A stretch of 64,000 nt of DNA from Nocardia goodfellowii. Its GTDB lineage: Bacteria > Actinomycetota > Actinomycetes > Mycobacteriales > Mycobacteriaceae. Where the stretch lies: the NCBI RefSeq assembly GCF_017875645.1, contig NZ_JAGGMR010000001.1:6200001-6264000 (forward strand), read 5' to 3'. A program made the translations under genes and the position numbers. This document shows, in pieces, positions 1 through 64,000 of the stretch (positions within the stretch are counted from its first letter, which is position 1; every line of letters starts with the position of its first letter). The notes under the pieces are model-generated. The model worked only from the letters and a program-made list of their open reading frames with translations, made no database searches and was not told the DNA's origin.

Positions 1-1162
1 GCCGGTGCGAGTGCGCGTAAATGCTCACCCCGACGAGCAGCGCCATCAGCACCCCGGCCGCGGGCACGGGATAAGGCGTGAAACTCGCCGCCAGAATGAG
101 CGATCCGAGCAGCGGCATGGTCCAGGCGTACGGCGCGTTCGCGCCGTGCGGCCGGACCATCAGCCACCACACCACCAGCAGATAGCAGAAGACGGGGATG
201 GTGACTGTCAAACCGGCCTGTGTCGTCGACACATGGGCGTGGTGTTCGACTTGCGCGATGGTGACCGACAGCCCCGCGCCGACCGCGGCCCCCGCCGCGA
301 AGATCACGTAGTGGCCGTAGCCCCACACATAGGGAGAAGGCGTAGACGCGAGCAGCTCACCGGCGTTCATCGAGAAGTAGACCCACCACATGCCGAACAC
401 GATGAGCAGACCGCCCGCCGCGATGAGCAGCAGTTCGGTGTTCATCGCCGCAGTCAGGGCGTCCCGAAAAGCATTGGTGGCGGACAGGATTGTCTCGCCG
501 AGCACGATGATGGTGAGCAGCCCGTAGCGTTCGGCGATGTGATGGGGATGCCACGGCATCCGCCAAGCCCGGTCCGCCCACGGCGGCACCAGCAGTTCGG
601 CCACCACCATCACCAGAAAGCCCCACGGCCGCAGCTGGCCGGGCAGGGCGAAGATGACCACGGCCCAGCCGCCCATGGCCAGCGACTCACCGGCCACATA
701 CCGCAGCATGGCGGCCCGAGCCAGCGGATGCGCCCGCGCCGCGCGCAATTGCTGGGCGACCAAACCGACGCGCATCACCAGGTATCCGACGAACACGATC
801 GCGAAGTCGCCGTCGTCGAAAGCGCGCGGCACACCGGCCGCGAGCAGCAGCACCCCGGTCATCACCAGCAGCGTGGACAGCCGGTACGGCACATCGTCGG
901 TGTCGAAAGCCGAGGCGAACCAGCTGAAGTTCATCCACGCCCACCAGATCGCGAAGAACACCATGAAGTAGCTCAGGATCCCGGCCGCGAAATGCCCTTC
1001 GGCCAGCGCATGCTCCAGCCGCAACGCGACCTGCGCGACCGCCACCACGAAGCACAGGTCCAGCAACAGCTCCAGCGGCGTCGCCGCCCGGTGTGGCTCG
1101 TCCGGCCTGCGCGGCGTCATCCGATGCCGCCAGGTCCACCCGCTGATCGCATGCTCGGTCAT
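1..1162 (-). CDS. Low temperature requirement A (LtrA)-family membrane protein, 3' end outside the window
   Basis: This frame stays open for 387 codons and runs off the left edge without a stop, so the C-terminus is missing. It starts MTEHAISGWTWRHRMTPRRP. The family signature is plain: ELLLDLCFVVAVAQ near residue 31, then WWAWMNFSWFASAFDTDD near residue 71, followed by a series of hydrophobic segments separated by short Arg-rich loops. LtrA proteins are polytopic membrane proteins of unknown biochemistry, named for a Listeria locus needed at low temperature. The family is usually about 370-400 residues, so little is likely lost. The gene stands alone, with about 200 bp of apparently empty DNA between its start and the MFS gene upstream. 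The family call is secure; the physiological role is unknown. Confidence 0.85.
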   Translation of the reverse strand, partial: MTEHAISGWTWRHRMTPRRPDEPHRAATPLELLLDLCFVVAVAQVALRLEHALAEGHFAAGILSYFMVFFAIWWAWMNFSWFASAFDTDDVPYRLSTLLVMTGVLLLAAGVPRAFDDGDFAIVFVGYLVMRVGLVAQQLRAARAHPLARAAMLRYVAGESLAMGGWAVVIFALPGQLRPWGFLVMVVAELLVPPWADRAWRMPWHPHHIAERYGLLTIIVLGETILSATNAFRDALTAAMNTELLLIAAGGLLIVFGMWWVYFSMNAGELLASTPSPYVWGYGHYVIFAAGAAVGAGLSVTIAQVEHHAHVSTTQAGLTVTIPVFCYLLVVWWLMVRPHGANAPYAWTMPLLGSLILAASFTPYPVPAAGVLMALLVGVSIYAHSHR

Positions 1163-1364
1163 GTACGCATCGTAGGGAGCGCCGGATCCCGCATTCCGGA
1201 TCCGCGGCGGCGATTCGACGTCGATCACAAGACGCACCGCCTCACGGTCCGAATGCCGTGGCGAACTAGTGGTCTCGTCGGCGGCGCCGGCGCGGGCAGC
1301 GCCTGGCATCCGGCCCTGGGATCAGCCGAGCGCGGAAGTGCCCGCCGGCGCGGCTGGCACGACA

Positions 1365-2597
1365 TCAACCGCCGCGGCGCGGGACGGTCGCGACGGACAA
1401 CGCGGCGGCGATGACGACACAGACGCCGAGGAGTTGGAATGCCCGGGAGTAGCCGCCGAGCTGTCCTGCCATGGCCGTCGCGGCGAAGGGGGCGAGAGCC
1501 GAAGCGACGATCGACGGCGCGGCGAGCAAGCCGGAGAGGCGGCCGTAATGCGAAGTGCCCCAGCGGTCGGTCACGGCGGTGGCCTTCAGCAGCGTGAGCA
1601 CGCCGCGGGCCATGCCCGCGAGCACGGCGGCGCCGACCAATGCCGTTGCGGTGGTGAGACTTCCGAGCAGGACGGTGCTCGCGGCGATACTCAGCAGGAT
1701 CAGCGCGGTCCGTGTGCGAACGCTGGTGTGCCGCTCCAAGGTCCCGTATCCGAGCCGGCTCAGCACCTGACCGGCCCCGCCGAGCCCCAACGCCAGCGCT
1801 GCCGTACCTGTACTGAAGCCTCGTTCGATCAGCAACGGGACCAGCAGGATCACCGCCGCGGCGACCGCGAACGAGGTGATCGCCAAAGCGGTTGTCAGGA
1901 TCCGGAATTCCCGCGTGCCCGCCGCTCGGGCCGGGCTCGCGTCCTGGTCGGGTTCGACGATCGGTCGGGCGGGCCAGCGCAGACGAAGACCGTACCAGTG
2001 CGCGGGTATCGTCAAGACCGCGAGGAGCCCGGCGAGCACGAGATAGGTTGCGCGCCAATCGAACCGCTGGGCGATCGCGGCCGTGAGCGGAGCGAACACG
2101 GTGCTGGCCAAGCCGCCGGACAAGGTGAGGATGGTCATCGCCCGGACGCGCCGGACACCGTGCCAGCGGGTCAGGGCCGCGAACGCGGGCTGATACAGCA
2201 CCGCGCTCTTGGCCGCGCCCACCAGCAGCCATCCGGCGAAGAACCAGGCGAGATGCTGCGCCGAGGCGACCAGCGTGAGCGATACGACCCCGAGCACCGA
2301 GCCCGCGCTCATCACCCAGCGCGGTCCGTAGCGATCGAGCCATCGTCCCACCGGTATCCCGGCGACCGCGCCCACCAGTTGCCCCGCGGAGAACGCGGCC
2401 GTCAACGCCGTTGCGGACCAACCGGTTTCGGCACTGATCTGCCCGGCCAGCACCGGAAACGCGTAGTACAGAATCCCCCAGCTGGTGATCTCGGTCAGGC
2501 ACAGGACCGCCAGCACCCGCCGCAGCTCCGCGGCACTGGCGGGCGCACCCGGCACCGACAGGTCTTGTCTCACATACTCACCACTCGACGTGGACAA
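1365..2597 (-). CDS. MFS efflux transporter, possibly arsenical export
   Basis: A 410-residue protein with about twelve hydrophobic segments. It carries a typical MFS loop 2-3 region (GIPVGRWLDRYGPRW, about residues 80-94) and a long basic central loop near residues 200-220. It lies downstream of the ArsO-like flavoprotein on the same strand, with a 77-bp gap that contains a hairpin. Position suggests it exports the product or substrate of the flavoprotein/acetyltransferase module, as MFS pumps do in other ars operons, but nothing in the sequence fixes the substrate. The start MSTSSGEYVRQ is the first ATG. It shows no obvious similarity to the ArsJ partner context, because there is no GAPDH gene beside it. 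A general drug-efflux role is the alternative. Confidence 0.75.
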   Translation of the reverse strand: MSTSSGEYVRQDLSVPGAPASAAELRRVLAVLCLTEITSWGILYYAFPVLAGQISAETGWSATALTAAFSAGQLVGAVAGIPVGRWLDRYGPRWVMSAGSVLGVVSLTLVASAQHLAWFFAGWLLVGAAKSAVLYQPAFAALTRWHGVRRVRAMTILTLSGGLASTVFAPLTAAIAQRFDWRATYLVLAGLLAVLTIPAHWYGLRLRWPARPIVEPDQDASPARAAGTREFRILTTALAITSFAVAAAVILLVPLLIERGFSTGTAALALGLGGAGQVLSRLGYGTLERHTSVRTRTALILLSIAASTVLLGSLTTATALVGAAVLAGMARGVLTLLKATAVTDRWGTSHYGRLSGLLAAPSIVASALAPFAATAMAGQLGGYSRAFQLLGVCVVIAAALSVATVPRRGG

Positions 2598-2632
2598 CAG
2601 CCGTCCCCGATCTACGTTATCGGCTGTCCGGG

Positions 2633-2667
2633 CCGTCGTCCCGGGCCATTTCGCGCCGGGACGACGG
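2633..2667 (-). terminator. Hairpin between flavoprotein and MFS genes
   Basis: Perfect 12-bp arms (CCGTCGTCCCGG and its complement) enclose an 11-nt loop, just downstream of the flavoprotein stop. There is no T-run. It could attenuate or terminate the flavoprotein transcript before the MFS gene, or protect the 3' end of a processed message. Confidence 0.5.
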
Positions 2668-2674
2668 GCTCAGG

Positions 2675-4036
2675 TCAGCGAATCCGTTCTGACAGCGGCA
2701 GTTGCGGCAGACCGCCGGGAGCGGACAGCGCCAGGTCCGCCGCGGGCGTCGAACAGCAGCCACCGCCCGACTCCTCCTCCGCCGGTGCGTCGAAGAGTCC
2801 CGAGCCGCCACAGACTCCGGTGTCCGGCAGCACCAACTCGACTCGCGCGGCGGCCTCGTGGTCACCGGCCAGCGCGGCGGCGATGGAGCGGACCTGCTCG
2901 TACCCGGTCATGGCCAGGAAGGTCGGCGCGCGGCCGTAACTCTTCATCCCGGCCAGGAACACTCCCGGCTCCGGGTGCGCGAGTTCGCGCACCCCGTGCG
3001 GATATACGGTTCCACAGGAGTGCAGGTTGGGATCGATCAGCGGCGCGAGGGCGGTGGGAGCCTGCAGTGTGGCATCCAGTTCGAGCCGGACCTCCGAGAG
3101 CCAGGACAGGTCCGGGCGGAATCCGGTGAGCACGACCACCTCGTCGACGGCTTCGACCGGAGCACCCGCGGCCGGGATCAGGACCAGGCGGCCGGCCGCG
3201 TCGCGCTCGACGGTTTCGGTCCGGAAGCCGTACACCACCTCGACCCGTCCCGCCTCGACCGCCTTGCGGCCGTGCTCGCCGAGTGCGCCGCGGGCGGGCA
3301 GTTGGTCGCTCGCGCCGCCGCCGAAGGTCGCGCCGATGTCGCCGCGCCGCAGCAGCCAGGTGATCCGAGTGCCGGGGTGCTCCGCCGCCAGCGCGGCGAA
3401 CGCCACCAACGCGGTGAGCGCCGAATGTCCGCTGCCCGCGAGCGCTATGTGCTTGCCCGCGTACCGGGACCGGCCCGCCGGGTCCGTCAGATCCGGGACG
3501 CGATAGGTAATCCGTTCAGCCGCAGCGCTTTCCCCGATCGCGGGGAGCCCGTCACCACCCAGCGGATTCGGTGCGGTCCACGTCCCGGAAGCGTCGATCA
3601 ACGCCTGGGCCGCGATGCGCTCGTCCCCGGCGGCGGTGCGGATGTGCACGGTCAGCGGTTCGGTGTCCCGCCCGGCATCCACGACCCGGTCCCGGCCGCG
3701 CCGGGCCACGCCGACGACCTCGGCACCGTAGCGGACCCGCTCCCCCAGCCGTTCGGCCAGCGGCCGCAGATATCGGGTAACCCATTCCGCGCCGGTCGGA
3801 TACGAGGCCGGATCCGGTGCGCGCCAGTCCGATTCGGCCAGGATCGGGCGGGCGGCGGGTGCGATCAGCTCGGCCCAGCGCGAGAACAGCCGCACATGGT
3901 TCCACTGCGCCACCGCCGCGCCGGCGTGTGCGCCGCGTTCGAGCACGAGCACCGGCACTCCGCGGCCGGCGAGTTCGGCGGCGGCCGCCAGACCGACCGG
4001 CCCGGCGCCGACGACCACGACAGGGAGGGCATTCAT
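2675..4036 (-). CDS. ArsO-like FAD/NAD(P)-dependent flavoprotein monooxygenase
   Basis: The protein starts MNALPVVVVGAGPVGLAAA, a textbook FAD-binding Rossmann motif (GAGPVG) at residues 10-15. This ATG is preceded by an AGAAGGA ribosome site, and a longer upstream frame would run through the operator region. A second nucleotide-binding loop occurs in the middle (KHIALAGSGHSALTALVAF). It resembles the ArsO/flavin monooxygenases and pyridine-nucleotide oxidoreductases carried in ars operons. The C-terminus is cysteine-rich (a CGGSG motif, then GGGCC), which could bind As(III); that is inference. It is transcribed divergently from an ArsR-acetyltransferase fusion, with ArsR-type boxes between them, so arsenic-responsive control is likely. 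The real substrate, arsenite or an organoarsenical, is not known from sequence. Confidence 0.8.
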   Translation of the reverse strand: MNALPVVVVGAGPVGLAAAAELAGRGVPVLVLERGAHAGAAVAQWNHVRLFSRWAELIAPAARPILAESDWRAPDPASYPTGAEWVTRYLRPLAERLGERVRYGAEVVGVARRGRDRVVDAGRDTEPLTVHIRTAAGDERIAAQALIDASGTWTAPNPLGGDGLPAIGESAAAERITYRVPDLTDPAGRSRYAGKHIALAGSGHSALTALVAFAALAAEHPGTRITWLLRRGDIGATFGGGASDQLPARGALGEHGRKAVEAGRVEVVYGFRTETVERDAAGRLVLIPAAGAPVEAVDEVVVLTGFRPDLSWLSEVRLELDATLQAPTALAPLIDPNLHSCGTVYPHGVRELAHPEPGVFLAGMKSYGRAPTFLAMTGYEQVRSIAAALAGDHEAAARVELVLPDTGVCGGSGLFDAPAEEESGGGCCSTPAADLALSAPGGLPQLPLSERIR

Positions 4037-4051
4037 GGCAATCCTTCTTTC

Positions 4052-4125
4052 ATCGATACTCATCGATTGACTGGCCTGACAGTATCGACTGGGGTCGATG
4101 AATGCAACCATCGATTCAAATCGAT
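4052..4125. promoter_or_regulatory. Three ArsR-type operator boxes in the divergent ars promoter region
   Basis: Three inverted repeats share one design, 6-bp arms with a 4-bp spacer. They are ATCGAT-ACTC-ATCGAT at 4052-4067, ATCGAC-TGGG-GTCGAT at 4084-4099 and ATCGAT-TCAA-ATCGAT at 4110-4125. All lie between the flavoprotein start and the regulator start. The rightmost box abuts a TACAAT hexamer at 4125-4130 that fits a -10 element. Binding by the neighbouring ArsR domain is inferred from position and the typical ArsR dyad form. Confidence 0.7.
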
Positions 4126-4137
4126 ACAATGGCTCGT

Positions 4138-4974
4138 ATGCGCACCCTGCCGCAGGCCCAGATCCTGCCGACGAGCGAAGCCACCACCTACGCCGAGTGG
4201 TTCGCCTGCCTCGCCGAGCCGGTACGGGTGAAGCTGTTGCACGCGGTGGCGACAACGCCGCAGGGCATCACCATCGGCGCGCTCACCCAGATCCTGGGCA
4301 CCAGTCAATCGACCACTTCACACCACGTGCGCAAGCTCGCCGACGTCGGCTTCGTGCGCTTGAAGAAGGAGGGCACCGCCACCATCGTGACGGTGAACGA
4401 AGCCTGCTGCGCGGGTCTGCCGCACGCCGCCGACGCGGTAATGGGTCTGCTCGCACCGCGGCCCTGCTGCCCGGAGGACGTCCCCGACGACGTCCACGTC
4501 CGAGGCCTGCGCCCCGAGGATTGGGATGCGGTGCGGCGCATCTACGCCGAAGGCATCGCCACCGGGATCGCCACCTTCGAAACGACCGTCCCCAGCCGCG
4601 CCGACCTGGACGCGCACTGGCTGCCCGAGCAGCGGTGGGTCGCCGAGATCGAGGGCGAGATCGCCGGTTGGGCCGCGCTGAGCCCGGTCTCGGCCCGCGG
4701 TTGCTACGCCGGCGTGGCCGAGACCTCGGTGTACGTCGCCGGCGACAGCCGCGGTCGCGGTGTCGGAAAAGCGCTGGTGCACAAGCAGGTGACGGCCGCC
4801 GATCAAGCCGGTCTGTGGACCCTGCAATCCTCGATCTTCACCGAGAACCGCGCCAGCATCGCCCTGCACCACGCGGCGGGATTCCGGACGGTCGGCATCC
4901 GGGAGCGCATCGCCCAGCGCGACGGCGTCTGGCACGACACGGTCCTGATCGAACGGCGATCGAGCGCCTCCTGA
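4138..4974 (+). CDS. ArsR repressor fused to ArsN/PAT-type GNAT acetyltransferase
   Basis: Two domains are joined in 278 residues. Residues 15-100 are an ArsR/SmtB winged helix (recognition helix TSQSTTSHHVRKL) with cysteines C24, C90-C91 and C110-C111 as candidate As(III)/Sb(III) ligands; the NEACCAGLPHAADAVMG stretch is typical of actinobacterial ArsR. Residues from about 119 onward match the phosphinothricin/arsinothricin N-acetyltransferase family (IYAEGIATGIATFET, then the acetyl-CoA loop RGRGVGKAL). ArsN1-type enzymes acetylate the amine of arsinothricin and phosphinothricin. I chose ATG 4138 because a TACAAT -10 hexamer sits 7 nt upstream, giving a leaderless message. ATG 4129 and ATG 4102 are in frame, but both lie in the operator/promoter. 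It is the divergent partner of the flavoprotein gene. Confidence 0.85.
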   Translation: MRTLPQAQILPTSEATTYAEWFACLAEPVRVKLLHAVATTPQGITIGALTQILGTSQSTTSHHVRKLADVGFVRLKKEGTATIVTVNEACCAGLPHAADAVMGLLAPRPCCPEDVPDDVHVRGLRPEDWDAVRRIYAEGIATGIATFETTVPSRADLDAHWLPEQRWVAEIEGEIAGWAALSPVSARGCYAGVAETSVYVAGDSRGRGVGKALVHKQVTAADQAGLWTLQSSIFTENRASIALHHAAGFRTVGIRERIAQRDGVWHDTVLIERRSSAS

Positions 4975-5056
4975 CCTCCGCCGCACTGCGTGGCACACAG
5001 GTGATGTGGCCGCCGCGTCCCCGAATCACGTTGTCGGAGAGCCTGTCCCACGGCGG

Positions 5057-6451
5057 TCAGAACGGACGCGGCTGCGGGCGAGCCGCTTCCAGCTGCGCGG
5101 ACACCGACAGGATGGTGGTCTCTCCGTTCGACGGGCCGATGAGCTGTACCGCCAGCGGAAGCCCGTCGGTGCCGACACCGCTCGGTACGGACGCCGCCGG
5201 ATGGCCGGTGACGTTCCACAGGCCGGTATAGGCGGCCATCGGCATCGAACGCAGCAGGGCGCGGACGCTACCCGCGCCGTCGAGCACACCGACGCGGGGC
5301 GGGCGGATGGCGATGGTGGGTGTCAGCAGCAGATCGCAGGTCTCGAAGATCCGATCGACCTTGCGCGCCAGCACTTCTCCGTGCCGAATCGCGCGCTCGA
5401 CGACCGGTCGCCGCGCCCAGGCGCCGAGGGCCACGGTCTCGCGGGTGCGGCGCTCCAGCAGTGCCGGGTCGTCGACGAGTTCGGCCTCGGCCCGGACTCC
5501 GCCGAAGAACTGCGGCAGGAAGGCCGAGGTGGGGTCCGGATAGCGCGGGTCGATCTCGGACACCGAATGCCCCAGGCCCGCCAGCAGTTCCGCGGTATCG
5601 AGGACGGCTCGGACGTGCTGTGGATCCGGTTTCGCCAGCGGCACGGGCGATTTCGTGCTGTAGCCGATACGCAGTCCGGTGCTCGGCCGGGTCGCCGCCG
5701 CGACGAACGACATGATCGGGTCGGGCGCGTGGAAACGATCCCGCGCGGTACTGCCGCGAATCACGTCGTAGACGAGCGCACTGTCGTACACGGTGCGCGT
5801 CAGCGGGCCAACCACGCCCAGCGCCCACCACAGGTGTTCGTGCGGCGCGGTCGGCACGCGCCCGCGCTGCGTCTTCAACCCGAACAGGCCGCAGCAGGCC
5901 GCGGGGATCCGGATCGATCCGCCGCCGTCACCGCCGATCGCCACCGGCACCAGCCCGGCCGCCACCGCCGCCGCGGAACCGCCGCTGGAGCCGCCGGTGG
6001 AGCGGGTGCGATCCCACGGGTTGCGGGTGACACCGTGGGTCGTGGACTCGGTGAAGGGCCACTGCCCGAACTCCGGCATCGCCGTCTTACCGACGATCAC
6101 CGCGCCGGCCGCCCGCAGCCGCCGCACCACCTCGGAATCGGCGGCCGCCGGTCGGTGGTTGGCACGGGTACCGAACGTGGTCACCTCGCCGGCTACGTCG
6201 AGTTCCTCTTTCACCGCGATCGGAATGCCGTGCAGCGGACCCAGATCGGCGCCCGCCACCCGCTCCCGATCGCGGTCGGCCGCCTCGGCCCGCGCGCGTT
6301 CGCGCAGCACGGTGCTGAACGCGTTGAGATCGGACTCGCCGATTTGCCGCAGAGTCGCCTCGGTCAGTTCCGCGGCCGAGACCTCGCCCCGATCCAGCAG
6401 CTCGCGCTGCTCGCGCAGCCCGGCGGACACGATCTCGCGCATTTCCGTCAT
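5057..6451 (-). CDS. Amidase-signature hydrolase
   Basis: A 464-residue amidase with the complete Ser-cisSer-Lys triad: K81 in IAVKEELDVAG, S155 in the signature GGSSGGSAAAVAAG, and nucleophile S179 in GGDGGGSIRIPA. The spacing matches characterised members. Such enzymes hydrolyse carboxylic amides (aryl or alkyl amides, or glutamine amides when part of GatA). No gatB or gatC is nearby and the gene stands alone, so this is a catabolic or detoxifying amidase rather than the tRNA amidotransferase subunit. The start MTEMREIVSAGL is the first ATG of the frame. The gene ends 83 bp from the stop of the convergent ArsR-acetyltransferase gene. The substrate cannot be read from sequence. Confidence 0.88.
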   Translation of the reverse strand: MTEMREIVSAGLREQRELLDRGEVSAAELTEATLRQIGESDLNAFSTVLRERARAEAADRDRERVAGADLGPLHGIPIAVKEELDVAGEVTTFGTRANHRPAAADSEVVRRLRAAGAVIVGKTAMPEFGQWPFTESTTHGVTRNPWDRTRSTGGSSGGSAAAVAAGLVPVAIGGDGGGSIRIPAACCGLFGLKTQRGRVPTAPHEHLWWALGVVGPLTRTVYDSALVYDVIRGSTARDRFHAPDPIMSFVAAATRPSTGLRIGYSTKSPVPLAKPDPQHVRAVLDTAELLAGLGHSVSEIDPRYPDPTSAFLPQFFGGVRAEAELVDDPALLERRTRETVALGAWARRPVVERAIRHGEVLARKVDRIFETCDLLLTPTIAIRPPRVGVLDGAGSVRALLRSMPMAAYTGLWNVTGHPAASVPSGVGTDGLPLAVQLIGPSNGETTILSVSAQLEAARPQPRPF

Positions 6452-6588
6452 ATCCCAGCCGACCCGCTTCTCCAGTCCGGCCCATCACAGCCGGATCACC
6501 TGCCTGCCCGCCGAGCCTAGTACCTGCGCCGATATCCGCGACACGCCATCACGGTTTCATAACGGCTGCGGTGGGGTAACCAGCTGTC

Positions 6589-6780
6589 ATGACGGACCAC
6601 CGACCTACCCGCATCGCCGGAATGGAACCGGGGACCGCAGTTCTGGCAGCTTCGACGTGCCTGGCCTTCTCGGCTGGAATCGCCGCCATCACGCGGTCAC
6701 CCGGCATCACGCTCACTGCCTGCGCCAGTCTCGCCATCGGCCTCGCACTAGTCCTGAACATCCTGCCGCACAAGGCATAG
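6589..6780 (+). CDS. Small two-helix membrane protein, hypothetical
   Basis: A 63-residue frame starting MTDHRPTRIAGMEPG. It has two hydrophobic segments, about residues 17-35 (AVLAASTCLAFSAGIAAI) and 42-58 (TACASLAIGLALVLNIL), separated by a short TRSPG turn. No family is recognised. A purine-rich stretch (GGTGGGG) lies about 14 nt upstream, further than ideal. The frame ends 3 bp before the stop of the convergent TetR gene. The composition favours a real small membrane protein over chance, but evidence is limited. Confidence 0.45.
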   Translation: MTDHRPTRIAGMEPGTAVLAASTCLAFSAGIAAITRSPGITLTACASLAIGLALVLNILPHKA

Positions 6781-6783
6781 CGC

Positions 6784-7425
6784 TCACCCGGGCGCGTCAC
6801 CGTAGACCGTGAGCCAGACGGCCCGGCCGAGGGCCGCGGCCAGCGCCTCGTCGGTCACCGCCGCTTCCGCGGCGAAATTCACCGCGATCGTGCGCTCCAC
6901 CATCGAGGTCAGCACCAGTGCCGTCGCGGCGGCATCCAACCGGTCACTGACCTGGCCGCTCCGCTTGTCGGCTTCGAGCCGTTCCCGCACCAGGCCACTG
7001 AACACAGACACCCGCCCGCGCCAGTACGCGCCGACATCCCGGTCGTAGGCGGAGACCTCGCTCAGCGCCAGCAACAAGTAGCGGTGCGCGCGGAACCCCG
7101 TGATCATCGCGCCCACCGCGGCCACCACCCCGTCCTGCTCGTCGGTGTGGTCCGCGCGCCACCACAATTCGGCCGCGCCGAACAGATCGGCGGTGGCCAG
7201 CTCGGCCATGCGAATGAGCAATTGGCTCTTGTCCGGGAAGTAGCGGTAGAAGGTCGAGCGCGCGATCCGCGCGGTGGCCGCGATGCGCTGCACCGCGATC
7301 TCGGTGAACGGAATGCCCTCGGCCAGTAGCTGTTCGAGAGCGCGCAGCACCCGGCGCTCCAGATCCGCGCGGCGCTCGTCGTCCGGCGGCCGGGCCGGGC
7401 GCGCGGCGCGGGTCAGCGAGGGCAT
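6784..7425 (-). CDS. TetR-family transcriptional regulator
   Basis: The N-terminal helix-turn-helix is clear (FTEIAVQRIAATARIARSTFYRYFPDKSQLL), followed by a variable ligand-binding domain, about 213 residues in all. The start MPSLTRAARPA is preferred; an upstream in-frame start (MARPGCGTKEH, near 7494) would add a tail unlike the family. The gene is divergent from a pair of FAD enzymes whose promoter carries a 15-bp palindrome over the transcription start, so it probably represses that pair. This is inferred from arrangement only. Confidence 0.85.
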   Translation of the reverse strand: MPSLTRAARPARPPDDERRADLERRVLRALEQLLAEGIPFTEIAVQRIAATARIARSTFYRYFPDKSQLLIRMAELATADLFGAAELWWRADHTDEQDGVVAAVGAMITGFRAHRYLLLALSEVSAYDRDVGAYWRGRVSVFSGLVRERLEADKRSGQVSDRLDAAATALVLTSMVERTIAVNFAAEAAVTDEALAAALGRAVWLTVYGDAPG

Positions 7426-7510
7426 CGGAGATCGGGTGTCGAGTCCGCCATGGATGCCATTGTGCTCCTTCGTCCCGCACCCGGGCCGGGCCATCTGACC
7501 CAGACAGGTA

Positions 7511-7568
7511 TTGACATCACGTCGCGGCGAGCTCAATATCGGACACAGTGTCCGAGACACAGTGACCG
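7511..7568 (+). promoter_or_regulatory. Promoter and TetR-type operator of the FAD enzyme pair
   Basis: TTGACA at 7511-7516 and CAATAT at 7534-7539 are spaced by exactly 17 bp, a near-consensus sigma-70 promoter. Immediately after the -10 lies CGGACACAGTGTCCG at 7540-7554, a perfect palindrome around a central base. A degenerate copy, GAGACACAGTGAC, follows. The transcription start should fall inside the palindrome, a common repressor position. The promoter also rules out the upstream ATG at the -35 as the start of the next gene. Confidence 0.7.
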
Positions 7569-7633
7569 AGGACAAGCATGATCGAATACGCAGTCCCACC
7601 AACGCGATTCACCGGCGGCATGGGCCGCCTGTC

Positions 7634-9022
7634 GTGAGCGCCGTAGAAACAGCCGACGCGATCGTCGTCGGAGCCCGATGCGCCGGATCGGCGGCCGCCA
7701 TCGCCCTGGCGCGCGCCGGGCGGCGGGTAATCGCCTTGGACAGCGCGCATTTCCCGTCCGATACCGTATCGACGCACCTGCTGTGGCCCGCTGGAGTGGC
7801 GGAGCTGCGACCACTGGGCGCCGCGGCGGCAGTCGAGCAGCTCGGCGCACCACACCTGACGCTCGCCCGGGCGGGCGGCTCCGGTTTCTGCGTCACGTCA
7901 CCCTTCAGCCCGGTGGACGGTATCGATTACGCGCTGTGCGTACGCCGGCCCGGGCTCGACGCCGCGCTGGTCGGCACGGCCAGGTCGGCGGGCGCCGAGA
8001 TCCGCGAGCGCGTGAAAGTCGGCGAATTGGTCTGGGACAGTGGCCGCGTCAGCGGCGTGCGCTACACCGACCGAGCCGGCACGACCATCGAGTTGCGCGC
8101 GCCGCTAGTGATCGGCGCGGACGGCCGCCGCAGTACCGTCGCCCGGCTGGTCGGTGCGGATCGGCCGTATCTGAGCCAGCCGAGCGGGCGGGACTGCTAT
8201 TTCGCCTACTGGCGCGACGGCGACTCCGCCCAGCGGCATATCGCGGCGCAGTGGCGCGCGGGCTCGGACCTCGGCACCGCGTTCCCGTGTGACGACGGCC
8301 TGGTGCTGAGCCTGGTGCAGCCGCCCGCCGAACCTGTCCAGCCGGGCCCCGGTCATGCCGAAACCCGGTACCTGGCAGCACTCGATCGCCTACCCGACCT
8401 CGCGGCGCGCCTGGCGGGCTGCACCAGGGTCGGCCGGGTGCGCGCCGCGACCGGCATCGTCTCCTACTTCCGCCGCTCCTCGGGCCCGGGCTGGGCACTG
8501 CCGGGCGACTCCGGCCATTTCAAGGATCCCGTTACCGCGCAGGGCATTCGAGACGCCCTGCGCTACGGACGCCGGCTCGGCGAAGCAGTGGCCCCGGTGC
8601 TGCACGATCCGGCCGTCCTCGACCGCGTCCTGCTCGAATGGGAACGCGAACGGGCCGCGGAATGCCTGGACATGTACCAGTGGACGAATCGGCTGGCCCG
8701 CGCCGAACCGATGCGACCGCTGGAAATCGAGCTCTATCGCGCCGCCCAGCGCCAAGCGGCCCTGGCCTTGGCCGCGACCGAGATCTTCTCTCGCACAACG
8801 ACACCCAAACAACTCCTGTCACCCACCCGGGTCACCGCGCTGACCGCGAACGCCATGCTGCGCGGCGCACCCGCCGCCGTGCTGTGGAACCTGGGCCAGG
8901 AGCTTCGTGACGCCGCCGCCGAATGGTTGCAGGCCCGCACTGCCGCACAGGCGATTCCGCGGCACCTCGCGCCCACACCCCGACAATCCACGCAGGACCG
9001 CGATCCCGTCTCCAGGAGCTAG
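7634..9022 (+). CDS. FAD-dependent monooxygenase/oxidoreductase
   Basis: The protein begins VSAVETADAIVVGARCAGS, with the FAD-binding GxRxxG variant of the Rossmann motif at residues 12-17. A ribose-binding motif follows (LVIGADGRRSTVARLVG), then GDSGHFKDPVTAQGI, the GD motif of class A flavoprotein monooxygenases. About 462 residues from the GTG. I place the start here because the frame's upstream ATG overlaps the promoter -35. The stop is 2 nt before the next ATG, so it forms an operon with the Tat-exported FAD enzyme. The family includes aromatic hydroxylases and geranylgeranyl-reductase-like enzymes; the substrate is unknown. Confidence 0.82.
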   Translation: MSAVETADAIVVGARCAGSAAAIALARAGRRVIALDSAHFPSDTVSTHLLWPAGVAELRPLGAAAAVEQLGAPHLTLARAGGSGFCVTSPFSPVDGIDYALCVRRPGLDAALVGTARSAGAEIRERVKVGELVWDSGRVSGVRYTDRAGTTIELRAPLVIGADGRRSTVARLVGADRPYLSQPSGRDCYFAYWRDGDSAQRHIAAQWRAGSDLGTAFPCDDGLVLSLVQPPAEPVQPGPGHAETRYLAALDRLPDLAARLAGCTRVGRVRAATGIVSYFRRSSGPGWALPGDSGHFKDPVTAQGIRDALRYGRRLGEAVAPVLHDPAVLDRVLLEWERERAAECLDMYQWTNRLARAEPMRPLEIELYRAAQRQAALALAATEIFSRTTTPKQLLSPTRVTALTANAMLRGAPAAVLWNLGQELRDAAAEWLQARTAAQAIPRHLAPTPRQSTQDRDPVSRS

Positions 9023-9024
9023 CC

Positions 9025-10797
9025 ATGCACGACCCTCGACCCGCGTCCGGGTTCAGCCGGCGCGACATGCTCCGCGGCGCGCTGATCATGGGCGCCACCA
9101 CCGGCCTGTGCGCCGGGCAAGCCCACGCCGCCCCGCTGCGGCGCACACCGGCCACCGGCCGCTCGGTCGCGATCTTCGGCGGCGGCGTGGCCGGTCTGTC
9201 GGCCGCGCACGAACTGATCGAAAGAGGTTATGAGGTAACGGTTTATGAGCCGTCCCACCTCGGCGGTAAGGCCCGCAGCATGGGGGTACCGGGCACCGGG
9301 ACCGACGGCCGAGCCGACCTGCCCGGCGAACACGGCTTCCGCTTCTTCCCGGGCTGCTACCAGAACATCCCGGACACGATGAGCCGAATCCCGTTCCCCG
9401 GGAACGTGAACGGCGTCGCCGGGAATCTGGTCCGGGTCGACGGCGCGGTCGCCGGATTCCGGGATCTCCCACCGGTTTTCACGCCGGTCGAACTTTCCGG
9501 CCTCCGGCATCTCACCCCGGAACTCCTACAGACCTCCCTCATCACCGCGTTCAGTTTCGTCCCCGGCCTGCCGCCGCTCGAGCTGGCCTTCTTCGCTCGC
9601 CAGATCGCCCTGTGGTTCACCTCCTCGGACGAACGCCGGTACGGCCAGTGGGAATACGTCACCTGGGAGGCGATGCTGCGAGCGGAGGGAAAATCCGCGG
9701 CCTACCGCGAGTACCTCGTCAGCGCGCTGACCCGGATCACCGTCGCCGCGAAGCCACACCTCAGCTCGGCACGCACCATCGGCACCATCGGCGAGGCCCT
9801 GGTGCTGGCGGGTTCCGGGCTGATCCCGCAGTTCAGCGGCGGGGTCGATCGGATCCTGAACGGACCGACGAACGAGGCCTGGATCGACCCGTGGGTGGCT
9901 TATCTGCGTTCGCGCGGCGTGGTTTTCGTCATGGGGCAGCGCGCGACGCGGTTGCGGCTGCGGGCCGGTGCGATAACGGGGGTAGCTGTCGCCGGTGCCG
10001 GCGGTACCACCACCGTGCGCGCCGACTGGTACGTCTGCGCCATGCCGGTCGACCGGACGCTGCCCCTGCTCGACGACGACATCCTCGACGCCGATCCGCA
10101 GCTGGCCGGCATGCGCGAGCTGGTCACCGACTGGATGGTCGGCATCCAGTACTACTTGCGCCAACCGACCCGGCTACCGCAGGGGCACATCGCCGCGCTC
10201 GGCACCCCCTGGGCCCTGACCGCACTGCGGCAGGCGCCCATGTGGCGCGGCGACTTCGCGGCCCGCTACGGCGACGGCAGTGTGCGGGAATGCCTGTCGG
10301 TGGACATCTCCGACTGGGACGCCCCGGGCATCCGCTACGGCCGGACCGCCAAGGACTGCACCGCCGAGGAGATCGCCGCCGAGGTCTGGGCGCAACTGAA
10401 GCGCTGGCTCAACACCTCGACCGGCTGGCTCCGCGACGAGGACATCCTCTCCTGGCACCTCGATCCCGGCATCTCCTGGTCCGCCGGGCGCATCCACAAC
10501 GAGACCCCACTGCTGGTCAATACCGTCGGGTCCTACGACCACCGGCCGCACGCGCACTGCGCGATTCCCAACCTGTTCTTCGGCGGCGACCACGTGCGCT
10601 CGCACATCGACCTCGCGACCATGGAGGGCGCCAACGAATCCGGTCGCGCGGTCGCCAACGCCATCCTCGACGCGGCGGGCGACGCGGCGCCGCGGGTGCC
10701 GGTTCACCCGCTGGTGACGCTGCCCGTCTTCGAACCGTTGAAGCAGCTCGACGCCGACCGCTTCCGGCGCGGCCTGCCGCACATCATGGACAGCTGA
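9025..10797 (+). CDS. Tat-exported FAD-dependent oxidoreductase (amine oxidase/HpnE-phytoene desaturase type)
   Basis: A 590-residue protein with a twin-arginine signal (SRRDMLRGALIMGATTGLCAG) ending near the AHA site at about residue 35. A perfect FAD-binding motif follows (VAIFGGGVAGLSAAHELIERG). Later come a LGGKAR/GEHGFRFFPG substrate-side motif and a C-terminal FAD-contact motif (NLFFGGDHVRSHIDLATMEGANESGR). This pattern is that of the flavin amine oxidase, phytoene desaturase and hydroxysqualene dehydroxylase superfamily. The start is backed by an AGGAG 7 nt upstream of the ATG. It follows the monooxygenase gene by 2 nt, so the two likely act in one pathway, one cytoplasmic and one exported folded with its cofactor. 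The chemistry is not known. Confidence 0.82.
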   Translation: MHDPRPASGFSRRDMLRGALIMGATTGLCAGQAHAAPLRRTPATGRSVAIFGGGVAGLSAAHELIERGYEVTVYEPSHLGGKARSMGVPGTGTDGRADLPGEHGFRFFPGCYQNIPDTMSRIPFPGNVNGVAGNLVRVDGAVAGFRDLPPVFTPVELSGLRHLTPELLQTSLITAFSFVPGLPPLELAFFARQIALWFTSSDERRYGQWEYVTWEAMLRAEGKSAAYREYLVSALTRITVAAKPHLSSARTIGTIGEALVLAGSGLIPQFSGGVDRILNGPTNEAWIDPWVAYLRSRGVVFVMGQRATRLRLRAGAITGVAVAGAGGTTTVRADWYVCAMPVDRTLPLLDDDILDADPQLAGMRELVTDWMVGIQYYLRQPTRLPQGHIAALGTPWALTALRQAPMWRGDFAARYGDGSVRECLSVDISDWDAPGIRYGRTAKDCTAEEIAAEVWAQLKRWLNTSTGWLRDEDILSWHLDPGISWSAGRIHNETPLLVNTVGSYDHRPHAHCAIPNLFFGGDHVRSHIDLATMEGANESGRAVANAILDAAGDAAPRVPVHPLVTLPVFEPLKQLDADRFRRGLPHIMDS

Positions 10798-11121
10798 TCA
10801 CTTCTCGCCCAGCCGTTTGGCCAACCGGATGTTGTCCGCGCGCAGCGCGGCGTTGTCGTCCTCGAGATCGAGGATGCGGCCGATGCCGGCGATGTTGATG
10901 CCGGCGTCGGCCAGCACCGTGATGCGCTGTAGCCGGGCCAGATCGTCGCTGCTGTAGCGGCGCGTGCCCCCGTCGCTCCGAGCCGGGGTGAGCAGCCCGT
11001 GCCGTTCGTAGAGCCGCAAGGTTTGCACGCCGATACCGGACAGCCCCGCCGCCACCGAGATCCCGTACACCCCGGCGGCAGGATCGGGCAGGTGGGCGGC
11101 CCGGTCTTGCTCCTGATTCAT
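10798..11121 (-). CDS. MerR-family regulator (HspR/RheA-like position)
   Basis: A 107-residue protein with a MerR winged helix-turn-helix (GISVAAGLSGIGVQTLRLYERHGLLTPARSDGGTRRYSSDDLARLQRI) and a short coiled-coil tail (LEDDNAALRADNIRLAKRL). It lacks the Cys ligands of metal-sensing MerR proteins. It is divergent from an Hsp20 gene, the arrangement expected of an HspR-like repressor or thermosensor of small heat-shock genes. The stop codon abuts the stop of the convergent FAD gene with no gap, and the two stops form TGATCA. Confidence 0.88.
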   Translation of the reverse strand: MNQEQDRAAHLPDPAAGVYGISVAAGLSGIGVQTLRLYERHGLLTPARSDGGTRRYSSDDLARLQRITVLADAGINIAGIGRILDLEDDNAALRADNIRLAKRLGEK

Positions 11122-11146
11122 CCGACCTCTCTCTGATCTTCCCGAA

Positions 11147-11226
11147 GAGATTATCTGATTGACCCTCTTGCACTGTTATACATCGAGTGCTATAACAAAT
11201 CTATGCCGAATGGCACAGATAATCTC
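11147..11226. promoter_or_regulatory. Divergent MerR/Hsp20 promoter with nested inverted repeats
   Basis: On the plus strand TTGCAC (11168-11173), a 17-bp spacer and TATAAC (11191-11196) make a good promoter for hsp20. The complement of 11175-11180 is also TATAAC, giving a facing -10 for the MerR gene. The two -10s form TGTTATA-N10-TATAACA. A larger repeat flanks both: GAGATTATCTG at 11147-11157 and its exact complement at 11216-11226. The outer repeat is a good candidate operator for the MerR-type regulator. Confidence 0.65.
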
Positions 11227-11269
11227 ACCACTTGCCGAGAGAGAATGGAGTGAGTTGGAGGTGGCGACC

Positions 11270-11692
11270 ATGCTGATGCGTACCGATCCGTTCCGTGACC
11301 TGGACCGTCTCGCGCAGCAGGTGTTCGGCACGTCGGCCCGCCCCGCGGTCATGCCGATGGATGCCTGGCGCGTCGGTGACGAATTCGTCGTGGAATTCGA
11401 CCTGCCCGGTATCGACCCCGACACCCTGGACCTGGACATCGAACGCAACATGCTGACAGTTCGGGCCGAACGCCCCGGCCTGGACCAGAACCGGGAGATG
11501 ATCGCCGCCGAGCGGTCGCGCGGTGTGTTCACCCGGCAGCTGTTCCTCGGCGACAACCTCGACACCGAGCAGATCCGCGCCGACTACACCGACGGCGTGC
11601 TGCGTCTGAGCATCCCGGTGGCGGAGCAGGCCAAGCCGCGCAAGATCGAGATCGCCCGCGGCAACGGCCACAAGAAGGCCATCAACGCCTGA
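11270..11692 (+). CDS. Hsp20/alpha-crystallin small heat-shock protein
   Basis: A 140-residue Hsp20. It has an N-terminal arm ([20 protein letters not shown]) and an alpha-crystallin domain from [32 protein letters not shown] to [21 protein letters not shown], which contains the conserved LxIP/IxI-type strand. Small heat-shock proteins are ATP-independent holdases that oligomerise and hold unfolding proteins. The start is supported by GGAGGTG about 8 nt upstream; the frame extends further up, but into the promoter. Control is probably by the divergent MerR protein and its operator. Confidence 0.92.
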
Positions 11693-11799
11693 TCCTGGAC
11701 CGTCCGGAGGTCCCCGGCGAGATGGAAGGCAGGTGATGCCGTCGAACTACAGCGAGGCCAGTCCGTAGTTAGTCACGTCACCTTTCGAATTCCCGGCGT

Positions 11800-11823
11800 A
11801 GCCCGGCCCACGTGGGCCGGGCT
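11800..11823 (+). terminator. Terminator hairpin after hsp20
   Basis: A perfect 24-bp palindrome whose half is AGCCCGGCCCAC, ending about 130 nt past the hsp20 stop. There is no T-run, as is usual for actinobacterial terminators. Confidence 0.6.
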
Positions 11824-11860
11824 CTCGCAAGCACCCGAACGTCAGGGAGGAGACACACCC

Positions 11861-12058
11861 ATGCGCGATATCTTCCCAGCCGCAGGCGAAGCCGACTACG
11901 CTGATCAGCAGGTGCCGATTGTCGACACCGAAGCCGACAATGATGTCGTACCGCTTGCCGAGCGGATCGCCCGAGCGTGGGACACCGCAGAGTACGACCG
12001 GATCGAACAGTCCCGGATCGTCCCCCTTCCCGACGACGAGTATCCCTTCGCTTACTGA
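11861..12058 (+). CDS. Small acidic protein, hypothetical
   Basis: A 65-residue protein (MRDIFPAAGEADYADQQVPI...) with a strong GGGAGGAG ribosome site about 9 nt upstream. It is rich in Asp/Glu and Tyr, ends EYPFAY, and has no membrane segment or cysteine. No family is recognised. It sits behind the hsp20 terminator and before another small gene, so the two may be co-transcribed. Given the clean ribosome site and composition I regard it as a real gene of unknown role. Confidence 0.7.
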   Translation: MRDIFPAAGEADYADQQVPIVDTEADNDVVPLAERIARAWDTAEYDRIEQSRIVPLPDDEYPFAY

Positions 12059-12183
12059 CGTTTAGACCCGCACGGCGCGGGAATTACTGCCGCCGTTCAC
12101 ATCTCGCGCCTCGCGCAAGCTGTGCGGGGGTGAGAAGCAGTCAGCACCTGAGACAAGTTCAGACACTCGGAGGAATCCAGATC

Positions 12184-12348
12184 GTGGCCAGTCTCGACAA
12201 CCGCACCATTTCCGCACGTCCGCGCCAGCACACCGCCGAAAAAGACAGCGAAACCCCGATTGTCTGGCCCGACCCGAGTCCGCTGGATTCCTGGTGGGAA
12301 CAGGTCATGGGCCGCAACGCCCAATCCACCCGCCGCAGCGTGGCTTAA
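12184..12348 (+). CDS. Very small protein (54 residues), hypothetical
   Basis: Starts at GTG (VASLDNRTISARPRQHTAEKD) behind GGAGG about 9 nt upstream, and ends ...NAQSTRRSVA. The middle is Pro/Trp-rich (IVWPDPSPLDSWWEQVMGRN). No family is recognised. The ribosome site, GTG start and sensible composition argue for translation. It lies 125 bp after the 65-residue gene and before a strong hairpin. Confidence 0.55.
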   Translation: MASLDNRTISARPRQHTAEKDSETPIVWPDPSPLDSWWEQVMGRNAQSTRRSVA

Positions 12349-12466
12349 CGCGCCTCCGATCGCTCCGAGAGCAGCGACTGCAGGGTCTGACAGCTCGGAT
12401 AACTCAGGATGAAGGCTGCCGGCGGGCCGAAGAACGCCCACGGCTTGCCGATCCGGCGGGTGGCGA

Positions 12467-12498
12467 AGGGCGGCGGGGGTTGATTCCCCCGCCGCCCT
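12467..12498. terminator. Bidirectional terminator hairpin
   Basis: Perfect 13-bp arms (AGGGCGGCGGGGG and its complement) with loop TTGATT. It sits between the plus-strand 54-residue gene and the minus-strand hemerythrin gene, which converge here. Confidence 0.75.
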
Positions 12499-12514
12499 CA
12501 GCTGTCCGTAAGGG

Positions 12515-13015
12515 TCATGCGGTGACCGCGTCCACCGCTTTCTTCAGCGCCGACGGCTGCGCCGGGGAGGTCGGCGCTTTCTCCTTCAGTTCCAGCATGC
12601 GCGCGCCGATCTCCTGAAGTTGCTTACGCCCCAGGTGTTCTCGCACCTTGGGGAACCATTCGTTCTCCTCCTCGTCGATGTGGTGATCGACACTCTCGAT
12701 GAGGACGGTGGTCTTCGCGGTGAACCGCTCGTCGTCCGGCTTCATCGCCGCCAATTCGGCGATCAACACGTCGGCGACATGATGTTCCTCGAACGACTCG
12801 AGAATGTCTTTCTCCAATTCGGGCACGAGTGCGCGAACCTCGGGATACATGCATTCGTTCTCGATGTAGGTATGCACGGTGAGCAATTCGATGATCTTGT
12901 CGACCAGCTGCCCCTTGACCTTGTGCGCGCCCGCGCCCGCCTTCTCGAAATCACGGAACAGTTTCCGCACTTCCTTGTGATCCTCGCGCAGCAAAACAAT
13001 CGCGTCGGTGGACAT
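12515..13015 (-). CDS. Hemerythrin HHE cation-binding domain protein
   Basis: A 166-residue single-domain hemerythrin-like protein. The iron-ligand pattern is visible: REDHKEVRKLF near residue 12, HTYIENECMYPE near residue 48, EEHHVADVLIAEL near residue 77 and DHHIDEEENEWFP near residue 110. These four helices normally hold a non-haem di-iron centre used in O2, NO or redox sensing or storage. A basic tail follows (ALKKAVDAV). It stands alone on the minus strand and ends against the shared hairpin. In actinobacteria such proteins are often stress-induced, but no control site was found here. Confidence 0.9.
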   Translation of the reverse strand: MSTDAIVLLREDHKEVRKLFRDFEKAGAGAHKVKGQLVDKIIELLTVHTYIENECMYPEVRALVPELEKDILESFEEHHVADVLIAELAAMKPDDERFTAKTTVLIESVDHHIDEEENEWFPKVREHLGRKQLQEIGARMLELKEKAPTSPAQPSALKKAVDAVTA

Positions 13016-13130
13016 CGATACTCCTCGCTGTAGGAACGTGGCTTTTGCCCGGTCATTCCCGGCGCTGGGCCACTGAAACCGCGCCGATCAGCCTTTCCCA
13101 CAGCCCGTCCCACACCCGGACGGCGTCGGC

Positions 13131-14711
13131 TCAGAGGTGATAGCGCACGGTCGGGCTCCAGAGGATATAGCTGTCGATGCCCGCGGCGGCGGCAGCAGCT
13201 ATCTGGGCGCTGACCTGGGCGGGACCGTAATCTACGCCCAGGCTGAAGTCTTGCAGCCATGGAATGACTTCCGCGCCCGTGCCTTGGGTCAACCTGATGA
13301 AATCACCGAGCGACGCGTAAATGATGTCGTAGGGCTGGGAGTTCGGATCGGCGACGCCGTATTCACCGGGGTTCCAATGCGACGGATACAGCATCGGCGC
13401 CACGTAATCGACGTATCGGGCGATCAGCGGAATGTCTTGGGCGATCTGTTCCGGACGGGTCGAAGCGATGCCGAACACCGCGGCACCGAGGACCGCGCCC
13501 GCTCGGTGCACCGGATCCCTGCTCTCACGCAAGAATTCCGCGATCGAGGTGGTGGGGTCGGTCGTAGCGCCGGGAAATCGCATCTGGCCCAGCGGGCCGT
13601 CGGGCCGCCGGACATAGTCGTACATGATGTCGTCGAAGCCCAGCTGCGCCGCCTCGGTCGCGAGATCGATGTTGTAACCGCGGATTTCGGGATGCGCGAA
13701 GTTGGTGAACGCGATCGGTCCGTAGTGGCTGGAATACGGCCGGCCGTCGGCGTTCTGCACCACCAGGTCGCGGCGGCCGCTGTGCCAGGCCCACTCGGCG
13801 ACCTTCGGATCCCGGAACGCCACGATCCGCCCCACCACCCGCAGACCCATGTCATGCAGCCGGCGCAGCGCGTCGGGGGCGTCGTAAATCGTTGTGGCGG
13901 CACCGGCTTCGCGGGCCAGCGGCACCTGCGAGTCGTAGCCGATGACGCCGTCCTCATCCTTGATGTCGAGTTGGACGGTATCGATACGGCCCGTACGCGC
14001 CAGCTCCAGCACGCTCTCGCGCAGACCCTCGTGCGACCACGCGTGCGCGGTGACATGGACGGCGCGGGTGCGCGGAATATCGACGGCGGCGTCGACCGGC
14101 ACCGTCGTGGCGTTGCCCGCGACGTCGACGGCCTTCACCTCCGCGCCGACCGGCGCGTGCGGCACGGTGATCTCGAACGAACCGTCCGCGGCGGGCGTGA
14201 TCGGCTGCGACCCGAGCGTCACTTGCCGCGCGCCCTGGACGGTGCCTCGGACGACGAACGGCTGCCGGTAGGAGGTCATCGGCGGCGCCGCGGTCACCAG
14301 GACCACCGGCGCGGTGGCGTCGACCGTGATGCTCTTCGACGTTTCCGGCCCGTCGCGCAGGAACCCGCCCGGGACCGACGCGGTGAGCTGGTGCACGCCA
14401 TCGGGAAGCGGGGCCGGCCGGACCACGACGGTTTCGCCCTCGACCGTGGCGGCGACCGGCTTACCGTCCAGCTCGACGCGCACCGCGTACGGATCCTGGC
14501 CGCGCGCGTCGACCCGAATCACCATGTCCGCCAGCGTCGCAGCGTTGACCGGGCCGTCCGGCAGGCCGGCCAGCGGGAGCTCGCCGGGCGAACCACGCAT
14601 CGCCCCCACCACGATCGACCCCAGTCCGACCGCTACCACCGCCGCGACCGCCACCAGCACCGTCCGCTGACGGCCTGCCCGCGGAACCCGTTTCAGCAAC
14701 CCGCACACCAA
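13131..14711 (-). CDS. Secreted or anchored putative glycoside hydrolase (DUF4015)
   Basis: A 526-residue protein. After a basic start comes an N-terminal membrane/signal segment (TVLVAVAAVVAVGLGSIVVGAM, about residues 18-39). Two Ig/cadherin-like beta regions follow (about 55-215, ending VKAVDVAGNATTVPV). A TIM-barrel-type DUF4015 domain runs from RTRAVHVTAHAW to the end. Its acidic motifs VQLDIKDEDG, FDDIMYDYVRRPDG and YVDYVAPMLYPSHW fit the predicted active site. DUF4015 is a predicted glycosidase domain of unproven specificity. It is divergent from a lipoprotein polysaccharide deacetylase, so both may act on the same envelope polymer; that is inference. Confidence 0.82.
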   Translation of the reverse strand: MVCGLLKRVPRAGRQRTVLVAVAAVVAVGLGSIVVGAMRGSPGELPLAGLPDGPVNAATLADMVIRVDARGQDPYAVRVELDGKPVAATVEGETVVVRPAPLPDGVHQLTASVPGGFLRDGPETSKSITVDATAPVVLVTAAPPMTSYRQPFVVRGTVQGARQVTLGSQPITPAADGSFEITVPHAPVGAEVKAVDVAGNATTVPVDAAVDIPRTRAVHVTAHAWSHEGLRESVLELARTGRIDTVQLDIKDEDGVIGYDSQVPLAREAGAATTIYDAPDALRRLHDMGLRVVGRIVAFRDPKVAEWAWHSGRRDLVVQNADGRPYSSHYGPIAFTNFAHPEIRGYNIDLATEAAQLGFDDIMYDYVRRPDGPLGQMRFPGATTDPTTSIAEFLRESRDPVHRAGAVLGAAVFGIASTRPEQIAQDIPLIARYVDYVAPMLYPSHWNPGEYGVADPNSQPYDIIYASLGDFIRLTQGTGAEVIPWLQDFSLGVDYGPAQVSAQIAAAAAAGIDSYILWSPTVRYHL

Positions 14712-14878
14712 CTTTCGTTTCGGGGGGACTCTACTATCCCTGGGCCGCCACGGTCGCGGCCGGCTTTCGGGATCTCGCGCAGCACATCGTTATCCGCGGA
14801 TTGCGAATCGGTCGCGGGTTCACCGACCGGCTACCGAGTCGGACCGTTCACCCGTACCGTGAGCCGGTGGCGACTGGG

Positions 14879-15868
14879 ATGGTGCGAAGTGTCTTGGCGG
14901 CCTTGCTGTTCGCGGCCGCGGCCGGGTGTGCGAATGCCGAGCCCGAGGCGGCGCCACCGCCCACCGCGCCCGCGCCCGCCGTTCCGCCCGCCCCCACCCT
15001 CGACCCGGTGCAGGTGCGGGCGAACGAACTCGGCCTGGTCCCGGTGCTGATGTATCACCAATTCCTGCCCGCCCCCACCGGCGACTACGACCAGACCCTC
15101 GCCGAATTCCGAGACGAGCTGGAACGCCTGTACCGCGAGGGCTACCGCCCGGTGACCGCCGCCGAATACATCTCCGGCGCGATCGACATCCCGGCCGGCA
15201 CCCACCCGGTGGTGCTGACCTTCGACGATTCGACCGCGAGCCAATTCGCGTTCGGCGCGGATGGCGGCCCCGCGCCGAACTGCGCGGTCGGCATCCTCGA
15301 GGAATTCCGCGCGCGCTACCCGGATTTCCGACCGAAAGCCACCTTCTACGTCAACAACGAGCCTTTCGGCAACCATCCGCGGGCCCTGACCTGGCTCGCC
15401 GAGCACGGCTACGAGGTGGGCTCGCACACCGCCAACCATCCCAACCTGGCCCGGCTGGACGGCGTCGGCGTACAACGCGAATTCGCCGAGAACGTTCGCG
15501 CCATCGAAGCGGCGGTGCCGGGAAAACCGGTGCGCACCATGGCTTTACCTCTCGGCATCGCTCCAGCCGACCGCGCACTCGCCGGAGCGGGTCACTGGGC
15601 GGGCACGTCCTACCGGTTCGACGCGGTCATGCTCGTCGGCGCGGAACCGGCCCCGTCGCCGTACGGCACGGTCGACCCCACCGCCGTCCCCCGGATCCGT
15701 TCCGGCAAAGGCGAAGTCCTCTTCGACTCGGCGTACTGGCTCGACCGGCTCGCCGAAAACCCCGCCCTGCGCTACACCTCGGACGGCGATCCCGCCAGGA
15801 TCAGCTTCCCCGCCACCGGCGGCGCGGAACCGGCCGCGGCGTGGAGCACCCGGGCCAACCCGTACTGA
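14879..15868 (+). CDS. Lipoprotein polysaccharide deacetylase (NodB-like)
   Basis: About 329 residues from ATG 14879 (MVRSVLAALLFAAAAGCANA): a signal peptide with lipobox AAGC, so the mature protein is probably lipid-anchored outside the membrane. A Pro/Ala-rich linker follows, then the carbohydrate-esterase-4 fold. The metal-binding motif VLTFDDSTAS (TFDD) and VGSHTANHPN (HxxxH) are both present. These enzymes remove N-acetyl groups from cell-wall or exported polysaccharides. A GTG 12 nt upstream (VATGMVRS) is also possible. The gene stops 6 bp before the stop of the convergent kinase gene. Confidence 0.88.
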   Translation: MVRSVLAALLFAAAAGCANAEPEAAPPPTAPAPAVPPAPTLDPVQVRANELGLVPVLMYHQFLPAPTGDYDQTLAEFRDELERLYREGYRPVTAAEYISGAIDIPAGTHPVVLTFDDSTASQFAFGADGGPAPNCAVGILEEFRARYPDFRPKATFYVNNEPFGNHPRALTWLAEHGYEVGSHTANHPNLARLDGVGVQREFAENVRAIEAAVPGKPVRTMALPLGIAPADRALAGAGHWAGTSYRFDAVMLVGAEPAPSPYGTVDPTAVPRIRSGKGEVLFDSAYWLDRLAENPALRYTSDGDPARISFPATGGAEPAAAWSTRANPY

Positions 15869-15874
15869 GTCACG

Positions 15875-17311
15875 TCACGACGTGAGTTCGGCGCTGTCTA
15901 TCTGGAAAGCCTCGCCGACCGGAACCAGCACGGCCACCCGGGTTTCGGTCGCGACCTTGCCGTCGACATAGCGCAAGGTCAAGCGGTAGGTGGCGGTGAG
16001 ATTGCCGGTGTCGGTATCGACCACCTGCACGCCGGTCGAGGCGACGGTGCCCCAGAAGTCCCGGTAGCCGGCGTACCCGCCGATGTAGTTCTGGTAGCGC
16101 GGCGTAAGACGTCCCCACGCGGCCGCCGGATCATCCGGGAGCAGCGCATAGTGTTCCTGGACAAAGGCGGCGATGCTGTCGAGCGCCTGGGGTGGTGGAG
16201 GAATCACACCGGTCGGGGAGGTCGCGCCTCGCGTCGTTGTCATAGTCGGCGTCGATGTCGAGTCGAGCGGTTCGCCCGGGGGCGGGGGCGCGCTGCTGAT
16301 CGACCCGGACTCGCCCTTGCCCTGAAGTTGGCTCACCAGCACCGCGCCGACAATAAGCGCGGCCACCAAAGCCGCGACAGCCACGAGGATTCCGGCTCGG
16401 CGGGGCCGTCGCGGACGGGTCGGAGACGGATTCGGATTGAGCTGCGTGGGGTCGAATCGGGCCGGATCGGGCACTGTGGCGGGGGCCCGTGAACTCGACC
16501 GCGGTGCGTCGGCGGCCGCGCGCGCGGCCGCCGCCAACTCCCCCGCCGTCCGGTACCGCCGCGCCGGATCCTTCGCCATCCCGCGCGCGATCACATCGTC
16601 GAACGCGGCTGATACCTGCCCGTTCGACGGCCGCGGCGGCGGTTCGGTGAGATGCGCGGCGATCTGGCGTTCGGCGCTCTCCCCCGCGAAAGGCTTGGTG
16701 CCGGTGAGGCATTCGTACAGCACACACGCCAGCGAGTAGACATCGGCGCGACCGTCGTAGCTACCCTGGGTCAGCCGTTCCGGGGCCATGTAGGCGAACG
16801 TGCCGATCGTCGCGCCGGTCGTGGTGAGACTGGATTCCCCGGTCCCCGCCGCGATCCCGAAATCGATGAGATAAGCGAAATCGGCTGCGGTGACAAGAAC
16901 ATTGGACGGTTTCACGTCGCGGTGCACCAGTCCCGCCTCGTGCGCCGCGTCCAAGGCCGCGGCGATCTGCTCCAGGTAGGCCACGGCTTTCGGCGGTGGC
17001 AGCGGGCCGCCCAGCACTAGCAGCGAGCCCAGATCCGTGCCCTCGACCAGCCGCATGTCCAGGTAGAGGCGGTCGTCGATCTCACCGTAGTGATGGATCG
17101 GGATGACGTGCGGTTCGCTCAGCCGCGCCGCCGCCTGCGCCTCCCGCCGGAACCGCTCGCGATACACCTTGTCGTGCGCGAAATGCGGCGGCAGCACCTT
17201 CAGGGCGACCACCCGATCGGTCCCGGTGTCGAAGGCCCGATACACCTGCCCCATGCCGCCCTCGCCGAGCAACTCGACGAGCCGATACCGGCCGAACGGT
17301 GTTCCATCCAC
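15875..17311 (-). CDS. PknB-type transmembrane Ser/Thr protein kinase
   Basis: A 478-residue kinase. The Gly loop is [12 protein letters not shown], catalytic lysine K38 lies in VALKV, the catalytic loop is [10 protein letters not shown] and the metal loop DFG; the activation segment is [20 protein letters not shown] Pro/Arg-rich juxtamembrane stretch precedes one membrane helix ([20 protein letters not shown], about residues 309-328). The outer part is a Ser/Thr/Pro linker and a compact domain of about 110 residues ([17 protein letters not shown]... to the end). That domain resembles the NTF2-like sensor regions of some actinobacterial kinases and has no PASTA repeats. It signals envelope conditions to the cytoplasm; the ligand is unknown. 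Confidence 0.9.
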
Positions 17312-17463
17312 CCTGTACGACTACCACCGAATCCAGCAACCCGCCATGCGAATGCGCCGACAATACAGATCACCGCAACCTCGAAGCGTGGTCGGCGGTT
17401 TATCACCGCCTCGCTCCGGGCAGTCGACCTACAGGACGCATTCGACGCGTGAAGGGAACTCCG

Positions 17464-18141
17464 ATGGCTCAGTACCCGGCAGCAGTGGTGGAAAACGCTT
17501 TCGGAGCCGTGGCCCGATTGCGTGGCGCGCGGGTCTTTCATCCCGACGGCGTCTATCTGACCGGTCGATTACGGGTCGACAGCGAGTTCGAGCACCTGTT
17601 CGGGGTGGGCGATCAGCCGGTGACCGCGCGGCTGTCGAAAGGAACGTCCATGCCCGCCGGACTTCCCGACGTACTCGGTCTCGCCTTCCGGGTCCCCACT
17701 CGCGACAACCGGCCGTGGGATTTCACGCTCGCCACCACCGGCACCGGCAACCTGACCCGGTTCCTGGTGACGCCCACCCGTGGCTGGCGCAGCGCACGGT
17801 ACGGCAGTCTGCTGCCTTACCGTTTCGACGGTTCGGACGCCACCTGGATCTTCGCCGAACCCGATCACACGCAGCCGGACACGGCTTCACTGGACGCGAT
17901 GGCGGGATATGTGCGAGACAACTTCTTGACGTTCCTGCTGACGGCGAGCAGCTATGCCAAGCCACATCGCAAATTCGGCGAGCTGACGTTGCGCCAGGAC
18001 GAGGCGGTCGAACATCCCATCGACTATTTCGATCCGATCCTGCATTGTCCGCCCGGTGTGCGAATGGTTCCGGAGGTCGTCAGCACGGTCCGCGAACTCG
18101 CTTACACCGGTAGCCGCCGCGGCCGCCATCAGATTCCCTGA
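17464..18141 (+). CDS. Catalase-fold family protein (annotated elsewhere as phosphodiesterase-like)
   Basis: About 225 residues starting MAQYPAAVVENAFGAVARL, with a GAAGGGA ribosome site upstream. The middle resembles the catalase-like superfamily barrel: FHPDGVYLTGRLRVDSEFEHLFG, VTARLSKGTSMPAGLPDVLGLAFRVP, WDFTLATTG. It is much shorter than true catalases, and the N-terminal catalytic His and distal Asn were not found in canonical form. Peroxidase or haem binding is therefore unproven. It stands alone, convergent with the DUF4383 gene across a strong terminator. Confidence 0.6.
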   Translation: MAQYPAAVVENAFGAVARLRGARVFHPDGVYLTGRLRVDSEFEHLFGVGDQPVTARLSKGTSMPAGLPDVLGLAFRVPTRDNRPWDFTLATTGTGNLTRFLVTPTRGWRSARYGSLLPYRFDGSDATWIFAEPDHTQPDTASLDAMAGYVRDNFLTFLLTASSYAKPHRKFGELTLRQDEAVEHPIDYFDPILHCPPGVRMVPEVVSTVRELAYTGSRRGRHQIP

Positions 18142-18146
18142 ACGCG

Positions 18147-18180
18147 ATTTCGGCCACGTCATGTAGGACGTGGCCGAAAT
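18147..18180. terminator. Bidirectional terminator
   Basis: Perfect 14-bp arms (ATTTCGGCCACGTC and its complement) with loop ATGTAG. A/T at both stem ends gives a T-run on either strand. It lies exactly between two convergent genes. Confidence 0.88.
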
Positions 18181-18196
18181 GTGGTACCGCCGAGAA

Positions 18197-18685
18197 TCAG
18201 ACACCCGGCCCCGCCGGGTAGTTACCGGTGCTGAAATCTCCGCCGGTCCGCGCCCCCAGCCGGGGCAACAGCAATCCGAGGGCGATCATGCCGATGCCCA
18301 GGACGAAATGCAGCCAATTGTCGGCGACATTCAGCGGGACGAAGTTCGCGTCACTGGTGCGATCGATGACCAGGCCGTACAGCCAGAGCACCAAGTAGAT
18401 CGCACCGCCGACGAGCAGGTACATCCGCGCTCCCGGCGCTGTCCGAGCGGCGAGGATGCCCGCCAGACCGAACAGTAGGTGGACGACGTTATGCAGAATC
18501 GAGACCTGGAATATGCCGAGCAGTTCGGCGTGTGATTCGTGGCCCGCCATCTCCATGGTGTCGTAGCCCGAGGTGACGCCGGGAATGAACCCCAGTATCC
18601 CCACCAGAAGGAACACCGCGCCCACCACGAGGGCGCCCAACTGTACCGGTGACCGCCGCATAGTGTTCGTTGCAGAAGTTGACAT
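18197..18685 (-). CDS. DUF4383 four-helix membrane protein
   Basis: A 162-residue protein with four hydrophobic helices (LGALVVGAVFLLVGILGFIPG, ILHNVVHLLFGLAGILAA, YLLVGGAIYLVLWLYGLVI, WLHFVLGIGMIALGLLLPRLG) and the family motif HNVVHLLFG around residue 65. DUF4383 proteins are common in actinobacteria and of unknown role. An AAGGAAGAACTGTC ribosome region precedes MSTSATNTMRR. A broken HAD gene lies just upstream on the same strand. Confidence 0.9.
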   Translation of the reverse strand: MSTSATNTMRRSPVQLGALVVGAVFLLVGILGFIPGVTSGYDTMEMAGHESHAELLGIFQVSILHNVVHLLFGLAGILAARTAPGARMYLLVGGAIYLVLWLYGLVIDRTSDANFVPLNVADNWLHFVLGIGMIALGLLLPRLGARTGGDFSTGNYPAGPGV

Positions 18686-18778
18686 GACAGTTCTTCCTTT
18701 CGCCGAGCGGATACCCGACTCGCGGCGGAGATTCCCGGCCCGATCGCACCGAAACCTGAAATTTCAATTCACCGGGCG

Positions 18779-18965
18779 TCGTGGCCCACACCAGATCGCA
18801 GTCCAACTCCGCGAGCCGCCGACCGTGCGCCGGGTCGACCCGCACCAGGAGCGGGTTCGCACCCTCCGGAATTCCGGAATGCCATTGGGGATAGTCGCGC
18901 GCGGTACCACCGAATGGAATGAGGGGGCCGTCGACGTCGAGGAAGAGCAGCGGCTTGGTGGGCAC
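18779..18965 (-). pseudogene. Truncated HAD-domain protein remnant
   Basis: Reading from a GTG, the frame begins VPTKPLLFLDVDGPLIPFGG and goes on to LAELDCDLVWATT, about 62 residues. This is the N-terminal half of a small HAD-type family (DVDG nucleophile motif). After ATT the expected Trp-Glu continuation is replaced by unrelated sequence that runs into the DUF4383 promoter. The 3' half seems deleted. A very short functional protein is unlikely. Confidence 0.6.
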
Positions 18966-19184
18966 ATTCGGACAGTAGCCCAGAACGTGCCGGATTCCTG
19001 CGGGCGCGTCACCGAGCTGGCGCACACCGTGCGCGCCCATCTCCCGGCGACCTAGCCTCCGGAACCTCGAGAAGCCTTACGGGCGAATGTGATCGAGCTC
19101 GCCCGGCAGCGATAGCTCTCGGCCCGAGCACAATTCCCCGGCAGCGCCCGGTTTGCCCGGCTCGATCCGGGAAAGCTCCGGAGT

Positions 19185-19922
19185 ATGGGTTTTCCAGCTT
19201 CGATCACGGTGGCATTGTTCGATCTCGACGGTGTGCTGACCGATACCGCGCAGGTGCATCGGCGGGCGTGGAAGGAGACGTTCGACGCTTTTCTGGCCCG
19301 GCGAATCGGGGACTCGTACGAGCCGTTCAGCGACGACGACTATCTGGAGTATGTGGATGGACGGCCGCGCGCGGATGGCGTCCGGGAGTTCCTGAGATCA
19401 CGGGACATCACCTTGCCGGAGGGCGATCCCGATGACCTGCCCGGAGATTCGACGGTGCACGGGGTGGGCAACCAGAAGAACCAGCTGCTGCTGGCCGTGA
19501 TCGAACGCGACGGGATCCGGGTGTATCCGGAAGCGGCGGGGTATGTCTCGCGGCTCCGCGAGGCGGGGCTGGGCATCGGGGTGGTGACTTCGTCGGCGAA
19601 CGCCGAGGCGGTGCTGACGGCCGCGAAACTGGCGCACCTGGTCGACGTCCGGATCGACGGCGTGGAGATCGCCGAGCGGGGTCTGCGCGGTAAACCCGCG
19701 CCCGATTCCTTCGTCGCCGGTGCCACGGCTTTCGACGTAAAGCCGGAGCAGGCTGTGGTTTTCGAGGACGCGGTGGCCGGTGTCGAAGCGGGACGGGCGG
19801 GCGCGTTCGGGTACGTGGTGGGCGTCGATCGGGTCCGCGACGGCAGGCACGCCGAGGCGCTGCGCGCGGCCGGCGCGGATGTGGTGGTCACCGATCTCAC
19901 CGAACTGGAGGATCGGCGATGA
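19185..19922 (+). CDS. Beta-phosphoglucomutase family HAD hydrolase
   Basis: A 245-residue HAD enzyme with nucleophile motif FDLDGVLTDT (D residues 12 and 14), a helical cap (TFDAFLARR... FLRSRD), motif II TSSANAEAV, the lysine motif RGLRGKPAPDSF and acidic motif VVFEDAVAGVEAG. Beta-phosphoglucomutases convert beta-glucose 1-phosphate to glucose 6-phosphate. The last four bases overlap the start of the GH65 phosphorylase (ATGA), so the pair is translationally coupled. The phosphorylase makes beta-glucose 1-phosphate and this enzyme passes it on. The pair matches Rv3400/Rv3401 of M. tuberculosis in order and type. Confidence 0.9.
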   Translation: MGFPASITVALFDLDGVLTDTAQVHRRAWKETFDAFLARRIGDSYEPFSDDDYLEYVDGRPRADGVREFLRSRDITLPEGDPDDLPGDSTVHGVGNQKNQLLLAVIERDGIRVYPEAAGYVSRLREAGLGIGVVTSSANAEAVLTAAKLAHLVDVRIDGVEIAERGLRGKPAPDSFVAGATAFDVKPEQAVVFEDAVAGVEAGRAGAFGYVVGVDRVRDGRHAEALRAAGADVVVTDLTELEDRR

Positions 19923-22291
19923 AGCGCGACTGCTCCGGCTTCGACATCGCGCCCTGGGAATTGCGCTGGTGCGGGCTCGATCTCGACGCATTGCATCGCA
20001 CCGAATCGATCTTCGCGCTGTCCAACGGGCACATCGGGTTGCGCGGCAGCTTCGAGGAGGGTGAACCGGTGGGCAAACCCGGCACCTATCTGAACGGGTT
20101 CTACGAGAAGCGCGAATTCCCTTATGCCGAGGGCGGTTACGGCTACCCAGGCGACGGCCAGACGATGGTGAACGTCACCGACGGCAAGATCATCCGATTG
20201 CTCGTCGAGGACGAGCCGCTCGATATGCGCTACGGCAAAGCGGTGGAACACGAACGGGTGCTGGATTTCCGGTCGGGCACGTTGCGCCGCACCACGGTGT
20301 GGACCTCCCCCACCGGCCGCAATGTGCGGATCAATTCCGAGCGGCTGGTGTCGTTCACCGACCGCGCGCTGGCCGCGATCCGCTACGAGGTGGAGCCGCT
20401 CGACGGTGACATGGACCTGGTGATCCAGTCGGATCTGCTGGCGAACGAACCGGTTCCGACCCAGGCCGGTGATCCGCGGCTGGCCGCGGTGCTGGATCGT
20501 CCGCTGGTCTCGGACTTCTCGGCGGCGCGGGATTTCAGTGCGGTACTCGCCCACCACACCCGCCGCTCCGGGCTGCGGATGGCGGCGGGCATGCACCACG
20601 AGTTGAGCGTGACCGAGACACCGCGCTGCGATATCCACGCCGAGGACGATCTGGCCCGGCTGACCGTCGCGGTCGATGTGGCTCAAGGCGACAAGCTATG
20701 TCTGACAAAGTATCTCGCTTACGGCTGGTCCAGTCGCCGGTCCACCCCCGCGCTGCGGGCTCAGGTGGACGCGGCGCTGGCCGCCGGACTGGAAACCGGC
20801 TGGGACGAACTGCTGACCCGACAACGTCAGTACCTGGACAACTTCTGGGAGCACGCCGATATCGAGATCGACGGCGACCCGGAATTGCAGCAGGCGGTAC
20901 GTTTCGCCATGTTCCACGTCCTGCAAGCCGGCGCGCGCGGTGAGACGCGGGCGATTCCGGCCAAGGGACTGACCGGCCCCGGCTACGACGGGCACGCGTT
21001 CTGGGACACCGAGACTTTCGTCCTGCCGGTACTCATGTACACCAACCCGATCGCGGCGGGAGACGCACTGCGCTGGCGGCACGCGACCCTGGACCAGGCC
21101 CGGCAACGAGCCCATGAGCTGGGCCAGCCCGGAGCGATGTTCCCGTGGCGCTCCATCAACGGCGAAGAGGGTTCGGGGTATTGGCCAACCGGTACCGCGG
21201 CGGTCCACGTGAACGCCGATATCGCCGACGCGGTGGTGCGCTACCTGGCCGCCACCGGCGACGAGCAGTTCGAAACCGAATGCGGCGTGGAGCTTTTGGT
21301 GGAGACCGCCCGGCTCTGGGCCGGTCTCGGACACTTCGACGCGGCCGGCGCGTTCCGGATCGATCGGGTCACCGGACCCGACGAATATTCGGCGCTGGCC
21401 GACAACAACGCCTACACCAATCTGATGGCGCAGCAGAATCTGCACGAGGCCGCCGAGGCGTGTGTCCGCCGGCCCGAGATCGCGCGCCGCCTCCGGGTCG
21501 AGGACGCCGAGATCGCGGCCTGGCGGGACGCCGCGAAACGCATGGCGCTGCCGTACAACTCGGACCTGGGCGTGCACGAACAATCAGAGGGCTGTACCCG
21601 GCACGCCCGCTGGGATTTCGCCGCGACACCGCCGGAGAAGTATCCGCTGCTGCTGAATTACCACTACTTCGACCTGTACCGGAAGCAAGTGGTGAAGCAA
21701 GCGGACCTGACCTTGGCGATGTACCTGCGGCCGGAGATGTTCACGCCCGAGCAGAAGGCCCGCAACTTCGAGTACTACGAGGCCCTGACGGTGCGCGACT
21801 CCTCGCTGTCGGCCTGCCCGCAATCCGTGCTCGCCGCGGAGGTGGGCCATCTGGGCTTGGCCTACGCCTATTTCGGTGAGGCCGCGCTGACCGACCTGCA
21901 CGATCTGCACCGCAACGTCTCCAACGGGCTGCATATCGCGTCGCTGGCGGGGACCTGGATCTGCTGTGTGGGTGGCTTCGGCGGCATGCGCACCAGCGGC
22001 GGACGCCTGTGCTTCGCGCCGCGACTACCCGGGGAGCTCGACCGCTTGGCCTTCCGCATCATCTGGCGAGACAGCCGGATCGCGGTGGAGATCACCCGGG
22101 AGACCGCGACCTACCGGCTGCTGTCGGGTGCGTCGCTCACCCTCCGGCATCATGGTGAGCCGTTCGAGCTGACCGCCGCGCCGGTCACCCTGGCGATTCC
22201 GGAGTTGCCGGTCAAACCCGCCCCGGCGCTGCCCGAAGGCCGCGCACCGTACGACCGGCGACAAGCGAGGAATTCCGGGACCAAGCCCTGA
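19919..22291 (+). CDS. Glycoside hydrolase family 65 (disaccharide phosphorylase)
   Basis: A 790-residue GH65 protein with an N-terminal beta-sandwich, linker helices and an (alpha/alpha)6 barrel. The catalytic acid is E489 in VTGPDEYSALADNNAYTN. A phosphate-site region is seen at VRDSSLSACPQSV, and KQADLTLAMYL is also typical. Family members phosphorolyse maltose, trehalose, kojibiose or nigerose to beta-glucose 1-phosphate plus glucose; sequence alone does not separate them here. It is coupled by overlap to the upstream phosphomutase-like gene. Confidence 0.9.
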   Translation: MKRDCSGFDIAPWELRWCGLDLDALHRTESIFALSNGHIGLRGSFEEGEPVGKPGTYLNGFYEKREFPYAEGGYGYPGDGQTMVNVTDGKIIRLLVEDEPLDMRYGKAVEHERVLDFRSGTLRRTTVWTSPTGRNVRINSERLVSFTDRALAAIRYEVEPLDGDMDLVIQSDLLANEPVPTQAGDPRLAAVLDRPLVSDFSAARDFSAVLAHHTRRSGLRMAAGMHHELSVTETPRCDIHAEDDLARLTVAVDVAQGDKLCLTKYLAYGWSSRRSTPALRAQVDAALAAGLETGWDELLTRQRQYLDNFWEHADIEIDGDPELQQAVRFAMFHVLQAGARGETRAIPAKGLTGPGYDGHAFWDTETFVLPVLMYTNPIAAGDALRWRHATLDQARQRAHELGQPGAMFPWRSINGEEGSGYWPTGTAAVHVNADIADAVVRYLAATGDEQFETECGVELLVETARLWAGLGHFDAAGAFRIDRVTGPDEYSALADNNAYTNLMAQQNLHEAAEACVRRPEIARRLRVEDAEIAAWRDAAKRMALPYNSDLGVHEQSEGCTRHARWDFAATPPEKYPLLLNYHYFDLYRKQVVKQADLTLAMYLRPEMFTPEQKARNFEYYEALTVRDSSLSACPQSVLAAEVGHLGLAYAYFGEAALTDLHDLHRNVSNGLHIASLAGTWICCVGGFGGMRTSGGRLCFAPRLPGELDRLAFRIIWRDSRIAVEITRETATYRLLSGASLTLRHHGEPFELTAAPVTLAIPELPVKPAPALPEGRAPYDRRQARNSGTKP

Positions 22292-22295
22292 GGCC

Positions 22296-22895
22296 TCAGG
22301 CCTGCACGCCGGTGGAGACCTCGCGCCCGGTGGCGATCAGCAGCAGGTCGACCACCGGCGCGCGCACTTCCTCGGGTCCGTCACCATGACTCCACCGCGC
22401 ATCCGTCGCGATCAGGCGCTTGCCGCGCAGCCGCTTCTTGGCACCGTAGAACATGCTGCCCAGCGCGTAGTCGAGCGGCGCGACCACCCGTTCGGCCGGT
22501 GGGCGGTAGTCCCGCCCGAGCGGCCGGGCGATGTCCTGCCCGTGCACGATGATGTCCACCAGCGGATCGAGCGCACCCGCGCCCGGGGACCGCCGATGAC
22601 AGTCCGCGCCCGCGCGCAGCAGCGCGATCAGTTCGGTGGGCGTGTACCGCACGGCCTGCCGGCGCGCCGCGTCCGCGTTCGCCCGGTCCCAATTCCCCCT
22701 CGCCCGGATGACGTCCACGAGGACCGAGCGCACCGTGTCGCGGTTGGACAGCGTCAGATGTGCGAGCACCTCGTGCACGGTCCATCCCGCACACAGCGAC
22801 GGCCGCCGCCACTCGTGCTCGCTGAGACCCTCGAGAAAGTCCGCCAGCGCCAGCCGCTCGTCCCGCACCTGCTCCTGGATCTGTACACGGTCCAT
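22296..22895 (-). CDS. Mycothiol-dependent maleylpyruvate isomerase-family protein
   Basis: A 199-residue DinB/MDMPI-type four-helix protein. The N-terminal motif LCAGWTVHEVLAHLTLSNRD and the later DIIVHGQDIARPLG supply the His residues that hold a metal and position mycothiol in this family. Characterised members are maleylpyruvate isomerases or mycothiol S-transferases; many actinobacterial copies have unknown substrates. Start MDRVQIQEQ, with a GGGAGA upstream. It is the only gene on its transcript and ends 4 bp from the GH65 stop. Confidence 0.85.
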   Translation of the reverse strand: MDRVQIQEQVRDERLALADFLEGLSEHEWRRPSLCAGWTVHEVLAHLTLSNRDTVRSVLVDVIRARGNWDRANADAARRQAVRYTPTELIALLRAGADCHRRSPGAGALDPLVDIIVHGQDIARPLGRDYRPPAERVVAPLDYALGSMFYGAKKRLRGKRLIATDARWSHGDGPEEVRAPVVDLLLIATGREVSTGVQA

Positions 22896-22941
22896 GATTC
22901 TCAGTCTCCCGGTCGTTCGGATGCTCTCCATACAGACCCGG

Positions 22942-22969
22942 CGGCCCGCCGAAATTCATCGGCGGGCCG
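22942..22969 (-). terminator. Terminator of the lipid-cluster operon
   Basis: Perfect 11-bp arms (CGGCCCGCCGA and its complement) with loop AATTCA. It starts 22 nt past the stop of the SCP2-like gene and marks the 3' end of the six-gene operon. Confidence 0.7.
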
Positions 22970-22990
22970 GAAAAGCGTCACCCTGGGCGT

Positions 22991-23404
22991 TCAGGGGAAC
23001 CAGGTATCCAGGCGCATAGCGGTCGGAATACTGCCCGTGATGCGCATCTTCCGGGTCGCCAGCAGGTGCACGCCGCTGGCCTGGCGGGCGATGAGGCGCA
23101 GGAAGGAGACGTCACCCAGGGTGATGGTGACCGCCGGAGCGGCCGGGATGGGGCCGGGTGTGGCGGTGCAGACGCCGTGCCGGATGTGCATGTCCCAGGT
23201 GTCGGGGCGGATTCCGATCTGCCATCGGATCAGCGCGTCCACCTTGCGCGTCTTTCCGGAATCGACTCCGGCGCGCCATATTTCGAAGATCCGCCGCAGG
23301 ATTCGAGGCCGCTCGACCGGGTCGGCCATGATGTCGAGCAGTTCGTCGTCGGACGAACTGGTGACCAGGTGCTGGAACTCGGCTTCGGTGGTGTCACTGT
23401 TCAT
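22991..23404 (-). CDS. SCP2 sterol/lipid-carrier-like protein
   Basis: A 137-residue protein starting MNSDTTEAEFQHLVTSSSDDELLDIMADPVERPRILRRIFEIWRAG. It continues with a beta-rich SCP2-like fold (VDALIRWQIGIRPDTWDMHIRHGVC, TITLGDVSFLRLIARQASGVHLLATRKMRITGS). SCP2 domains bind acyl chains, sterols or acyl-CoA in a hydrophobic tunnel. It is the last gene of the operon and overlaps the SDR stop by 4 bp. A role as carrier or presenter of the lipid intermediate is inferred from neighbours. Confidence 0.75.
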   Translation of the reverse strand: MNSDTTEAEFQHLVTSSSDDELLDIMADPVERPRILRRIFEIWRAGVDSGKTRKVDALIRWQIGIRPDTWDMHIRHGVCTATPGPIPAAPAVTITLGDVSFLRLIARQASGVHLLATRKMRITGSIPTAMRLDTWFP

Positions 23405-24261
23405 TTCGCTTCTCGCAGTCCTTCGAGGGGCCTTCGGCGGACCTGGTCGAGCAGCCGAGCCCCTTCGGGGCCGACGACCCGCTGGTAGGCCGGTCCGAGC
23501 AGGCGCTGGAGCAGGTCCAGGATCCAGGCGTCCCGGCCGACCAGCACCCGGGCCCGTCCGGCGCGGACGCCGGACAGGATGGTGCGGGCCGCCGCGACCG
23601 GCGAAACCCCGGGGTCACGGTCGAACGCGGCCGCCAGGACATCCACGTCGATGCCGGCGGCCGCGTTCGAGTTCCGCACGATGGCGGTCTTGACGCCGCC
23701 CGGGCACACGCAGGTCACGCGTACCGGATGGCCGGCGGCCCGCAATTCCATGCGCAGCGCTTCGGTGAAGCCGCGGACGGCGAATTTCGCCGCGCTGTAA
23801 GCGCTTTGACCCGGGAACGCGACGAGGCCGAACACACTGGAGATGTTGACCAGGTGACCGTCACCGGAGGCGATGAGGTGCGGCAGGAACGCCTTGGTGC
23901 CGTGCACCACACCCCAGAAGTTCACCTGCATGACCCGTTCCAGGTCGGCGTACTCGGTTTCGGTGATCTCGCCGGTGAACGAGACGCCCGCGTTGTTGAC
24001 CACCAGATGCACCGCGCCGAATTGCGTGCGCACCCGATCGGCGTAGGCGGCCATCGCACCCCGATCGCGCACGTCCAGCGGCTCGGCGCGGACCTCGCCG
24101 CCGAGCGCCCGCACCTGCTGCACCGTCTCGGCCAAGCCTGCCTCGTCGATGTCGGTGAGCGCCAGGCGAGCGCCGGACGCGGCCAGCTGCCGCGCCAGCG
24201 CCTGCCCGATGCCCGAACCGGCGCCGGTGACCACCGCGGTCTTGCCGACGAATTCGCTCAC
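23401..24261 (-). CDS. Short-chain dehydrogenase/reductase
   Basis: A 286-residue classical SDR. Cofactor motif TGAGSGIG is at residues 12-19, with NNAG, catalytic Ser in NISSVFG, and YSAAK with the catalytic Tyr and Lys. The Asp after strand 2 (LTDID) suggests an NAD(H) preference. A C-terminal helical tail (ILDLLQRLLGPAYQRVVGPEG) may contact membranes or partners. It overlaps the P450 stop by 4 bp and the SCP2 start by 4 bp. In this operon it could reduce a keto-lipid or oxidise a hydroxyl made by the P450; direction and substrate are inferred only. Confidence 0.9.
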   Translation of the reverse strand: MSEFVGKTAVVTGAGSGIGQALARQLAASGARLALTDIDEAGLAETVQQVRALGGEVRAEPLDVRDRGAMAAYADRVRTQFGAVHLVVNNAGVSFTGEITETEYADLERVMQVNFWGVVHGTKAFLPHLIASGDGHLVNISSVFGLVAFPGQSAYSAAKFAVRGFTEALRMELRAAGHPVRVTCVCPGGVKTAIVRNSNAAAGIDVDVLAAAFDRDPGVSPVAAARTILSGVRAGRARVLVGRDAWILDLLQRLLGPAYQRVVGPEGARLLDQVRRRPLEGLREAK

Positions 24262-25607
24262 CGTCCGTCACCACCGATCTCGACCAGCGGCGGCGCGCTG
24301 ATCCTCGCGCCCTTGGCCGGGGCGAAGGCGACGTGCTTGGAGCTGGCCCGCTCCGGACCGCGCAGATCGGTCGTGATCTGACGGCGGGCCAGCAGCACCC
24401 GCAGCACCTCCGTGGCCTCCATCAACGCGAAGTTGGCTCCGACACAGCGGCGGGCGCCGCCGCCGAACGGAGCCCAGAGGCCGGGTGGAATCGGACCTTC
24501 GAGGAAACGCTCGGGCCGGAATCTCGCCGGCTCCGGGAAGTTCACCGGGTCGTTCTGCACGATCCCGATCATCGGCATGACCGTGCTGCCCTTGGGCAGG
24601 CGATAGCCCGCGAGTTCGACGTCCTCGGTGAGCGTCCAGGTGACCTCGAAGATGACCGGATGCATCCGCAGCGATTCCTTCACCACGGCTTCGAGATACG
24701 CGGTGTCGTCCAGAACCGCGGCCTTGGCCGCCTCGCGGGCCACCTGCCGGTCGCGGGCCAGCTCGTGCAGCGCCCACGCCAGCCCGGTCGCGGTGGTTTC
24801 GTGTCCGGCGATCAGCAGGGTGATCAGCTGATCGCGGATCTCCAGATCGGACAGCGCGTCTTCGCCGTCGCCGGCCACCAGCAGCCGGGACAGCACGTCG
24901 GTGCGCTCGCTGAGGCCGGAGCTGGTGCGGCGCTCGGCGATCACCTCGTAGACCAGCGCGTCGATCTCCCCGACCAGTTTCATAGCGCCGCGCCAGGGGC
25001 CGACCCGTTGCGCGCCAGGCACATTCAGGCCCATCAGCACGATCAGGTCCATGTCCAGCAACCGGCCCAGCAGTGCCCGCATCCGATCGAAGCGCGGTCC
25101 CTCGGCGATGCCGAACGTCACCCGGGACATGATGTCGAGCGTCAATTCCCGCATCCGGTCGTGACTTTCGAACGACGTGGCCACCGGCCAGCGGTCCACC
25201 TCGGCGACCGTGAGGTCGCGCACGATGTCCAGGTATCCGCGAATCGCGTTGCGTCCGAACAGCGGCGCCATCAACTTGCGCAGCCGCTTGTGCTCGTCGC
25301 CGTCCACCATGAACACCGACTTGTGCCCCATCACCGGCGCCATCACCCGATTGCCCTCGCCCGCCGAGAACTGCGACGGCGGCGCCGCGAACATCGCGGC
25401 GATGTGCTGGGGGTCGTAGAGCAGAATCACCTTGCGCCACGGGTAGATATCGATCGATACGACATCCCCGAACTTCGCCCGCAGACTCGCCGCCCAGCGG
25501 TGCCGCCACCAGGTGAACAGCACCGATTGCAGCACGGGGGGCAGCCGGGGCCCCGGCGGTCTGGCCAGCAGGGTGCCGCGCCCGGTTTCTATGCGTCGCA
25601 TCAACAT
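24258..25607 (-). CDS. Cytochrome P450
   Basis: A 449-residue P450. The oxygen-binding helix has AGHETTA, the K-helix ESLRMHP (ExxR) and the haem loop FGGGARRCVG with thiolate C388. The N-terminus (MLMRRIETGRGTLLARPPGP...) is basic and Pro-rich, without an obvious membrane anchor. Start chosen at the ATG after GAAGGA; a longer frame continues into the fusion gene. It starts 11 nt after the fusion stop and overlaps the SDR start. It probably hydroxylates or desaturates a lipid intermediate, with redox partners encoded elsewhere because none is in this operon. Confidence 0.92.
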   Translation of the reverse strand: MLMRRIETGRGTLLARPPGPRLPPVLQSVLFTWWRHRWAASLRAKFGDVVSIDIYPWRKVILLYDPQHIAAMFAAPPSQFSAGEGNRVMAPVMGHKSVFMVDGDEHKRLRKLMAPLFGRNAIRGYLDIVRDLTVAEVDRWPVATSFESHDRMRELTLDIMSRVTFGIAEGPRFDRMRALLGRLLDMDLIVLMGLNVPGAQRVGPWRGAMKLVGEIDALVYEVIAERRTSSGLSERTDVLSRLLVAGDGEDALSDLEIRDQLITLLIAGHETTATGLAWALHELARDRQVAREAAKAAVLDDTAYLEAVVKESLRMHPVIFEVTWTLTEDVELAGYRLPKGSTVMPMIGIVQNDPVNFPEPARFRPERFLEGPIPPGLWAPFGGGARRCVGANFALMEATEVLRVLLARRQITTDLRGPERASSKHVAFAPAKGARISAPPLVEIGGDGR

Positions 25608-25618
25608 CGTGTCGTCCT

Positions 25619-28279
25619 TCACGCGAGAAACAGTCCGTGCTCTTCCATTTCGCCGATGCACTTGGCGAAGGCATCGGCGATGTGGTCGAGATCGGCGGTG
25701 GTGTGCGCGGCGTTGAGGAACATGCCGTGCAGCTCCGGGAAGTAGACGCCGTATTTGCGCATGTAGTACGCGAGCGCCAGGCTGGCCTTGATGTTCGTGC
25801 CGGCGATCTTGTCGCGCACCAGTTTCGGTGTCGCGTAGTCGAAGGCGATGTTGAACATCGAGTGCGCGCCCTTGACCTTGCAGGCGATGCCGCGTTCGTC
25901 GGCGGCGGCCTTCATATCGCCGATCAGGCGGCGGGTGTTGTCGTCCAGGTCGGTGTAGATCTCCGGGTGCTTGCCGAGGTGTTCCAGCACGGCCTTGCCG
26001 GCGGCGGTGGTGATCGAGTTACCGGACATGGTGCCGCCGACGAAGGCGCGTTCGTCCACGTCCCGGAACGGATCACCGGTCGTGCGACCGGTTTCCATGA
26101 ACTCCGGCAGACCCGCGACCGCGCCGCAGGGCAGACCGCCGCCGATGATCTTGCCCAGTGCGGTGAGATCGGGACGCACACCGGCCAGGTGCTGAGCGCC
26201 GCCGAAGTGCACCCGGAACCCGGTGACCACCTCGTCGAAGATCAGCACTATGCCGTGGCGCGTGCAGGTTTCGCGTAGCTGGGTCAAGAACGCGGTGTCG
26301 TAGCTCAGCGTCGCGCCCGGCATCGGTTCCACGATGACGGCCGCCAATTCATGGGCGTGCCGGGCGATCGTGTCGAATGCCGAGGGATGCCCGTATTGCA
26401 GCAGCACCGTCCCCTCGGTCACCGCCTTCTGGCCGCCCGCCGAATTGATGGGCGCGGGCTGGTATTTCGCACCGCTGAACACGAACCACGAGCTGACCGT
26501 GCCCTGATCGGAGAAGCCGTGGTAATGGCCCTCGAACTTGGCGACCCGGTCCCGGCGGGTGTGCGCGCGGGCGATGCGCAGCGCCACCTGCACGGCTTCG
26601 GTGCCCGAATTGCACAGCACCACATTGGACAACGGGTCGAAGGCGTCGGCGATGATCTCCGCCAGCTCCAGTTCGGACCGGTTGCCCATGGCGTTCACGC
26701 CACCCTTGGCCGCGGCCCGCTGAATCGCCTCGACGGCGACCTCGGGGGCGTAGCCGAGGATATGCGGGCCGTAACCGCAGGAGAGGTCGATGTATTCGTT
26801 GCCGTCGATGTCGCGGACCCTGGACCCCTTGGCCTCCTCGATGATCATCGGGTACTGACTCGGCATCACATAGCGGTCCAGGTGGGTCGGCGCGATCAGC
26901 GCACGCTGCGGGTTGTTCTTGGCCGCCATGGATTTCGGGCTCATCTGCCCGATCACCTCGTCGAACTCCGCCTGCAGTTCGGCGTTCATGTACGGCGAGT
27001 ATTTGTCGTTGAAGCGCCGGGCGTTGGCCCAGATGTCGATGTCGGGGTCGACCACGGTGACGAAACCCTCGCCGGTCAGGAAGGCCAGCGACAGGAGGGT
27101 GAACCGGGTGGTCGGGCGGGCACCGTAGCCGGCGACCAAGTTGCTGGCATCATCGAAGAACGACATCGTCGACCAGCGATCGCTCTGTTCCTGGAAGTGG
27201 TGCGCCAGAATGGCTTCCAGCCGGCGGGAGTAGGTGTCCCAATGCTGGTCCAGGGTGCCGCGATCATCGATGAAAGCGTTGGTGAACCGGGTGACGGCCA
27301 GGTCCCATTCCTGCCGGGTGCAAGCGAAGTAGAAGGCGGCCAGCCCCCACTTGTCCTCCTCGTTCAGCTCGCCGACCAAACCGAAGTCCAGCACGACGAT
27401 CTCGCCACCGGGCCGGAACATGATGTTGCCCGGATGCGGGTCGACATGGAACAGGCCGTGGAAATAGGCCATGGTGTCGAACATGTCCTGCAGCCGGCGC
27501 GCCAGCTCCGGGCGATGCTCGGCCTCGACGAGTTCGTGTACCTGTTCGCCGGAGACCGCGTCGATGAACTCCATGACCAGAACCCGGTCGCTGGAGTACT
27601 CCTGGTACACCCGGGGCACCCGCACGAAGGGGTGGGCGAGGAAGTTCTCCGCGATGGCCTGCTGACGTCCGGCCTCGGCGCGCATATCGGTCTGACCGGT
27701 GAGATAGGGCCGCAGCTCGCCGAACAACGCGGGCGCGTCCAGCTTCCGGACCGCGGGCACCAGCCGGTCCGCGGCGCCGAGTAGCACACCGAGCACCGCC
27801 GCGCTGGCCCGCAGCCGCTCCGGAACACCGTGCTTGACCACCTTGAGGGCGACCTTCTCCCCCGTGTGCAACACCGCGCGGTGCACCTGGGCCACCGAGC
27901 CGACAGCGACCGGCTCCCAATCGAATTCGGAGAACAGCTCGCCGACGGGTGCGCGCAGTTCCTGCCGCAGCGTCTCGGTGAGTTCGGCGCGGCTCATCGG
28001 GGCGAGCCCGGAGAAGAAGTCCCGGAACTCGTCGGTGGCGTCCTTGGACAGCAGACCGGTCTGAGTGCCGAGCACCTGGCCCGCCTTCACGTAGAGCGGA
28101 CCCATGCGCAACAAGTAACCGCGCAGCAGCCGGGCGGCCGCTTTCCGGTCGGTATCGCGTTTGGCGGCGCCGCTGAGCAGGTAGCGCGTGCCGTACAGGC
28201 CGGTCCACCACAGCAGACGGCCGGCTTCGACGGCGGCCATGCCCGAGGCGGCCACGGGGGATGTGGATTTCGCGTTCAT
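25619..28279 (-). CDS. ABC1/UbiB-type kinase fused to class III aminotransferase
   Basis: An 886-residue two-domain protein. Residues 1-440 are an ABC1/UbiB/AarF kinase-like domain: KAGQ at 65-68 (family-specific KxGQ), a modified Ala-rich loop VAVGSVAQVHRA, Lys146, catalytic HVDPHPGN at 278-285 and DFG at 298-300. After a short linker (SPKSMAAKNNPQRAL), residues from about 455 are a PLP aminotransferase close to glutamate-1-semialdehyde aminomutase: RDIDGNEYIDLSCGYGPHILG, GTEAVQVALRIARA, FDEVVTGFR, and K710 in ALGKIIGGG as the Schiff-base lysine. ABC1 proteins act on lipid or quinone pathways with atypical ATP chemistry. Both active sites look intact. The start has GGAGGAAAG upstream. It follows KAS-B by 17 nt. 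I know of no characterised protein of this architecture. Confidence 0.88.
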   Translation of the reverse strand: MNAKSTSPVAASGMAAVEAGRLLWWTGLYGTRYLLSGAAKRDTDRKAAARLLRGYLLRMGPLYVKAGQVLGTQTGLLSKDATDEFRDFFSGLAPMSRAELTETLRQELRAPVGELFSEFDWEPVAVGSVAQVHRAVLHTGEKVALKVVKHGVPERLRASAAVLGVLLGAADRLVPAVRKLDAPALFGELRPYLTGQTDMRAEAGRQQAIAENFLAHPFVRVPRVYQEYSSDRVLVMEFIDAVSGEQVHELVEAEHRPELARRLQDMFDTMAYFHGLFHVDPHPGNIMFRPGGEIVVLDFGLVGELNEEDKWGLAAFYFACTRQEWDLAVTRFTNAFIDDRGTLDQHWDTYSRRLEAILAHHFQEQSDRWSTMSFFDDASNLVAGYGARPTTRFTLLSLAFLTGEGFVTVVDPDIDIWANARRFNDKYSPYMNAELQAEFDEVIGQMSPKSMAAKNNPQRALIAPTHLDRYVMPSQYPMIIEEAKGSRVRDIDGNEYIDLSCGYGPHILGYAPEVAVEAIQRAAAKGGVNAMGNRSELELAEIIADAFDPLSNVVLCNSGTEAVQVALRIARAHTRRDRVAKFEGHYHGFSDQGTVSSWFVFSGAKYQPAPINSAGGQKAVTEGTVLLQYGHPSAFDTIARHAHELAAVIVEPMPGATLSYDTAFLTQLRETCTRHGIVLIFDEVVTGFRVHFGGAQHLAGVRPDLTALGKIIGGGLPCGAVAGLPEFMETGRTTGDPFRDVDERAFVGGTMSGNSITTAAGKAVLEHLGKHPEIYTDLDDNTRRLIGDMKAAADERGIACKVKGAHSMFNIAFDYATPKLVRDKIAGTNIKASLALAYYMRKYGVYFPELHGMFLNAAHTTADLDHIADAFAKCIGEMEEHGLFLA

Positions 28280-28296
28280 GTCTTTCCTCCAGAGAT

Positions 28297-29163
28297 TCAG
28301 AGCCCGTAGGGCGCGCAGGCCGCGGCGAAATGGCCGTCGGCGGCGAGAAACAGCGCATGGCGGGCCCGGCCGCGAGGTTCGGCCGCCAGCCACGCGCGGT
28401 AGGCGAAGGGCAGGGCCGCGCTGTGCGGGTCGGCGGCGGTGCCAGGCGTGTGCACCTCGTCGATACCGGCAGCGGCGGCAATCGATTTCGCGAACCCCGG
28501 GCGGGGTTCACCGGCCAGCAGGACGCAGTCGGCGGGATCGAGGCCTTCCTGTTCCAGGCAGCGCAGCACGACCTCGGTCGCGATATCCAGGCCGCGTTCG
28601 CGCGCGGCCTCGTCGGGCTGGTCCAAGGCGATGACCCGGCAGCCCTCGGATCCCATCGTGGCCAGCGGCATATAGGCGAGCGGCCGGGCCGGTGCGGTGG
28701 TGCGTCCCCGGTAGACCGTGCCGAAGCCGGTGTCGTCCGGGCTCGGGGCGACCACGACCGCGGCGGCACTGGTCAGATAGGGAAAGTCCGGATGCTCACC
28801 CCGGGACGGATGGCCCTCGCCCGCCACGATCACCGTCTTGCGCGCACCGGTCACCGCGGCCACCTGCACCGCGTCCAGGAAGCCGCACGGCCCGTTCATG
28901 ATGTCGAAGGACAGGGCGGGCGTGCGCTGCCCGTGGTACCGCAGATTGATGCCGGCCTTCTTCTGGATGAGCGCGGCGATGGCCGGTTCGACGATGTTGT
29001 CGTCGCGGTGGATACCGGTGTTCAGCAGCAGCGCGACCTCGCTGTTGTCGATACCGGACCGGTCCAGGACTTCGCGGACGGCCAGGGCGGAACGTTCCAC
29101 CGAACCCGCGCCCGCCGAGGCGCCGACGGTGACCGAGGAGATAATGGATACACGCATGATCAA
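28297..29163 (-). CDS. KAS III-like thiolase-fold protein B, partly degenerate active site
   Basis: A 288-residue thiolase-superfamily protein starting MIMRVSIISSVTVGASAGAG. Cys93 in DIMNGPCGFLDA is in the nucleophile position. The region that should hold the catalytic His reads VLLAGEPRPGF, and the Asn region reads GTAADPHSAALP, so the usual His and Asn are not evident. It is also shorter than KAS III enzymes (about 330). It overlaps the complete KAS III-like gene A by 4 bp. An A/B heterodimer, as described for NltA/NltB in nocardiolactone synthesis, is plausible: one subunit condenses and the other helps bind or load an acyl group. Confidence 0.8.
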   Translation of the reverse strand: MIMRVSIISSVTVGASAGAGSVERSALAVREVLDRSGIDNSEVALLLNTGIHRDDNIVEPAIAALIQKKAGINLRYHGQRTPALSFDIMNGPCGFLDAVQVAAVTGARKTVIVAGEGHPSRGEHPDFPYLTSAAAVVVAPSPDDTGFGTVYRGRTTAPARPLAYMPLATMGSEGCRVIALDQPDEAARERGLDIATEVVLRCLEQEGLDPADCVLLAGEPRPGFAKSIAAAAGIDEVHTPGTAADPHSAALPFAYRAWLAAEPRGRARHALFLAADGHFAAACAPYGL

Positions 29164-30239
29164 GCCTTCAGTGCGGAGACACGAACGGACATGTGGCCGT
29201 AGACCATTCCGGAGGCGGACGGCACGATGAGGACCTTCGAGCCGGGCGCGATGGTGCCGCGCTTCAGATGGTCGTGCAGGGCGACGAAGTGCGAAGTGGA
29301 CGCGGTGTTGCCATAGCGTTCCAGCACCGTGAGACTTTCCGGCGCCGGACGGCCCGACTCGCGCTCCAGCAGCGCGTTGATGTAATCGAGAGCACGGGCG
29401 CTGAATTGGTGATGGATGATGAAATCGAGTTTCTCGCTGTCGATATCGCCGCCGCGCTCGCGCAGGTAGTCCAGGTACCAGGTGATGCCCTGCAGATACC
29501 GTTCTTCGGTGTGCATCGACTTGTTGTCGGTATACATGGCGATGCCCTCGCTGTTCCGGCTCGGGCCGCCGATGCAGAATTCGGCGTAGGACGCCGAGGT
29601 CATCAGATCGACATAGTCGATGATGTCCGCGTCATCGGTTGCTCGATCCAAGAGCACGCACGCGCCGGAATCACCGACGGACAGCGAAGCGAATTGCGGA
29701 TCGTATTTTTCGGTGATCTCCCGCACCGCGGTTTCGGCGATCGGGGTTATCTGCTCGCCACTGACCACGATGCCGTTGCGGGCGATGCCGGCCCGAATCA
29801 TCCGATCCAGCACCATGATTCCGGTGACCATGCCCGCACAGGCATTGCAGATATCGAAGGCGACCGCCTGCTTCGCACCGATCCTTTCGGCCAGCAGAGC
29901 GGCCAGCGACGGTTCGAAACCGTAGTGTCGCGGGCCGACGGTCCGGGTGATCGACACGGAGATTATGACGTCCACGTCGCCCACTGCGTACTGCGACCGG
30001 GACAGGCAATCCTGAATTGCTTCGGTGGCCAGGGTGAAAGAGTCCTCGTAATTGTCCTCGGAATCGTCGTGGACCCGCCGTTCGCTGACACCGGTGAGTT
30101 CTTCGAGTGGCGGAAGCTTTCCGGCACTCAATCGCTCCGTATCGATGCGCGCGAGCAAGTCGGCCGTGCTGACCGACTTCTGGGGCAGATAGGTCCCGAT
30201 CGATTCGATCCTGCTGTGAATATCACTTTCCGAACGCAT
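29160..30239 (-). CDS. 3-oxoacyl-ACP synthase III-like protein A
   Basis: A 359-residue KAS III family enzyme with a complete triad: Cys134 in DICNACAGM, His277 in IIHHQFSARA and Asn311 in ERYGNTAST. The Gly-rich C-terminal GSKVLIVPSASGMVYG is also typical. Such enzymes join an acyl thioester to malonyl-ACP or to a second acyl thioester (OleA type). Starts MRSESDIHSRIES behind GGAG. It is the first gene of a six-gene operon, whose promoter must lie in the 113 bp between this start and the upstream hairpin. Pairing with a KAS III-like protein lacking His/Asn suggests a heterodimer. Confidence 0.88.
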   Translation of the reverse strand: MRSESDIHSRIESIGTYLPQKSVSTADLLARIDTERLSAGKLPPLEELTGVSERRVHDDSEDNYEDSFTLATEAIQDCLSRSQYAVGDVDVIISVSITRTVGPRHYGFEPSLAALLAERIGAKQAVAFDICNACAGMVTGIMVLDRMIRAGIARNGIVVSGEQITPIAETAVREITEKYDPQFASLSVGDSGACVLLDRATDDADIIDYVDLMTSASYAEFCIGGPSRNSEGIAMYTDNKSMHTEERYLQGITWYLDYLRERGGDIDSEKLDFIIHHQFSARALDYINALLERESGRPAPESLTVLERYGNTASTSHFVALHDHLKRGTIAPGSKVLIVPSASGMVYGHMSVRVSALKA

Positions 30240-30352
30240 CGGATCAGCTCCATTTCGGCTGCTTGGCATGCTTCAGAATTACCCGTCGAGGCCCATCGTC
30301 GCCTCTGCGCTTCATCTTTCGATATCGACGGCGCCCGGGTCAATAAAGCAGT

Positions 30353-30382
30353 CGATCGGCCATTCCAAAGAATGGCCGATCG
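30353..30382 (-). terminator. Terminator after the ParB-domain regulator gene
   Basis: Perfect 13-bp arms (CGATCGGCCATTC and its complement) with loop CAAA, 18 nt beyond the regulator stop. It separates the regulator from the biosynthetic operon, which therefore needs its own promoter. Confidence 0.8.
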
Positions 30383-30400
30383 AATCTGTGGAAATTCTGG

Positions 30401-31270
30401 CTACGAATTGCTAGCGACAGTCAGGGTCTGCTCGTCGAGCCGGTCGCCCACCCGCGCCGCGAACCGGCGCCAGGTCTCCGCGTTCTGCTGCGCGAGTTCG
30501 AGAATGAGATTGAGGCAGTGCTCGGGCAGTTGCTCGGCCAGCTCCGCCGATTCGGCAGGTGTGCGCGGCGCGGCATCGAGCCAGCGCAATAGCTGGCGCC
30601 CGGTCTCGGACAGGCGCAGCGACGGGTCCCGGCGCAGGCTGTCCATCATCGACGGCACCGAACGCATTGCCGTTACCGGGCTTTCGCTGGTCCGCACGGG
30701 GCGCGGCGGCGGCGCGACCGGCTCGCGCAGCCGCCGTACCCGTCCGTCGCGACCGAGCCGGCGCGAAGTCTGGGGAATTTCCCCACCGGCTCGCCGGCGG
30801 ATCGCGCCGACGGTTTTGTGATCCAATCCGGCGACGGCCGCCACCCGCCGATCCGACCACAGCGGATACATCACCATCAGCCGCAGCGCGGCGGCTTTGC
30901 GGTCTTTGAGCGTCAACGGCAGGCCGTGTTCGGAATTGGCCTCGACCGCCAATACGAAGGCCTCCTCGGCGCTACCCTCGAAGAATCTGACCCGAATGGT
31001 CTGCTGCCCTTTCGATTTCGCCGCATGCAGCCGGTGCAGGCCGTCGATCACCTGCATGGTGCTGCGGTGCACCAGAATCGGCGGCAGCGGCGACTCGACC
31101 TGCGCGAGCACCTGGGCGTGCGCGACATCGACCTCCCGCACGCGCAGAAATTCACCGCGGGCAAGCGCCGCGATGGGAATGTCCACTACATTCCGCGAAA
31201 CCCCGACCCGGGCGAGCCGGTCGGCGGCACCGTCGCCGTGCGTCACGCGAGCCGTAGCCTGTCCGTTCAT
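30401..31270 (-). CDS. ParB-domain pathway regulator (StrR/NovG-like)
   Basis: A 289-residue protein. The N-terminal ParB/sulfiredoxin-like domain (VVDIPIAALARGEFLRVREVD, LPPILVHRSTMQVIDGLHRLHAAK) is followed by a helix-turn-helix (RRVAAVAGLDHKTVGAIRRR). A basic/Pro linker and a helical C-terminus follow. The same layout is found in StrR/NovG-type pathway-specific activators of antibiotic clusters, not in chromosome-partition ParB, which has no parA partner here. Start at ATG 31270; a TTG two codons upstream is possible. It probably switches on the six-gene operon next door; no binding repeats were recognised. Confidence 0.8.
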   Translation of the reverse strand: MNGQATARVTHGDGAADRLARVGVSRNVVDIPIAALARGEFLRVREVDVAHAQVLAQVESPLPPILVHRSTMQVIDGLHRLHAAKSKGQQTIRVRFFEGSAEEAFVLAVEANSEHGLPLTLKDRKAAALRLMVMYPLWSDRRVAAVAGLDHKTVGAIRRRAGGEIPQTSRRLGRDGRVRRLREPVAPPPRPVRTSESPVTAMRSVPSMMDSLRRDPSLRLSETGRQLLRWLDAAPRTPAESAELAEQLPEHCLNLILELAQQNAETWRRFAARVGDRLDEQTLTVASNS

Positions 31271-31425
31271 ACGCAACCCCGAAACACTCTAGAACCAATA
31301 GTCCGTCACACACTCGGGTCATCTCTCGCCGAAATCCTTGGACGACACCCCGCTGTGCCGAACCGCTTGTTCGGGACCAGCCGACGCGAAAAGTATTGCA
31401 CGCCGGTAACTTTCAGACAACAATT

Positions 31426-31452
31426 CGGCCGCACCGAATTTCGGTGCGGCCG
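31426..31452 (-). terminator. Terminator of the MmpL transcript
   Basis: Perfect 12-bp arms (CGGCCGCACCGA and its complement) with a 3-nt loop, 36 nt past the MmpL stop. It isolates the exporter from the regulator gene downstream. Confidence 0.72.
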
Positions 31453-31487
31453 GACGGCTTGTCGGACACACTGGTCCGGGAATGGTC

Positions 31488-33734
31488 TCAGACAGTCGTG
31501 CTTTCCCGGACGTTCACCGAGATGGTCTTTCTGTTAAATCTCGGGTACCACCAGTTCCACCGGCCGAATATCTGCATCAGCGCGGGCACCAGCATCAGCC
31601 GCACGATGATCGCATCGATGGCCACGGCCACCGCCAGAGCGAACCCGATCTGCTTGTCCTCGAGCATGTGCGCTGTCACGAAACTGCCGAATACCACAAC
31701 CATGATGGCGGCAGCCGTGGTAATCGGTCGCGCGGTATGCGCCAGGCCGGACGCGACCGCGCGTTTGTTGTCACCGTCGATATCGAATATTTCTTTGATC
31801 CGGCCGATCAGGAAAACCTCGTAGTCCATCGACAGCCCGAACAGCACGGCGAACACCACGGTCGGCAGGAATACCTGGATAAACCCACGGCTTTCGAAAT
31901 CGAAGAGCGATTCTCCGAGCCCCCACTGGAATACCGCGACCGTAATGCCCATCGCGGCGGCGATGGCGATCAGGTTCATCACGATGGCCTCGATCGGCAA
32001 CAGAATGCTGCGGAAAACGATGACCAGGAAGATGAACGAACTCGCCAGCACCAACCCGAATACCCAGGGCGATTTGAGGCCGATCTCCTTGGAGAAGTCC
32101 ACATATTCCGCGGTTTCTCCGCCGACGCGCAGGGTCGGGCCGCCGTTCGCGGTCACCGCCTTCGCTTCCGCGCGCAGAGATTTCACCAGCGCTGTCGCCT
32201 CGGGCGCGTCGAAGGGCACGTTCAGGATCACCGTCGCCACCCGCCGTCCGCTGTCCGAGGCCTCGGGCAGCACCGATGAAATCCGCTTGTCACCGCTGAG
32301 TCCGGCGGCGAAGGCGTCGAAGCGATCGGCCTGCGCCGCGGTCAACGCCCCCTCGACCGGCCCGGTGGCCACGATCTGCACCGGCGCCAGCAGGCCCGAG
32401 GCGAACTTCTGCTCGATCACCTTCGCCGCCCGGCCCGACGGCTGGTCCGACAGGGCCGCGACCCCGGCGTCGAGGCCGAACTTGACCCCGGCCAGCGGCG
32501 CCGCGGAGAGCAGCAACACTGCGATCGCGGCGGTCGCGAACACCCATGGCCGGCGCATCACCAACTCGGCCCAGCGCTCCCATCCGCCGTTGGTCCGCTG
32601 CGCACTCGCGTCGGGCGGAAGGAATTTCGCGGGCAGCGCACCGGAGTTGATGCGTGGGCCGAGACCCGCCAGCACCGCGGGCAGCAGCGTGAGCGAGACC
32701 AGCAGCGCCGCCGTCACCGCGGCGGCCACGCCACCGGCGATGGCGCGGAAGATCGGTACCCGGACCACGAACAGCGCGCCCAGCGAAATCATCACGATCA
32801 ACCCGGAAGCCAAGATATTGCGACCGGTGGTCTCCATCGTCACCGCGACGGCCTGCCTGGTGCGCTGCCGGATATCGCCGATCGCGCTGTGCGCCAGTTC
32901 CTCCCGGAATCGGCTGACCAGGAACATCGAGTAATCGATCCCCACTCCCGTGCCGATCATGGTCGCCACCGCGAGCACCAGCGTGTCGAAATGCATGAAC
33001 GTGGACAACAGGTAGATCAGCCCGTACGCACCCGCGATACCGCCGAGCGCGACGCCCACCGGGACCGACGCCGCCACCAGCGCGCCCATCGACAGGATGA
33101 GCAGCACCAGGGCCACCGGCATGCCGATCAGCTCGGCCTTGGTGGTGTCGTCGACACCGACTCGCACCTGGTCGTTCTGCATCGGCGTGTGCCCCGACAC
33201 ACCCACCCAGATCGCGCCGGAGCCGTGCTGAGCGGCCTTGCGCGCCAGTTCGCCCGCGAGTTCGGAACGTTTGTCCGCCGAGCCCTTGATGCCCGCGATC
33301 GCGATGGCGGTGCGCTTGTCGTCGGACACCAGCTTCGCCGGTAGACCGTCGAACGGCCCGATGACCTCCGAAACCCCTGGTATGCCGCGGATTTCGGTGA
33401 GTACCGCTCGCACCTTGTCCTGAAACTCGGGGCTGTCGACCGAGCGGTCCCGGGAATCGAAGACGATGACGTCCTGCTCGGCCCCGATCGCGGGGAAGTG
33501 CCGGGCCAGAATCTTGCGCGCCTCCGCCGATTCGGCCGCGTCGACGCCGAATTCCGGGGCCTGCAAACGATGTTCGAGGGCGGGCACCGATACCACACAG
33601 GCCGCCAGCAGCACCGCCCACACCGCGAGCGTCAGCCGCCAGTGCGAGGCGATGAACATGCCCCACCGGTGCGCCGCGCCGGGGCGTTCCGGCGGCAGCC
33701 CGACGCGCTCGGGTCTGGTCTCCACTTGCGTCAT
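31488..33734 (-). CDS. MmpL-family lipid/drug exporter (RND superfamily)
   Basis: A 748-residue MMPL protein. It has a first membrane helix (LTLAVWAVLLAACVVSVPAL), a periplasmic loop of about 150 residues and a cluster of five helices (IGMPVALVLLILSMGALVAAS onward, including GTGVGIDYSMFLVSRFREEL). This pattern then repeats in the second half (LFGLSMDYEVFLIGRIKEIFD). The paired Asp-Tyr motifs (IDYS, MDYE) are the proton-relay positions of MmpL transporters. These proteins export lipids, siderophores or drugs across the inner membrane. Start MTQVETRPERVG with GGAGG upstream. The promoter region holds 17-bp boxes shared with the divergent TetR and a downstream gene. It may export the product of the neighbouring lipid cluster, but it has its own regulator and terminator. 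Confidence 0.92.
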   Translation of the reverse strand: MTQVETRPERVGLPPERPGAAHRWGMFIASHWRLTLAVWAVLLAACVVSVPALEHRLQAPEFGVDAAESAEARKILARHFPAIGAEQDVIVFDSRDRSVDSPEFQDKVRAVLTEIRGIPGVSEVIGPFDGLPAKLVSDDKRTAIAIAGIKGSADKRSELAGELARKAAQHGSGAIWVGVSGHTPMQNDQVRVGVDDTTKAELIGMPVALVLLILSMGALVAASVPVGVALGGIAGAYGLIYLLSTFMHFDTLVLAVATMIGTGVGIDYSMFLVSRFREELAHSAIGDIRQRTRQAVAVTMETTGRNILASGLIVMISLGALFVVRVPIFRAIAGGVAAAVTAALLVSLTLLPAVLAGLGPRINSGALPAKFLPPDASAQRTNGGWERWAELVMRRPWVFATAAIAVLLLSAAPLAGVKFGLDAGVAALSDQPSGRAAKVIEQKFASGLLAPVQIVATGPVEGALTAAQADRFDAFAAGLSGDKRISSVLPEASDSGRRVATVILNVPFDAPEATALVKSLRAEAKAVTANGGPTLRVGGETAEYVDFSKEIGLKSPWVFGLVLASSFIFLVIVFRSILLPIEAIVMNLIAIAAAMGITVAVFQWGLGESLFDFESRGFIQVFLPTVVFAVLFGLSMDYEVFLIGRIKEIFDIDGDNKRAVASGLAHTARPITTAAAIMVVVFGSFVTAHMLEDKQIGFALAVAVAIDAIIVRLMLVPALMQIFGRWNWWYPRFNRKTISVNVRESTTV

Positions 33735-33749
33735 GGCCCCGCCTCCAAA

Positions 33750-33815
33750 CTGGAAGTGACTTTCAGATATCCGGAGTCTATGAGCCTTTCCCGCCATCCT
33801 GCAAGTCACTTTCCG
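33750..33815. promoter_or_regulatory. Two TetR-type operator boxes between mmpL and tetR
   Basis: CTGGAAGTGACTTTCAG (33750-33766) and CTGCAAGTCACTTTCCG (33799-33815) both fit the palindrome CTGNNAGTSACTNNCAG; the second has one mismatch. Their starts are 49 bp apart. The same box recurs upstream of the saccharopine-dehydrogenase-like gene, so it is very likely the site of the divergent TetR protein. Confidence 0.75.
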
Positions 33816-33844
33816 TTTTTCACCGCTGGTTGTACGCTCGACGG

Positions 33845-34522
33845 ATGTCTCGTTCAGCGCCGAACGCCTCCACACCGGCCCGCGGCACCTCGGTGTGGGA
33901 GCGCAAGAAACTGCAGGCCATGCGTGAGATCCAGCGCGCCGCACTGGACCTTTTCGACGAGCACGGGTTCCGCTCGGTCACGGTCGAACAGGTAGCCGCC
34001 GCCTCGCACGTCTCCCCCAGCTCCATCTACCGCTACTTCGGCACCAAAGAAGCACTGATCCTCTGGGACGAATACGACCCCAAGCTGATCGAATTGCTCA
34101 GCCAGAACAGCGATTCCGTGGTGACGCCCGCGGAGTTCGTCGAGGAGATCCGCGCCTCGATGCCGGCACTGATCCACGAACTCGCCTCCGACGAAGAGCG
34201 GATCCGCCGCCGGATGCGCTATGTGGCCACCGAAACCGACGTCCGCGACGGGCTGGCCCGGGAGACCCGCCAGCTCGAGGACGTACTGCGCCGAGTGGTC
34301 GGCGCGCGGATCGGCCGCGATCCCGACGATCTCCAGATCCGTCTGCTCTCGGCCATGCTGGCCTGGGGCTTCGACGCGGCACTGGACTACTGGGTGGAAA
34401 CCGACTTCGACCTGCCGCTGGCCGACGCCTTGGGCTACGCCATCGAGGCGCTGACCCGCAGCGCCGAGGCGGTCCTGGGCTTCCCGGTCCCGCGCAGCCA
34501 GGGTCCGCGGCACAAAAACTGA
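33845..34522 (+). CDS. TetR-family regulator of the mmpL locus
   Basis: A 225-residue TetR protein with HTH SVTVEQVAAASHVSPSSIYRYFGTKEALI and a helical effector domain. Start chosen at ATG 33845 (MSRSAPNASTPARG); an in-frame TTG lies 15 nt upstream. It is divergent from the MmpL exporter. The gene after it on the same strand carries the same 17-bp boxes in its promoter. The likely role is repression of exporter, itself and the enzyme gene until a lipid ligand binds. Function is inferred from the shared sites. Confidence 0.88.
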   Translation: MSRSAPNASTPARGTSVWERKKLQAMREIQRAALDLFDEHGFRSVTVEQVAAASHVSPSSIYRYFGTKEALILWDEYDPKLIELLSQNSDSVVTPAEFVEEIRASMPALIHELASDEERIRRRMRYVATETDVRDGLARETRQLEDVLRRVVGARIGRDPDDLQIRLLSAMLAWGFDAALDYWVETDFDLPLADALGYAIEALTRSAEAVLGFPVPRSQGPRHKN

Positions 34523-34583
34523 AAGTTGCTCGCAATTTCTCCGGGGAGACGTATAGTCGAAGCAATCTGATAGTCACTGTCAG
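34519..34583 (+). promoter_or_regulatory. Second pair of TetR-type boxes, upstream of the saccharopine-dehydrogenase-like gene
   Basis: CTGATAGTCACTGTCAG (34567-34583) matches CTGNNAGTSACTNNCAG exactly. A degenerate copy, CTGAAAGTTGCTCGCAA, starts 48 bp upstream at 34519. The pair repeats the 48-49 bp spacing of the boxes in front of mmpL/tetR. Confidence 0.7.
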
Positions 34584-34625
34584 GTTTCACACAGTGAGCG
34601 ACTTCGACTCAGGGGAAGGTTCGCG

Positions 34626-35840
34626 ATGACGAAGATCTTGATGCTGGGCGGCGCGGGACAGATGGGACGAGCCGCCGCACGCGTACTCGCCGCCGCACCG
34701 GCGGTGGACCACCTGGTGGTGACCGACCTGCGAGCGGACCATGCCGAGACAGTCGCGAAAAGCTTGGGCGACAAGGTGTCCGGGCTCGGCCTGGACATCA
34801 CCGACCGGCGGGCGTTGCGGCTGGCGCTCGAGGACTGCGACCTGGTGCTCAATACCGTCGGCCCGTACTACCGATTCGGGGTGCCGATCCTGGCGGCGGC
34901 CATCGAGGCCGGGCGCGACTATGTCGATATCTGCGACGACTGGGAACCGACCCTCGCCATGCTGGAGCTGCACGACCGAGCCCGAGCCGCGGACGTGGTC
35001 GCGCTGGTGGGCATGGGGGCCAGTCCCGGCGTCTCGAATCTGCTCGCGGTGACCGCCGCGCGGGAGCTCGATACCGTCGAGTCCGTGGTGACGGCCTGGA
35101 GCGGCGGCGACGCGCGGGAGGCCGGGGGGATGGGCGGGAACAGCCCGAACGCGGCCTACCTGCACGCGATACACCAGATCACCGGCACCATCAAGGTCAC
35201 CCGGGACGGCGCGCTGACCGATCGGCCGGCACTGGAGGAGATCACCCTGGACTACCCCGGGATCGGAGCCGGGAGCGGGTGGACCTTCGGCCATCCCGAG
35301 GCCGTGACCCTGCACCGGGCGTTTCCCGAACTGCGCGACAACACCAATCTCATCACCGGCGGCCGGGTGCTCATCACGATGTGCCGGGCACTGCGCCTGT
35401 CGGTGGACCGCCGGCTGCTCAGCCCGCATCGTGCCGCCCAGTTGGCGCATCGGGGCATGGCGCTCCTGCCCCCGGGCACCATCGGATCAGGCGCGCTGCC
35501 ACCGCTGTTCGCGCTCGCCACCGGCACCCGCGCGGGCGAGAAAGCCACTGTCGCCACCGCGCTCGCCCAGATCCCCGGGCGCGACATGGCCGTGAACACG
35601 GGTGTGCCGTTCGCCGTCGCGGCCCTGCGACTGGCGACCGCGGACGCCGCGCCCGGCGTGCACACCCCCGAAACCTTGCTCGACCCCGACGCCTACTTCG
35701 CCGCCCTGGCACCGCACTGCATCGGCAGCCCCGCACCGGAGGCCATGACCGCGACCACCCGCTCCTGGTGCAGTGCGGCGGAAAACGCCGCCAGCCTGCA
35801 GACCTCGCTATTGACGGCTTTCTTCGCCGCGAACACCTGA
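34626..35840 (+). CDS. Saccharopine dehydrogenase-like NAD(P)-binding protein
   Basis: A 404-residue protein with an N-terminal Rossmann motif (ILMLGGAGQMGRAAARVL, GxGxxG) followed by VVTDLRAD and VLNTVGPYYRFGVPI. This is the pattern of saccharopine-dehydrogenase-like proteins and trans-acting enoyl reductases of mycolate-containing bacteria. True lysine-pathway activity is unlikely in this setting; a lipid or polyketide reductase role is possible. GGGGAAGG precedes the ATG. Shared operator boxes place it under the TetR gene upstream. Its last 33 bp overlap the convergent TetR gene. Confidence 0.82.
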   Translation: MTKILMLGGAGQMGRAAARVLAAAPAVDHLVVTDLRADHAETVAKSLGDKVSGLGLDITDRRALRLALEDCDLVLNTVGPYYRFGVPILAAAIEAGRDYVDICDDWEPTLAMLELHDRARAADVVALVGMGASPGVSNLLAVTAARELDTVESVVTAWSGGDAREAGGMGGNSPNAAYLHAIHQITGTIKVTRDGALTDRPALEEITLDYPGIGAGSGWTFGHPEAVTLHRAFPELRDNTNLITGGRVLITMCRALRLSVDRRLLSPHRAAQLAHRGMALLPPGTIGSGALPPLFALATGTRAGEKATVATALAQIPGRDMAVNTGVPFAVAALRLATADAAPGVHTPETLLDPDAYFAALAPHCIGSPAPEAMTATTRSWCSAAENAASLQTSLLTAFFAANT

Positions 35841-36449
35841 GGGCTCGCCGACCAGACGCCAGAAGTACGCGATGTGGTCGGCCATGTCGACGCTCGGGTC
35901 ATACATCCACTGCATCTGCAGACCATCCATGACCGCGAGCATGAGCACGGTGACCCGCTCGTCGTCGAGATCGTCCGGCAACCGACCGGCCTCGCGCAGA
36001 CGCCGCACGCCCGCGGAGATCTCGGCGCGCGCGGCCCGGTATCGGTCGCGGAAGAAGTCGTGGGCCGGGTGGCCGGGCTCGGCGGCCTCGGAGGAGAACC
36101 GGGAGTACAGCTGCACCAGGCCGGGGACCTCGGCATTGTGGCGAACCAGCCGCTCCATGACCCCGGCCATATCCGGCGGCCCGTCGCCTTCGGGGCCTCC
36201 GTAGCACCGCAGGTCCACCTCGTCACGGCGGCGCAGGATCTCGGTGAACAACTGCTCCTTGGTGCCGAAGTAGTGCAGCAGGCCGGTCTGGCTGAGCCCC
36301 ACCGCGTCGGCGAGCTCGCGCACCGTCGTCCGGCTGTACCCGTTGCGGGCCACGATCTCCAGCGCCGCGGTCAGGATTTCTTCCCGCTTGGCAATGCCTT
36401 TCGAATACGCACCACGTTGTACCACCGGCCCGACCTTACCCTTGTGCAC
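35808..36449 (-). CDS. TetR-family regulator next to the GH3 gene
   Basis: A 213-residue TetR protein: KREEILTAALEIVARNGYSRTTVRELADAVGLSQTGLLHYFGTKEQLF, then an effector domain ending VGEPSGVRGEESRQ. It resembles the TetR proteins that sit beside beta-glucosidase genes and may sense a sugar or glycoside. Only 29 bp separate its ATG from the GH3 start; a GTG at 36425 (VVQRGAYSKG) would widen the gap and is a fair alternative. Its 3' end overlaps the saccharopine-dehydrogenase-like gene on the other strand. Confidence 0.85.
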   Translation of the reverse strand: MHKGKVGPVVQRGAYSKGIAKREEILTAALEIVARNGYSRTTVRELADAVGLSQTGLLHYFGTKEQLFTEILRRRDEVDLRCYGGPEGDGPPDMAGVMERLVRHNAEVPGLVQLYSRFSSEAAEPGHPAHDFFRDRYRAARAEISAGVRRLREAGRLPDDLDDERVTVLMLAVMDGLQMQWMYDPSVDMADHIAYFWRLVGEPSGVRGEESRQ

Positions 36450-36478
36450 TAAAACCGAATGCCATACTGTTTTCGGAT

Positions 36479-38698
36479 ATGACTTTCGAACTCACCGAGT
36501 TGTCCCTGGCGGAGAAGGCGGCGCTGGGCAGCGGTCAGGACTTCTGGACCACCAAAGCCGTCGGCCCGGTCCCCTCCCTCGTGCTGACCGACGGGCCGCA
36601 CGGCGTGCGGCGGCAGGCCGGAGCCACCGACCATCTCGGTCTCGCCGGGAGCCTGCCCGCGACCTGCTTCCCGCCCGCGGTCGGCCTCGGCCAGAGCTGG
36701 GACGCGGAACTCGTACGCCGGGTCGGCGTGGCGCTCGGCCGGGAAAGCCGGAACTTGGGCGTGGATGTCCTGCTCGGGCCGGGCATCAACATCAAGCGAG
36801 ATCCGCGCTGCGGCAGGAATTTCGAGTACTACTCCGAGGATCCGGTACTCACCGGCGTGCTGGGGGCGGCTTGGGTGCAGGGCTTGCAAAGCACCGGTGT
36901 CGGCGCTTCGCTGAAGCATTTCGCGGCCAACAACACCGAGCACGATCGGATGCGCTCCAGCTCCGATATCGATCCGCGCCCGTTGCGGGAGATCTACCTG
37001 CGCGCCTTCGCGCACATCGTGCGCACGGCCGAGCCGTGGACGGTGATGTGTTCCTACAACCGGATCAACGGAGTACCCGCCGCCGAAAACCGCTGGCTGC
37101 TCACCGAACTCCTGCGCGAGGAGTGGGGATACCAAGGGCTGGTCGTCAGCGACTGGGGTGCGGTAAGTGACCGGGTCGCGGCCGTCGCGGCGGGGCTGGA
37201 CCTCCAGATGCCCAGCAGTGGAAGCGCTTCCGACGACGCGGTGGTCGCCGCCGTGCGAGCCGGGACGCTGGATCCGGCGGTCGTCGACCGCGCCGCCGAG
37301 CGGGTGGCGGCGCTGGCCGCCAAGGCCGTGGCGGGGCGCGCCGACGTCGAACCTCACGATGCGCCGGAGCACCACGCATTGGCCCGGGAGGTGGCCGCGC
37401 AGTGCATTGTGTTGCTGCGCAACGATGGCGGCTTGCTGCCGCTGTCGCCGTCACGGTCGATAGCGGTCATCGGTGAATTCGCCGAAAGCCCGCGATACCA
37501 GGGCGGCGGTAGCTCGCACGTCAATCCGACGCGGGTCGACACGCCACTGGCCGAGATCCGTGCGCTCGCGACCGGAACAGTCACTTATGCGCAAGGTTTC
37601 ACCACCGACGGCAGCCCGGCCGGGGCGTTGTCCGAGGAGGCAGTGCGCGCGGCGGCGCAAGCGGAGGTCGCGGTGCTGTTCCTCGGCTTGGCGGCGAGCC
37701 AGGAGTCCGAAGGCTTCGACCGCGACCACATCGAGCTGCCCGCCGGGCAGCTGGCCCTGCTCACCGAAGTGCTTGCGGTGCAACCCGATACCGTGGTCGT
37801 CCTGGCGCACGGCGGCGTGCTGCGGCTGGCGCCGATCGGCGCGCCAGCCATCCTGGACGGCGCGCTGCTCGGTCAAGCCGGTGGCGGCGCGATCGCCGAC
37901 GTGCTGTTCGGCGCGGTGAATCCGTCGGGCCGGCTCACCGAGACGGTGCCGGTCCGGATTCAGGACACCCCCGCCTACCTGAACTTCCCGGGCGAGAACT
38001 CGCACGTCCGATACGGCGAAGGACTGTTCGTCGGCTACCGCTGGTACGACGCCCGCGAGCTGGAAGTGGGTTACCCCTTCGGGCACGGACTTTCGTACAC
38101 GAGCTTCGAATACTCCGACCTCGCCGTGGACTCCGCATCCGCCGACCTGACCGTGTCCGTCACCATCACCAACACCGGTGACCGGGCCGGGCGTGAAGTG
38201 GTGCAGTGCTACACCGCCAAACCGGACTCGACCGTGGTGCGCCCGCCCCGCGAACTGAAAGGCTTTCGCGGTGTCTACCTGGAACCCGGTGCCGGCGAGC
38301 GTGTTCGGATCACCATTCGCCGCGAGGATCTCGCCTACTGGGAGACCCGCACCGACCAGTGGATCGTCGAGGACGGCGACTACGAGGTATCGGTGGGCGC
38401 GTCCAGCCGCGATCTTCGTTGCGTGGCAAAGGTTTCCGTTTCCGGCGACCAGGTCCGGCTGCCGCTGAGTCTGGAATCCACCCTCGGCGAGATCATGACC
38501 GACCCGAACGCCGGACCCGTGCTGGAATTCTTGGCCGGCAACGCGCCCGCCGGGATGGCGGCCGACGGCGGCGACGCCCTGGGCCTCGATCTGGCACGAA
38601 TGATGGCCTCCGTTCCGTTGGGAAAGCTGGTCGCGTTCGGGGCCGGAAGCCTGGCGGAACTCGAACAGGTCATCGCGAAGGTCAACGGTCCGAGTTGA
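36479..38698 (+). CDS. Glycoside hydrolase family 3 beta-glycosidase
   Basis: A 739-residue GH3 enzyme. The (beta/alpha)8 domain has RDPRCGRNFEYYSEDP, KHFAANNTEHDR and the nucleophile D225 in LVVSDWGAV. The alpha/beta sandwich holds LLRNDGGLLPLS and LGLAASQESEGFDRDHIELP with the probable acid Glu. A C-terminal fibronectin-III-like domain (YPFGHGLSYTSFEYSDL, GREVVQCYTAKPDSTVVRPPRELKGF) follows. There is no signal peptide, so it acts in the cytoplasm on imported glucosides or xylosides. It is divergent from a TetR regulator that probably controls it. Confidence 0.92.
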   Translation: MTFELTELSLAEKAALGSGQDFWTTKAVGPVPSLVLTDGPHGVRRQAGATDHLGLAGSLPATCFPPAVGLGQSWDAELVRRVGVALGRESRNLGVDVLLGPGINIKRDPRCGRNFEYYSEDPVLTGVLGAAWVQGLQSTGVGASLKHFAANNTEHDRMRSSSDIDPRPLREIYLRAFAHIVRTAEPWTVMCSYNRINGVPAAENRWLLTELLREEWGYQGLVVSDWGAVSDRVAAVAAGLDLQMPSSGSASDDAVVAAVRAGTLDPAVVDRAAERVAALAAKAVAGRADVEPHDAPEHHALAREVAAQCIVLLRNDGGLLPLSPSRSIAVIGEFAESPRYQGGGSSHVNPTRVDTPLAEIRALATGTVTYAQGFTTDGSPAGALSEEAVRAAAQAEVAVLFLGLAASQESEGFDRDHIELPAGQLALLTEVLAVQPDTVVVLAHGGVLRLAPIGAPAILDGALLGQAGGGAIADVLFGAVNPSGRLTETVPVRIQDTPAYLNFPGENSHVRYGEGLFVGYRWYDARELEVGYPFGHGLSYTSFEYSDLAVDSASADLTVSVTITNTGDRAGREVVQCYTAKPDSTVVRPPRELKGFRGVYLEPGAGERVRITIRREDLAYWETRTDQWIVEDGDYEVSVGASSRDLRCVAKVSVSGDQVRLPLSLESTLGEIMTDPNAGPVLEFLAGNAPAGMAADGGDALGLDLARMMASVPLGKLVAFGAGSLAELEQVIAKVNGPS

Positions 38699-39497
38699 GG
38701 AGGCGCGCCCGCGCCCGCGGACGGCCGTGGACCGGCCTCGGTGTCGGGCGTGGGCGGGCTCCCCCTTCGATCGTGTCAATCGGCGTTGCCTTCGTGTGGC
38801 CGCGCCGCCGCAGCCTCCGTCCACGGCATAGGTCGAGAATCGGTACCGTAAAAGCGGAATCGAGGCGACGCTCCTGAGACAGGTCGTCAGCGGAGCAACC
38901 GATCAGCCGGACGCGGTGAGCGTCTACGGCGATGGCTACCAGGCACGAGCCGACATCTCGCGGTTCGGCCCGTCAGCCGGTGCGCGCCGAGCGACCTCGA
39001 TATCGGGCCCCAGCCATCGCCGTTGGACAGCCGCAGTACCTTCGCCTACCCTTCGCCCCAGGTCACCTCGCACCATCAGGTTGCGAGACTTCGACCGACT
39101 ACGCGAACGACAGGCATCTGGTTGAGAAACCCGCAGGCAGCACCGGGTGGGCGCGGACCACGGCACAACCAACCCAGACGGTCCGGTCGATCCTGTGCCG
39201 CCGCCCGGCGATCCCGAACCGACGCTCGCGCCGCCCTTCCGATCGAGACCCCTCGACCCCATCTGTCTGGGTCGGAGCGCACCGAGAATGCAGGTCACAA
39301 CGGTTTCGCGGCACTCATGTGATCAGAATCAAAGTACTTTCACTACCGAAAATTCAAGATCAGCCCTGTGATACGTTCACGCCCGCGGCCGGTGCTCTCG
39401 CGCCACCGCCCCAACCCACCCCGTCGGCCGACGACAGCCCGGTACCAAACCTGCTGCGGCGCACTGTCGGCCATGCTGCTATGCCCGAAAGAAGATC
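38699..39497. other. Intergenic stretch without a recognisable gene
   Basis: About 800 bp between the GH3 and lipase genes. No frame on either strand shows a ribosome site with a sensible protein. The last 180 bp contain an AT-richer part (around 39318-39372) that probably holds the lipase promoter. The rest may be a decayed region. Confidence 0.5.
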
Positions 39498-40685
39498 GTG
39501 ACCGCTTTCCTCCTCCGCTCTCTCACCCTGGCACTGAGCATCATCGCCGTGGGTCTGTTCGCCGCGCCGAGCAATGCGGAACCGCTATATCCCCAACCAG
39601 ATCCGGACCCGTTCTACGCGGTGCCGGCCGACCTCGGCAGGTTCGCGGCCGGTGACGTGGTGCGGACCCGACGCATCGACACCGGCCCGTATGTCGGCAC
39701 CGAGGGCTGGCAGGTCGCATTCCGGTCGACCAACTCCTCGGGCGACCCGATCCTGGGCATCACCACCGTGCTGCTGCCCGCCGGAGTGCGGAACCCACCG
39801 CTGGTCTCCTACCAGGCACTGATCAATTCCCTCGGTACCCGATGCAACCCCTCGCGGTCGCTGTTCAACGGCGAACTCCAGGACGCGCCCGGCGCGATGC
39901 TGCCGATCGGCCGCGGCTGGGCCGTCTCCCTGCCGGACTACCTGGGCCCCAACGTCTCCTACGGCGCCGGTCGGCTCAGCGGCATGGTCACCCTGGACAG
40001 CGTCAAGGCCGTCCAGCGCGCCACCGAACTGGGTCTGTCGAATTCGCCGGTCGCCATCGCGGGCTACTCCGGCGGCGGCATGGCCACCGCCTGGGCCGCC
40101 GCGCTGCAGCCCAGCTACGCGCCCGACCTGAAGATCGCCGCGGTCGTCGCGGGCGGCATCCCGGCCGATTTGGAGCAGATGGCCCTGGGCCTCGGCTTCG
40201 AGCCGCACCCCGGCTTCGGCCTCGCCTTCGCCGCCGCCATGGGCCTGGAGCGGGAGTACCCGGACCGCCTGCCGATTTCCGATCAGCTCAACGAGAACGG
40301 TTTGTGGTTCCGGGAATTCACCCACGACGCCTGCCGCCGCTTCCTGCTGTTCCACGGCGCCTTCCGCAGCGCCGAACAGCTGGCCGCCTCCAAGAGCCTG
40401 ATGGACAGCCCGGTGGCGCGAGAGGTACTGCACGAGAACAGCTTGCGCTACTTCGACGGCGTCCCGGCCGCACCCACCTACATCTGGCAAGGCCGCTTCG
40501 ACACCCTCACGCCGTACAACACGGTCGAGGAAACCGTCAACCGCTACTGCCGTGCGGGCGCGCCCGTGAAACTGGTGACCTATGACATCGCCGAGCACAT
40601 GACCGCTGCGGCGGCCGGCTTCACCGAGGCCTGGAACTACGTGGAATCCCGCTTCCGCGACGAGCCGGTGCCGACCAGCTGCTGA
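39498..40685 (+). CDS. Secreted lipase (actinobacterial LIP family)
   Basis: A 395-residue alpha/beta-hydrolase beginning at GTG (VTAFLLRSLTLALSIIAVGLFAAPSNAEP), with a cleavable signal ending at SNA. The nucleophile elbow is GYSGGGMATAW with S191. The charge-relay Asp is probably in WQGRFDTLTPYNT, and the His in DIAEHMTAAAA. This is the secreted triacylglycerol lipase family seen in Nocardia, Rhodococcus and Corynebacterium, and Candida LIP homologues. GAAAGAAG precedes the GTG. Extracellular Cys pairs (about residues 118 and 276) may form disulfides. Confidence 0.88.
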   Translation: MTAFLLRSLTLALSIIAVGLFAAPSNAEPLYPQPDPDPFYAVPADLGRFAAGDVVRTRRIDTGPYVGTEGWQVAFRSTNSSGDPILGITTVLLPAGVRNPPLVSYQALINSLGTRCNPSRSLFNGELQDAPGAMLPIGRGWAVSLPDYLGPNVSYGAGRLSGMVTLDSVKAVQRATELGLSNSPVAIAGYSGGGMATAWAAALQPSYAPDLKIAAVVAGGIPADLEQMALGLGFEPHPGFGLAFAAAMGLEREYPDRLPISDQLNENGLWFREFTHDACRRFLLFHGAFRSAEQLAASKSLMDSPVAREVLHENSLRYFDGVPAAPTYIWQGRFDTLTPYNTVEETVNRYCRAGAPVKLVTYDIAEHMTAAAAGFTEAWNYVESRFRDEPVPTSC

Positions 40686-40797
40686 CCTACCGGTGGCGGG
40701 GAGCGAACGGCTCCCCGCCACCGTCGTTTCACCCCGACTTCAGCACCACCCAGGCGCGGTTGCTAGATATTTGCTGGCGGTCAGCGATACTGGATCG

Positions 40798-41886
40798 GTG
40801 ATCAAGACCGAACGCGACTTGGCCGACGGCCGGATAATCCGGTATTACGACGCCGCCCCGGTGGCGCGGATGGCTGTCGACACCCGAGACCTGCCCACCG
40901 CGCACACCACCTCACAGGCCCGGTTCGACCCGTTGCTGGGCGAGTGGGTAGTGGTGGCCTCGCATCGGCAGACCCGTACCTTCCTGCCGCCCGCGGATCT
41001 CTGCCCGCTGTGCCCGTCGACTCCCGAGCGGGCCACCGAGATCCCCGAAACCGATTACCAGGTAGCTGTTTTCGACAATCGGTTTCCGTCGCTCACGCCG
41101 GTGCACAGCGCGTTGCCGGAGTCGGTGCCGGGTGCGCCGCACACGCTGCTGCGGGACGGGTTCGGCAAATGCGAGGTGGTGTGCTTCACCAGCGCCCATG
41201 ATTCGTCGTTCGCCCAGCTGGAACCGGTCCGGGTGCGACTGGTCGTCGACGTCTGGGCCGAGCGCACCGCGGAGCTGGCGAGCCTCGACGGCATCGGGCA
41301 GGTGTTCTGTTTCGAGAACTCCGGTGCGGACATCGGGGTGACGCTGTCGCATCCGCACGGGCAGATCTACGCCTACCCGTTCGTCACACCACGGGTCGCC
41401 AAGATCGCCGCCAATGTCGCCGACTATCGGAAAACGCACGGCGCCAACCTGTTCGGCGAAATACTCGCCGCCGAGCGCGCGGCCGGGCTGCGGGTCGTCG
41501 CGGCCAACGAGGAGTGGACCGCCTTCGTGCCGCCGTTCGCGCGCTGGCCCTACGAGGTGCAGTTGTATCCGCACCGGCAGGTCGCCGACATCCCCGATCT
41601 CGACGACGCTCAGCGGGACGCCTTCGCGCGGCTCTATCCGGATGTACTGCGCCGGTTCGCCCACCGCTTTCCCGCGCCGATGCCGTATGTGGCAGCCTGG
41701 AATCAGGCGCCGACCCTCAATTCCGCTGTGCCGCGCCAGGACTGGTGGCTGCACCTGCAGCTGTTCTCGATCCGGCGGGCGGCGGACAAACTGAAGTATC
41801 TGGCGGGATCGGAATCGGGCATGAATGTGTTCATCAGCGATACCACGCCCGAACAGGTCTCGGCGGAACTGCGGGAGGTGCGGTGA
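40798..41886 (+). CDS. galT: Galactose-1-phosphate uridylyltransferase
   Basis: A 362-residue GalT. The active-site motif HPHGQIYAYP holds H185-P186-H187, with H187 the uridylylated nucleophile. The zinc cysteines of the N-terminal half appear in CPLCPS, and FENSGADIGVTLSH is conserved. I place the start at GTG 40798 (VIKTERDLADGR), which lies 7 nt after a GATACT -10 hexamer and so gives a leaderless message; the upstream ATG adds an unconserved tail. First gene of a Leloir operon; the stop overlaps the galK start by 4 nt. It swaps UDP between UDP-glucose and galactose 1-phosphate. Confidence 0.92.
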   Translation: MIKTERDLADGRIIRYYDAAPVARMAVDTRDLPTAHTTSQARFDPLLGEWVVVASHRQTRTFLPPADLCPLCPSTPERATEIPETDYQVAVFDNRFPSLTPVHSALPESVPGAPHTLLRDGFGKCEVVCFTSAHDSSFAQLEPVRVRLVVDVWAERTAELASLDGIGQVFCFENSGADIGVTLSHPHGQIYAYPFVTPRVAKIAANVADYRKTHGANLFGEILAAERAAGLRVVAANEEWTAFVPPFARWPYEVQLYPHRQVADIPDLDDAQRDAFARLYPDVLRRFAHRFPAPMPYVAAWNQAPTLNSAVPRQDWWLHLQLFSIRRAADKLKYLAGSESGMNVFISDTTPEQVSAELREVR

Positions 41887-43031
41887 GTCAGCTATCCGAG
41901 GGTGCGTCGATGGATGTGCCGGCGATGAGCGCGGGCGGCATCTGGGCCGCGCCCGGCCGGGTCAACATCATCGGTGAGCACACCGACTACAACGGTGGCT
42001 ACTGCCTGCCCATGGCTTTGCCGCAGGTGGTGCGCTGTACGGCGATGCCGAGAACCGACGGCCTGGTGCGGGTGTCCTCCCAGCAGCATCCCGGCGAACG
42101 GATCGACGTGCCGGTACCGGAGCTGGCCGAGTCACCGGTCGAGGGCTGGGCCCGTTACCCGCTCGGGGTGGTGCACGAGTATCACCGTCGCGGGCATCGG
42201 ATTCCCGGAGTCGATCTGGAACTGGACGGGTCGGTACCGATCGGCGCGGGGCTGTCGTCCTCGGCGGCGATCGAGTGTTCGGTGGCGATCGCGTTACGCG
42301 ATCTGTTCGGGTTGCCGGTGTCGGAGGCCGATCTCATCGATATCGCGAACAAGGCCGAGAACGACTATGTGGGCGCACCCACCGGCACCCTCGACCAGAC
42401 CGCGTCGATCCGCTGCACCGCCGGACACGCCCTGTTCCTGGACGCGGGAACCGGCGAAACCTCGCAGGTGCCTTTCGATCTCGCCGCCGCCCGCCTGGCA
42501 CTGCTGATCGTCGACACGAATACACCGCACGCGCTGGTGGACGGCGAGTACGCGCGACGGCGACGCGAATGTGAGGCCGCCGCAGCCGAATTGGGGGTGT
42601 CCAAGCTCCGCGAGATCACCGATATCCGGGCGCTGTCGGCCCTGACCGACCCCGTTCTGCGGCGGCGCGCTCGGCACGTGGTGAGCGAGAACGCCAGAGT
42701 CCTCGCGGTGGTGGAGGCCCTGCGAAACGGGGGCGACCCGCGCGCCATCGGTCCCATCCTGACCGCCGCGCACGCCTCGCTGCGGGACGACTTCATGGTG
42801 TCCACCGCTCAGCTCGACACCGCGGTCGAAGCGGCGCTCGACGCCGGCGCGCACGGTGCTCGGATGGTGGGCGGCGGGTTCGGCGGCAGCATTATCGCGC
42901 TGGTCGACGCGAACGCCACCGACCGCGTCGTCGCGGAAGTCGAAAAACGTTTCCAGGCAGCTTATTTCGCCGAACCCCGGGCGTTCGTGGCGGTGCCGTC
43001 GGCCGGTGCGCGACGGGTGGATCAGGGATGA
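41883..43031 (+). CDS. galK: Galactokinase
   Basis: A 382-residue GHMP kinase. The galactokinase signature is GRVNIIGEHTDYNGGYCLP, the ATP-binding motif GAGLSSSAAIECSVAIAL and motif 3 GARMVGGGFGGSIIALV. The start is GTG overlapping the galT stop (GTGA); an internal ATG (MDVPAMSAGG) nine codons later is the other choice. It phosphorylates alpha-galactose for GalT and overlaps galM by 4 nt (ATGA), so the three genes are translationally coupled. Confidence 0.93.
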   Translation: MSQLSEGASMDVPAMSAGGIWAAPGRVNIIGEHTDYNGGYCLPMALPQVVRCTAMPRTDGLVRVSSQQHPGERIDVPVPELAESPVEGWARYPLGVVHEYHRRGHRIPGVDLELDGSVPIGAGLSSSAAIECSVAIALRDLFGLPVSEADLIDIANKAENDYVGAPTGTLDQTASIRCTAGHALFLDAGTGETSQVPFDLAAARLALLIVDTNTPHALVDGEYARRRRECEAAAAELGVSKLREITDIRALSALTDPVLRRRARHVVSENARVLAVVEALRNGGDPRAIGPILTAAHASLRDDFMVSTAQLDTAVEAALDAGAHGARMVGGGFGGSIIALVDANATDRVVAEVEKRFQAAYFAEPRAFVAVPSAGARRVDQG

Positions 43032-43981
43032 CCCCGCCACCACCGGAGCCGGTGGCGAGCCCAGCGCCGTCCGGACAGCAGTTCCGGATCGCACGAGGCG
43101 AGCAAGAAGCGGTGATCGTCGAAGTGGGCGGCGGTATTCGGGAGTACCGCGTGGGCACACGCGAGGTTTTCCAGCCCTATGACCTCACCGCGATCGCCGA
43201 CGGCGCGCACGGGGCGGTGCTGATTCCCTGGCCGAACCGATTGCGTGACGGCAAGTATCGCTTCGGCGGGGTCGACTACCAGGTGCCGCTGTCCGAGCCG
43301 TCGAAAGGCAATGCGATCCACGGTTTCCTGCGCTGGCGGCCGTGGCAGGCCACCGAGCGAGCCGAGCACGAGATCACCATGCGCACCGCGGTGTATCCGC
43401 GGCCGGACTACCCGTTTCATCTCGAAGTAGCGGTGCACTACGCGCTGTCCGACCAGGGTCTGACTGTGACGACCACCGCCACCAACGCCGGTGCGGTTCC
43501 CGCGCCGTACGGCTGCGGCCACCACCCGTATCTGTCGCCGGGCAGCGGGCCGATCGATGACGCGATCTTGCATTTCGACGCGGGCACCCGGATCCGCACC
43601 GACCCGTACCGCCAGCTACCGGCTGGCACCGAAGCGGTCACCGACACACCGGAATTCGATTTCATGAGCCCGCGGCAGGTGGGCTCGGTGGAGATCGACC
43701 ACGCGTTCACCGATCTGGCGCGAGACGACGACGGACTCGCGTGGGTGCGGCTGCGCGGCACCGACAAGCTGGTCGCCGAACTCTGGGTCGACGAGAGTTA
43801 TCCCTTGATCCAGTTGTTCACCGCCGACACCCTCGCCGGCGCACACCGCCGCACCGGCCTCGCGGCGGAACCGATGACCTGCCCGCCCAACGCCTTGCAG
43901 ACCGGCGACGGCGTCATCACGCTGGCCCCCGGCGCATCGGTGACAACCCGATGGGGAGCTCGGCTCGGCGTCGCCCGCTAG
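43028..43981 (+). CDS. galM: Aldose 1-epimerase (mutarotase)
   Basis: A 317-residue galactose-mutarotase-like protein. Active-site elements are visible: PWPNRLRDGKYRFGG, NAIHGFLRWRPW, the general-acid region YGCGHHPYLSPG, and the late PLIQLFTADTL. It interconverts beta- and alpha-galactose for GalK. It is the third gene of the galT-galK-galM operon; galE is not in the window. Its last 65 bp overlap the convergent STM4011-type gene. Confidence 0.88.
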   Translation: MTPPPPEPVASPAPSGQQFRIARGEQEAVIVEVGGGIREYRVGTREVFQPYDLTAIADGAHGAVLIPWPNRLRDGKYRFGGVDYQVPLSEPSKGNAIHGFLRWRPWQATERAEHEITMRTAVYPRPDYPFHLEVAVHYALSDQGLTVTTTATNAGAVPAPYGCGHHPYLSPGSGPIDDAILHFDAGTRIRTDPYRQLPAGTEAVTDTPEFDFMSPRQVGSVEIDHAFTDLARDDDGLAWVRLRGTDKLVAELWVDESYPLIQLFTADTLAGAHRRTGLAAEPMTCPPNALQTGDGVITLAPGASVTTRWGARLGVAR

Positions 43982-44924
43982 CCGGAATCCGCTCCAGGAC
44001 ACCACCCGCGAAAACGTCGTAGAGCGGCAACGTTTCCAGATGCACGTAGCCGATGTGACAGTCGCACACGGCAAGTGGGCAGGGTCTGGAACCCAGGGCC
44101 GCCCGGTAGCTGCCGTCGTAGAGGTTGCCGAGCTCGGTGCGGACGAAGTGGCATCGGCGTACGGTGCCTTCACCGTCCACGGAGATCACCGATTCGCCGG
44201 TGCGGCAGGGCATTCCAGCCGACCGGTGCGGGTGCAGGCTGTAGTCGAACAGCGGGTCGATCTCGCTCCACGCGGCGGCCTCGGCGTCGGAGAGCTGGTG
44301 TCCCTCCGGCGCGTTCACCCAGAGGTAGACGTGCTCGGGCAGGTCGGCGCGCAGTCTGCGGGCGGCCGCCAGATGGTCCGGAAATCCCACCACCCCGACG
44401 CTGAACCGAATCCCCTTGTGCACCAGGTCCGCACACTTGGCGGTGAACCTTTCATATGGGGTCTGGCCGGGATGGTAGGTGCACCACAGCGCGAGCGTGT
44501 CCGGGTCGGCGTCGGCCAGCCAGTCGGTGCGGCAACTCAGATTGGTCTGGATCGCGACTCGCCGTACCCGCGGCAGATGCGACAGCTCGACCAGTGCGCG
44601 GCGATACCAGGATCGGACCAGTCCCTCGCCCCACGGGGTGAACAGGATCGACAGGCGGTCCTCGCTCTCGGTCACCCAGTGCGAGAACCGCTCCAGTGCC
44701 GCGCGGTCGGCTCGCAACTGCTCGCGGCTGTCCCGGCGTTTGGCGAAGGGGCAGTACGGGCAGTCGTAGTCACACGAAGCCAGGGGGCCGCGATACAGAA
44801 TCGTCAAATCGATCGGCTCGCTGGTCTTTTCCAGCTGCCACCGAGGGACGGGCACGGGCAAATTCTCGAGTGGCGATCCCAACGCTGTCTGGCCGCGCTG
44901 GCGGCACGATTCGGTGCGGCTCAT
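43917..44924 (-). CDS. STM4011-family radical SAM protein
   Basis: A 335-residue radical SAM enzyme with the 4Fe-4S motif CDYDCPYC at C51, C55 and C58. More cysteines towards the C-terminus (AGMPCRTGES, TVRRCHF, RPCPLAVCDCHIGY) could hold an auxiliary cluster, as in SPASM-type peptide modifiers. The family is named after Salmonella STM4011 and has no known reaction. It overlaps the STM4012-type gene by 4 nt and is the last gene of a five-gene coupled operon. The reading frame continues 65 bp into the end of galM on the opposite strand, an unusual overlap. Confidence 0.88.
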   Translation of the reverse strand: MSRTESCRQRGQTALGSPLENLPVPVPRWQLEKTSEPIDLTILYRGPLASCDYDCPYCPFAKRRDSREQLRADRAALERFSHWVTESEDRLSILFTPWGEGLVRSWYRRALVELSHLPRVRRVAIQTNLSCRTDWLADADPDTLALWCTYHPGQTPYERFTAKCADLVHKGIRFSVGVVGFPDHLAAARRLRADLPEHVYLWVNAPEGHQLSDAEAAAWSEIDPLFDYSLHPHRSAGMPCRTGESVISVDGEGTVRRCHFVRTELGNLYDGSYRAALGSRPCPLAVCDCHIGYVHLETLPLYDVFAGGVLERIPASGRRRAELPIGLSPMRRGPA

Positions 44925-46252
44925 TTCACCTCGTAGGCGGCCATCGCGGCACGCACGGCGGGCGAGAAGAGCCGGGGCCCGAGCGCATCGGAGTAGGCCA
45001 AGCCCTCCGGGGTCAGTCGCAGCAACGCCGGTTCCGCGTCTGGGTCGAGCCAGCCCAGTGCCGCGAACTCGTCGAGTTCCGTAGCGAAGTGCGCACTCGG
45101 GTGCGCCCCGAACCGTGCTCGGTAGTCACCGACGTCCATCCCCTCGGCTTGTAGCAGCGATTGCAACAGGTGACGCCGCCGAGCCTCGTCCTCGTCGATT
45201 CGACGGCCGACTTCGGCGCGCCCGAAATCCGTTGTCCCGGTGTAGCAGTCAATGATGCCGCGCACTTCCCGGGGCGCCACCGCGTAGTCGAACGAATAGT
45301 GCAGTCCCGCGGTATAGGAGCGGGCCCCGCTGCCCAGACCGATCATGCCGTCGGTTTGGCAGGCGTAATCGCCGGACCCGGCGCTCGGCGCGTCGAGCCG
45401 CCGGAACATGCGCATCGAGGCCTGCTCATAGCCGTGGCCGAGCAGCAGGTCCCGACCGGCGCGGTAGAGCCGCAACCGCTGCTCGTCCCACTCCTCGTCA
45501 GCGGCGCCGGCGAGTTTGCCGAGACCCGTCAGCGGCCGCACATACAGCGGGTACAGATAGAGTTCCTCGGGCTGCCAGGCCAGTGCCGCCCGGAGCGAAC
45601 TACGCCAGGTGTCTTCGGTCTGGCCCTCGATGCCGTAGATCAGGTCGATATTGAGTACCGGGATGCGCGCCGACCGGATGCGTTGCAGTGCGGCCTCCAC
45701 CTCGCCACGACGCTGTGGCCGCACAGCCGCCTTGGCTTCGCTGTCCACGAAACTCTGCACGCCGATGCTGATCCGGGTCGTGCCGCGCTCGGCCAGCACC
45801 GCGAGCCGGTCGGCCGTAGCGGTGGTGGGCGAGGTTTCCACCGACAAGGGGACCGCGCGCAGATCCACACCCATTCGGTGTTCGGCGATATCGCAGAGCC
45901 GGGTCAGTTCGCCGGCGGTGAGGTAGGTGGGTGTGCCGCCGCCGAACGCGGCGGCCGCGAAACGAACCGGCCGATCGCCGAGCGCCGCGCGGACCGCGAT
46001 CGCCTGCCGCTCGAGCGCGTCGAGGTAGCGCAGGGTCAGGTCGTCCGGGGCGCCGATCCGGGTGAACAGATTGCAGAAGCCGCAACGGTATTCGCAGAAC
46101 GGGATGTGCGCGTAGAGCGAGAGCGCGTCCGTCGGTTCCCGCGCCCAGAGGTCACTGAGCAGCGGCTGGTCGGCGAGCGGGCGGTAAGCCGTCTTGTGCG
46201 GGTAGCCGTAGACGTAGCTCTGGTACGGACGGGGCCGGGTCATCGTGGTCAT
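44921..46252 (-). CDS. STM4012-family radical SAM protein (HemN-like)
   Basis: A 443-residue radical SAM protein of the coproporphyrinogen-dehydrogenase-like group. The cluster motif is PFCEYRCGFCNLF with C53, C57 and C60, followed by AAFGGGTPTYL and VETSPTTATADRL, SIGVQSF and NIDLIYGIEGQT as in HemN/HemW. A C-terminal winged-helix-like domain (HLLQSLLQAEGMDV... LRLTPEGLAYSD) is present. HemN relatives do radical chemistry on haem precursors or methyl transfer; here the partner genes suggest a dedicated, undescribed pathway. Start MTTMTRPRPY, overlapping the STM4013 stop. Confidence 0.9.
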   Translation of the reverse strand: MTTMTRPRPYQSYVYGYPHKTAYRPLADQPLLSDLWAREPTDALSLYAHIPFCEYRCGFCNLFTRIGAPDDLTLRYLDALERQAIAVRAALGDRPVRFAAAAFGGGTPTYLTAGELTRLCDIAEHRMGVDLRAVPLSVETSPTTATADRLAVLAERGTTRISIGVQSFVDSEAKAAVRPQRRGEVEAALQRIRSARIPVLNIDLIYGIEGQTEDTWRSSLRAALAWQPEELYLYPLYVRPLTGLGKLAGAADEEWDEQRLRLYRAGRDLLLGHGYEQASMRMFRRLDAPSAGSGDYACQTDGMIGLGSGARSYTAGLHYSFDYAVAPREVRGIIDCYTGTTDFGRAEVGRRIDEDEARRRHLLQSLLQAEGMDVGDYRARFGAHPSAHFATELDEFAALGWLDPDAEPALLRLTPEGLAYSDALGPRLFSPAVRAAMAAYEVK

Positions 46253-47070
46253 GCGTGCGCCTCTAAGAAGAACTGAGCGTAGGGAACGGTCCACACCGAT
46301 TCGTGGCCGAGGCGGTGGCCGGTGAACCCGTCCTCGCCGTAGGCGGTGCCGTGATCGGAGCACACGATGGCGAAGCAGCGCCGGCGACTGCTCGCGGCGG
46401 CGAACAATCGGCCGATCTCGCGATCGACGTATGCCAAAGCGGCGGCGTGGGTTTCGCGCGTATCGCCGGCTTCCCGCGTCGCACCGGGCAGGTAGAACCA
46501 GTTCGGTTGATGCAGCGCGGAGACGTTGACGAAGAGGAAAAGTTTGCGTTCAGGTGGCAAAGCCGCGATGACCTTCTCCGCGCAGTTCACCTGTGCCGCA
46601 AAGGAATCCGGGACGGCGACGGAGAACTCCGGCTCCCAGTGACTTTCCTGGAACAAGCCCGGCAGGGCCGAACCCAGCGCCCCGCGCTTGTTGAAGAACC
46701 CGACACCGCCGATACACACCGTGCGATACCCCTCGGCGGCCAGCGCGGACACCAGATCCGGGGTGTCGAAGACGAATGTGCGGGCCGCTGTGGTCTCACT
46801 GCCTTCGAACCTGGCCGCGAACAATCGCGGATGCGGACCCGGTTCGGCGGGTGTCGGCAGGAAACCCGCGAACATCGCCTGGTGTGAGGCGTAGGTGAAA
46901 CTGCCTGGCGCGTGGCGTTTCTCCCACCGGCCCGCCGGGAGATGGCGGGCCAGATTCGGTAGCCGGCCCGCGGCAACGAGTTCGGCGGCCACGTCGAAAC
47001 GCAAGGTGTCGAGGGTGACGAGCAGCAGGTCGTCGTGCCCGACCACCTCGTTCATATCGGGATCAGGCAT
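46249..47070 (-). CDS. STM4013-family alkaline-phosphatase-superfamily hydrolase
   Basis: A 273-residue protein with metal-site motifs of the sulfatase/alkaline phosphatase fold: LLLVTLDTLRFDVA near the N-terminus and IVCSDHGTAYGEDGFTGHRLGH near the C-terminus. GFFNKRGALGS and FLFVNVSALHQPN lie between. The first Thr/Ser of TLDT is the likely nucleophile. It may hydrolyse a phosphate or sulfate ester or transfer a phospho group. AAGGAG precedes MPDPDMNEVV. It overlaps the STM4014-type gene by 8 nt and the STM4012-type gene by 4. Confidence 0.87.
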   Translation of the reverse strand: MPDPDMNEVVGHDDLLLVTLDTLRFDVAAELVAAGRLPNLARHLPAGRWEKRHAPGSFTYASHQAMFAGFLPTPAEPGPHPRLFAARFEGSETTAARTFVFDTPDLVSALAAEGYRTVCIGGVGFFNKRGALGSALPGLFQESHWEPEFSVAVPDSFAAQVNCAEKVIAALPPERKLFLFVNVSALHQPNWFYLPGATREAGDTRETHAAALAYVDREIGRLFAAASSRRRCFAIVCSDHGTAYGEDGFTGHRLGHESVWTVPYAQFFLEAHA

Positions 47071-48160
47071 CGACTTCGCTCCTTGTGCGGCGCAGGATCG
47101 CGGCGACCTGCGCGTCGTAGGCATCGCCGGATTCGGCTCCGCTGCCCGGGAATCCGAGCAGACCGGGCAGCAGATCACCGAACGCGTTGACCTCGCCGAC
47201 GGCGAAGCGCCGCCAGCCGGGCGCGGGCAGCAGGTCCACACCCACCCGGGAGAAACCCGGGAAACAGGCCGCCGCGCGCTCGCAGATCGCGAGCGCCTCC
47301 GGCCAGTTGCCGCCGATGGCCGCGCGGGCTACGGCCAGATCGCCACGTGCGCCGCCGAGATGCAGGTTCGTCATCGGCCATCGGCTCGTGCGGACCACGG
47401 CATGGGTAGCGCGGCCGTCCACCACGACGACGCGCAGGTCGGCGGTGCGGCCGTGCAGCGCGGCCTTGGGCAGCCAGCGTTCGATGTGCAGGCCGTCCGG
47501 GGCCAGCGCGTCGACGATCGCACCGACCTCCGCCTCGCTGCTGTAGGTGGCGACGCGCAGCGAATTGAACAGCCCGCCGCGCGGATCGCGCCGGACCGAG
47601 GTGGTCGCGCGGATCCGTCCGCCGCTCGCCGTCGCGATGGCCAGCACACCCGAAGCCGAGGAGCCGTGCGCGAGTTTGACGAACACGCGCGCCAAACCGG
47701 CGTCGGCCATCAGGGTGCGCACGTCCACCCAGCCCCGGACTCGCGGCGCATCCCTGCCCGAGGTCGGTGCGGCGGGCACGGGGACATCCGCGTCCGACAG
47801 CACACCGTGACATAGCCGCTTGTCGAAGAGCACCGCGAGATCTTCCGGGTCATCAAGCAGCCGGACCCCCGCGGGCAGCCCGCGCGCGGCCGCGAGGAAG
47901 CGTTGATACCAGAGCGCCGAACCCTCCACCCGCGTCGGATCCTCGGCATCCCGCAGGATCCGCTCGACCCGCGGATCCTCGCCCGGTGAATCGAGCCGTA
48001 CCAGCTCACCACGGTGGAACTCGGCACGCCCTTCGAGCACGTCGAGCCACGACACCACCCGTGCCGCCGGAATCCCGGCCCGGCGCAAGGCATCCTGGAA
48101 CCCGGTGACGCGCCGATTCCCCGGAATCCCGACGATGGTGAGCGCGGGACCGGTGCTCAC
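47063..48160 (-). CDS. STM4014-family ATP-grasp-like protein
   Basis: A 365-residue protein beginning VSTGPALTIVGIPGNRRVTGFQDAL at a GTG that overlaps the STM4015 stop (GTGA). The layout is ATP-grasp-like: LLDDPEDLAVLFDKRLCHGVL, a lysine/Gly loop FVKLAHGSSASGVLAIA, and a late metal-binding region FSRVGVDLLPAPGWRRFAVGEVNAFGDLLPG. ATP-grasp enzymes make peptide-like bonds through acyl phosphates. In this cassette it could ligate an amino acid or peptide acted on by the radical SAM enzymes; that is inference. Confidence 0.87.
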   Translation of the reverse strand: MSTGPALTIVGIPGNRRVTGFQDALRRAGIPAARVVSWLDVLEGRAEFHRGELVRLDSPGEDPRVERILRDAEDPTRVEGSALWYQRFLAAARGLPAGVRLLDDPEDLAVLFDKRLCHGVLSDADVPVPAAPTSGRDAPRVRGWVDVRTLMADAGLARVFVKLAHGSSASGVLAIATASGGRIRATTSVRRDPRGGLFNSLRVATYSSEAEVGAIVDALAPDGLHIERWLPKAALHGRTADLRVVVVDGRATHAVVRTSRWPMTNLHLGGARGDLAVARAAIGGNWPEALAICERAAACFPGFSRVGVDLLPAPGWRRFAVGEVNAFGDLLPGLLGFPGSGAESGDAYDAQVAAILRRTRSEVDA

Positions 48161-49104
48161 TCCCCGACCGCGACATAGCGCCACTCCCGATCGTCATCGA
48201 CCTCGGCTTCCTCCTCCTCGGAGAGGATCACCGACACCCCGAACGGTTCCAGCGCCGCGGTCAGTCGCTTGCTCAGCGCCGAGCTGATGAAATGGTGATG
48301 CAGATCGAGGGTCTGCAGATGGGTGAGCGGCTGGCCCTCGAGCAGCGCCGCGGCGCCCTCGTCACCGAGTGTGCCCATAGACAAATCCAGGGTGGTCAGG
48401 CGCGCCACCACCGGTGCCGAGGCAATCGCCAGGGCGATCTGATCCTGAATCTCGCTGTTGCGCAAGCCGAGATGCTTCAGCGCCGGGAAGCGGGTACCGG
48501 ACAGGATCGGTTCCAGATCACTGATCTCCACGGTGGCGCCGTACTCGGAGGTGCCGAGCCAGAGATCCAGACGCTCCAGCGCCGGCAGGTCGCTCGCGGC
48601 GACGGCCCGGACCAGTTCCACGTCCAGGCCGCCGGTCTGCACCGACAGCGAGCGCAACGCGGCGTGTTCGATCGGCCGCAGTCGCATGTTCTCGCCACCG
48701 CGGAAACCGAACTCCCGCAATGTCGGGAAGGCTTCGAGCAATGGGGTGACGTCGGACTGGTGAATCCAGGAGCACTCGTTCTCGTCGTAGGTGATATCGC
48801 CGACGAACAGCGCGCGCAGGGCGGGCAGCCGATCCTTGGCCGCGACGAGCGCGGAGACCACCGGCTCGGAATCCTCGTCACCCTCGCCCCAGACGCCGAC
48901 GACGATGGCGCGCACCGCGGTGCTGTCGACCGTCTCCAGGAAGCGGGTGAACGCGTCCGCCCACGTCTCCTTGCTGTCCCACGGTTCGATGGCGACGCGC
49001 CACGCCACGCCGTCCGCCTCGGGCAACGCCTGCGTTGTGGCGCTATCGGGGAATTCGACCACGGGTAGCCCGTGGAAACTCTCCATGTGGTCGGAAATGG
49101 CCAT
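48157..49104 (-). CDS. STM4015-family leucine-rich-repeat protein
   Basis: A 315-residue protein with a repeated leucine-rich pattern from about residue 120 (LREFGFRGGENMRLRPIEHAALRSLSVQTGGLD, LPALERLDLWLG, FPALKHLGLRNSEIQ, LTTLDLSMGTLGDEGAAALL, LQTLDLHHHFISSALSKRL). An acidic C-terminus (SEEEEAEVDDDREW) follows. LRR arcs bind proteins, so this could be the recognition subunit of the STM4011-4015 set. The start MAISDHMESF has GGGGAG about 9 nt upstream and is the first gene of the operon. It is divergent from the 108-residue/DUF6745 pair, whose partners are often LRR proteins as well. Confidence 0.87.
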   Translation of the reverse strand: MAISDHMESFHGLPVVEFPDSATTQALPEADGVAWRVAIEPWDSKETWADAFTRFLETVDSTAVRAIVVGVWGEGDEDSEPVVSALVAAKDRLPALRALFVGDITYDENECSWIHQSDVTPLLEAFPTLREFGFRGGENMRLRPIEHAALRSLSVQTGGLDVELVRAVAASDLPALERLDLWLGTSEYGATVEISDLEPILSGTRFPALKHLGLRNSEIQDQIALAIASAPVVARLTTLDLSMGTLGDEGAAALLEGQPLTHLQTLDLHHHFISSALSKRLTAALEPFGVSVILSEEEEAEVDDDREWRYVAVGE

Positions 49105-49258
49105 GCTGCGGGCTCCCCAAGAGTGTGCGATCCGATGTGCCAGCAAGTTCTACCAGGAGCGCCCGACAGCCGCGCGGGCCACCGTGAATTGTCGTACCCC
49201 ACCGCTACTTTCACAGGTGGGAGCGGCGCACGAGGTGCCGGTTCGGAGGGAGAGAGCC

Positions 49259-49585
49259 ATGTTCCGACAGGGTGATGTGCTGATCATGCCGATCACGGAG
49301 GAGGCCGTGCCGGAGCGCTTCCGGGAGGCCGCGGGCGAACCACGCGATGGGCGCGGCCGCATGGTGCTGGCACTGGGCGAGGTCACCGGCCACGCGCACG
49401 CCTTGCACGCGCCCGGCCGGCTGATCCGGACCGCCGGGCCGACTGCGCCGAAGCTGTTGCATCTGCCCGAGGGCGGTCGGCTGGTGCACGAGGAACATGC
49501 GCCGATCCCGCTGCCGAAAGGCTGGTACCGGGTCATCCGCCAGCGCGAGTACGTGCCCGGTTCGGTGCGCATCATCGCCGACTGA
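49259..49585 (+). CDS. Small 108-residue conserved protein (GDVLI...GHAHA type)
   Basis: Begins MFRQGDVLIMPITEEAVPERF with GGAGGGAGAG upstream. A core GRMVLALGEVTGHAHALH and a C-terminal VHEEHAPIPLPKGWYRVIRQREYVPG are visible. The regular His pattern (GHAHALH, HEEHA) could bind metal in a small beta-barrel fold. No function is known to me. It is followed 33 bp later by a DUF6745 gene and divergent from the LRR gene, so it may act with either. Confidence 0.7.
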   Translation: MFRQGDVLIMPITEEAVPERFREAAGEPRDGRGRMVLALGEVTGHAHALHAPGRLIRTAGPTAPKLLHLPEGGRLVHEEHAPIPLPKGWYRVIRQREYVPGSVRIIAD

Positions 49586-49618
49586 ACTACCCACACCTCA
49601 ATCACAGAGCGGATTTTC

Positions 49619-50656
49619 ATGCACACCCTCGAGAACTGGCGCACCGTCGCGACCGCTACCGGACGGGCCGATCGGCCCGCCGCCGAAGCCGGAGTGCGGC
49701 GCGCCTACACCGACGCCGGGCTGGCCGAGCCCGCCCGGATCATCTGGGCCGATTCGCCGGTGGCGGGCATCGCCGCGGTGCGGGCACTGGAAGCCCCGGG
49801 CCGCGCCGTGCGCGAGACCGTCCGCACGGTGCCCTGGGCCCTCGAACGCCAGCGGCTGTTCGCCGAGTTGGGCGCCGACGGATGGAATGAACTCTGGCAG
49901 GCGACCGGCGCGCAACTGTGGGATTCCACCCGCGCCCTGGCCGAGCGGATCCGCACCGGCGTGGTGGACGATCTGGTCGAATCGGCGGGGCCAGCGGCGG
50001 ATGAGCGGCTGAGCCCCGCCCGCGCCGCCGCCGAACGCGAGATTCGCGTACTCCTGCTCGATGCCGTACTCGGACAGCACGACGCGCCGTGGCTGGCCGC
50101 GTTCGGCGAGTCCGAGCGGTTGACCGGCTTGGCCGAGGTCGCACGCAACGCGGGCTGGTGGTGGCCGTTCGAGCACGCGGTCGTGCTGTGCGAACGCCCG
50201 CTGCACCTGGAGCGCGACGAGGCCGGCCGATTGCACTGCGGCGACGGGCCGGCCCTGATCTTCCCCGATGGTTTCGCGCTGTACTCCTGGGGTGGAATGC
50301 CCGTGCCCGCAACATTTCTCAGCGAATTGAGCGATCTGACCCCGGCCCGTATCCGCGCTGAGGACAATGCGGAATTGCGCCGCGTCATGCTCGAATTCTT
50401 CGGCTACGAACGGTATCTCGCGGAATCGAATGCTCAGCCCGTGCACCGGGACGAAACCGGAATCCTGTGGCGGATACCGCTGCCCGACGATGAGGATGTG
50501 GTCATGGTGGAGGTCGTCAACTCCACCGCGGAGCCGGACGGTACCTTCCACACCTACTGGCTGCGTGTCCCGCCCGGCACCCGGACCGCCAAGGAGGGCG
50601 TCGCCTGGACCTTCGAACTGGATGCGGCCGACTACCAGCCACTCCGGCAGACCTGA
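49619..50656 (+). CDS. DUF6745 protein
   Basis: A 345-residue protein. The second half carries the DUF6745-type motif HCGDGPALIFPDGFALYSWGGMPVPA, followed by AEDNAELRRVMLEFFGYERYL, a WRIPLPDDEDVVMVEVVNSTAEPDG beta region and YWLRVPPGTRTAKEGVAWTF. The N-terminal half is helical and Ala/Arg-rich. No catalytic motif is recognised. It follows the 108-residue gene in what looks like a two-gene operon, divergent from the LRR gene of the STM4011-4015 set. Confidence 0.75.
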   Translation: MHTLENWRTVATATGRADRPAAEAGVRRAYTDAGLAEPARIIWADSPVAGIAAVRALEAPGRAVRETVRTVPWALERQRLFAELGADGWNELWQATGAQLWDSTRALAERIRTGVVDDLVESAGPAADERLSPARAAAEREIRVLLLDAVLGQHDAPWLAAFGESERLTGLAEVARNAGWWWPFEHAVVLCERPLHLERDEAGRLHCGDGPALIFPDGFALYSWGGMPVPATFLSELSDLTPARIRAEDNAELRRVMLEFFGYERYLAESNAQPVHRDETGILWRIPLPDDEDVVMVEVVNSTAEPDGTFHTYWLRVPPGTRTAKEGVAWTFELDAADYQPLRQT

Positions 50657-50659
50657 GGA

Positions 50660-51271
50660 TCAGGCGAGGAAACTCTCGACGCTGCGGCGAATCCTGTCCA
50701 CCGCCGCCGGGTCACCGCACCGCATCGCGGTGTTCGCCGAACTCAGTACGGCGTCGATCTGGAAAGCGACCAGATCGGCGTCGAGCGCGCCGATCTCACC
50801 CGCGGCCGCCGCGTGCCGGAGTTCGTCCGCGAGCGCCGCGAGCCACTCCCCCTTCGCGGCGACGAGAGCGTCGCGGATCGGTCCCGGCACGCTGTCGAAC
50901 TCCGCCAGCGTGGCGGTCCAGAAACAGCCGCCCGCGAACAACGGCGTCGCGGAGTAGACGATCCATCGTTCGACAATCTCTCGAAGCCGCGGCAGCCCAT
51001 GGGGTTTCGGCCCGGCCGGTCGGATGACAGCATCGATGAACAGGCGGCGCGCCTGGTCGATGGTCGCCAGCTGCAATGCCTCTTTGGTACGGAACAGCGT
51101 CTGAATACCGGCTTTGCTGAGGCCGGTATCGGTCGCGAGCCGCCCGAAGCTCAAGCCGCCGAGACCTTCCAGCGAAGCGAGATCGACAGCCTGGCGGAGC
51201 ACCAGCTGCCGGGTTTTCGCACCACGCAGCAGCCGCTTGTCGGTGATCTGCGCATCCCCCGCACTCTGCAT
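50660..51271 (-). CDS. TetR-family regulator
   Basis: A 203-residue TetR protein: HTH LSFGRLATDTGLSKAGIQTLFRTKEAL, effector domain with FAGGCFWTATLAEFDSVPGPIRDA. It lies 16 bp downstream of the SGNH hydrolase gene on the same strand, so the two are co-transcribed. A palindrome upstream of the hydrolase gene is its likely autoregulatory site. It ends 3 bp after the DUF6745 stop. Confidence 0.87.
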   Translation of the reverse strand: MQSAGDAQITDKRLLRGAKTRQLVLRQAVDLASLEGLGGLSFGRLATDTGLSKAGIQTLFRTKEALQLATIDQARRLFIDAVIRPAGPKPHGLPRLREIVERWIVYSATPLFAGGCFWTATLAEFDSVPGPIRDALVAAKGEWLAALADELRHAAAAGEIGALDADLVAFQIDAVLSSANTAMRCGDPAAVDRIRRSVESFLA

Positions 51272-51287
51272 GCGGTCGATCGTACTC

Positions 51288-51971
51288 TCACCGCGGCCGC
51301 GCCGGACTGAGCCGATGCGCCAGCTGCTTCACGAACTCGGTGGTGATCACCGCCTGCCCCGAGGTCGAGAAGTGAATTCCATCGGCGCTGAGCAGATTCG
51401 GCCGGTTGTTGAGATCGTGATCCCAGAAGTCGGTGAGCACCGCGTCGAACTCCCCCGCCAAACGCCGGGTGATGTCGTTGAGCCGGCTGAGCCGGTCGGT
51501 CCAATCCGCGAAAACCGGCACCACATACGCCCGCCCCAGCGTGAAAACAGTCAGCTGCGCCCCCGTCCGCGCGGCGAGCTCATACATCCGCCGCAACTCC
51601 CGCTCGATCTCGCCGAAGTCCGGATCGCGCCGGACAATATCGTTCGCACCCGAATTCAGGTGCAGCAGATCAGGCCGAAACCCACGCATCCGATCGAACT
51701 GCTCGGCAATCACCTCGGGCGTCTTCGCACCGACCCGCGCGGTGTTCAGATACGCGAGATCCGGGCGCACGCTGCGCAGGATCCTTTCGAACCGATCACA
51801 CCACCCCAGCGGCAGGTAGCCCGGCGTGGGATCGCCGGTACCGGCCGAGAGGCTGTCACCCAGCACACCGAACCGCTGCCACGGCGCGTCGTAGAGCAGC
51901 GCCGCCGCATCGATGGGTGACAGGCAGAAGGGGTCCGTTTCCTCCGTCATCGGAGGCATCGTCGCAGTCAT
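51288..51971 (-). CDS. SGNH/GDSL hydrolase
   Basis: About 227 residues from MTATMPPMTEETDP. Block I is FGVLGDSLSAGTGD (nucleophile Ser), block III LNSGANDI and block V DGIHFSTSGQA (catalytic Asp-His). No signal peptide, so it is an intracellular esterase or lipase. First gene of an SGNH-TetR pair with an operator-like palindrome just upstream. The substrate is unknown. Confidence 0.88.
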   Translation of the reverse strand: MTATMPPMTEETDPFCLSPIDAAALLYDAPWQRFGVLGDSLSAGTGDPTPGYLPLGWCDRFERILRSVRPDLAYLNTARVGAKTPEVIAEQFDRMRGFRPDLLHLNSGANDIVRRDPDFGEIERELRRMYELAARTGAQLTVFTLGRAYVVPVFADWTDRLSRLNDITRRLAGEFDAVLTDFWDHDLNNRPNLLSADGIHFSTSGQAVITTEFVKQLAHRLSPARPR

Positions 51972-51980
51972 AATGTAAAC

Positions 51981-51996
51981 ATACGGTCGACCGCAT
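51981..51996. promoter_or_regulatory. Palindromic operator upstream of the SGNH-tetR pair
   Basis: ATACGGTCGACCGCAT pairs at 7 of 8 positions per arm around a perfect CGGTCGACCG core, 10-25 bp upstream of the hydrolase ATG. Similar dyads are typical of autoregulated TetR proteins. Confidence 0.55.
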
Positions 51997-52040
51997 ACTG
52001 TTTGCAAGGTTCGTTATCCGGACGAGCGGCCCCGGACCAG

Positions 52041-52278
52041 GCGGGCGAACCACCCACGGCTCGCACACAACATCGGGCACCTTCCGTTATTCGCGCCGTG
52101 CGAAATTCGGCTACAACCGCACGCAGCGCCGAACCCACCCCACCACGCCTAAAACCCCCACGCCACCGGACACACCTGGTCCCTGGTCAACTCCCGGCTT
52201 CACTTCGCCGGGATGGCAATTCGGCCACCGCCGCATGCAACGCCGAGCGCACCGCGACCACTGCGGGCGAACCACCCA
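52041..52278. repeat. Imperfect repeats of the LysR gene 3' end
   Basis: A 35-bp segment at 52104-52138 matches 52218-52252 inside the LysR gene at 28 of 35 positions, and 16 bp (GCGGGCGAACCACCCA) at 52041-52056 recur exactly at 52263-52278. On the minus strand the outer copies read like the LysR tail (SALRAVVAEF, GGSPA). They look like remnants of a duplicated or replaced gene end, with the two blocks in swapped order. Confidence 0.5.
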
Positions 52279-53083
52279 TGCCCCGCGGATACGCGACCGA
52301 GGTCCTGCGGCGGGCGGGCAGTGCCGTCAACACCAGGTCCGCGGGCGGTGCCGTGACACCGAGTTCGGGCACGAGCGCAACTCCCTGCCCGGCCGCCACG
52401 AGAGCCAGCACCGTGCCGAAATCGTCGGCGTGGTGGCGGATTCGTGGGTGGAAACCGGCGGCTTCGCAGATCCGGATCGTCATCGTGTGGCACAAGGTGC
52501 CGGGCGTGCCCGCGATCCAGGCCGCGTCGCGGCGGGCGGCCAGCGGTTCGACCGTGTCGGCGGCCAGATAGATCGTTTCTTCGAGCAGGGGCTCGGTGTC
52601 GATGGCCGGGTCGGGTGCGGCGGGGACATAGTCGTATTCCTGGACCAAGGCGACATCCAGTGTCTCGGCCCGCAAAGCCTGTGGCACTGTCGCCGGGTCG
52701 ACCTCGGCCACCGTCAGTTCCAGCTTCGGGTACTCCCGGCTCAGCGCCACCAGCGCAGGCGACACGATCGTCGGAACCGCCGACGGAAACGCCCCGATTC
52801 GCAACGGCCCGGCGAGTTCGGCTCGACCAGCGGCCAACTCGGCCTCGGCGCGAGCCAGCGCCGCGAAAATCGTCTCGGCATGCTCGACCAGCGTGCGCGC
52901 GGCGGGTGTCAGCTGCACCCGGCGACCGGTCCGCTCCAGCAGCACCGCACCGGTTTCCCGTTCCAGCGCGGCCAACTGTTGAGACACCGCGGACGGGGTG
53001 TAGGAGAGCGCTTCGGCGACCGCGGCGATGGTTTTCCGATGCGACAGTTCCCGCAGTAGTCGCAACCTTCTGACGTCGAGCAT
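52187..53083 (-). CDS. LysR-family transcriptional regulator
   Basis: A 298-residue LysR protein. The winged HTH at residues 1-60 (RLRLLRELSHRKTIAAVAEALSYTPSAVSQQLAALERETGAVLLERTG) is followed by a periplasmic-binding-type effector domain (LRIGAFPSAVPTIVSPALVAL onward). Divergent from a DapA-like lyase gene with 70 bp between them. LysR activators usually control the divergent gene, so an inducer related to the lyase substrate is likely. Confidence 0.9.
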   Translation of the reverse strand: MLDVRRLRLLRELSHRKTIAAVAEALSYTPSAVSQQLAALERETGAVLLERTGRRVQLTPAARTLVEHAETIFAALARAEAELAAGRAELAGPLRIGAFPSAVPTIVSPALVALSREYPKLELTVAEVDPATVPQALRAETLDVALVQEYDYVPAAPDPAIDTEPLLEETIYLAADTVEPLAARRDAAWIAGTPGTLCHTMTIRICEAAGFHPRIRHHADDFGTVLALVAAGQGVALVPELGVTAPPADLVLTALPARRRTSVAYPRGMGGSPAVVAVRSALHAAVAELPSRRSEAGS

Positions 53084-53099
53084 AAGCTCAGCTTAAGCT
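53083..53099. promoter_or_regulatory. Overlapping palindromes at the LysR start
   Basis: TAAGCTCAGCTTA (53083-53095) is a perfect dyad around one base, and AGCTTAAGCT (53090-53099) is a second perfect dyad overlapping it. The position, at the regulator's own start in the divergent gap, fits an autoregulatory LysR site. Confidence 0.5.
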
Positions 53100-53153
53100 C
53101 ACGTGTAGAAACGTGAACTGGACCTGACGAAACAGCCGAAGCAGGCTGGAATC

Positions 53154-54062
53154 ATGACTTTCACCGGCCTGTTCGTCCCCCTCGTCACCCCGTTCACCGC
53201 GGGCGACGACATCGCCACCGATGCCCTGGAAGGTCTCGCGCACTCGGCTCTCGACGGCGGCGCGACCGGCCTCGTCGCCCTGGGCACCACCGCCGAAGCC
53301 GCGACCTTGACCACCGCCGAACAGCAGCTGGTTCTGGAGATCTGCGCCCGCGTCTGCTTGGAGCGTGATGCCGCGTTGATCGTCGGCGCGGGATCGAACT
53401 CGACCGCCGCGTCTGCCGATTCCCTTGCCGCCCTGCGAGCACCTGTCGCCGCCGCGCTCACCGTCGTCCCGTACTACACGCGCCCGTCCGAAGCCGGCGT
53501 CCTCGCCCACTTCCGCCGCCTCGCCGCCACCAGTCCCGTCCCGCTCATCGTCTACAACGTCCCGCACCGCACCGGCCGCACGCTCGGTGCGAACACGCTG
53601 CACGAGCTCGCCCGAATCCCGAACATAGCGGGCTTCAAACACGCCATCGGCGGCATCGACGACGCCACCGTCACCTTCATGAGCACCCTCCCACCCGCCG
53701 TCGACGTGCTCGCCGGCGACGACCTGCATGCCGCCGCGCTACTCGCCCTCGGCGCCTCCGGCGGCATCCTCGCCTCCGCCAACGTCGCTCCCACCGCCTA
53801 CACCCGCCTGATATCCGCTTGGCGCACCGGCACAGTGGCCGAAGCCCGTGCGCACGCCCACCGCCTCGCCGCCCTGTCCGCGGCCTTGTTCGCCGAGCCC
53901 AACCCCACCGTCATCAAGGCCGTACTGGCGGCTCGCGGCCGGATCCCCACTCCCGCCGTCCGTCTCCCCCTCCTGCCGGCAGCCGAATCCACCACCGCCG
54001 CCGCCCTGGATGCCCTGGACCGCTGCGACGATTTCGTTCCGCTGGCAGCGTCCTTCCGATGA
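53154..54062 (+). CDS. Dihydrodipicolinate synthase/N-acetylneuraminate lyase-family aldolase
   Basis: A 302-residue class I aldolase. Schiff-base K162 lies in IAGFKHAIGG, Tyr134 in IVYNVPHRTG, and LVALGTTAEAATLT is the substrate-carboxylate loop (GTTGE-type, altered to GTTAE). The divergent LysR regulator and separate setting argue for a catabolic family member rather than the housekeeping lysine-pathway dapA. The exact oxo-acid substrate cannot be told. Confidence 0.85.
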   Translation: MTFTGLFVPLVTPFTAGDDIATDALEGLAHSALDGGATGLVALGTTAEAATLTTAEQQLVLEICARVCLERDAALIVGAGSNSTAASADSLAALRAPVAAALTVVPYYTRPSEAGVLAHFRRLAATSPVPLIVYNVPHRTGRTLGANTLHELARIPNIAGFKHAIGGIDDATVTFMSTLPPAVDVLAGDDLHAAALLALGASGGILASANVAPTAYTRLISAWRTGTVAEARAHAHRLAALSAALFAEPNPTVIKAVLAARGRIPTPAVRLPLLPAAESTTAAALDALDRCDDFVPLAASFR

Positions 54063-54078
54063 CGACAGCGCTCGGCGC

Positions 54079-56193
54079 TCACCACCACTGTGTGATGGCA
54101 CCGATCTGCCGCCCCAACTCCGGCGCGAGGGTGCGGGCGTAACTGGCGGAGATGTGGTGTTCGTCGCGATAGACGAGGACGTTCCCTTCGGCGGCGAGAC
54201 AGCGGTCGGGGCGGCAGATGGCATCGGTGAGGTCGAAGGGGAAGACGTTGGGATAGGCGGAAGCGGGCTGGGTGGCGGGGTTTTCGGAGGTAAGAGCCGC
54301 GGCACGGTCGATGCCGCAGCTGTAGGCGGTGCCACGGTGGGCCAGGCAGTCAAGGGCCCGGTAGGTGACGCCGTCGCGGCGCGGCCACGGGGTGTCGCGG
54401 ACGGCGAGGACGTTGAGGCCCCGGTCCGACAGTGCCGACCAGATATCGAGGTATTCGGGCGGCACGGTGTCGCCGCCGTCGTCGGTTCGCGGGCGGGTTG
54501 CGGTGAGGAACACCCAGTCCGGACGCTGGCCGGCGAGCCGGTCGAGAACCTCGACGGACCATTCGCGGCATTCCGGGAACGGCGCGACAGCGTAGGAAGG
54601 TTCGTCGACCAGGGTCAGCGGGCAGCCCTCCTTGAGAAAGGTCACAATGCGGAATCGGTGTTCGGCGGCAAGGACTTCCAGCGCGGGCAGCCAATGTTCG
54701 GAGTGCGATCCACCGACCAAAGCGATGGTGCGGGCGGCGCTTTCGTCACCGTAGCGGCATTCACGGACCTCGCGGTTCGGCGTGATGCAGCCGTCGGACG
54801 TCGGGCGGGGCGCGTCCTGCTGCGCTTCGAAGACGGTGGGCCGCATCCGCTCGGGTTCGGCCACCGTCCCCGCGAAAAGCACGGCCGCACCCGGATATCG
54901 GACGACATCCAACGCCTCCGGCGCATGCGCGGGATTGGCCCGCAACACCGCCTGCCAGCCCAGCGCCGCGACGAGCACGCCGACTCCGGCCAGCGCCGTC
55001 ACCAGTCCGACGCCACGCCGATACCGCACGCCCCCGGCGTACCGTCGTTGCCGCAGTGGCACTTCCACGCACCGCTCGGTCAGCACCGCCAGCACCAGGG
55101 AGATGCCGAGCACCAGCAAGCCCCCGCGCAGACCGGGCGTCACCTTGCCGTATTCGGCCAGATAAAAGATCAGCACCGGCCAATGCCACAGGTACAGCGC
55201 ATAAGCCAGCCCACCCAGCCGTACCAGCGCCGGCGTGGCCAGCAGCCGGTTCACCCAGGGCGTCGACCCCATGCCCGAAATGATCAACGCCACCGCCGCC
55301 AGCACCGGGAACAGCGCGGCGGGCCCCGGAAATCGGGTGGCCCCGTCGATCAGCATGCCGCACGAAATCACCATGGCGAGACCAGCGATCGCCACTACCG
55401 CCCGCACCGAATGCGGGACCTTGATCCATGGCGCCGCCACCGCGAGCGCGGCACCGGCCAGCAGTTCCCACGCGCGCGCACCAGTGTCGTAGTAGGTCCA
55501 AGCCTGATGCTGGGCAGCACCCTCGGCGGCATACCAGAACGACGCCGCGCCCGCCCCGATCAGCCCCGCCAGCAACAGCATTCGCTGTCCGGAGCGCCGC
55601 ACCCACACCGCGACGACCAGCAGGATCACGAGATAGAACTGCGTCTGCACGGCCATCGACCAAAGGTGCTGCAGCGGACTGACCGACGGATCCGGGGCCA
55701 GGTAGTCCAGCTCCGCACCCGCCAGGAACCAGTTCTGGTAATACAACGCCGAGGCCAGCGTCTGCGCCGAGATGTCACCCCACTGCGTGTAAGGGCGGGC
55801 GATCACCGTCGCACCGAGCACCGCCGCCAGCACCACCATGAGCGCGGGCAGCAGCCGACGTCCGGTACGCAGCATCGTCCGCTTGATGTCGCTGCGGCGC
55901 AGCAGCATTCCGGTGAAGAAGAACCCTGACAGCACCAGGAACACGTCCACGCCTCCGGACACCCGGCCCATCCAGACGTGGAAGACCACGACCAGCGCGA
56001 TCGCCAGCCCGCGCAGTCCGTCCAGATCGTGCCGATATTCCGGTGCCGCAGCGGAATTCGTGCCCCGTCGCGCGGACTCCATCCGGCGCGGTATCCGCGG
56101 CATCACCATGCGGGTCCACCGTCCACGGCGGACATCGTCGTTCTTCGCGAGAGCACCGTCCAACTCCTCATGCCAACCGTCCCCGACCCGCAT
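54079..56193 (-). CDS. OafA/YrhL-type membrane acyltransferase with SGNH domain
   Basis: About 704 residues. An acyltransferase-3 membrane domain (YRHDLDGLRGLAIALVVVFHVWMGRVSGGVDVFLVLSGFFFTGMLL, with the family's conserved His) contains about ten helices. An extracellular SGNH domain follows (ALVGGSHSEHWLPAL; C-terminal EHHISASYARTLAPEL). Such proteins O-acetylate cell-wall or surface glycans, taking acyl groups across the membrane. Start uncertain: in-frame ATGs at 56109, 56103 and 56082 are alternatives that would shorten the cytoplasmic N-terminus. It ends 16 bp from the aldolase stop. Confidence 0.88.
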   Translation of the reverse strand: MRVGDGWHEELDGALAKNDDVRRGRWTRMVMPRIPRRMESARRGTNSAAAPEYRHDLDGLRGLAIALVVVFHVWMGRVSGGVDVFLVLSGFFFTGMLLRRSDIKRTMLRTGRRLLPALMVVLAAVLGATVIARPYTQWGDISAQTLASALYYQNWFLAGAELDYLAPDPSVSPLQHLWSMAVQTQFYLVILLVVAVWVRRSGQRMLLLAGLIGAGAASFWYAAEGAAQHQAWTYYDTGARAWELLAGAALAVAAPWIKVPHSVRAVVAIAGLAMVISCGMLIDGATRFPGPAALFPVLAAVALIISGMGSTPWVNRLLATPALVRLGGLAYALYLWHWPVLIFYLAEYGKVTPGLRGGLLVLGISLVLAVLTERCVEVPLRQRRYAGGVRYRRGVGLVTALAGVGVLVAALGWQAVLRANPAHAPEALDVVRYPGAAVLFAGTVAEPERMRPTVFEAQQDAPRPTSDGCITPNREVRECRYGDESAARTIALVGGSHSEHWLPALEVLAAEHRFRIVTFLKEGCPLTLVDEPSYAVAPFPECREWSVEVLDRLAGQRPDWVFLTATRPRTDDGGDTVPPEYLDIWSALSDRGLNVLAVRDTPWPRRDGVTYRALDCLAHRGTAYSCGIDRAAALTSENPATQPASAYPNVFPFDLTDAICRPDRCLAAEGNVLVYRDEHHISASYARTLAPELGRQIGAITQWW

Positions 56194-56356
56194 TCCGGGC
56201 AGGGTTTCGACCAGACTTCCGAGCGCGCTACTTCGAACAGATAACGATAGCCCCGGAGTTGCCGGAGTTAGATTAGGTGCAAGATCTCCAGGACTCCAAC
56301 ATTGTCCTCATCCCGGGACGTTCAGTCGGCGATAAGCCGGTATGTCCGATTACCGC

Positions 56357-57067
56357 TCAGAGTTCGTGCGCTTTGCGCAACCGCGCTTCCAGCCCGTCCA
56401 GTACGCACAGCAGACCGAAGTCGAACGCCATCGCGCGGGCCGCGGTCGCGTCCATATCCACCTGTGACCGGTAGTCGGCCAGCATCTCGGGATATTCCCC
56501 GGCCAGCTCGTCCATCCGCGCCAGGATCCCCGCGGGATCCATGGTTTCACCGCCGTAAGCCCTGGTGAACGCCACATCCGGAATGACCTGTCCGAGCACG
56601 AAGCACATCACCGTGCCGCTGGCCATGTAGATGTCGACGCCGCTGAATCCCGCCTGGACGAACGCTCGCCGCAACCGGTCGTTGAGCCGGAACGCGTTGG
56701 GTCCGAGGCTCGGAACCGCACCGATCACCTCCGTCGACCACGGATGGGCGTAGAGCGCCGCCCGCAAGTTGTAGCCGAAGGTGGTCAGCAATTCCCGCCA
56801 GGACAATTCCTCGGGCTCCGGCGTCTCCACCATGCCCCAGAACTCGTCCAGCACCAGCTCGAGCAACTGATCCTTGTTGGCGACATACCAGTAGAGACTG
56901 GTCGCCCCCGCCCCCAGCTTCGCACCGAGCTTGCGCATGCTCAGCGCACGCGTGCCCTCCGCGTCGAGGAGGTCCACGGCCGCGCGGACGATCTGGTCGC
57001 GGCCCAGCCCCGCCGCCTTCGCGGGACGGGGTTCGCGGGTGAAGACCGACGAGAACTGTTTGCTCAC
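56357..57067 (-). CDS. TetR-family regulator (tetracycline-repressor class) of the DHA2 pump
   Basis: A 236-residue regulator from GTG (VSKQFSSVFTREPRPAK). HTH: LGRDQIVRAAVDLLDAEGTRALSMRKLGAKLGAGATSLYWYVANKDQLLELVLDEF, the pattern of the TetR class with a TetR_C effector domain. Divergent from a 14-helix MFS pump; 11-bp inverted repeats lie in the 55-bp gap and around the pump start. It most likely represses the pump until a drug binds. Confidence 0.9.
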   Translation of the reverse strand: MSKQFSSVFTREPRPAKAAGLGRDQIVRAAVDLLDAEGTRALSMRKLGAKLGAGATSLYWYVANKDQLLELVLDEFWGMVETPEPEELSWRELLTTFGYNLRAALYAHPWSTEVIGAVPSLGPNAFRLNDRLRRAFVQAGFSGVDIYMASGTVMCFVLGQVIPDVAFTRAYGGETMDPAGILARMDELAGEYPEMLADYRSQVDMDATAARAMAFDFGLLCVLDGLEARLRKAHEL

Positions 57068-57107
57068 GGTACGGATCCTATATCGACTCGCACGCTGTTC
57101 GAGTTTG

Positions 57108-57143
57108 TCGTACAGTGTGCGAGTGGAATCGAACACTGTACGA
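57108..57143. promoter_or_regulatory. Inverted-repeat operator between tetR and the pump
   Basis: TCGTACAGTGT (57108-57118) and its exact complement ACACTGTACGA (57133-57143) are 14 bp apart and enclose the pump's GTG start. A degenerate third copy (CACGCTGTTCGAG) lies just to the left. Binding here would block both divergent genes. Confidence 0.72.
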
Positions 57144-58586
57144 GACCCCCGTCGCTGGTGGGTCCTCGGCGTCCTCTGTCTGTCCCTACTCGTCCTGATG
57201 ATCGACGGCACCGTCCTCAACCTGGCCATCCCCTCGATGATCCAGGAACTCGGCGCGACCCCGTCCGACATCCAGTGGATCCTCGACGCCTACGTGCTGG
57301 TGTTCGCCGGTCTACTGCTCACCGCGGGCAGCCTGTCCGACCGCTTCGGCCGCAGGAAAATGCTCATCATCGGCCTGACCCTGTTCGGCCTGGCCTCCCT
57401 CGGCGCCGTCCTGGCCACCGACCCCTGGCAGGTCGTCGGCGCCCGCGCGGCCATGGGCATCGGCGGCGCACTGCTCATGCCGTCCACCCTGTCCATCCTC
57501 ATGACCACCTTCGAGGAGGACGAACGGCGCACCGCGATGGCCGCCTGGTCCACCGTCTCCATGGTCGGCATCGTCCTCGGCCCGACGCTGGGCGGCTTTC
57601 TGCTGCAACACTATTGGTGGGGATCGGTGTTCCTGGTCAACATCCCCGTCGCCATCCTCGCCGTCGCCGCGGCCTACGTCCTCATGCCCGAAACCTACGG
57701 CGACCAGCGCCCCGTCGATCCCGTCGGCGTCATCCTGTCCATCGTGGCCCTCACCTCCGCCATCTGGGTGATCATCGAACGCGAATGGAACATTCCCGTG
57801 ATCGCCCTCGCCGTCGTCGCCGCAGCCGGCTTCATCGTGTGGGAGAAACGCAGCGAGCACCCGATGCTCCCGCTCGGCGTGTTCCGCAACCGCGACTTCA
57901 GCGGCACCGCCGCCACCCTGCTGCTCATGGTGTTCGGCATGGGCGCCGTCATGCTCATGCTCACCCAGTACCTGCAGTTCGTCCTCGGCTACGGCCCCAT
58001 GAAAGCCGGCCTCGCCCTGCTCCCCTACGCCGTGGCGGCCGCCGTCTGCAACGGTCTGGGCGCCACCCTCGGCAAGAAACTCAGCAACAAGACACTCATC
58101 GTCTCCGGCCTCGTCGTCATGTCCCTGGCTTTCGTCATCCTCGCCCTCAGCGAGAGCTACCTGATGATCCTGGTCAGCATGCTCGTCATGGGCGTCGGCG
58201 GCGGCCTCGCCGGCCCCGCCGCCTACGCCTCCATCATGAACGCCATCCCCCTGGAACACGCCGGCGTCGGCTCCGCGATGAACGACACCCTCCAACAAGT
58301 CGGCATGGCCATCTCCATCGCCCTCCTCGGCAGCGTCCTGGCAAGCGTCTTCACCGACCACATGCCCACCGACGCCCCCGAAGCCGCCCGCGAATCCATC
58401 GGCAGCGCTTTCCAACTCGGCTACATCGAATCCGCAAAGGAAGCGTTCACCACCGCAATGGCCTACGGCTCCTGGATCAGCGCCGGCTTCAGCATCGCCG
58501 CGGCAATGCTCGGCCTGGTCCTGCTACGCACCAAACCGACCACAGCCCCCGAACCCGCCAAAGACGAGGCCCCCCTCCCCCTCTAA
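57123..58586 (+). CDS. DHA2-family (14-helix) MFS drug exporter
   Basis: A 487-residue transporter beginning VESNTVRDPRRWWVLGVLCLSLL at GTG. It has the DHA2 motifs LDAYVLVFAGLLLTAGSLSDRFGRRKML (loop 2-3 motif A) and GPTLGGFLL (motif C, antiporter-specific), with about 14 hydrophobic segments. EmrB/QacA-type members export hydrophobic drugs with proton exchange. The start lies inside the operator, so translation and repression sites overlap. It is followed by tRNA-Pro. Confidence 0.9.
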   Translation: MESNTVRDPRRWWVLGVLCLSLLVLMIDGTVLNLAIPSMIQELGATPSDIQWILDAYVLVFAGLLLTAGSLSDRFGRRKMLIIGLTLFGLASLGAVLATDPWQVVGARAAMGIGGALLMPSTLSILMTTFEEDERRTAMAAWSTVSMVGIVLGPTLGGFLLQHYWWGSVFLVNIPVAILAVAAAYVLMPETYGDQRPVDPVGVILSIVALTSAIWVIIEREWNIPVIALAVVAAAGFIVWEKRSEHPMLPLGVFRNRDFSGTAATLLLMVFGMGAVMLMLTQYLQFVLGYGPMKAGLALLPYAVAAAVCNGLGATLGKKLSNKTLIVSGLVVMSLAFVILALSESYLMILVSMLVMGVGGGLAGPAAYASIMNAIPLEHAGVGSAMNDTLQQVGMAISIALLGSVLASVFTDHMPTDAPEAARESIGSAFQLGYIESAKEAFTTAMAYGSWISAGFSIAAAMLGLVLLRTKPTTAPEPAKDEAPLPL

Positions 58587-58675
58587 CCCCCCGACACCCC
58601 CGCCGGAACCAGGCGATTTGGTTCCGACGGGGGGTAGTGCGCTAATCTCTTCAAGCACCCGCTGAGCGGGGGCAA

Positions 58676-58749
58676 CGGGCTGTGGCGCAGCTTGGTAGCG
58701 CACCTGACTGGGGGTCAGGTGGTCGCAGGTTCAAATCCTGTCAGCCCGA
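58676..58749 (+). tRNA. tRNA-Pro (anticodon GGG)
   Basis: A 74-nt cloverleaf folds by eye. The acceptor stem is CGGGCTG/CAGCCCG, the D-stem GCGC/GCGC, the anticodon stem CCTGA/TCAGG with loop CTGGGGG (anticodon GGG) and the T-arm GCAGG-TTCAAAT-CCTGT. The 3' half is the expected attachment site for the integrase gene next to it. Confidence 0.93.
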
Positions 58750-58754
58750 CAGTA

Positions 58755-58788
58755 GAAACCCTCTCCGACCTCGGTCGGAGAGGGTTTC
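58755..58788 (+). terminator. Terminator after tRNA-Pro
   Basis: Perfect 15-bp arms (GAAACCCTCTCCGAC and its complement) with loop CTCG and flanking T-rich sequence, 6 nt after the tRNA. Confidence 0.85.
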
Positions 58789-58899
58789 AGTCTTTCAGAG
58801 ATCGGCCCGGAATTGAGCTGATCCCACAGAAACACCACACTTTTACGCCACCGATCCAGTGGCCCAGCGCTCCAGGACGGCCCGGTTGTCGGGGACGGT

Positions 58900-60102
58900 C
58901 TAGGGGATGTCGATGTAGTGGCGCTTGGCCACCGCGGTCGTGTTACCCAGCTGCCGTGCCGCCCGCTCGGGATCGTCGAAGGCTTGATCGACTTCGGTCG
59001 CGACACCTTTGCGGAATGTGCGCGGGGTGACCCAGGCGAACTCGGTGCCCCGCGCCGCGCGCCAGGTCCGGCCGAAGTTGTTGGGGCTGCGGAAGGTGCC
59101 CTTGCGGGAGGGGAACAGCAGCCCGTGCGGGTTCGGCTGACCGGGTCCTTCGAGGTATTTGATCGCTTCGCGTAGCGCCTCGACGGTGTGGGCCGGCAAC
59201 AGGATTCGCCGCCAGCCGTTCTCGGACTTGGGCGCGGGCTTGCGGGTCCAGCCGCCGGTGCCTTTGCCCTTGGATTCGACCAGGGTTCCGGTGATATCCA
59301 GATACGGGTCATCGGCGTCGAGATTGATGTCGTCGAGTAGCAGCGCGAACACCTCGTAGGGGCGCATGCCGGTTCCGGTGATCACGTCGATCACCCACAC
59401 GAGCGACCAGTCCCGGGGCGGCCCGCTGGTGTAGGCCGGAGTCCCGGGGATCGCCTCTCCGCGTGCCCAGGCACGTACCTGGGCACGGAAGGCGGGCAGT
59501 GCCTGCTGGTCCTGGACCTTGCCGCGGGATTGGGTCGTGCGCTTCCTGAATGCCTTGACCCCGTCGACGGGATTGGTCTCGATGGCGCCGTGGCGCACGG
59601 CAATTCCCATCATCTCGTTGAGGATGATCTTGTGCTGCTTGGCCTTGCGGCGCAGGCCTTTACCGACCATGCGGCGCAGGTGTCGATCCAGCTCACCAGC
59701 GCTGGCCTGCCAGATCTGCAGGTTCCCGATCGAGTTCTCGATCTTGATCGTGTTCGGGTCCGCGCGCTTGTCGGTCGAGACGTAGATCTCGCGGCGGTAG
59801 TCCTCGATGTTGCCCTCGGAATAGGCGTCGTCGTCGCCCATTTCGCACAGCAACTCAGCGGCCAGGTCGATCAGCTTGGTGGTGCGCGTGATCCGCCGTG
59901 CACCGCGCTGGTCGTGGTGATCGCGCATGGCTTCAGCGAGCCGATTGGCGGCCTCACCGGGACTGCTGCCGTAGCGCTCGATCAGGGTCGGTCCGGCAGC
60001 TCCGTAGAAGCGCACCGTGGTGCGCCAGCTGCCGTTGGGCTGCTTCTTGGGTTTGGAGGCCTTCCCGAAGGTGCCCACAGGCTTGGGGAGCCGTCCCACC
60101 AC
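58900..60102 (-). CDS. Tyrosine-recombinase integrase, shortened by an early TAG
   Basis: A 400-residue phage-type integrase with SAM-like N-terminal and catalytic domains. Active-site residues include Arg in GTGMRPYEV, TPRTFRKGVATEV (box II Arg) and Tyr in AVAKRHYIDIP. The frame stops at TAG right after YIDIP. Reading on gives TVPDNRAVLERWATGSVA before the next stop, the tail usual for this family, so about 18 residues are lost by one nonsense codon. The catalytic Tyr is kept. The gene sits 150 bp from tRNA-Pro, the classic place for a site-specific integrase of an actinobacterial integrative element. Confidence 0.87.
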   Translation of the reverse strand: MVGRLPKPVGTFGKASKPKKQPNGSWRTTVRFYGAAGPTLIERYGSSPGEAANRLAEAMRDHHDQRGARRITRTTKLIDLAAELLCEMGDDDAYSEGNIEDYRREIYVSTDKRADPNTIKIENSIGNLQIWQASAGELDRHLRRMVGKGLRRKAKQHKIILNEMMGIAVRHGAIETNPVDGVKAFRKRTTQSRGKVQDQQALPAFRAQVRAWARGEAIPGTPAYTSGPPRDWSLVWVIDVITGTGMRPYEVFALLLDDINLDADDPYLDITGTLVESKGKGTGGWTRKPAPKSENGWRRILLPAHTVEALREAIKYLEGPGQPNPHGLLFPSRKGTFRSPNNFGRTWRAARGTEFAWVTPRTFRKGVATEVDQAFDDPERAARQLGNTTAVAKRHYIDIP

Positions 60103-60285
60103 TGCCGACCTCCTTCCTCCATCACCCGACGCACAGACCGCACGTCCCGCCCTGTGGCTAACCGTTGGATATCCAAGCGCCGTCGAGTTTTAGAGATCAG
60201 AAGCACAATCACAAGAGCCGAAGATTCGCTAGGCGATTGCTGTCATGCTGGGCATCGAACTGGGGATTCGACGGCGCGGGGCTGG

Positions 60286-60471
60286 TTACGCCTCGCCGAG
60301 AATTTGTTCCTCCCAGGCCAGGAGACCTTTCATGGGATAGCGCCGGTAGCGACCCATCCGAGCGAACGGCGGCCCCTTCCCTTCCGAGGCCCACGCCGCC
60401 AAGGTCTTCTTCTCGATCTTCAGCCGAGCCGACACCTCGTCGGTGGTCAGCCAGACTTCCTCATCGCTCAC
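60286..60471 (-). CDS. Excisionase-like (AlpA/Xis) DNA-binding protein
   Basis: A 61-residue winged-helix MerR-like protein from GTG (VSDEEVWLTTDEVSARLKIEKKTLAAWASEGKG). It continues PPFARMGRYRRYPMKGLLAWEEQI, the usual excisionase pattern. It is upstream of the integrase on the same strand, as int/xis pairs are. No replication or conjugation gene follows in the visible DNA. Confidence 0.78.
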   Translation of the reverse strand: MSDEEVWLTTDEVSARLKIEKKTLAAWASEGKGPPFARMGRYRRYPMKGLLAWEEQILGEA

Positions 60472-61050
60472 CACCGACGCCGGCCACAGCGCCGCAAATA
60501 TATTGAGCCGGAGCGAGACCCCGGAGGCATCGCCTCGCAACGGGGTGTCTCATACAGGAACATCAGAGCTCGATTCACGAGCCGATCCGCATGCCGCTCC
60601 CCTACTCCATTAGAACCTCGACTTCGCCTCGGCGCCACATCCGAGCGGCCGCCGAGGTCAGAAGCCGTCGACAGGGCCTATCCGGACTCGCGAATCGGAC
60701 AGAGCATTTAGTCCTCAATGCCTTTGTCCGCGAATGCTTTCGCCAGGCCAAGACGTCGCCCGCGACTGCTGATCACTTCGGCACCGTCATGGAAGGTATT
60801 TCCTCATTGCGATAGTCGGCAGCGATTACCGCCGCCTGACCGTGCTGCCGCATACGGGGTTTCGGTTGCAGATGCAATTCATACTTAGATGCGCACATCT
60901 CATTATTGAGATGTTATTCGCGCTCTGTTTGGCTGCGACCGATGAGCAATCAGGCCCGACGGGTCTAGCTTTCGTACGAGGCGCTCACACACCAAACGCT
61001 GGCGTGGATGCCACTTCTCCGTGCGCATGTCCCCTCTCGCGCACAAAAAT
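60472..61050. other. Intergenic stretch without a recognisable gene
   Basis: No frame with a ribosome site and sensible protein was seen. In complete actinobacterial elements a Rep/FtsK module would lie here or just beyond; none is visible before the window ends. Confidence 0.45.
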
Positions 61051-61066
61051 GTGGCATATGTGCCAC
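61051..61066. promoter_or_regulatory. Short palindrome upstream of the AbrB-like gene
   Basis: GTGGCA-TATG-TGCCAC with flanking A and T runs, 48 bp upstream of the frameshifted AbrB-like gene. It could be an operator or a hairpin terminator. Confidence 0.4.
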
Positions 61067-61113
61067 TTTTGACGGGACTGTGTTCGAGTGCTCTCGCACA
61101 CAGGAGGTCACCA

Positions 61114-61483
61114 GTGGCTTTACCTCATGAACTGCTCGATTCTTGGCGTATACGCCAACTTCAGGAGTGCGGGTTCGGCGGCGGTGGTCGCGTTGATCGA
61201 ACCGCTGATCCCGCCGCAGGCGCCGTTGCAGGAACTGCTGCACGGCCCTGCACCGACACCACACGCCGTCCGTATCGCCGATCCCGATGTCGTTTACGGC
61301 ATGTCCACCATCGGCGACGGCGGCCGGATTCTCGACAAGCTGCTGACCGCGGAACTGGGCTGGAATCCCGGACTGCGTTTGCGCATCGAAGCCGACGAAC
61401 ACGACCTGCTCATCGTGTGGCCCTGCGCCGAGGGCAGCACGGTCCTCAGCCCCTCGCTCCACATCACATGGGTCTGGGGGTAG
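61114..61483 (+). pseudogene. AbrB/SpoVT-like DNA-binding protein with one-base frameshift
   Basis: AGGAGG sits 6 nt before GTG (VALPHELLDSWRIRQLQECG). The sense then moves to the next frame: GSAAVVALIEPLIPPQAPLQ, and later STIGDGGRILDKLLTAELGWNPGLRLRIEADEHDLLIVWP. Removing one G from the GGG at 61171-61173 restores a continuous protein of about 122 residues. The second part has the swapped-hairpin pattern of AbrB-like domains (GDGGRI...LGW.PG..L). Either a real frameshift or a sequencing error. Confidence 0.6.
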
Positions 61484-61852
61484 CCGCGTGCAGCTTGTGC
61501 GCGCGTGGATCCGGACACCCTCGGTATCGACCTCGTGGGTCGTGAAATGGTGAACCGACAGGCGACCTCCTCTTGAGTGCGGCCGGTCTCGGGGGAAGCA
61601 GAAATTGGCGAGCTTCCACAAGGCGAACCAGTCGTGGAATCGAAACATGCTGTCATGTACCGATTCCGCAATGAACCATCGCGTCGCATTCGGAAGACGT
61701 TGTGCCAAGTCGGGAGGTGGCTGCAGGTCCTCGGCTGGCCCTGAGCGCCCACTTACCCATCCGAACGAGCAGTTCCCCGATCCCGCTAACCTACTGGGCG
61801 GCGATGGACATGGACTGCTCGATGAGTCGAGTCAGGAATAAAGGAGACGCGA
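61484..61852. other. Intergenic stretch without a recognisable gene
   Basis: About 370 bp between the AbrB-like remnant and the TetR gene. No credible coding frame; it should hold the TetR promoter near its right end. Confidence 0.45.
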
Positions 61853-62455
61853 ATGGCTGCGACGGACGGCTTATCGGCACGTGAGGCGAAGCGTCTCCAG
61901 ACCAGGGAACGCCTCATGGGTGCGGCGATCGGGGAATTCAAGCGGACCGGAACGGCCGACGCCGACGTCGGTGCCATCGTTGCGGCCGCGGGGGTCGCCC
62001 ATGGCACGTTCTTCTTCCACTTCCCGACCAAGCAGCATGTCCTGCTGGAGCTCGAGCTGCGCGAAGAGCAGCGAATGGTCAAGCAGCTCGGCCGTTTCCT
62101 GCGCGGCGACCGCGACCTGGCCGAGCTACTGAACGAGACGGTCCGCCTGATCTTGGACCTCGAGCATCGCCTGGGTGCACTGCTGTTCAAGGACTTTCTG
62201 GCGGCGCACTTCTCGCAGACACGCCCGCCCGACGACGGGAGGGAGCATCCGCTCATAGACCTGGTGGCCCAGCGGATCGAACTCGCGCGCGACAGCGGGG
62301 CTATCGACCCGGAGGTCACCCCGCTCAACAGTGCGGTGTTCTTCCTGCTCGGCCTCTACGCGCTACTGATCACCACCAGCGCGTGGCCGAACCGACAAAT
62401 GCTGGTCGAGGACTACCTCATCCGAACGATGCGCAGCCTCGCACCGGCCGAATGA
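61853..62455 (+). CDS. TetR-family regulator of the membrane-protein locus
   Basis: A 200-residue TetR protein: RERLMGAAIGEFKRTGTADADVGAIVAAAGVAHGTFFFHFPTKQHVLLELELREE, then a helical effector domain. AAAGGAGACGCGA precedes ATG. It is followed on the same strand by two genes whose promoters share TTGACTNNAGTCAG palindromes, so it probably represses both; a ligand is not suggested by sequence. Confidence 0.88.
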   Translation: MAATDGLSAREAKRLQTRERLMGAAIGEFKRTGTADADVGAIVAAAGVAHGTFFFHFPTKQHVLLELELREEQRMVKQLGRFLRGDRDLAELLNETVRLILDLEHRLGALLFKDFLAAHFSQTRPPDDGREHPLIDLVAQRIELARDSGAIDPEVTPLNSAVFFLLGLYALLITTSAWPNRQMLVEDYLIRTMRSLAPAE

Positions 62456-62489
62456 ACGGCCATACGCGGCTTTCGCGATCATCATCTTG

Positions 62490-62503
62490 TTGACTGGAGT
62501 CAG
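62490..62503 (+). promoter_or_regulatory. TTGACTNNAGTCAG operator/-35 upstream of the membrane protein
   Basis: TTGACTGGAGTCAG contains the dyad TGACT-GG-AGTCA, and its left half doubles as a -35 box. It lies 66 bp before the next ATG. The same motif recurs upstream of the small peptide gene. Confidence 0.65.
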
Positions 62504-62568
62504 TTTTGGTACCTTTGTGAGCGCCAGATCGGCCGTCGCGCGCCGACCCTCGTTCACAGGGGAGATCG

Positions 62569-63303
62569 ATGTCGATTCCCGGCAAACCCACCAAGCGCCT
62601 CATTGCCCGTGCCGACGCGGATCCAGCGAGCGCGGCCCTGTCCCTCGATGAGCACTCCAGGCGATCGCGATTGGCGCAGCGGCGCGCCGACAAGTGGTTG
62701 ATCAGCGGCAGCATTCTGATCGGCACTGCCGCGCTGGGGGTCTTCGGCCTTCCGCTGTTCCTGTACGGCATCAGGCTGCTGCGACGTGCCCAGCGCGACG
62801 GGCTGACGGTTCGGCCGATGTTGGTCACTCTGCTGGGCTACTTGGTTATCGTCGACGCCGCGCTCAATACGGTCGGCTGGGCGCTGGACCTGGTCGCCAA
62901 TCACACATTGCTGGCCCGCGTGCTGCTGAACGGGTGGGGCAACATGTTCGACGCCGGCTACTTCTGGCACTACAACGAACTCTGGGTGGGCGGCGCGGCG
63001 GGCCCTGGCGAGAAGGCGTGGGAAGTCGGATTGATTCTGACGGTGTTTTCCATGCGCATCGCCGCGGCGATCGGATTTCTCCAGATGAAGCGCTGGGGCC
63101 AGCAGTGGATGATCATCACCTGCTGGATGGGCGTGGTCATCTGGGTCGGATACGTGTTCAATATGACGATGTACGCGGATGTTCGCTTCGCGGGCGTCGT
63201 GTTCCCCGTCATCGGCTGGTGGCTCTACGACATCTTCTACATCAGCCCCTTCCTCGCCATCCCCTACCTGCACACCGTCAACCGCGAAATCTTCTCCGAC
63301 TGA
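62569..63303 (+). CDS. Polytopic membrane protein of unknown family
   Basis: A 244-residue protein. The N-terminal 40 residues are hydrophilic and basic, then about six hydrophobic segments follow: ISGSILIGTAALGVFGLPLFLYGI, PMLVTLLGYLVIVDAALNTVGWAL, VGLILTVFSMRIAAAIGFLQM, MIITCWMGVVIWVGYVFNMT, and GVVFPVIGWWLYDIFYISPFLAIPYL. A Trp/Tyr-rich loop (GYFWHYNELWVGG) lies between. No named family is recognised with confidence. TetR-box control and the small peptide downstream suggest a regulated membrane unit, possibly lipid or steroid related. Confidence 0.72.
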   Translation: MSIPGKPTKRLIARADADPASAALSLDEHSRRSRLAQRRADKWLISGSILIGTAALGVFGLPLFLYGIRLLRRAQRDGLTVRPMLVTLLGYLVIVDAALNTVGWALDLVANHTLLARVLLNGWGNMFDAGYFWHYNELWVGGAAGPGEKAWEVGLILTVFSMRIAAAIGFLQMKRWGQQWMIITCWMGVVIWVGYVFNMTMYADVRFAGVVFPVIGWWLYDIFYISPFLAIPYLHTVNREIFSD

Positions 63304-63522
63304 ACAGCAGTCGAGTATGGCCCAGCGCGCGTGACATCCAGGCGCATGCCCGATCGGGGGTGCCCGAACTCGTGCGGCTGTCTCCTGCCGCGCCAAAGCA
63401 AATACTGACTCAACTCAGCTCATCCAGTTCAGATCAGCATTCCTCCGCGACATATTCTTGTTATGACTACTTGTTCAAGCGTTCTCATCTGACTATAGAC
63501 AGCAATGCTCGCGCCAATTATA

Positions 63523-63536
63523 TTGACTTCAGTCAG
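63523..63536 (+). promoter_or_regulatory. TTGACTNNAGTCAG operator/-35 upstream of the small peptide
   Basis: TTGACTTCAGTCAG with dyad TGACT-TC-AGTCA, the same form as upstream of the membrane protein gene. A further GTCAAACT follows. It is 154 bp before the peptide ATG in AT-richer DNA. Confidence 0.62.
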
Positions 63537-63689
63537 TCAAACTTACGGATGGGGGTCTTGTGATGGCGACGGCAGGCCTCGAACCGCAGGACCCATCTCC
63601 CGCTCCGCGCGGTGCATCTCACCGAGTTCCGGCACGGCGGCAGGGTCCACTGACGTTTCGTCATCCAATCGAGGTCAGGAGCTGGGGTC

Positions 63690-63794
63690 ATGGATTATCT
63701 GTGGGAAATCGCGCGTTACGCGGCAGCGTGGGGTGGCACGGTCGGGATCATCGCGTTCTGGTACTGGATGTTCTCCAATATCGGCACGTTCTGA
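63690..63794 (+). CDS. 34-residue single-helix membrane peptide
   Basis: MDYLWEIARYAAAWGGTVGI followed by IAFWYWMFSNIGTF. An aromatic-rich membrane helix runs from about residue 9 to 30. CAGGAG lies about 10 nt upstream, and a strong terminator starts 14 nt after the stop, so the gene is framed by a promoter/operator and a terminator. Too short for routine gene calling. Probably a subunit or regulator of the membrane protein encoded upstream under the same operator; inferred. Confidence 0.65.
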   Translation: MDYLWEIARYAAAWGGTVGIIAFWYWMFSNIGTF

Positions 63795-63807
63795 GTAGCG
63801 TGCGCGT

Positions 63808-63841
63808 GAGTCATCGCGCACCAGCGGGTGCGCGATGACTC
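63808..63841 (+). terminator. Terminator after the small peptide gene
   Basis: Perfect 15-bp arms (GAGTCATCGCGCACC and its complement) with loop AGCG. Confidence 0.8.
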
Positions 63842-64000
63842 GACTCTCGGATACACACTCGCTGATGGTCGAGCGCAGTTGCTCGCTGACCGCGGTCGTG
63901 CTGAGCGACCGCCGCCGTGACGGTGTCGTACTCGTCACCGGCGAGCACCGTGTGTTCGGACTGAACCCGAGCATGAAGACCGTCCAGGTGCCTCATCCGC
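63842..64000. other. Window edge, open frames on both strands
   Basis: Both strands are open to the right edge. A plus frame from ATG 63835 (MTRLSDTHSLMVERSCSLTAVVL) starts inside the terminator stem, and a minus frame reads MRHLDGLHARVQSEHTVLAGDE. Neither can be called without more sequence. Confidence 0.3.

Follow-up and report, generated by a model that had tools for sequence, protein, structure and literature searches.

A ten-gene Nocardia goodfellowii locus combining an LstAB-like condensing pair with an ABC1 kinase-aminotransferase fusion: a candidate pathway to two-tailed amino lipids

The end product of the lipstatin pathway is a beta-lactone carrying an added amino acid, and the AMT domain of mycosubtilin synthase aminates a beta-keto thioester. 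For the condensing pair LstA and LstB, a review reports that activity is abolished by C128A and H271A in LstA and by E60A in LstB (PMC12141560). In a study of OleA, Glu117-Pro is described as present in all but two of the aligned proteins and as essential in the Xanthomonas enzyme (PMC7064751). COQ8 has been proposed to extract precursors, which UbiJ binds (PMC8854274). The main text describing the cyanobacterial nocuolin cluster names FAALs, the aminotransferase NocF, and the kinase NocT as separate genes, with zero occurrences of both ABC1 and ketoacyl (PMC5333925). Here, we describe a 64-kb window (the whole stretch of DNA analyzed) in which a six-gene operon, A–F, is the core of a ten-gene locus at positions 22,991–35,840 (Table 1). 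Our literature searches found no described cluster matching this gene set, in line with the original remark that no characterized cluster with this set was known.

Genes A–F all lie on the minus strand with the domains first assigned to them, and the gaps given for B–C (17 nt), C–D (11 nt), D–E (−4 nt), and E–F (−4 nt) were correct. The A–B gap of −4 nt holds with a TTG start for B but becomes +2 with the ATG at 29157, and the aligned relatives of B start at the equivalent of this ATG. The boundaries originally drawn (22991..30239) were too narrow, because four further genes, reaching to approximately 35,840, accompany A–F in both of the closest relatives compared. Hairpins are present at both ends of the operon, as first noted, with an 11-bp stem downstream (z −2.24, equalled in 5 of 200 shuffles) and a 14-bp stem upstream (z −4.93, equalled in 0 of 200); however, the upstream one more likely terminates the R transcript, because it lies directly 3' of the R stop codon.

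Table 1. Genes and hairpins of the locus (positions in the window)
Feature	Positions	Strand	Evidence or remarks
A: KAS III, LstA/NltA-like catalytic subunit (predicted)	29160..30239	-	359 aa; Pfam, NCBIfam, identity, residues
B: putative LstB/NltB-like KAS III partner, triad-less, Glu57-Pro58 retained	28297..29157	-	286 aa
C: ABC1 (UbiB/COQ8-type) kinase-class III aminotransferase fusion	25619..28279	-	886 aa; Pfam ABC1 + Aminotran_3
D: cytochrome P450	24258..25607	-	Pfam p450 197 bits
E: classical short-chain dehydrogenase/reductase (SDR)	23401..24261	-	Pfam adh_short 197 bits
F: SCP2 lipid carrier	22991..23404	-	Pfam SCP2 33 bits, cut-off 21
R: ParB-like putative regulator, start uncertain	30401..31276	-	
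T: MMPL family transporter, start uncertain	31488..33734	-	Pfam MMPL 262 bits
TetR regulator, divergent from T	33830..34522	+	TetR_N + MftR C-terminal domain
Saccharopine-dehydrogenase-like (SacDH-like) oxidoreductase	34626..35840	+	Pfam Sacchrp_dh_NADP 59.5 bits
Hairpin 3' of F, probable terminator	22942..22969	-	
Hairpin between R and A, probable terminator of R	30352..30383	-	

A matched Pfam ACP_syn_III and ACP_syn_III_C and scored 123 bits against NCBIfam PRK09258, below the cut-off of 285. Its alignment contains the catalytic triad Cys134-His277-Asn311 as well as E109-P110, and in B the columns of the triad Cys, His, and Asn hold Pro, Gly, and Asp, with E57-P58 retained in 19 of 19 aligned sequences. 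Compared via the residue numbers given in the review (PMC12141560), not via sequence alignment, the triad spacing of A (143, 34) equals that of LstA C128-H271-N305, and E57 of B is close in number to LstB E60. The Glu-Pro motif occurs in 15 of 16 aligned sequences, the sole exception being the FabH of the same genome, with which A shares 22% identity (alignment). A is 54% identical (351 residues) and B 41% identical (276 residues) to the NltA-like and NltB-like proteins of locus L119, an OleA-OleA'-OleC-OleD-like, nocardiolactone-type cluster in the same genome, whose OleC-like and OleD-like genes scored 505 bits against the OleC model and 203 against the OleD model, both below cut-off. The Pfam search with B gave no match, and B is assigned to the KAS III enzymes, as a prediction, from a weak hit in NCBIfam (30 bits, against a cut-off of 285), the identity to the NltB-like protein, and a predicted structure with the KAS III fold. 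At the level of sequence, these features support A/B as an LstAB/NltAB-type acyl-joining pair, with the heterodimer and the condensation predicted. A/B is, by the same measure, a paralogue of the nocardiolactone-type pair, and the predicted condensation would therefore be of an already known kind. The triad, the Glu-Pro motif, and the identity to an OleC/OleD-linked pair all agree with the original proposal that A/B joins two acyl units.

Alternatively, A/B might act like PqsBC or as an ordinary KAS III starter enzyme, placing a short acyl group on another acceptor to yield a small signal or a single-chain lipid. FabH, PqsD, and PqsC are among the solved relatives of A, and the FabH and PqsBC matches to the predicted structure of B are nearly tied with OleA. 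However, A/B is far closer to the OleC/OleD-linked pair of its own genome and keeps the Glu-Pro missing from the genome's FabH, while a larger lipid fits the presence of SCP2 and MMPL proteins; we judge this role very unlikely.

The fusion protein C matched Pfam ABC1 (191 bits) and Aminotran_3 (167 bits), and its structure was predicted with a pLDDT of 82. Among the 120 fusions listed, the ABC1 residues K65, Q68, K146, D280, N285, and D298 are kept in all and G67 in 119; we take these to represent the KxGQ motif, the beta-3 Lys, the catalytic Asp/Asn, and the DFG Asp. The PLP lysine K710 and the PLP-pairing aspartate D682 are likewise found in 120 of the 120 listed. The aminotransferase half matches the fold of GSAM/AMT-type class III aminotransferases in its predicted structure, and its solved relatives include GSAM (208 bits), the mycosubtilin AMT domain (196), beta-transaminases (147), and D-phenylglycine aminotransferase (142). 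Because GSAM outscores the AMT domain, and others among the solved relatives, such as D-phenylglycine aminotransferase, act at different positions, beta-amination is not fixed by homology. An identity of C with HemL (glutamate-1-semialdehyde aminomutase) was rejected, since C scored 283 bits against a cut-off of 527, whereas a different gene of this genome reached 608. With the PLP residues kept and AMT and beta-transaminase relatives, the predicted amination by C is the most economical reading, as first proposed. The fusion family apparently has no characterized member in the literature searched.

The fusion occurs beyond this cluster, forming a broad family in which five neighborhood types were distinguished. 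The search for relatives found 569, the best 80 of which were kept; 73 of these 80 match the aminotransferase half only and were excluded from the neighborhood counts, and the seven full-length ones comprise four on contigs already sampled (L007, L009, L011, and L012) and three new loci in Gordonia, Microcystis, and Uabimicrobium. On plasmids, the fusion had no match at E ≤ 1e−100. Counted without the neighborhoods of the closest database homologues (P0001–P0003, 83–93%), all ten genes occur in the same order in two other genomes (L086 and L087; class I, the closest relatives compared), whereas in the remaining 17 of the 20 genus loci the fusion is accompanied by only parts of the gene set. 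In other words, the gene set first noted does recur in linked form, but elsewhere in the genus it is found in part, and the full ten-gene set is therefore a narrow variant.

Both class I relatives keep the TetR and SacDH-like genes, the latter also being 49% identical in three class III loci, and R is 66–68% identical in both. ParB_N gave a weak match in two of three R members (best E 0.0062) and none in the window copy, and a search for the ParB identity of R via solved structures gave no match. The closest NCBIfam model to T is MmpL3 (248 bits; cut-off 1400).

A KAS III gene is present in 23 of the 28 fusion loci examined. The five loci of classes II and IIb contain A-B-C, and within the fetched 20 kb neither D nor E had a detected relative at E ≤ 1e−6; the fusion can thus follow A/B in their absence. 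F is 54–57% identical to the SCP2 gene of the two class II loci compared. In class III (5 of 28), the fusion occurs with an MMPL gene and no KAS III gene was detected in the fetched flanks, suggesting that other carbonyls may serve the fusion as substrates. In classes IV and V (15 of 28), a different KAS III is used, without B, and P450 and SDR genes are not common to most of the five neighborhood types. The class II AMP-binding protein was rejected as OleC-like (only 33% over 51 residues), and the NAD_binding_9 proteins of classes II and IV showed no similarity to one another (best E 0.54). One neighborhood type adjoins a nitrosuccinate-lyase homologue. For the window genome, a nitrite pathway was discarded, the best nitrosuccinate-lyase match scoring 355 bits, below the cut-off of 650, and the matching protein probably belongs to the ordinary PcaB-type enzymes. 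The FAAL gene of class IV loci suggested a link to nocuolin, which was set aside on comparison with the main-text description of that cluster (PMC5333925) but may yet exist.

From these assignments, we infer a condensation product, an amination position, and an order of steps. A/B would condense two fatty acyl-CoAs head to head, forming a 2-alkyl-3-oxo acid, and C would convert this acid to a 2-alkyl-3-amino acid, giving a two-tailed amino lipid, likely of a new kind; we place moderate confidence in this reading. The aminotransferase would replace the OleD/NltD ketoreductase, with no OleC-like enzyme to close a beta-lactone, and searches with the OleC-like and OleD-like proteins of the same genome detected no relative (E ≤ 1e−3) in the window or in L086 and L087. 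The ABC1 domain may draw the hydrophobic intermediate out of the membrane at the expense of ATP, a role proposed for COQ8, and F may serve as its carrier, much as UbiJ carries intermediates of ubiquinone. D would hydroxylate a chain, E would adjust its oxidation state, and T would export the product, while regulation probably falls to the TetR and ParB-like proteins.

Against amination at position 3, the SDR in the locus could reduce the same 3-oxo group, and beta-keto acids can decarboxylate first. In the former case, A/B would join the chains, the SDR would act like OleD, and C would aminate another carbonyl, made on a chain by the P450, so that the hydroxy lipid formed would bear a distal amine. 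Both an SDR and a P450 are indeed in the operon, and a P450 56–57% identical to D adjoins the fusion in three of three class V loci; however, E is a classical SDR, the NltD-like probe has no relative in the window, and the class II and IIb loci have A-B-C without detected D or E relatives, and we consider this route unlikely. In the latter case, the beta-keto acid would yield a long-chain ketone, which the fusion would aminate, giving a secondary alkyl amine. Decarboxylation of OleA-type products does yield ketones, and Pfam identified none of the ten proteins as a carrier protein, a thioesterase, or an AMP-binding enzyme able to hold the acid. Nevertheless, the beta-transaminases and AMT domain to which the aminotransferase half is related act on beta-keto acids or thioesters, not on plain ketones, and this outcome appears quite unlikely.

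The proposed amination of the 2-alkyl-3-oxo acid turns the operon into a concrete, testable reaction on a compound normally reduced by OleD, and the broad fusion places a lipid-extracting kinase and an aminotransferase in one chain. If the proposal is true, two-chain amino lipids would join olefins, beta-lactones, and pyrones as head-to-head condensation products, and a partner enzyme in the same chain would be assigned to the ABC1 domain, the role of which remains under debate. More speculatively, and with considerable doubt on our part, the products could be amino counterparts of mycolic acids (2-alkyl-3-amino, not 3-hydroxy), made by an LstAB-type pair and not by Pks13, oxidized by the P450 and SDR, and bound for the envelope via the MMPL protein, for which MmpL3 is the closest curated model. 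On this wider reading, the fusion would be a general family aminating head-to-head lipids in Actinobacteria, cyanobacteria, and planctomycetes, with one branch feeding nitrite-dependent N-N/diazo chemistry.

The locus resembles the nocardiolactone (nlt) and oleACD clusters in the paralogy of A/B to the nlt-like pair, but it has no relative of the OleC-like or OleD-like proteins, and its E is a classical SDR; a prodiginine-type cluster was rejected, with no supporting gene among the ten proteins. The aminotransferase half of C shares with the AMT domain of MycA the fold of a GSAM-like class III aminotransferase, but it is fused to an ABC1 kinase domain and not to an assembly line, with no carrier protein among the ten. 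As with UbiB/COQ8 and UbiJ, an ABC1 domain and an SCP2 protein share an operon, a likeness in domain pairing only; here, C joins its ABC1 domain to an aminotransferase, and Pfam identified no quinone enzyme among the ten proteins. The lipstatin synthase pair LstA/LstB of Streptomyces toxytricini shares the adjacent catalytic KAS III and triad-less partner, the triad spacing, and the partner glutamate, whereas here the pair is followed by an ABC1-aminotransferase fusion, SCP2, and MMPL.

The locus is best read as a previously undescribed variant of a lipid cluster initiated by OleA or LstAB (the condensing enzyme of olefin-type clusters and the heterodimeric KAS III pair of lipstatin), and the fusion enzyme at its center is apparently uncharacterized so far. 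Among the papers listed from the open-licence PMC library, none describes an ABC1-aminotransferase fusion or this gene set, which is weak evidence of absence given that most subscription journals lie outside this scope. The main text of PMC7413640, which treats Nocardia nocardiolactone clusters, has no occurrence of "aminotransferase".

The genes for a KAS III (A), a KAS III-like partner (B), an ABC1-aminotransferase fusion (C), a P450 (D), an SDR (E), and an SCP2 protein (F) follow one another closely on the minus strand of the window, which is part of a Nocardia chromosome (G000:C1:6,200,001-6,264,000). The original prediction of a six-gene operon was correct as to this linkage, but the locus is larger, with additional genes for saccharopine-dehydrogenase-like (SacDH-like), TetR, MMPL, and ParB-like proteins. 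Its gaps of −4, 17, 11, −4, and −4 nt also held, except that A–B is +2 when B is read from the ATG at which its aligned relatives start. Hairpins fold at both operon ends, but the upstream one directly follows the ParB-like gene and is probably the end of its transcript. The ParB-like label derives from a weak match in two of three members (best E 0.0062), the window copy having none.

Among the loci that carry the fusion, two from other genomes (L086 and L087) have the block SacDH-TetR-MMPL-ParB-A-B-C-D-E-F in identical order. The ten proteins were 58–78% identical to their L087 counterparts, the SacDH-like gene being represented by the longer of its pieces only; third codon positions had changed 1.7 to 2.6 times as much as first and second positions, in line with selection acting on these genes. 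The split of the L087 SacDH-like gene over two frames may reflect gene disruption or an error in sequencing.

When the fusion was used as a query (E ≤1e−150), it was present in 18 of 150 Nocardia genomes (20 loci). In a sample of the order it occurred in 6 of 397 genomes, including that of the window, and in a sample of the phylum in 1 of 396, the window's own. Of 7,997 candidates scored in a database search, 286 were homologues at E ≤1e−50; each of the 120 listed has both Pfam domains, and their sources include Nocardia, Streptomyces, Mycobacterium, Gordonia, Rhodococcus, Nostoc, Scytonema, and acidobacteria. Among the same 120, kinase residues K65, Q68, K146, E202, D280, N285, and D298 and PLP residues D682 and K710 are invariant, and G67 is kept in 119.

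The aminotransferase half matched GSAM (208 bits), the mycosubtilin AMT domain (196), PctV-type enzymes (179), beta-transaminases (147), and D-phenylglycine aminotransferase (142). Identification as HemL was rejected (283 bits, below the cut-off), the genome's own HemL lying elsewhere (608 bits). The ABC1 half matched two solved proteins, named "probable ATP-binding protein" (88 bits) and "ABC1 family protein" (80 bits); because all 50 Foldseek matches shown for the full model were aminotransferases, this half was assessed by sequence, not fold.

Loci and genes compared with the window locus
Feature	Location	Loci	Content
Operon	window 22991..30239, minus strand		A-B-C-D-E-F
Class I		3	Gene set as in window
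Class II	L091:11389-17958 (likewise L088, L089, L090)	4	A-B-C adjoined by AMP-binding protein and 1122-aa two-domain protein with nitrosuccinate-lyase-like half; SCP2 gene
Class IIb	L105	1	A-B-C-MMPL
Class III		5	C with MMPL; SacDH-like gene too in 3 of 5
Class IV		12	FAAL-like gene and KAS III of different type near C
Class IV, L097 type	L097:1850-14600 (also L096, L098, L101)	4	FAAL, KAS III, ABC1-aminotransferase, acyl-CoA-dehydrogenase-like, NAD_binding_9, MFS, DUF3419
Class V		3	P450 56–57% identical to D, second KAS III type, C
Microcystis MAG	L008:1742-12634		FAAL-like gene, KAS III, fusion within about 12 kb
Candidatus Uabimicrobium	L010:8869-20798		As preceding row
SacDH-like gene beside class I locus	L087:18486-19723		Split over two frames
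Nocardiolactone-type cluster, own genome	L119 (G000:C1:4118000-4137000)		OleA-like pair, OleC-like, OleD-like
NltB-like partner genes	G075:C1:4143773-4144654; G008:C4:25716-26585; G085:C173:33062-33931; G714:C1:3443366-3444118

We compared 28 fusion loci gene by gene: 20 from Nocardia, 5 further from the order, and, with redundant ones removed, 3 from a contig scan (best 80 of 569 relatives kept). They fall into five types of gene neighborhood. A KAS III gene occurs in 23, the A/B pair in 8, a D-like P450 in 6, and the whole set in only 3, the window's counted. In a midpoint-rooted maximum-likelihood tree of C, classes I, II, IIb, and III split from IV and V with support of 100/100, and two label changes were needed for each of classes III, IV, and V. 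The FAAL-like gene, KAS III, and fusion also stand together in the Microcystis and Uabimicrobium loci, and the module therefore spans several phyla.

The class II AMP-binding protein scored 74 bits with the AvaA6 (diazotase) model and 110 with its best model, PRK06187, both below cut-off; the 1122-aa protein, from four Nocardia genomes, fuses NAD_binding_9 to the nitrosuccinate-lyase-like domain (620 bits, cut-off 650). These domains suggest nitrite-dependent N–N or diazo chemistry on an amine from the fusion. L097-type loci, 4 of the 10 Nocardia members of class IV, might encode a second route to amino lipids, one that may draw on the SAM aminocarboxypropyl group together with methylthio salvage; their DUF3419 protein is presumably BtaA-like, and an MtnA-aldolase-type protein is additionally encoded in L097 and, where the contig ends, in L096. 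Five other Nocardia members (L095, L099, L102, L103, and L104) have an MMPL gene (632–654 bits to the window's) within the fetched 20 kb.

The four NltB-like genes are 39–45% identical to the copy in L119 and distinct from both the 68–75% copies and the fusion-linked ones. These genes suggest that other clusters reuse the KAS III pair.

Judged by what is reported for LstAB and OleA, the A/B pair would join two acyl-CoAs into a 2-alkyl-3-oxo acid. In the nocardiolactone-type cluster, OleD would reduce the 3-oxo group and OleC would close the lactone, whereas relatives of neither were found in the 64-kb window. Because of this, and because C is the next gene after A/B, the simplest reading is that C would aminate this same carbonyl. 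The beta-aminating chemistry of the AMT-type and beta-transaminase relatives helps this reading, but the site is not fixed by homology, because GSAM outscores AMT, and the SDR could act on the same carbonyl. Also against this reading are class III, in which no KAS III was found in the fetched flanks of the fusion, and classes IV and V, in which the KAS III differs and B is absent. The P450, SDR, and SacDH-like enzymes would act in steps whose order the sequence does not give, and the MMPL gene suggests export. The pairing of ABC1 and SCP2 recalls COQ8, for which ATP-driven extraction of CoQ precursors has been proposed, and UbiJ, whose SCP2 domain binds CoQ precursors, according to passages of PMC8854274.
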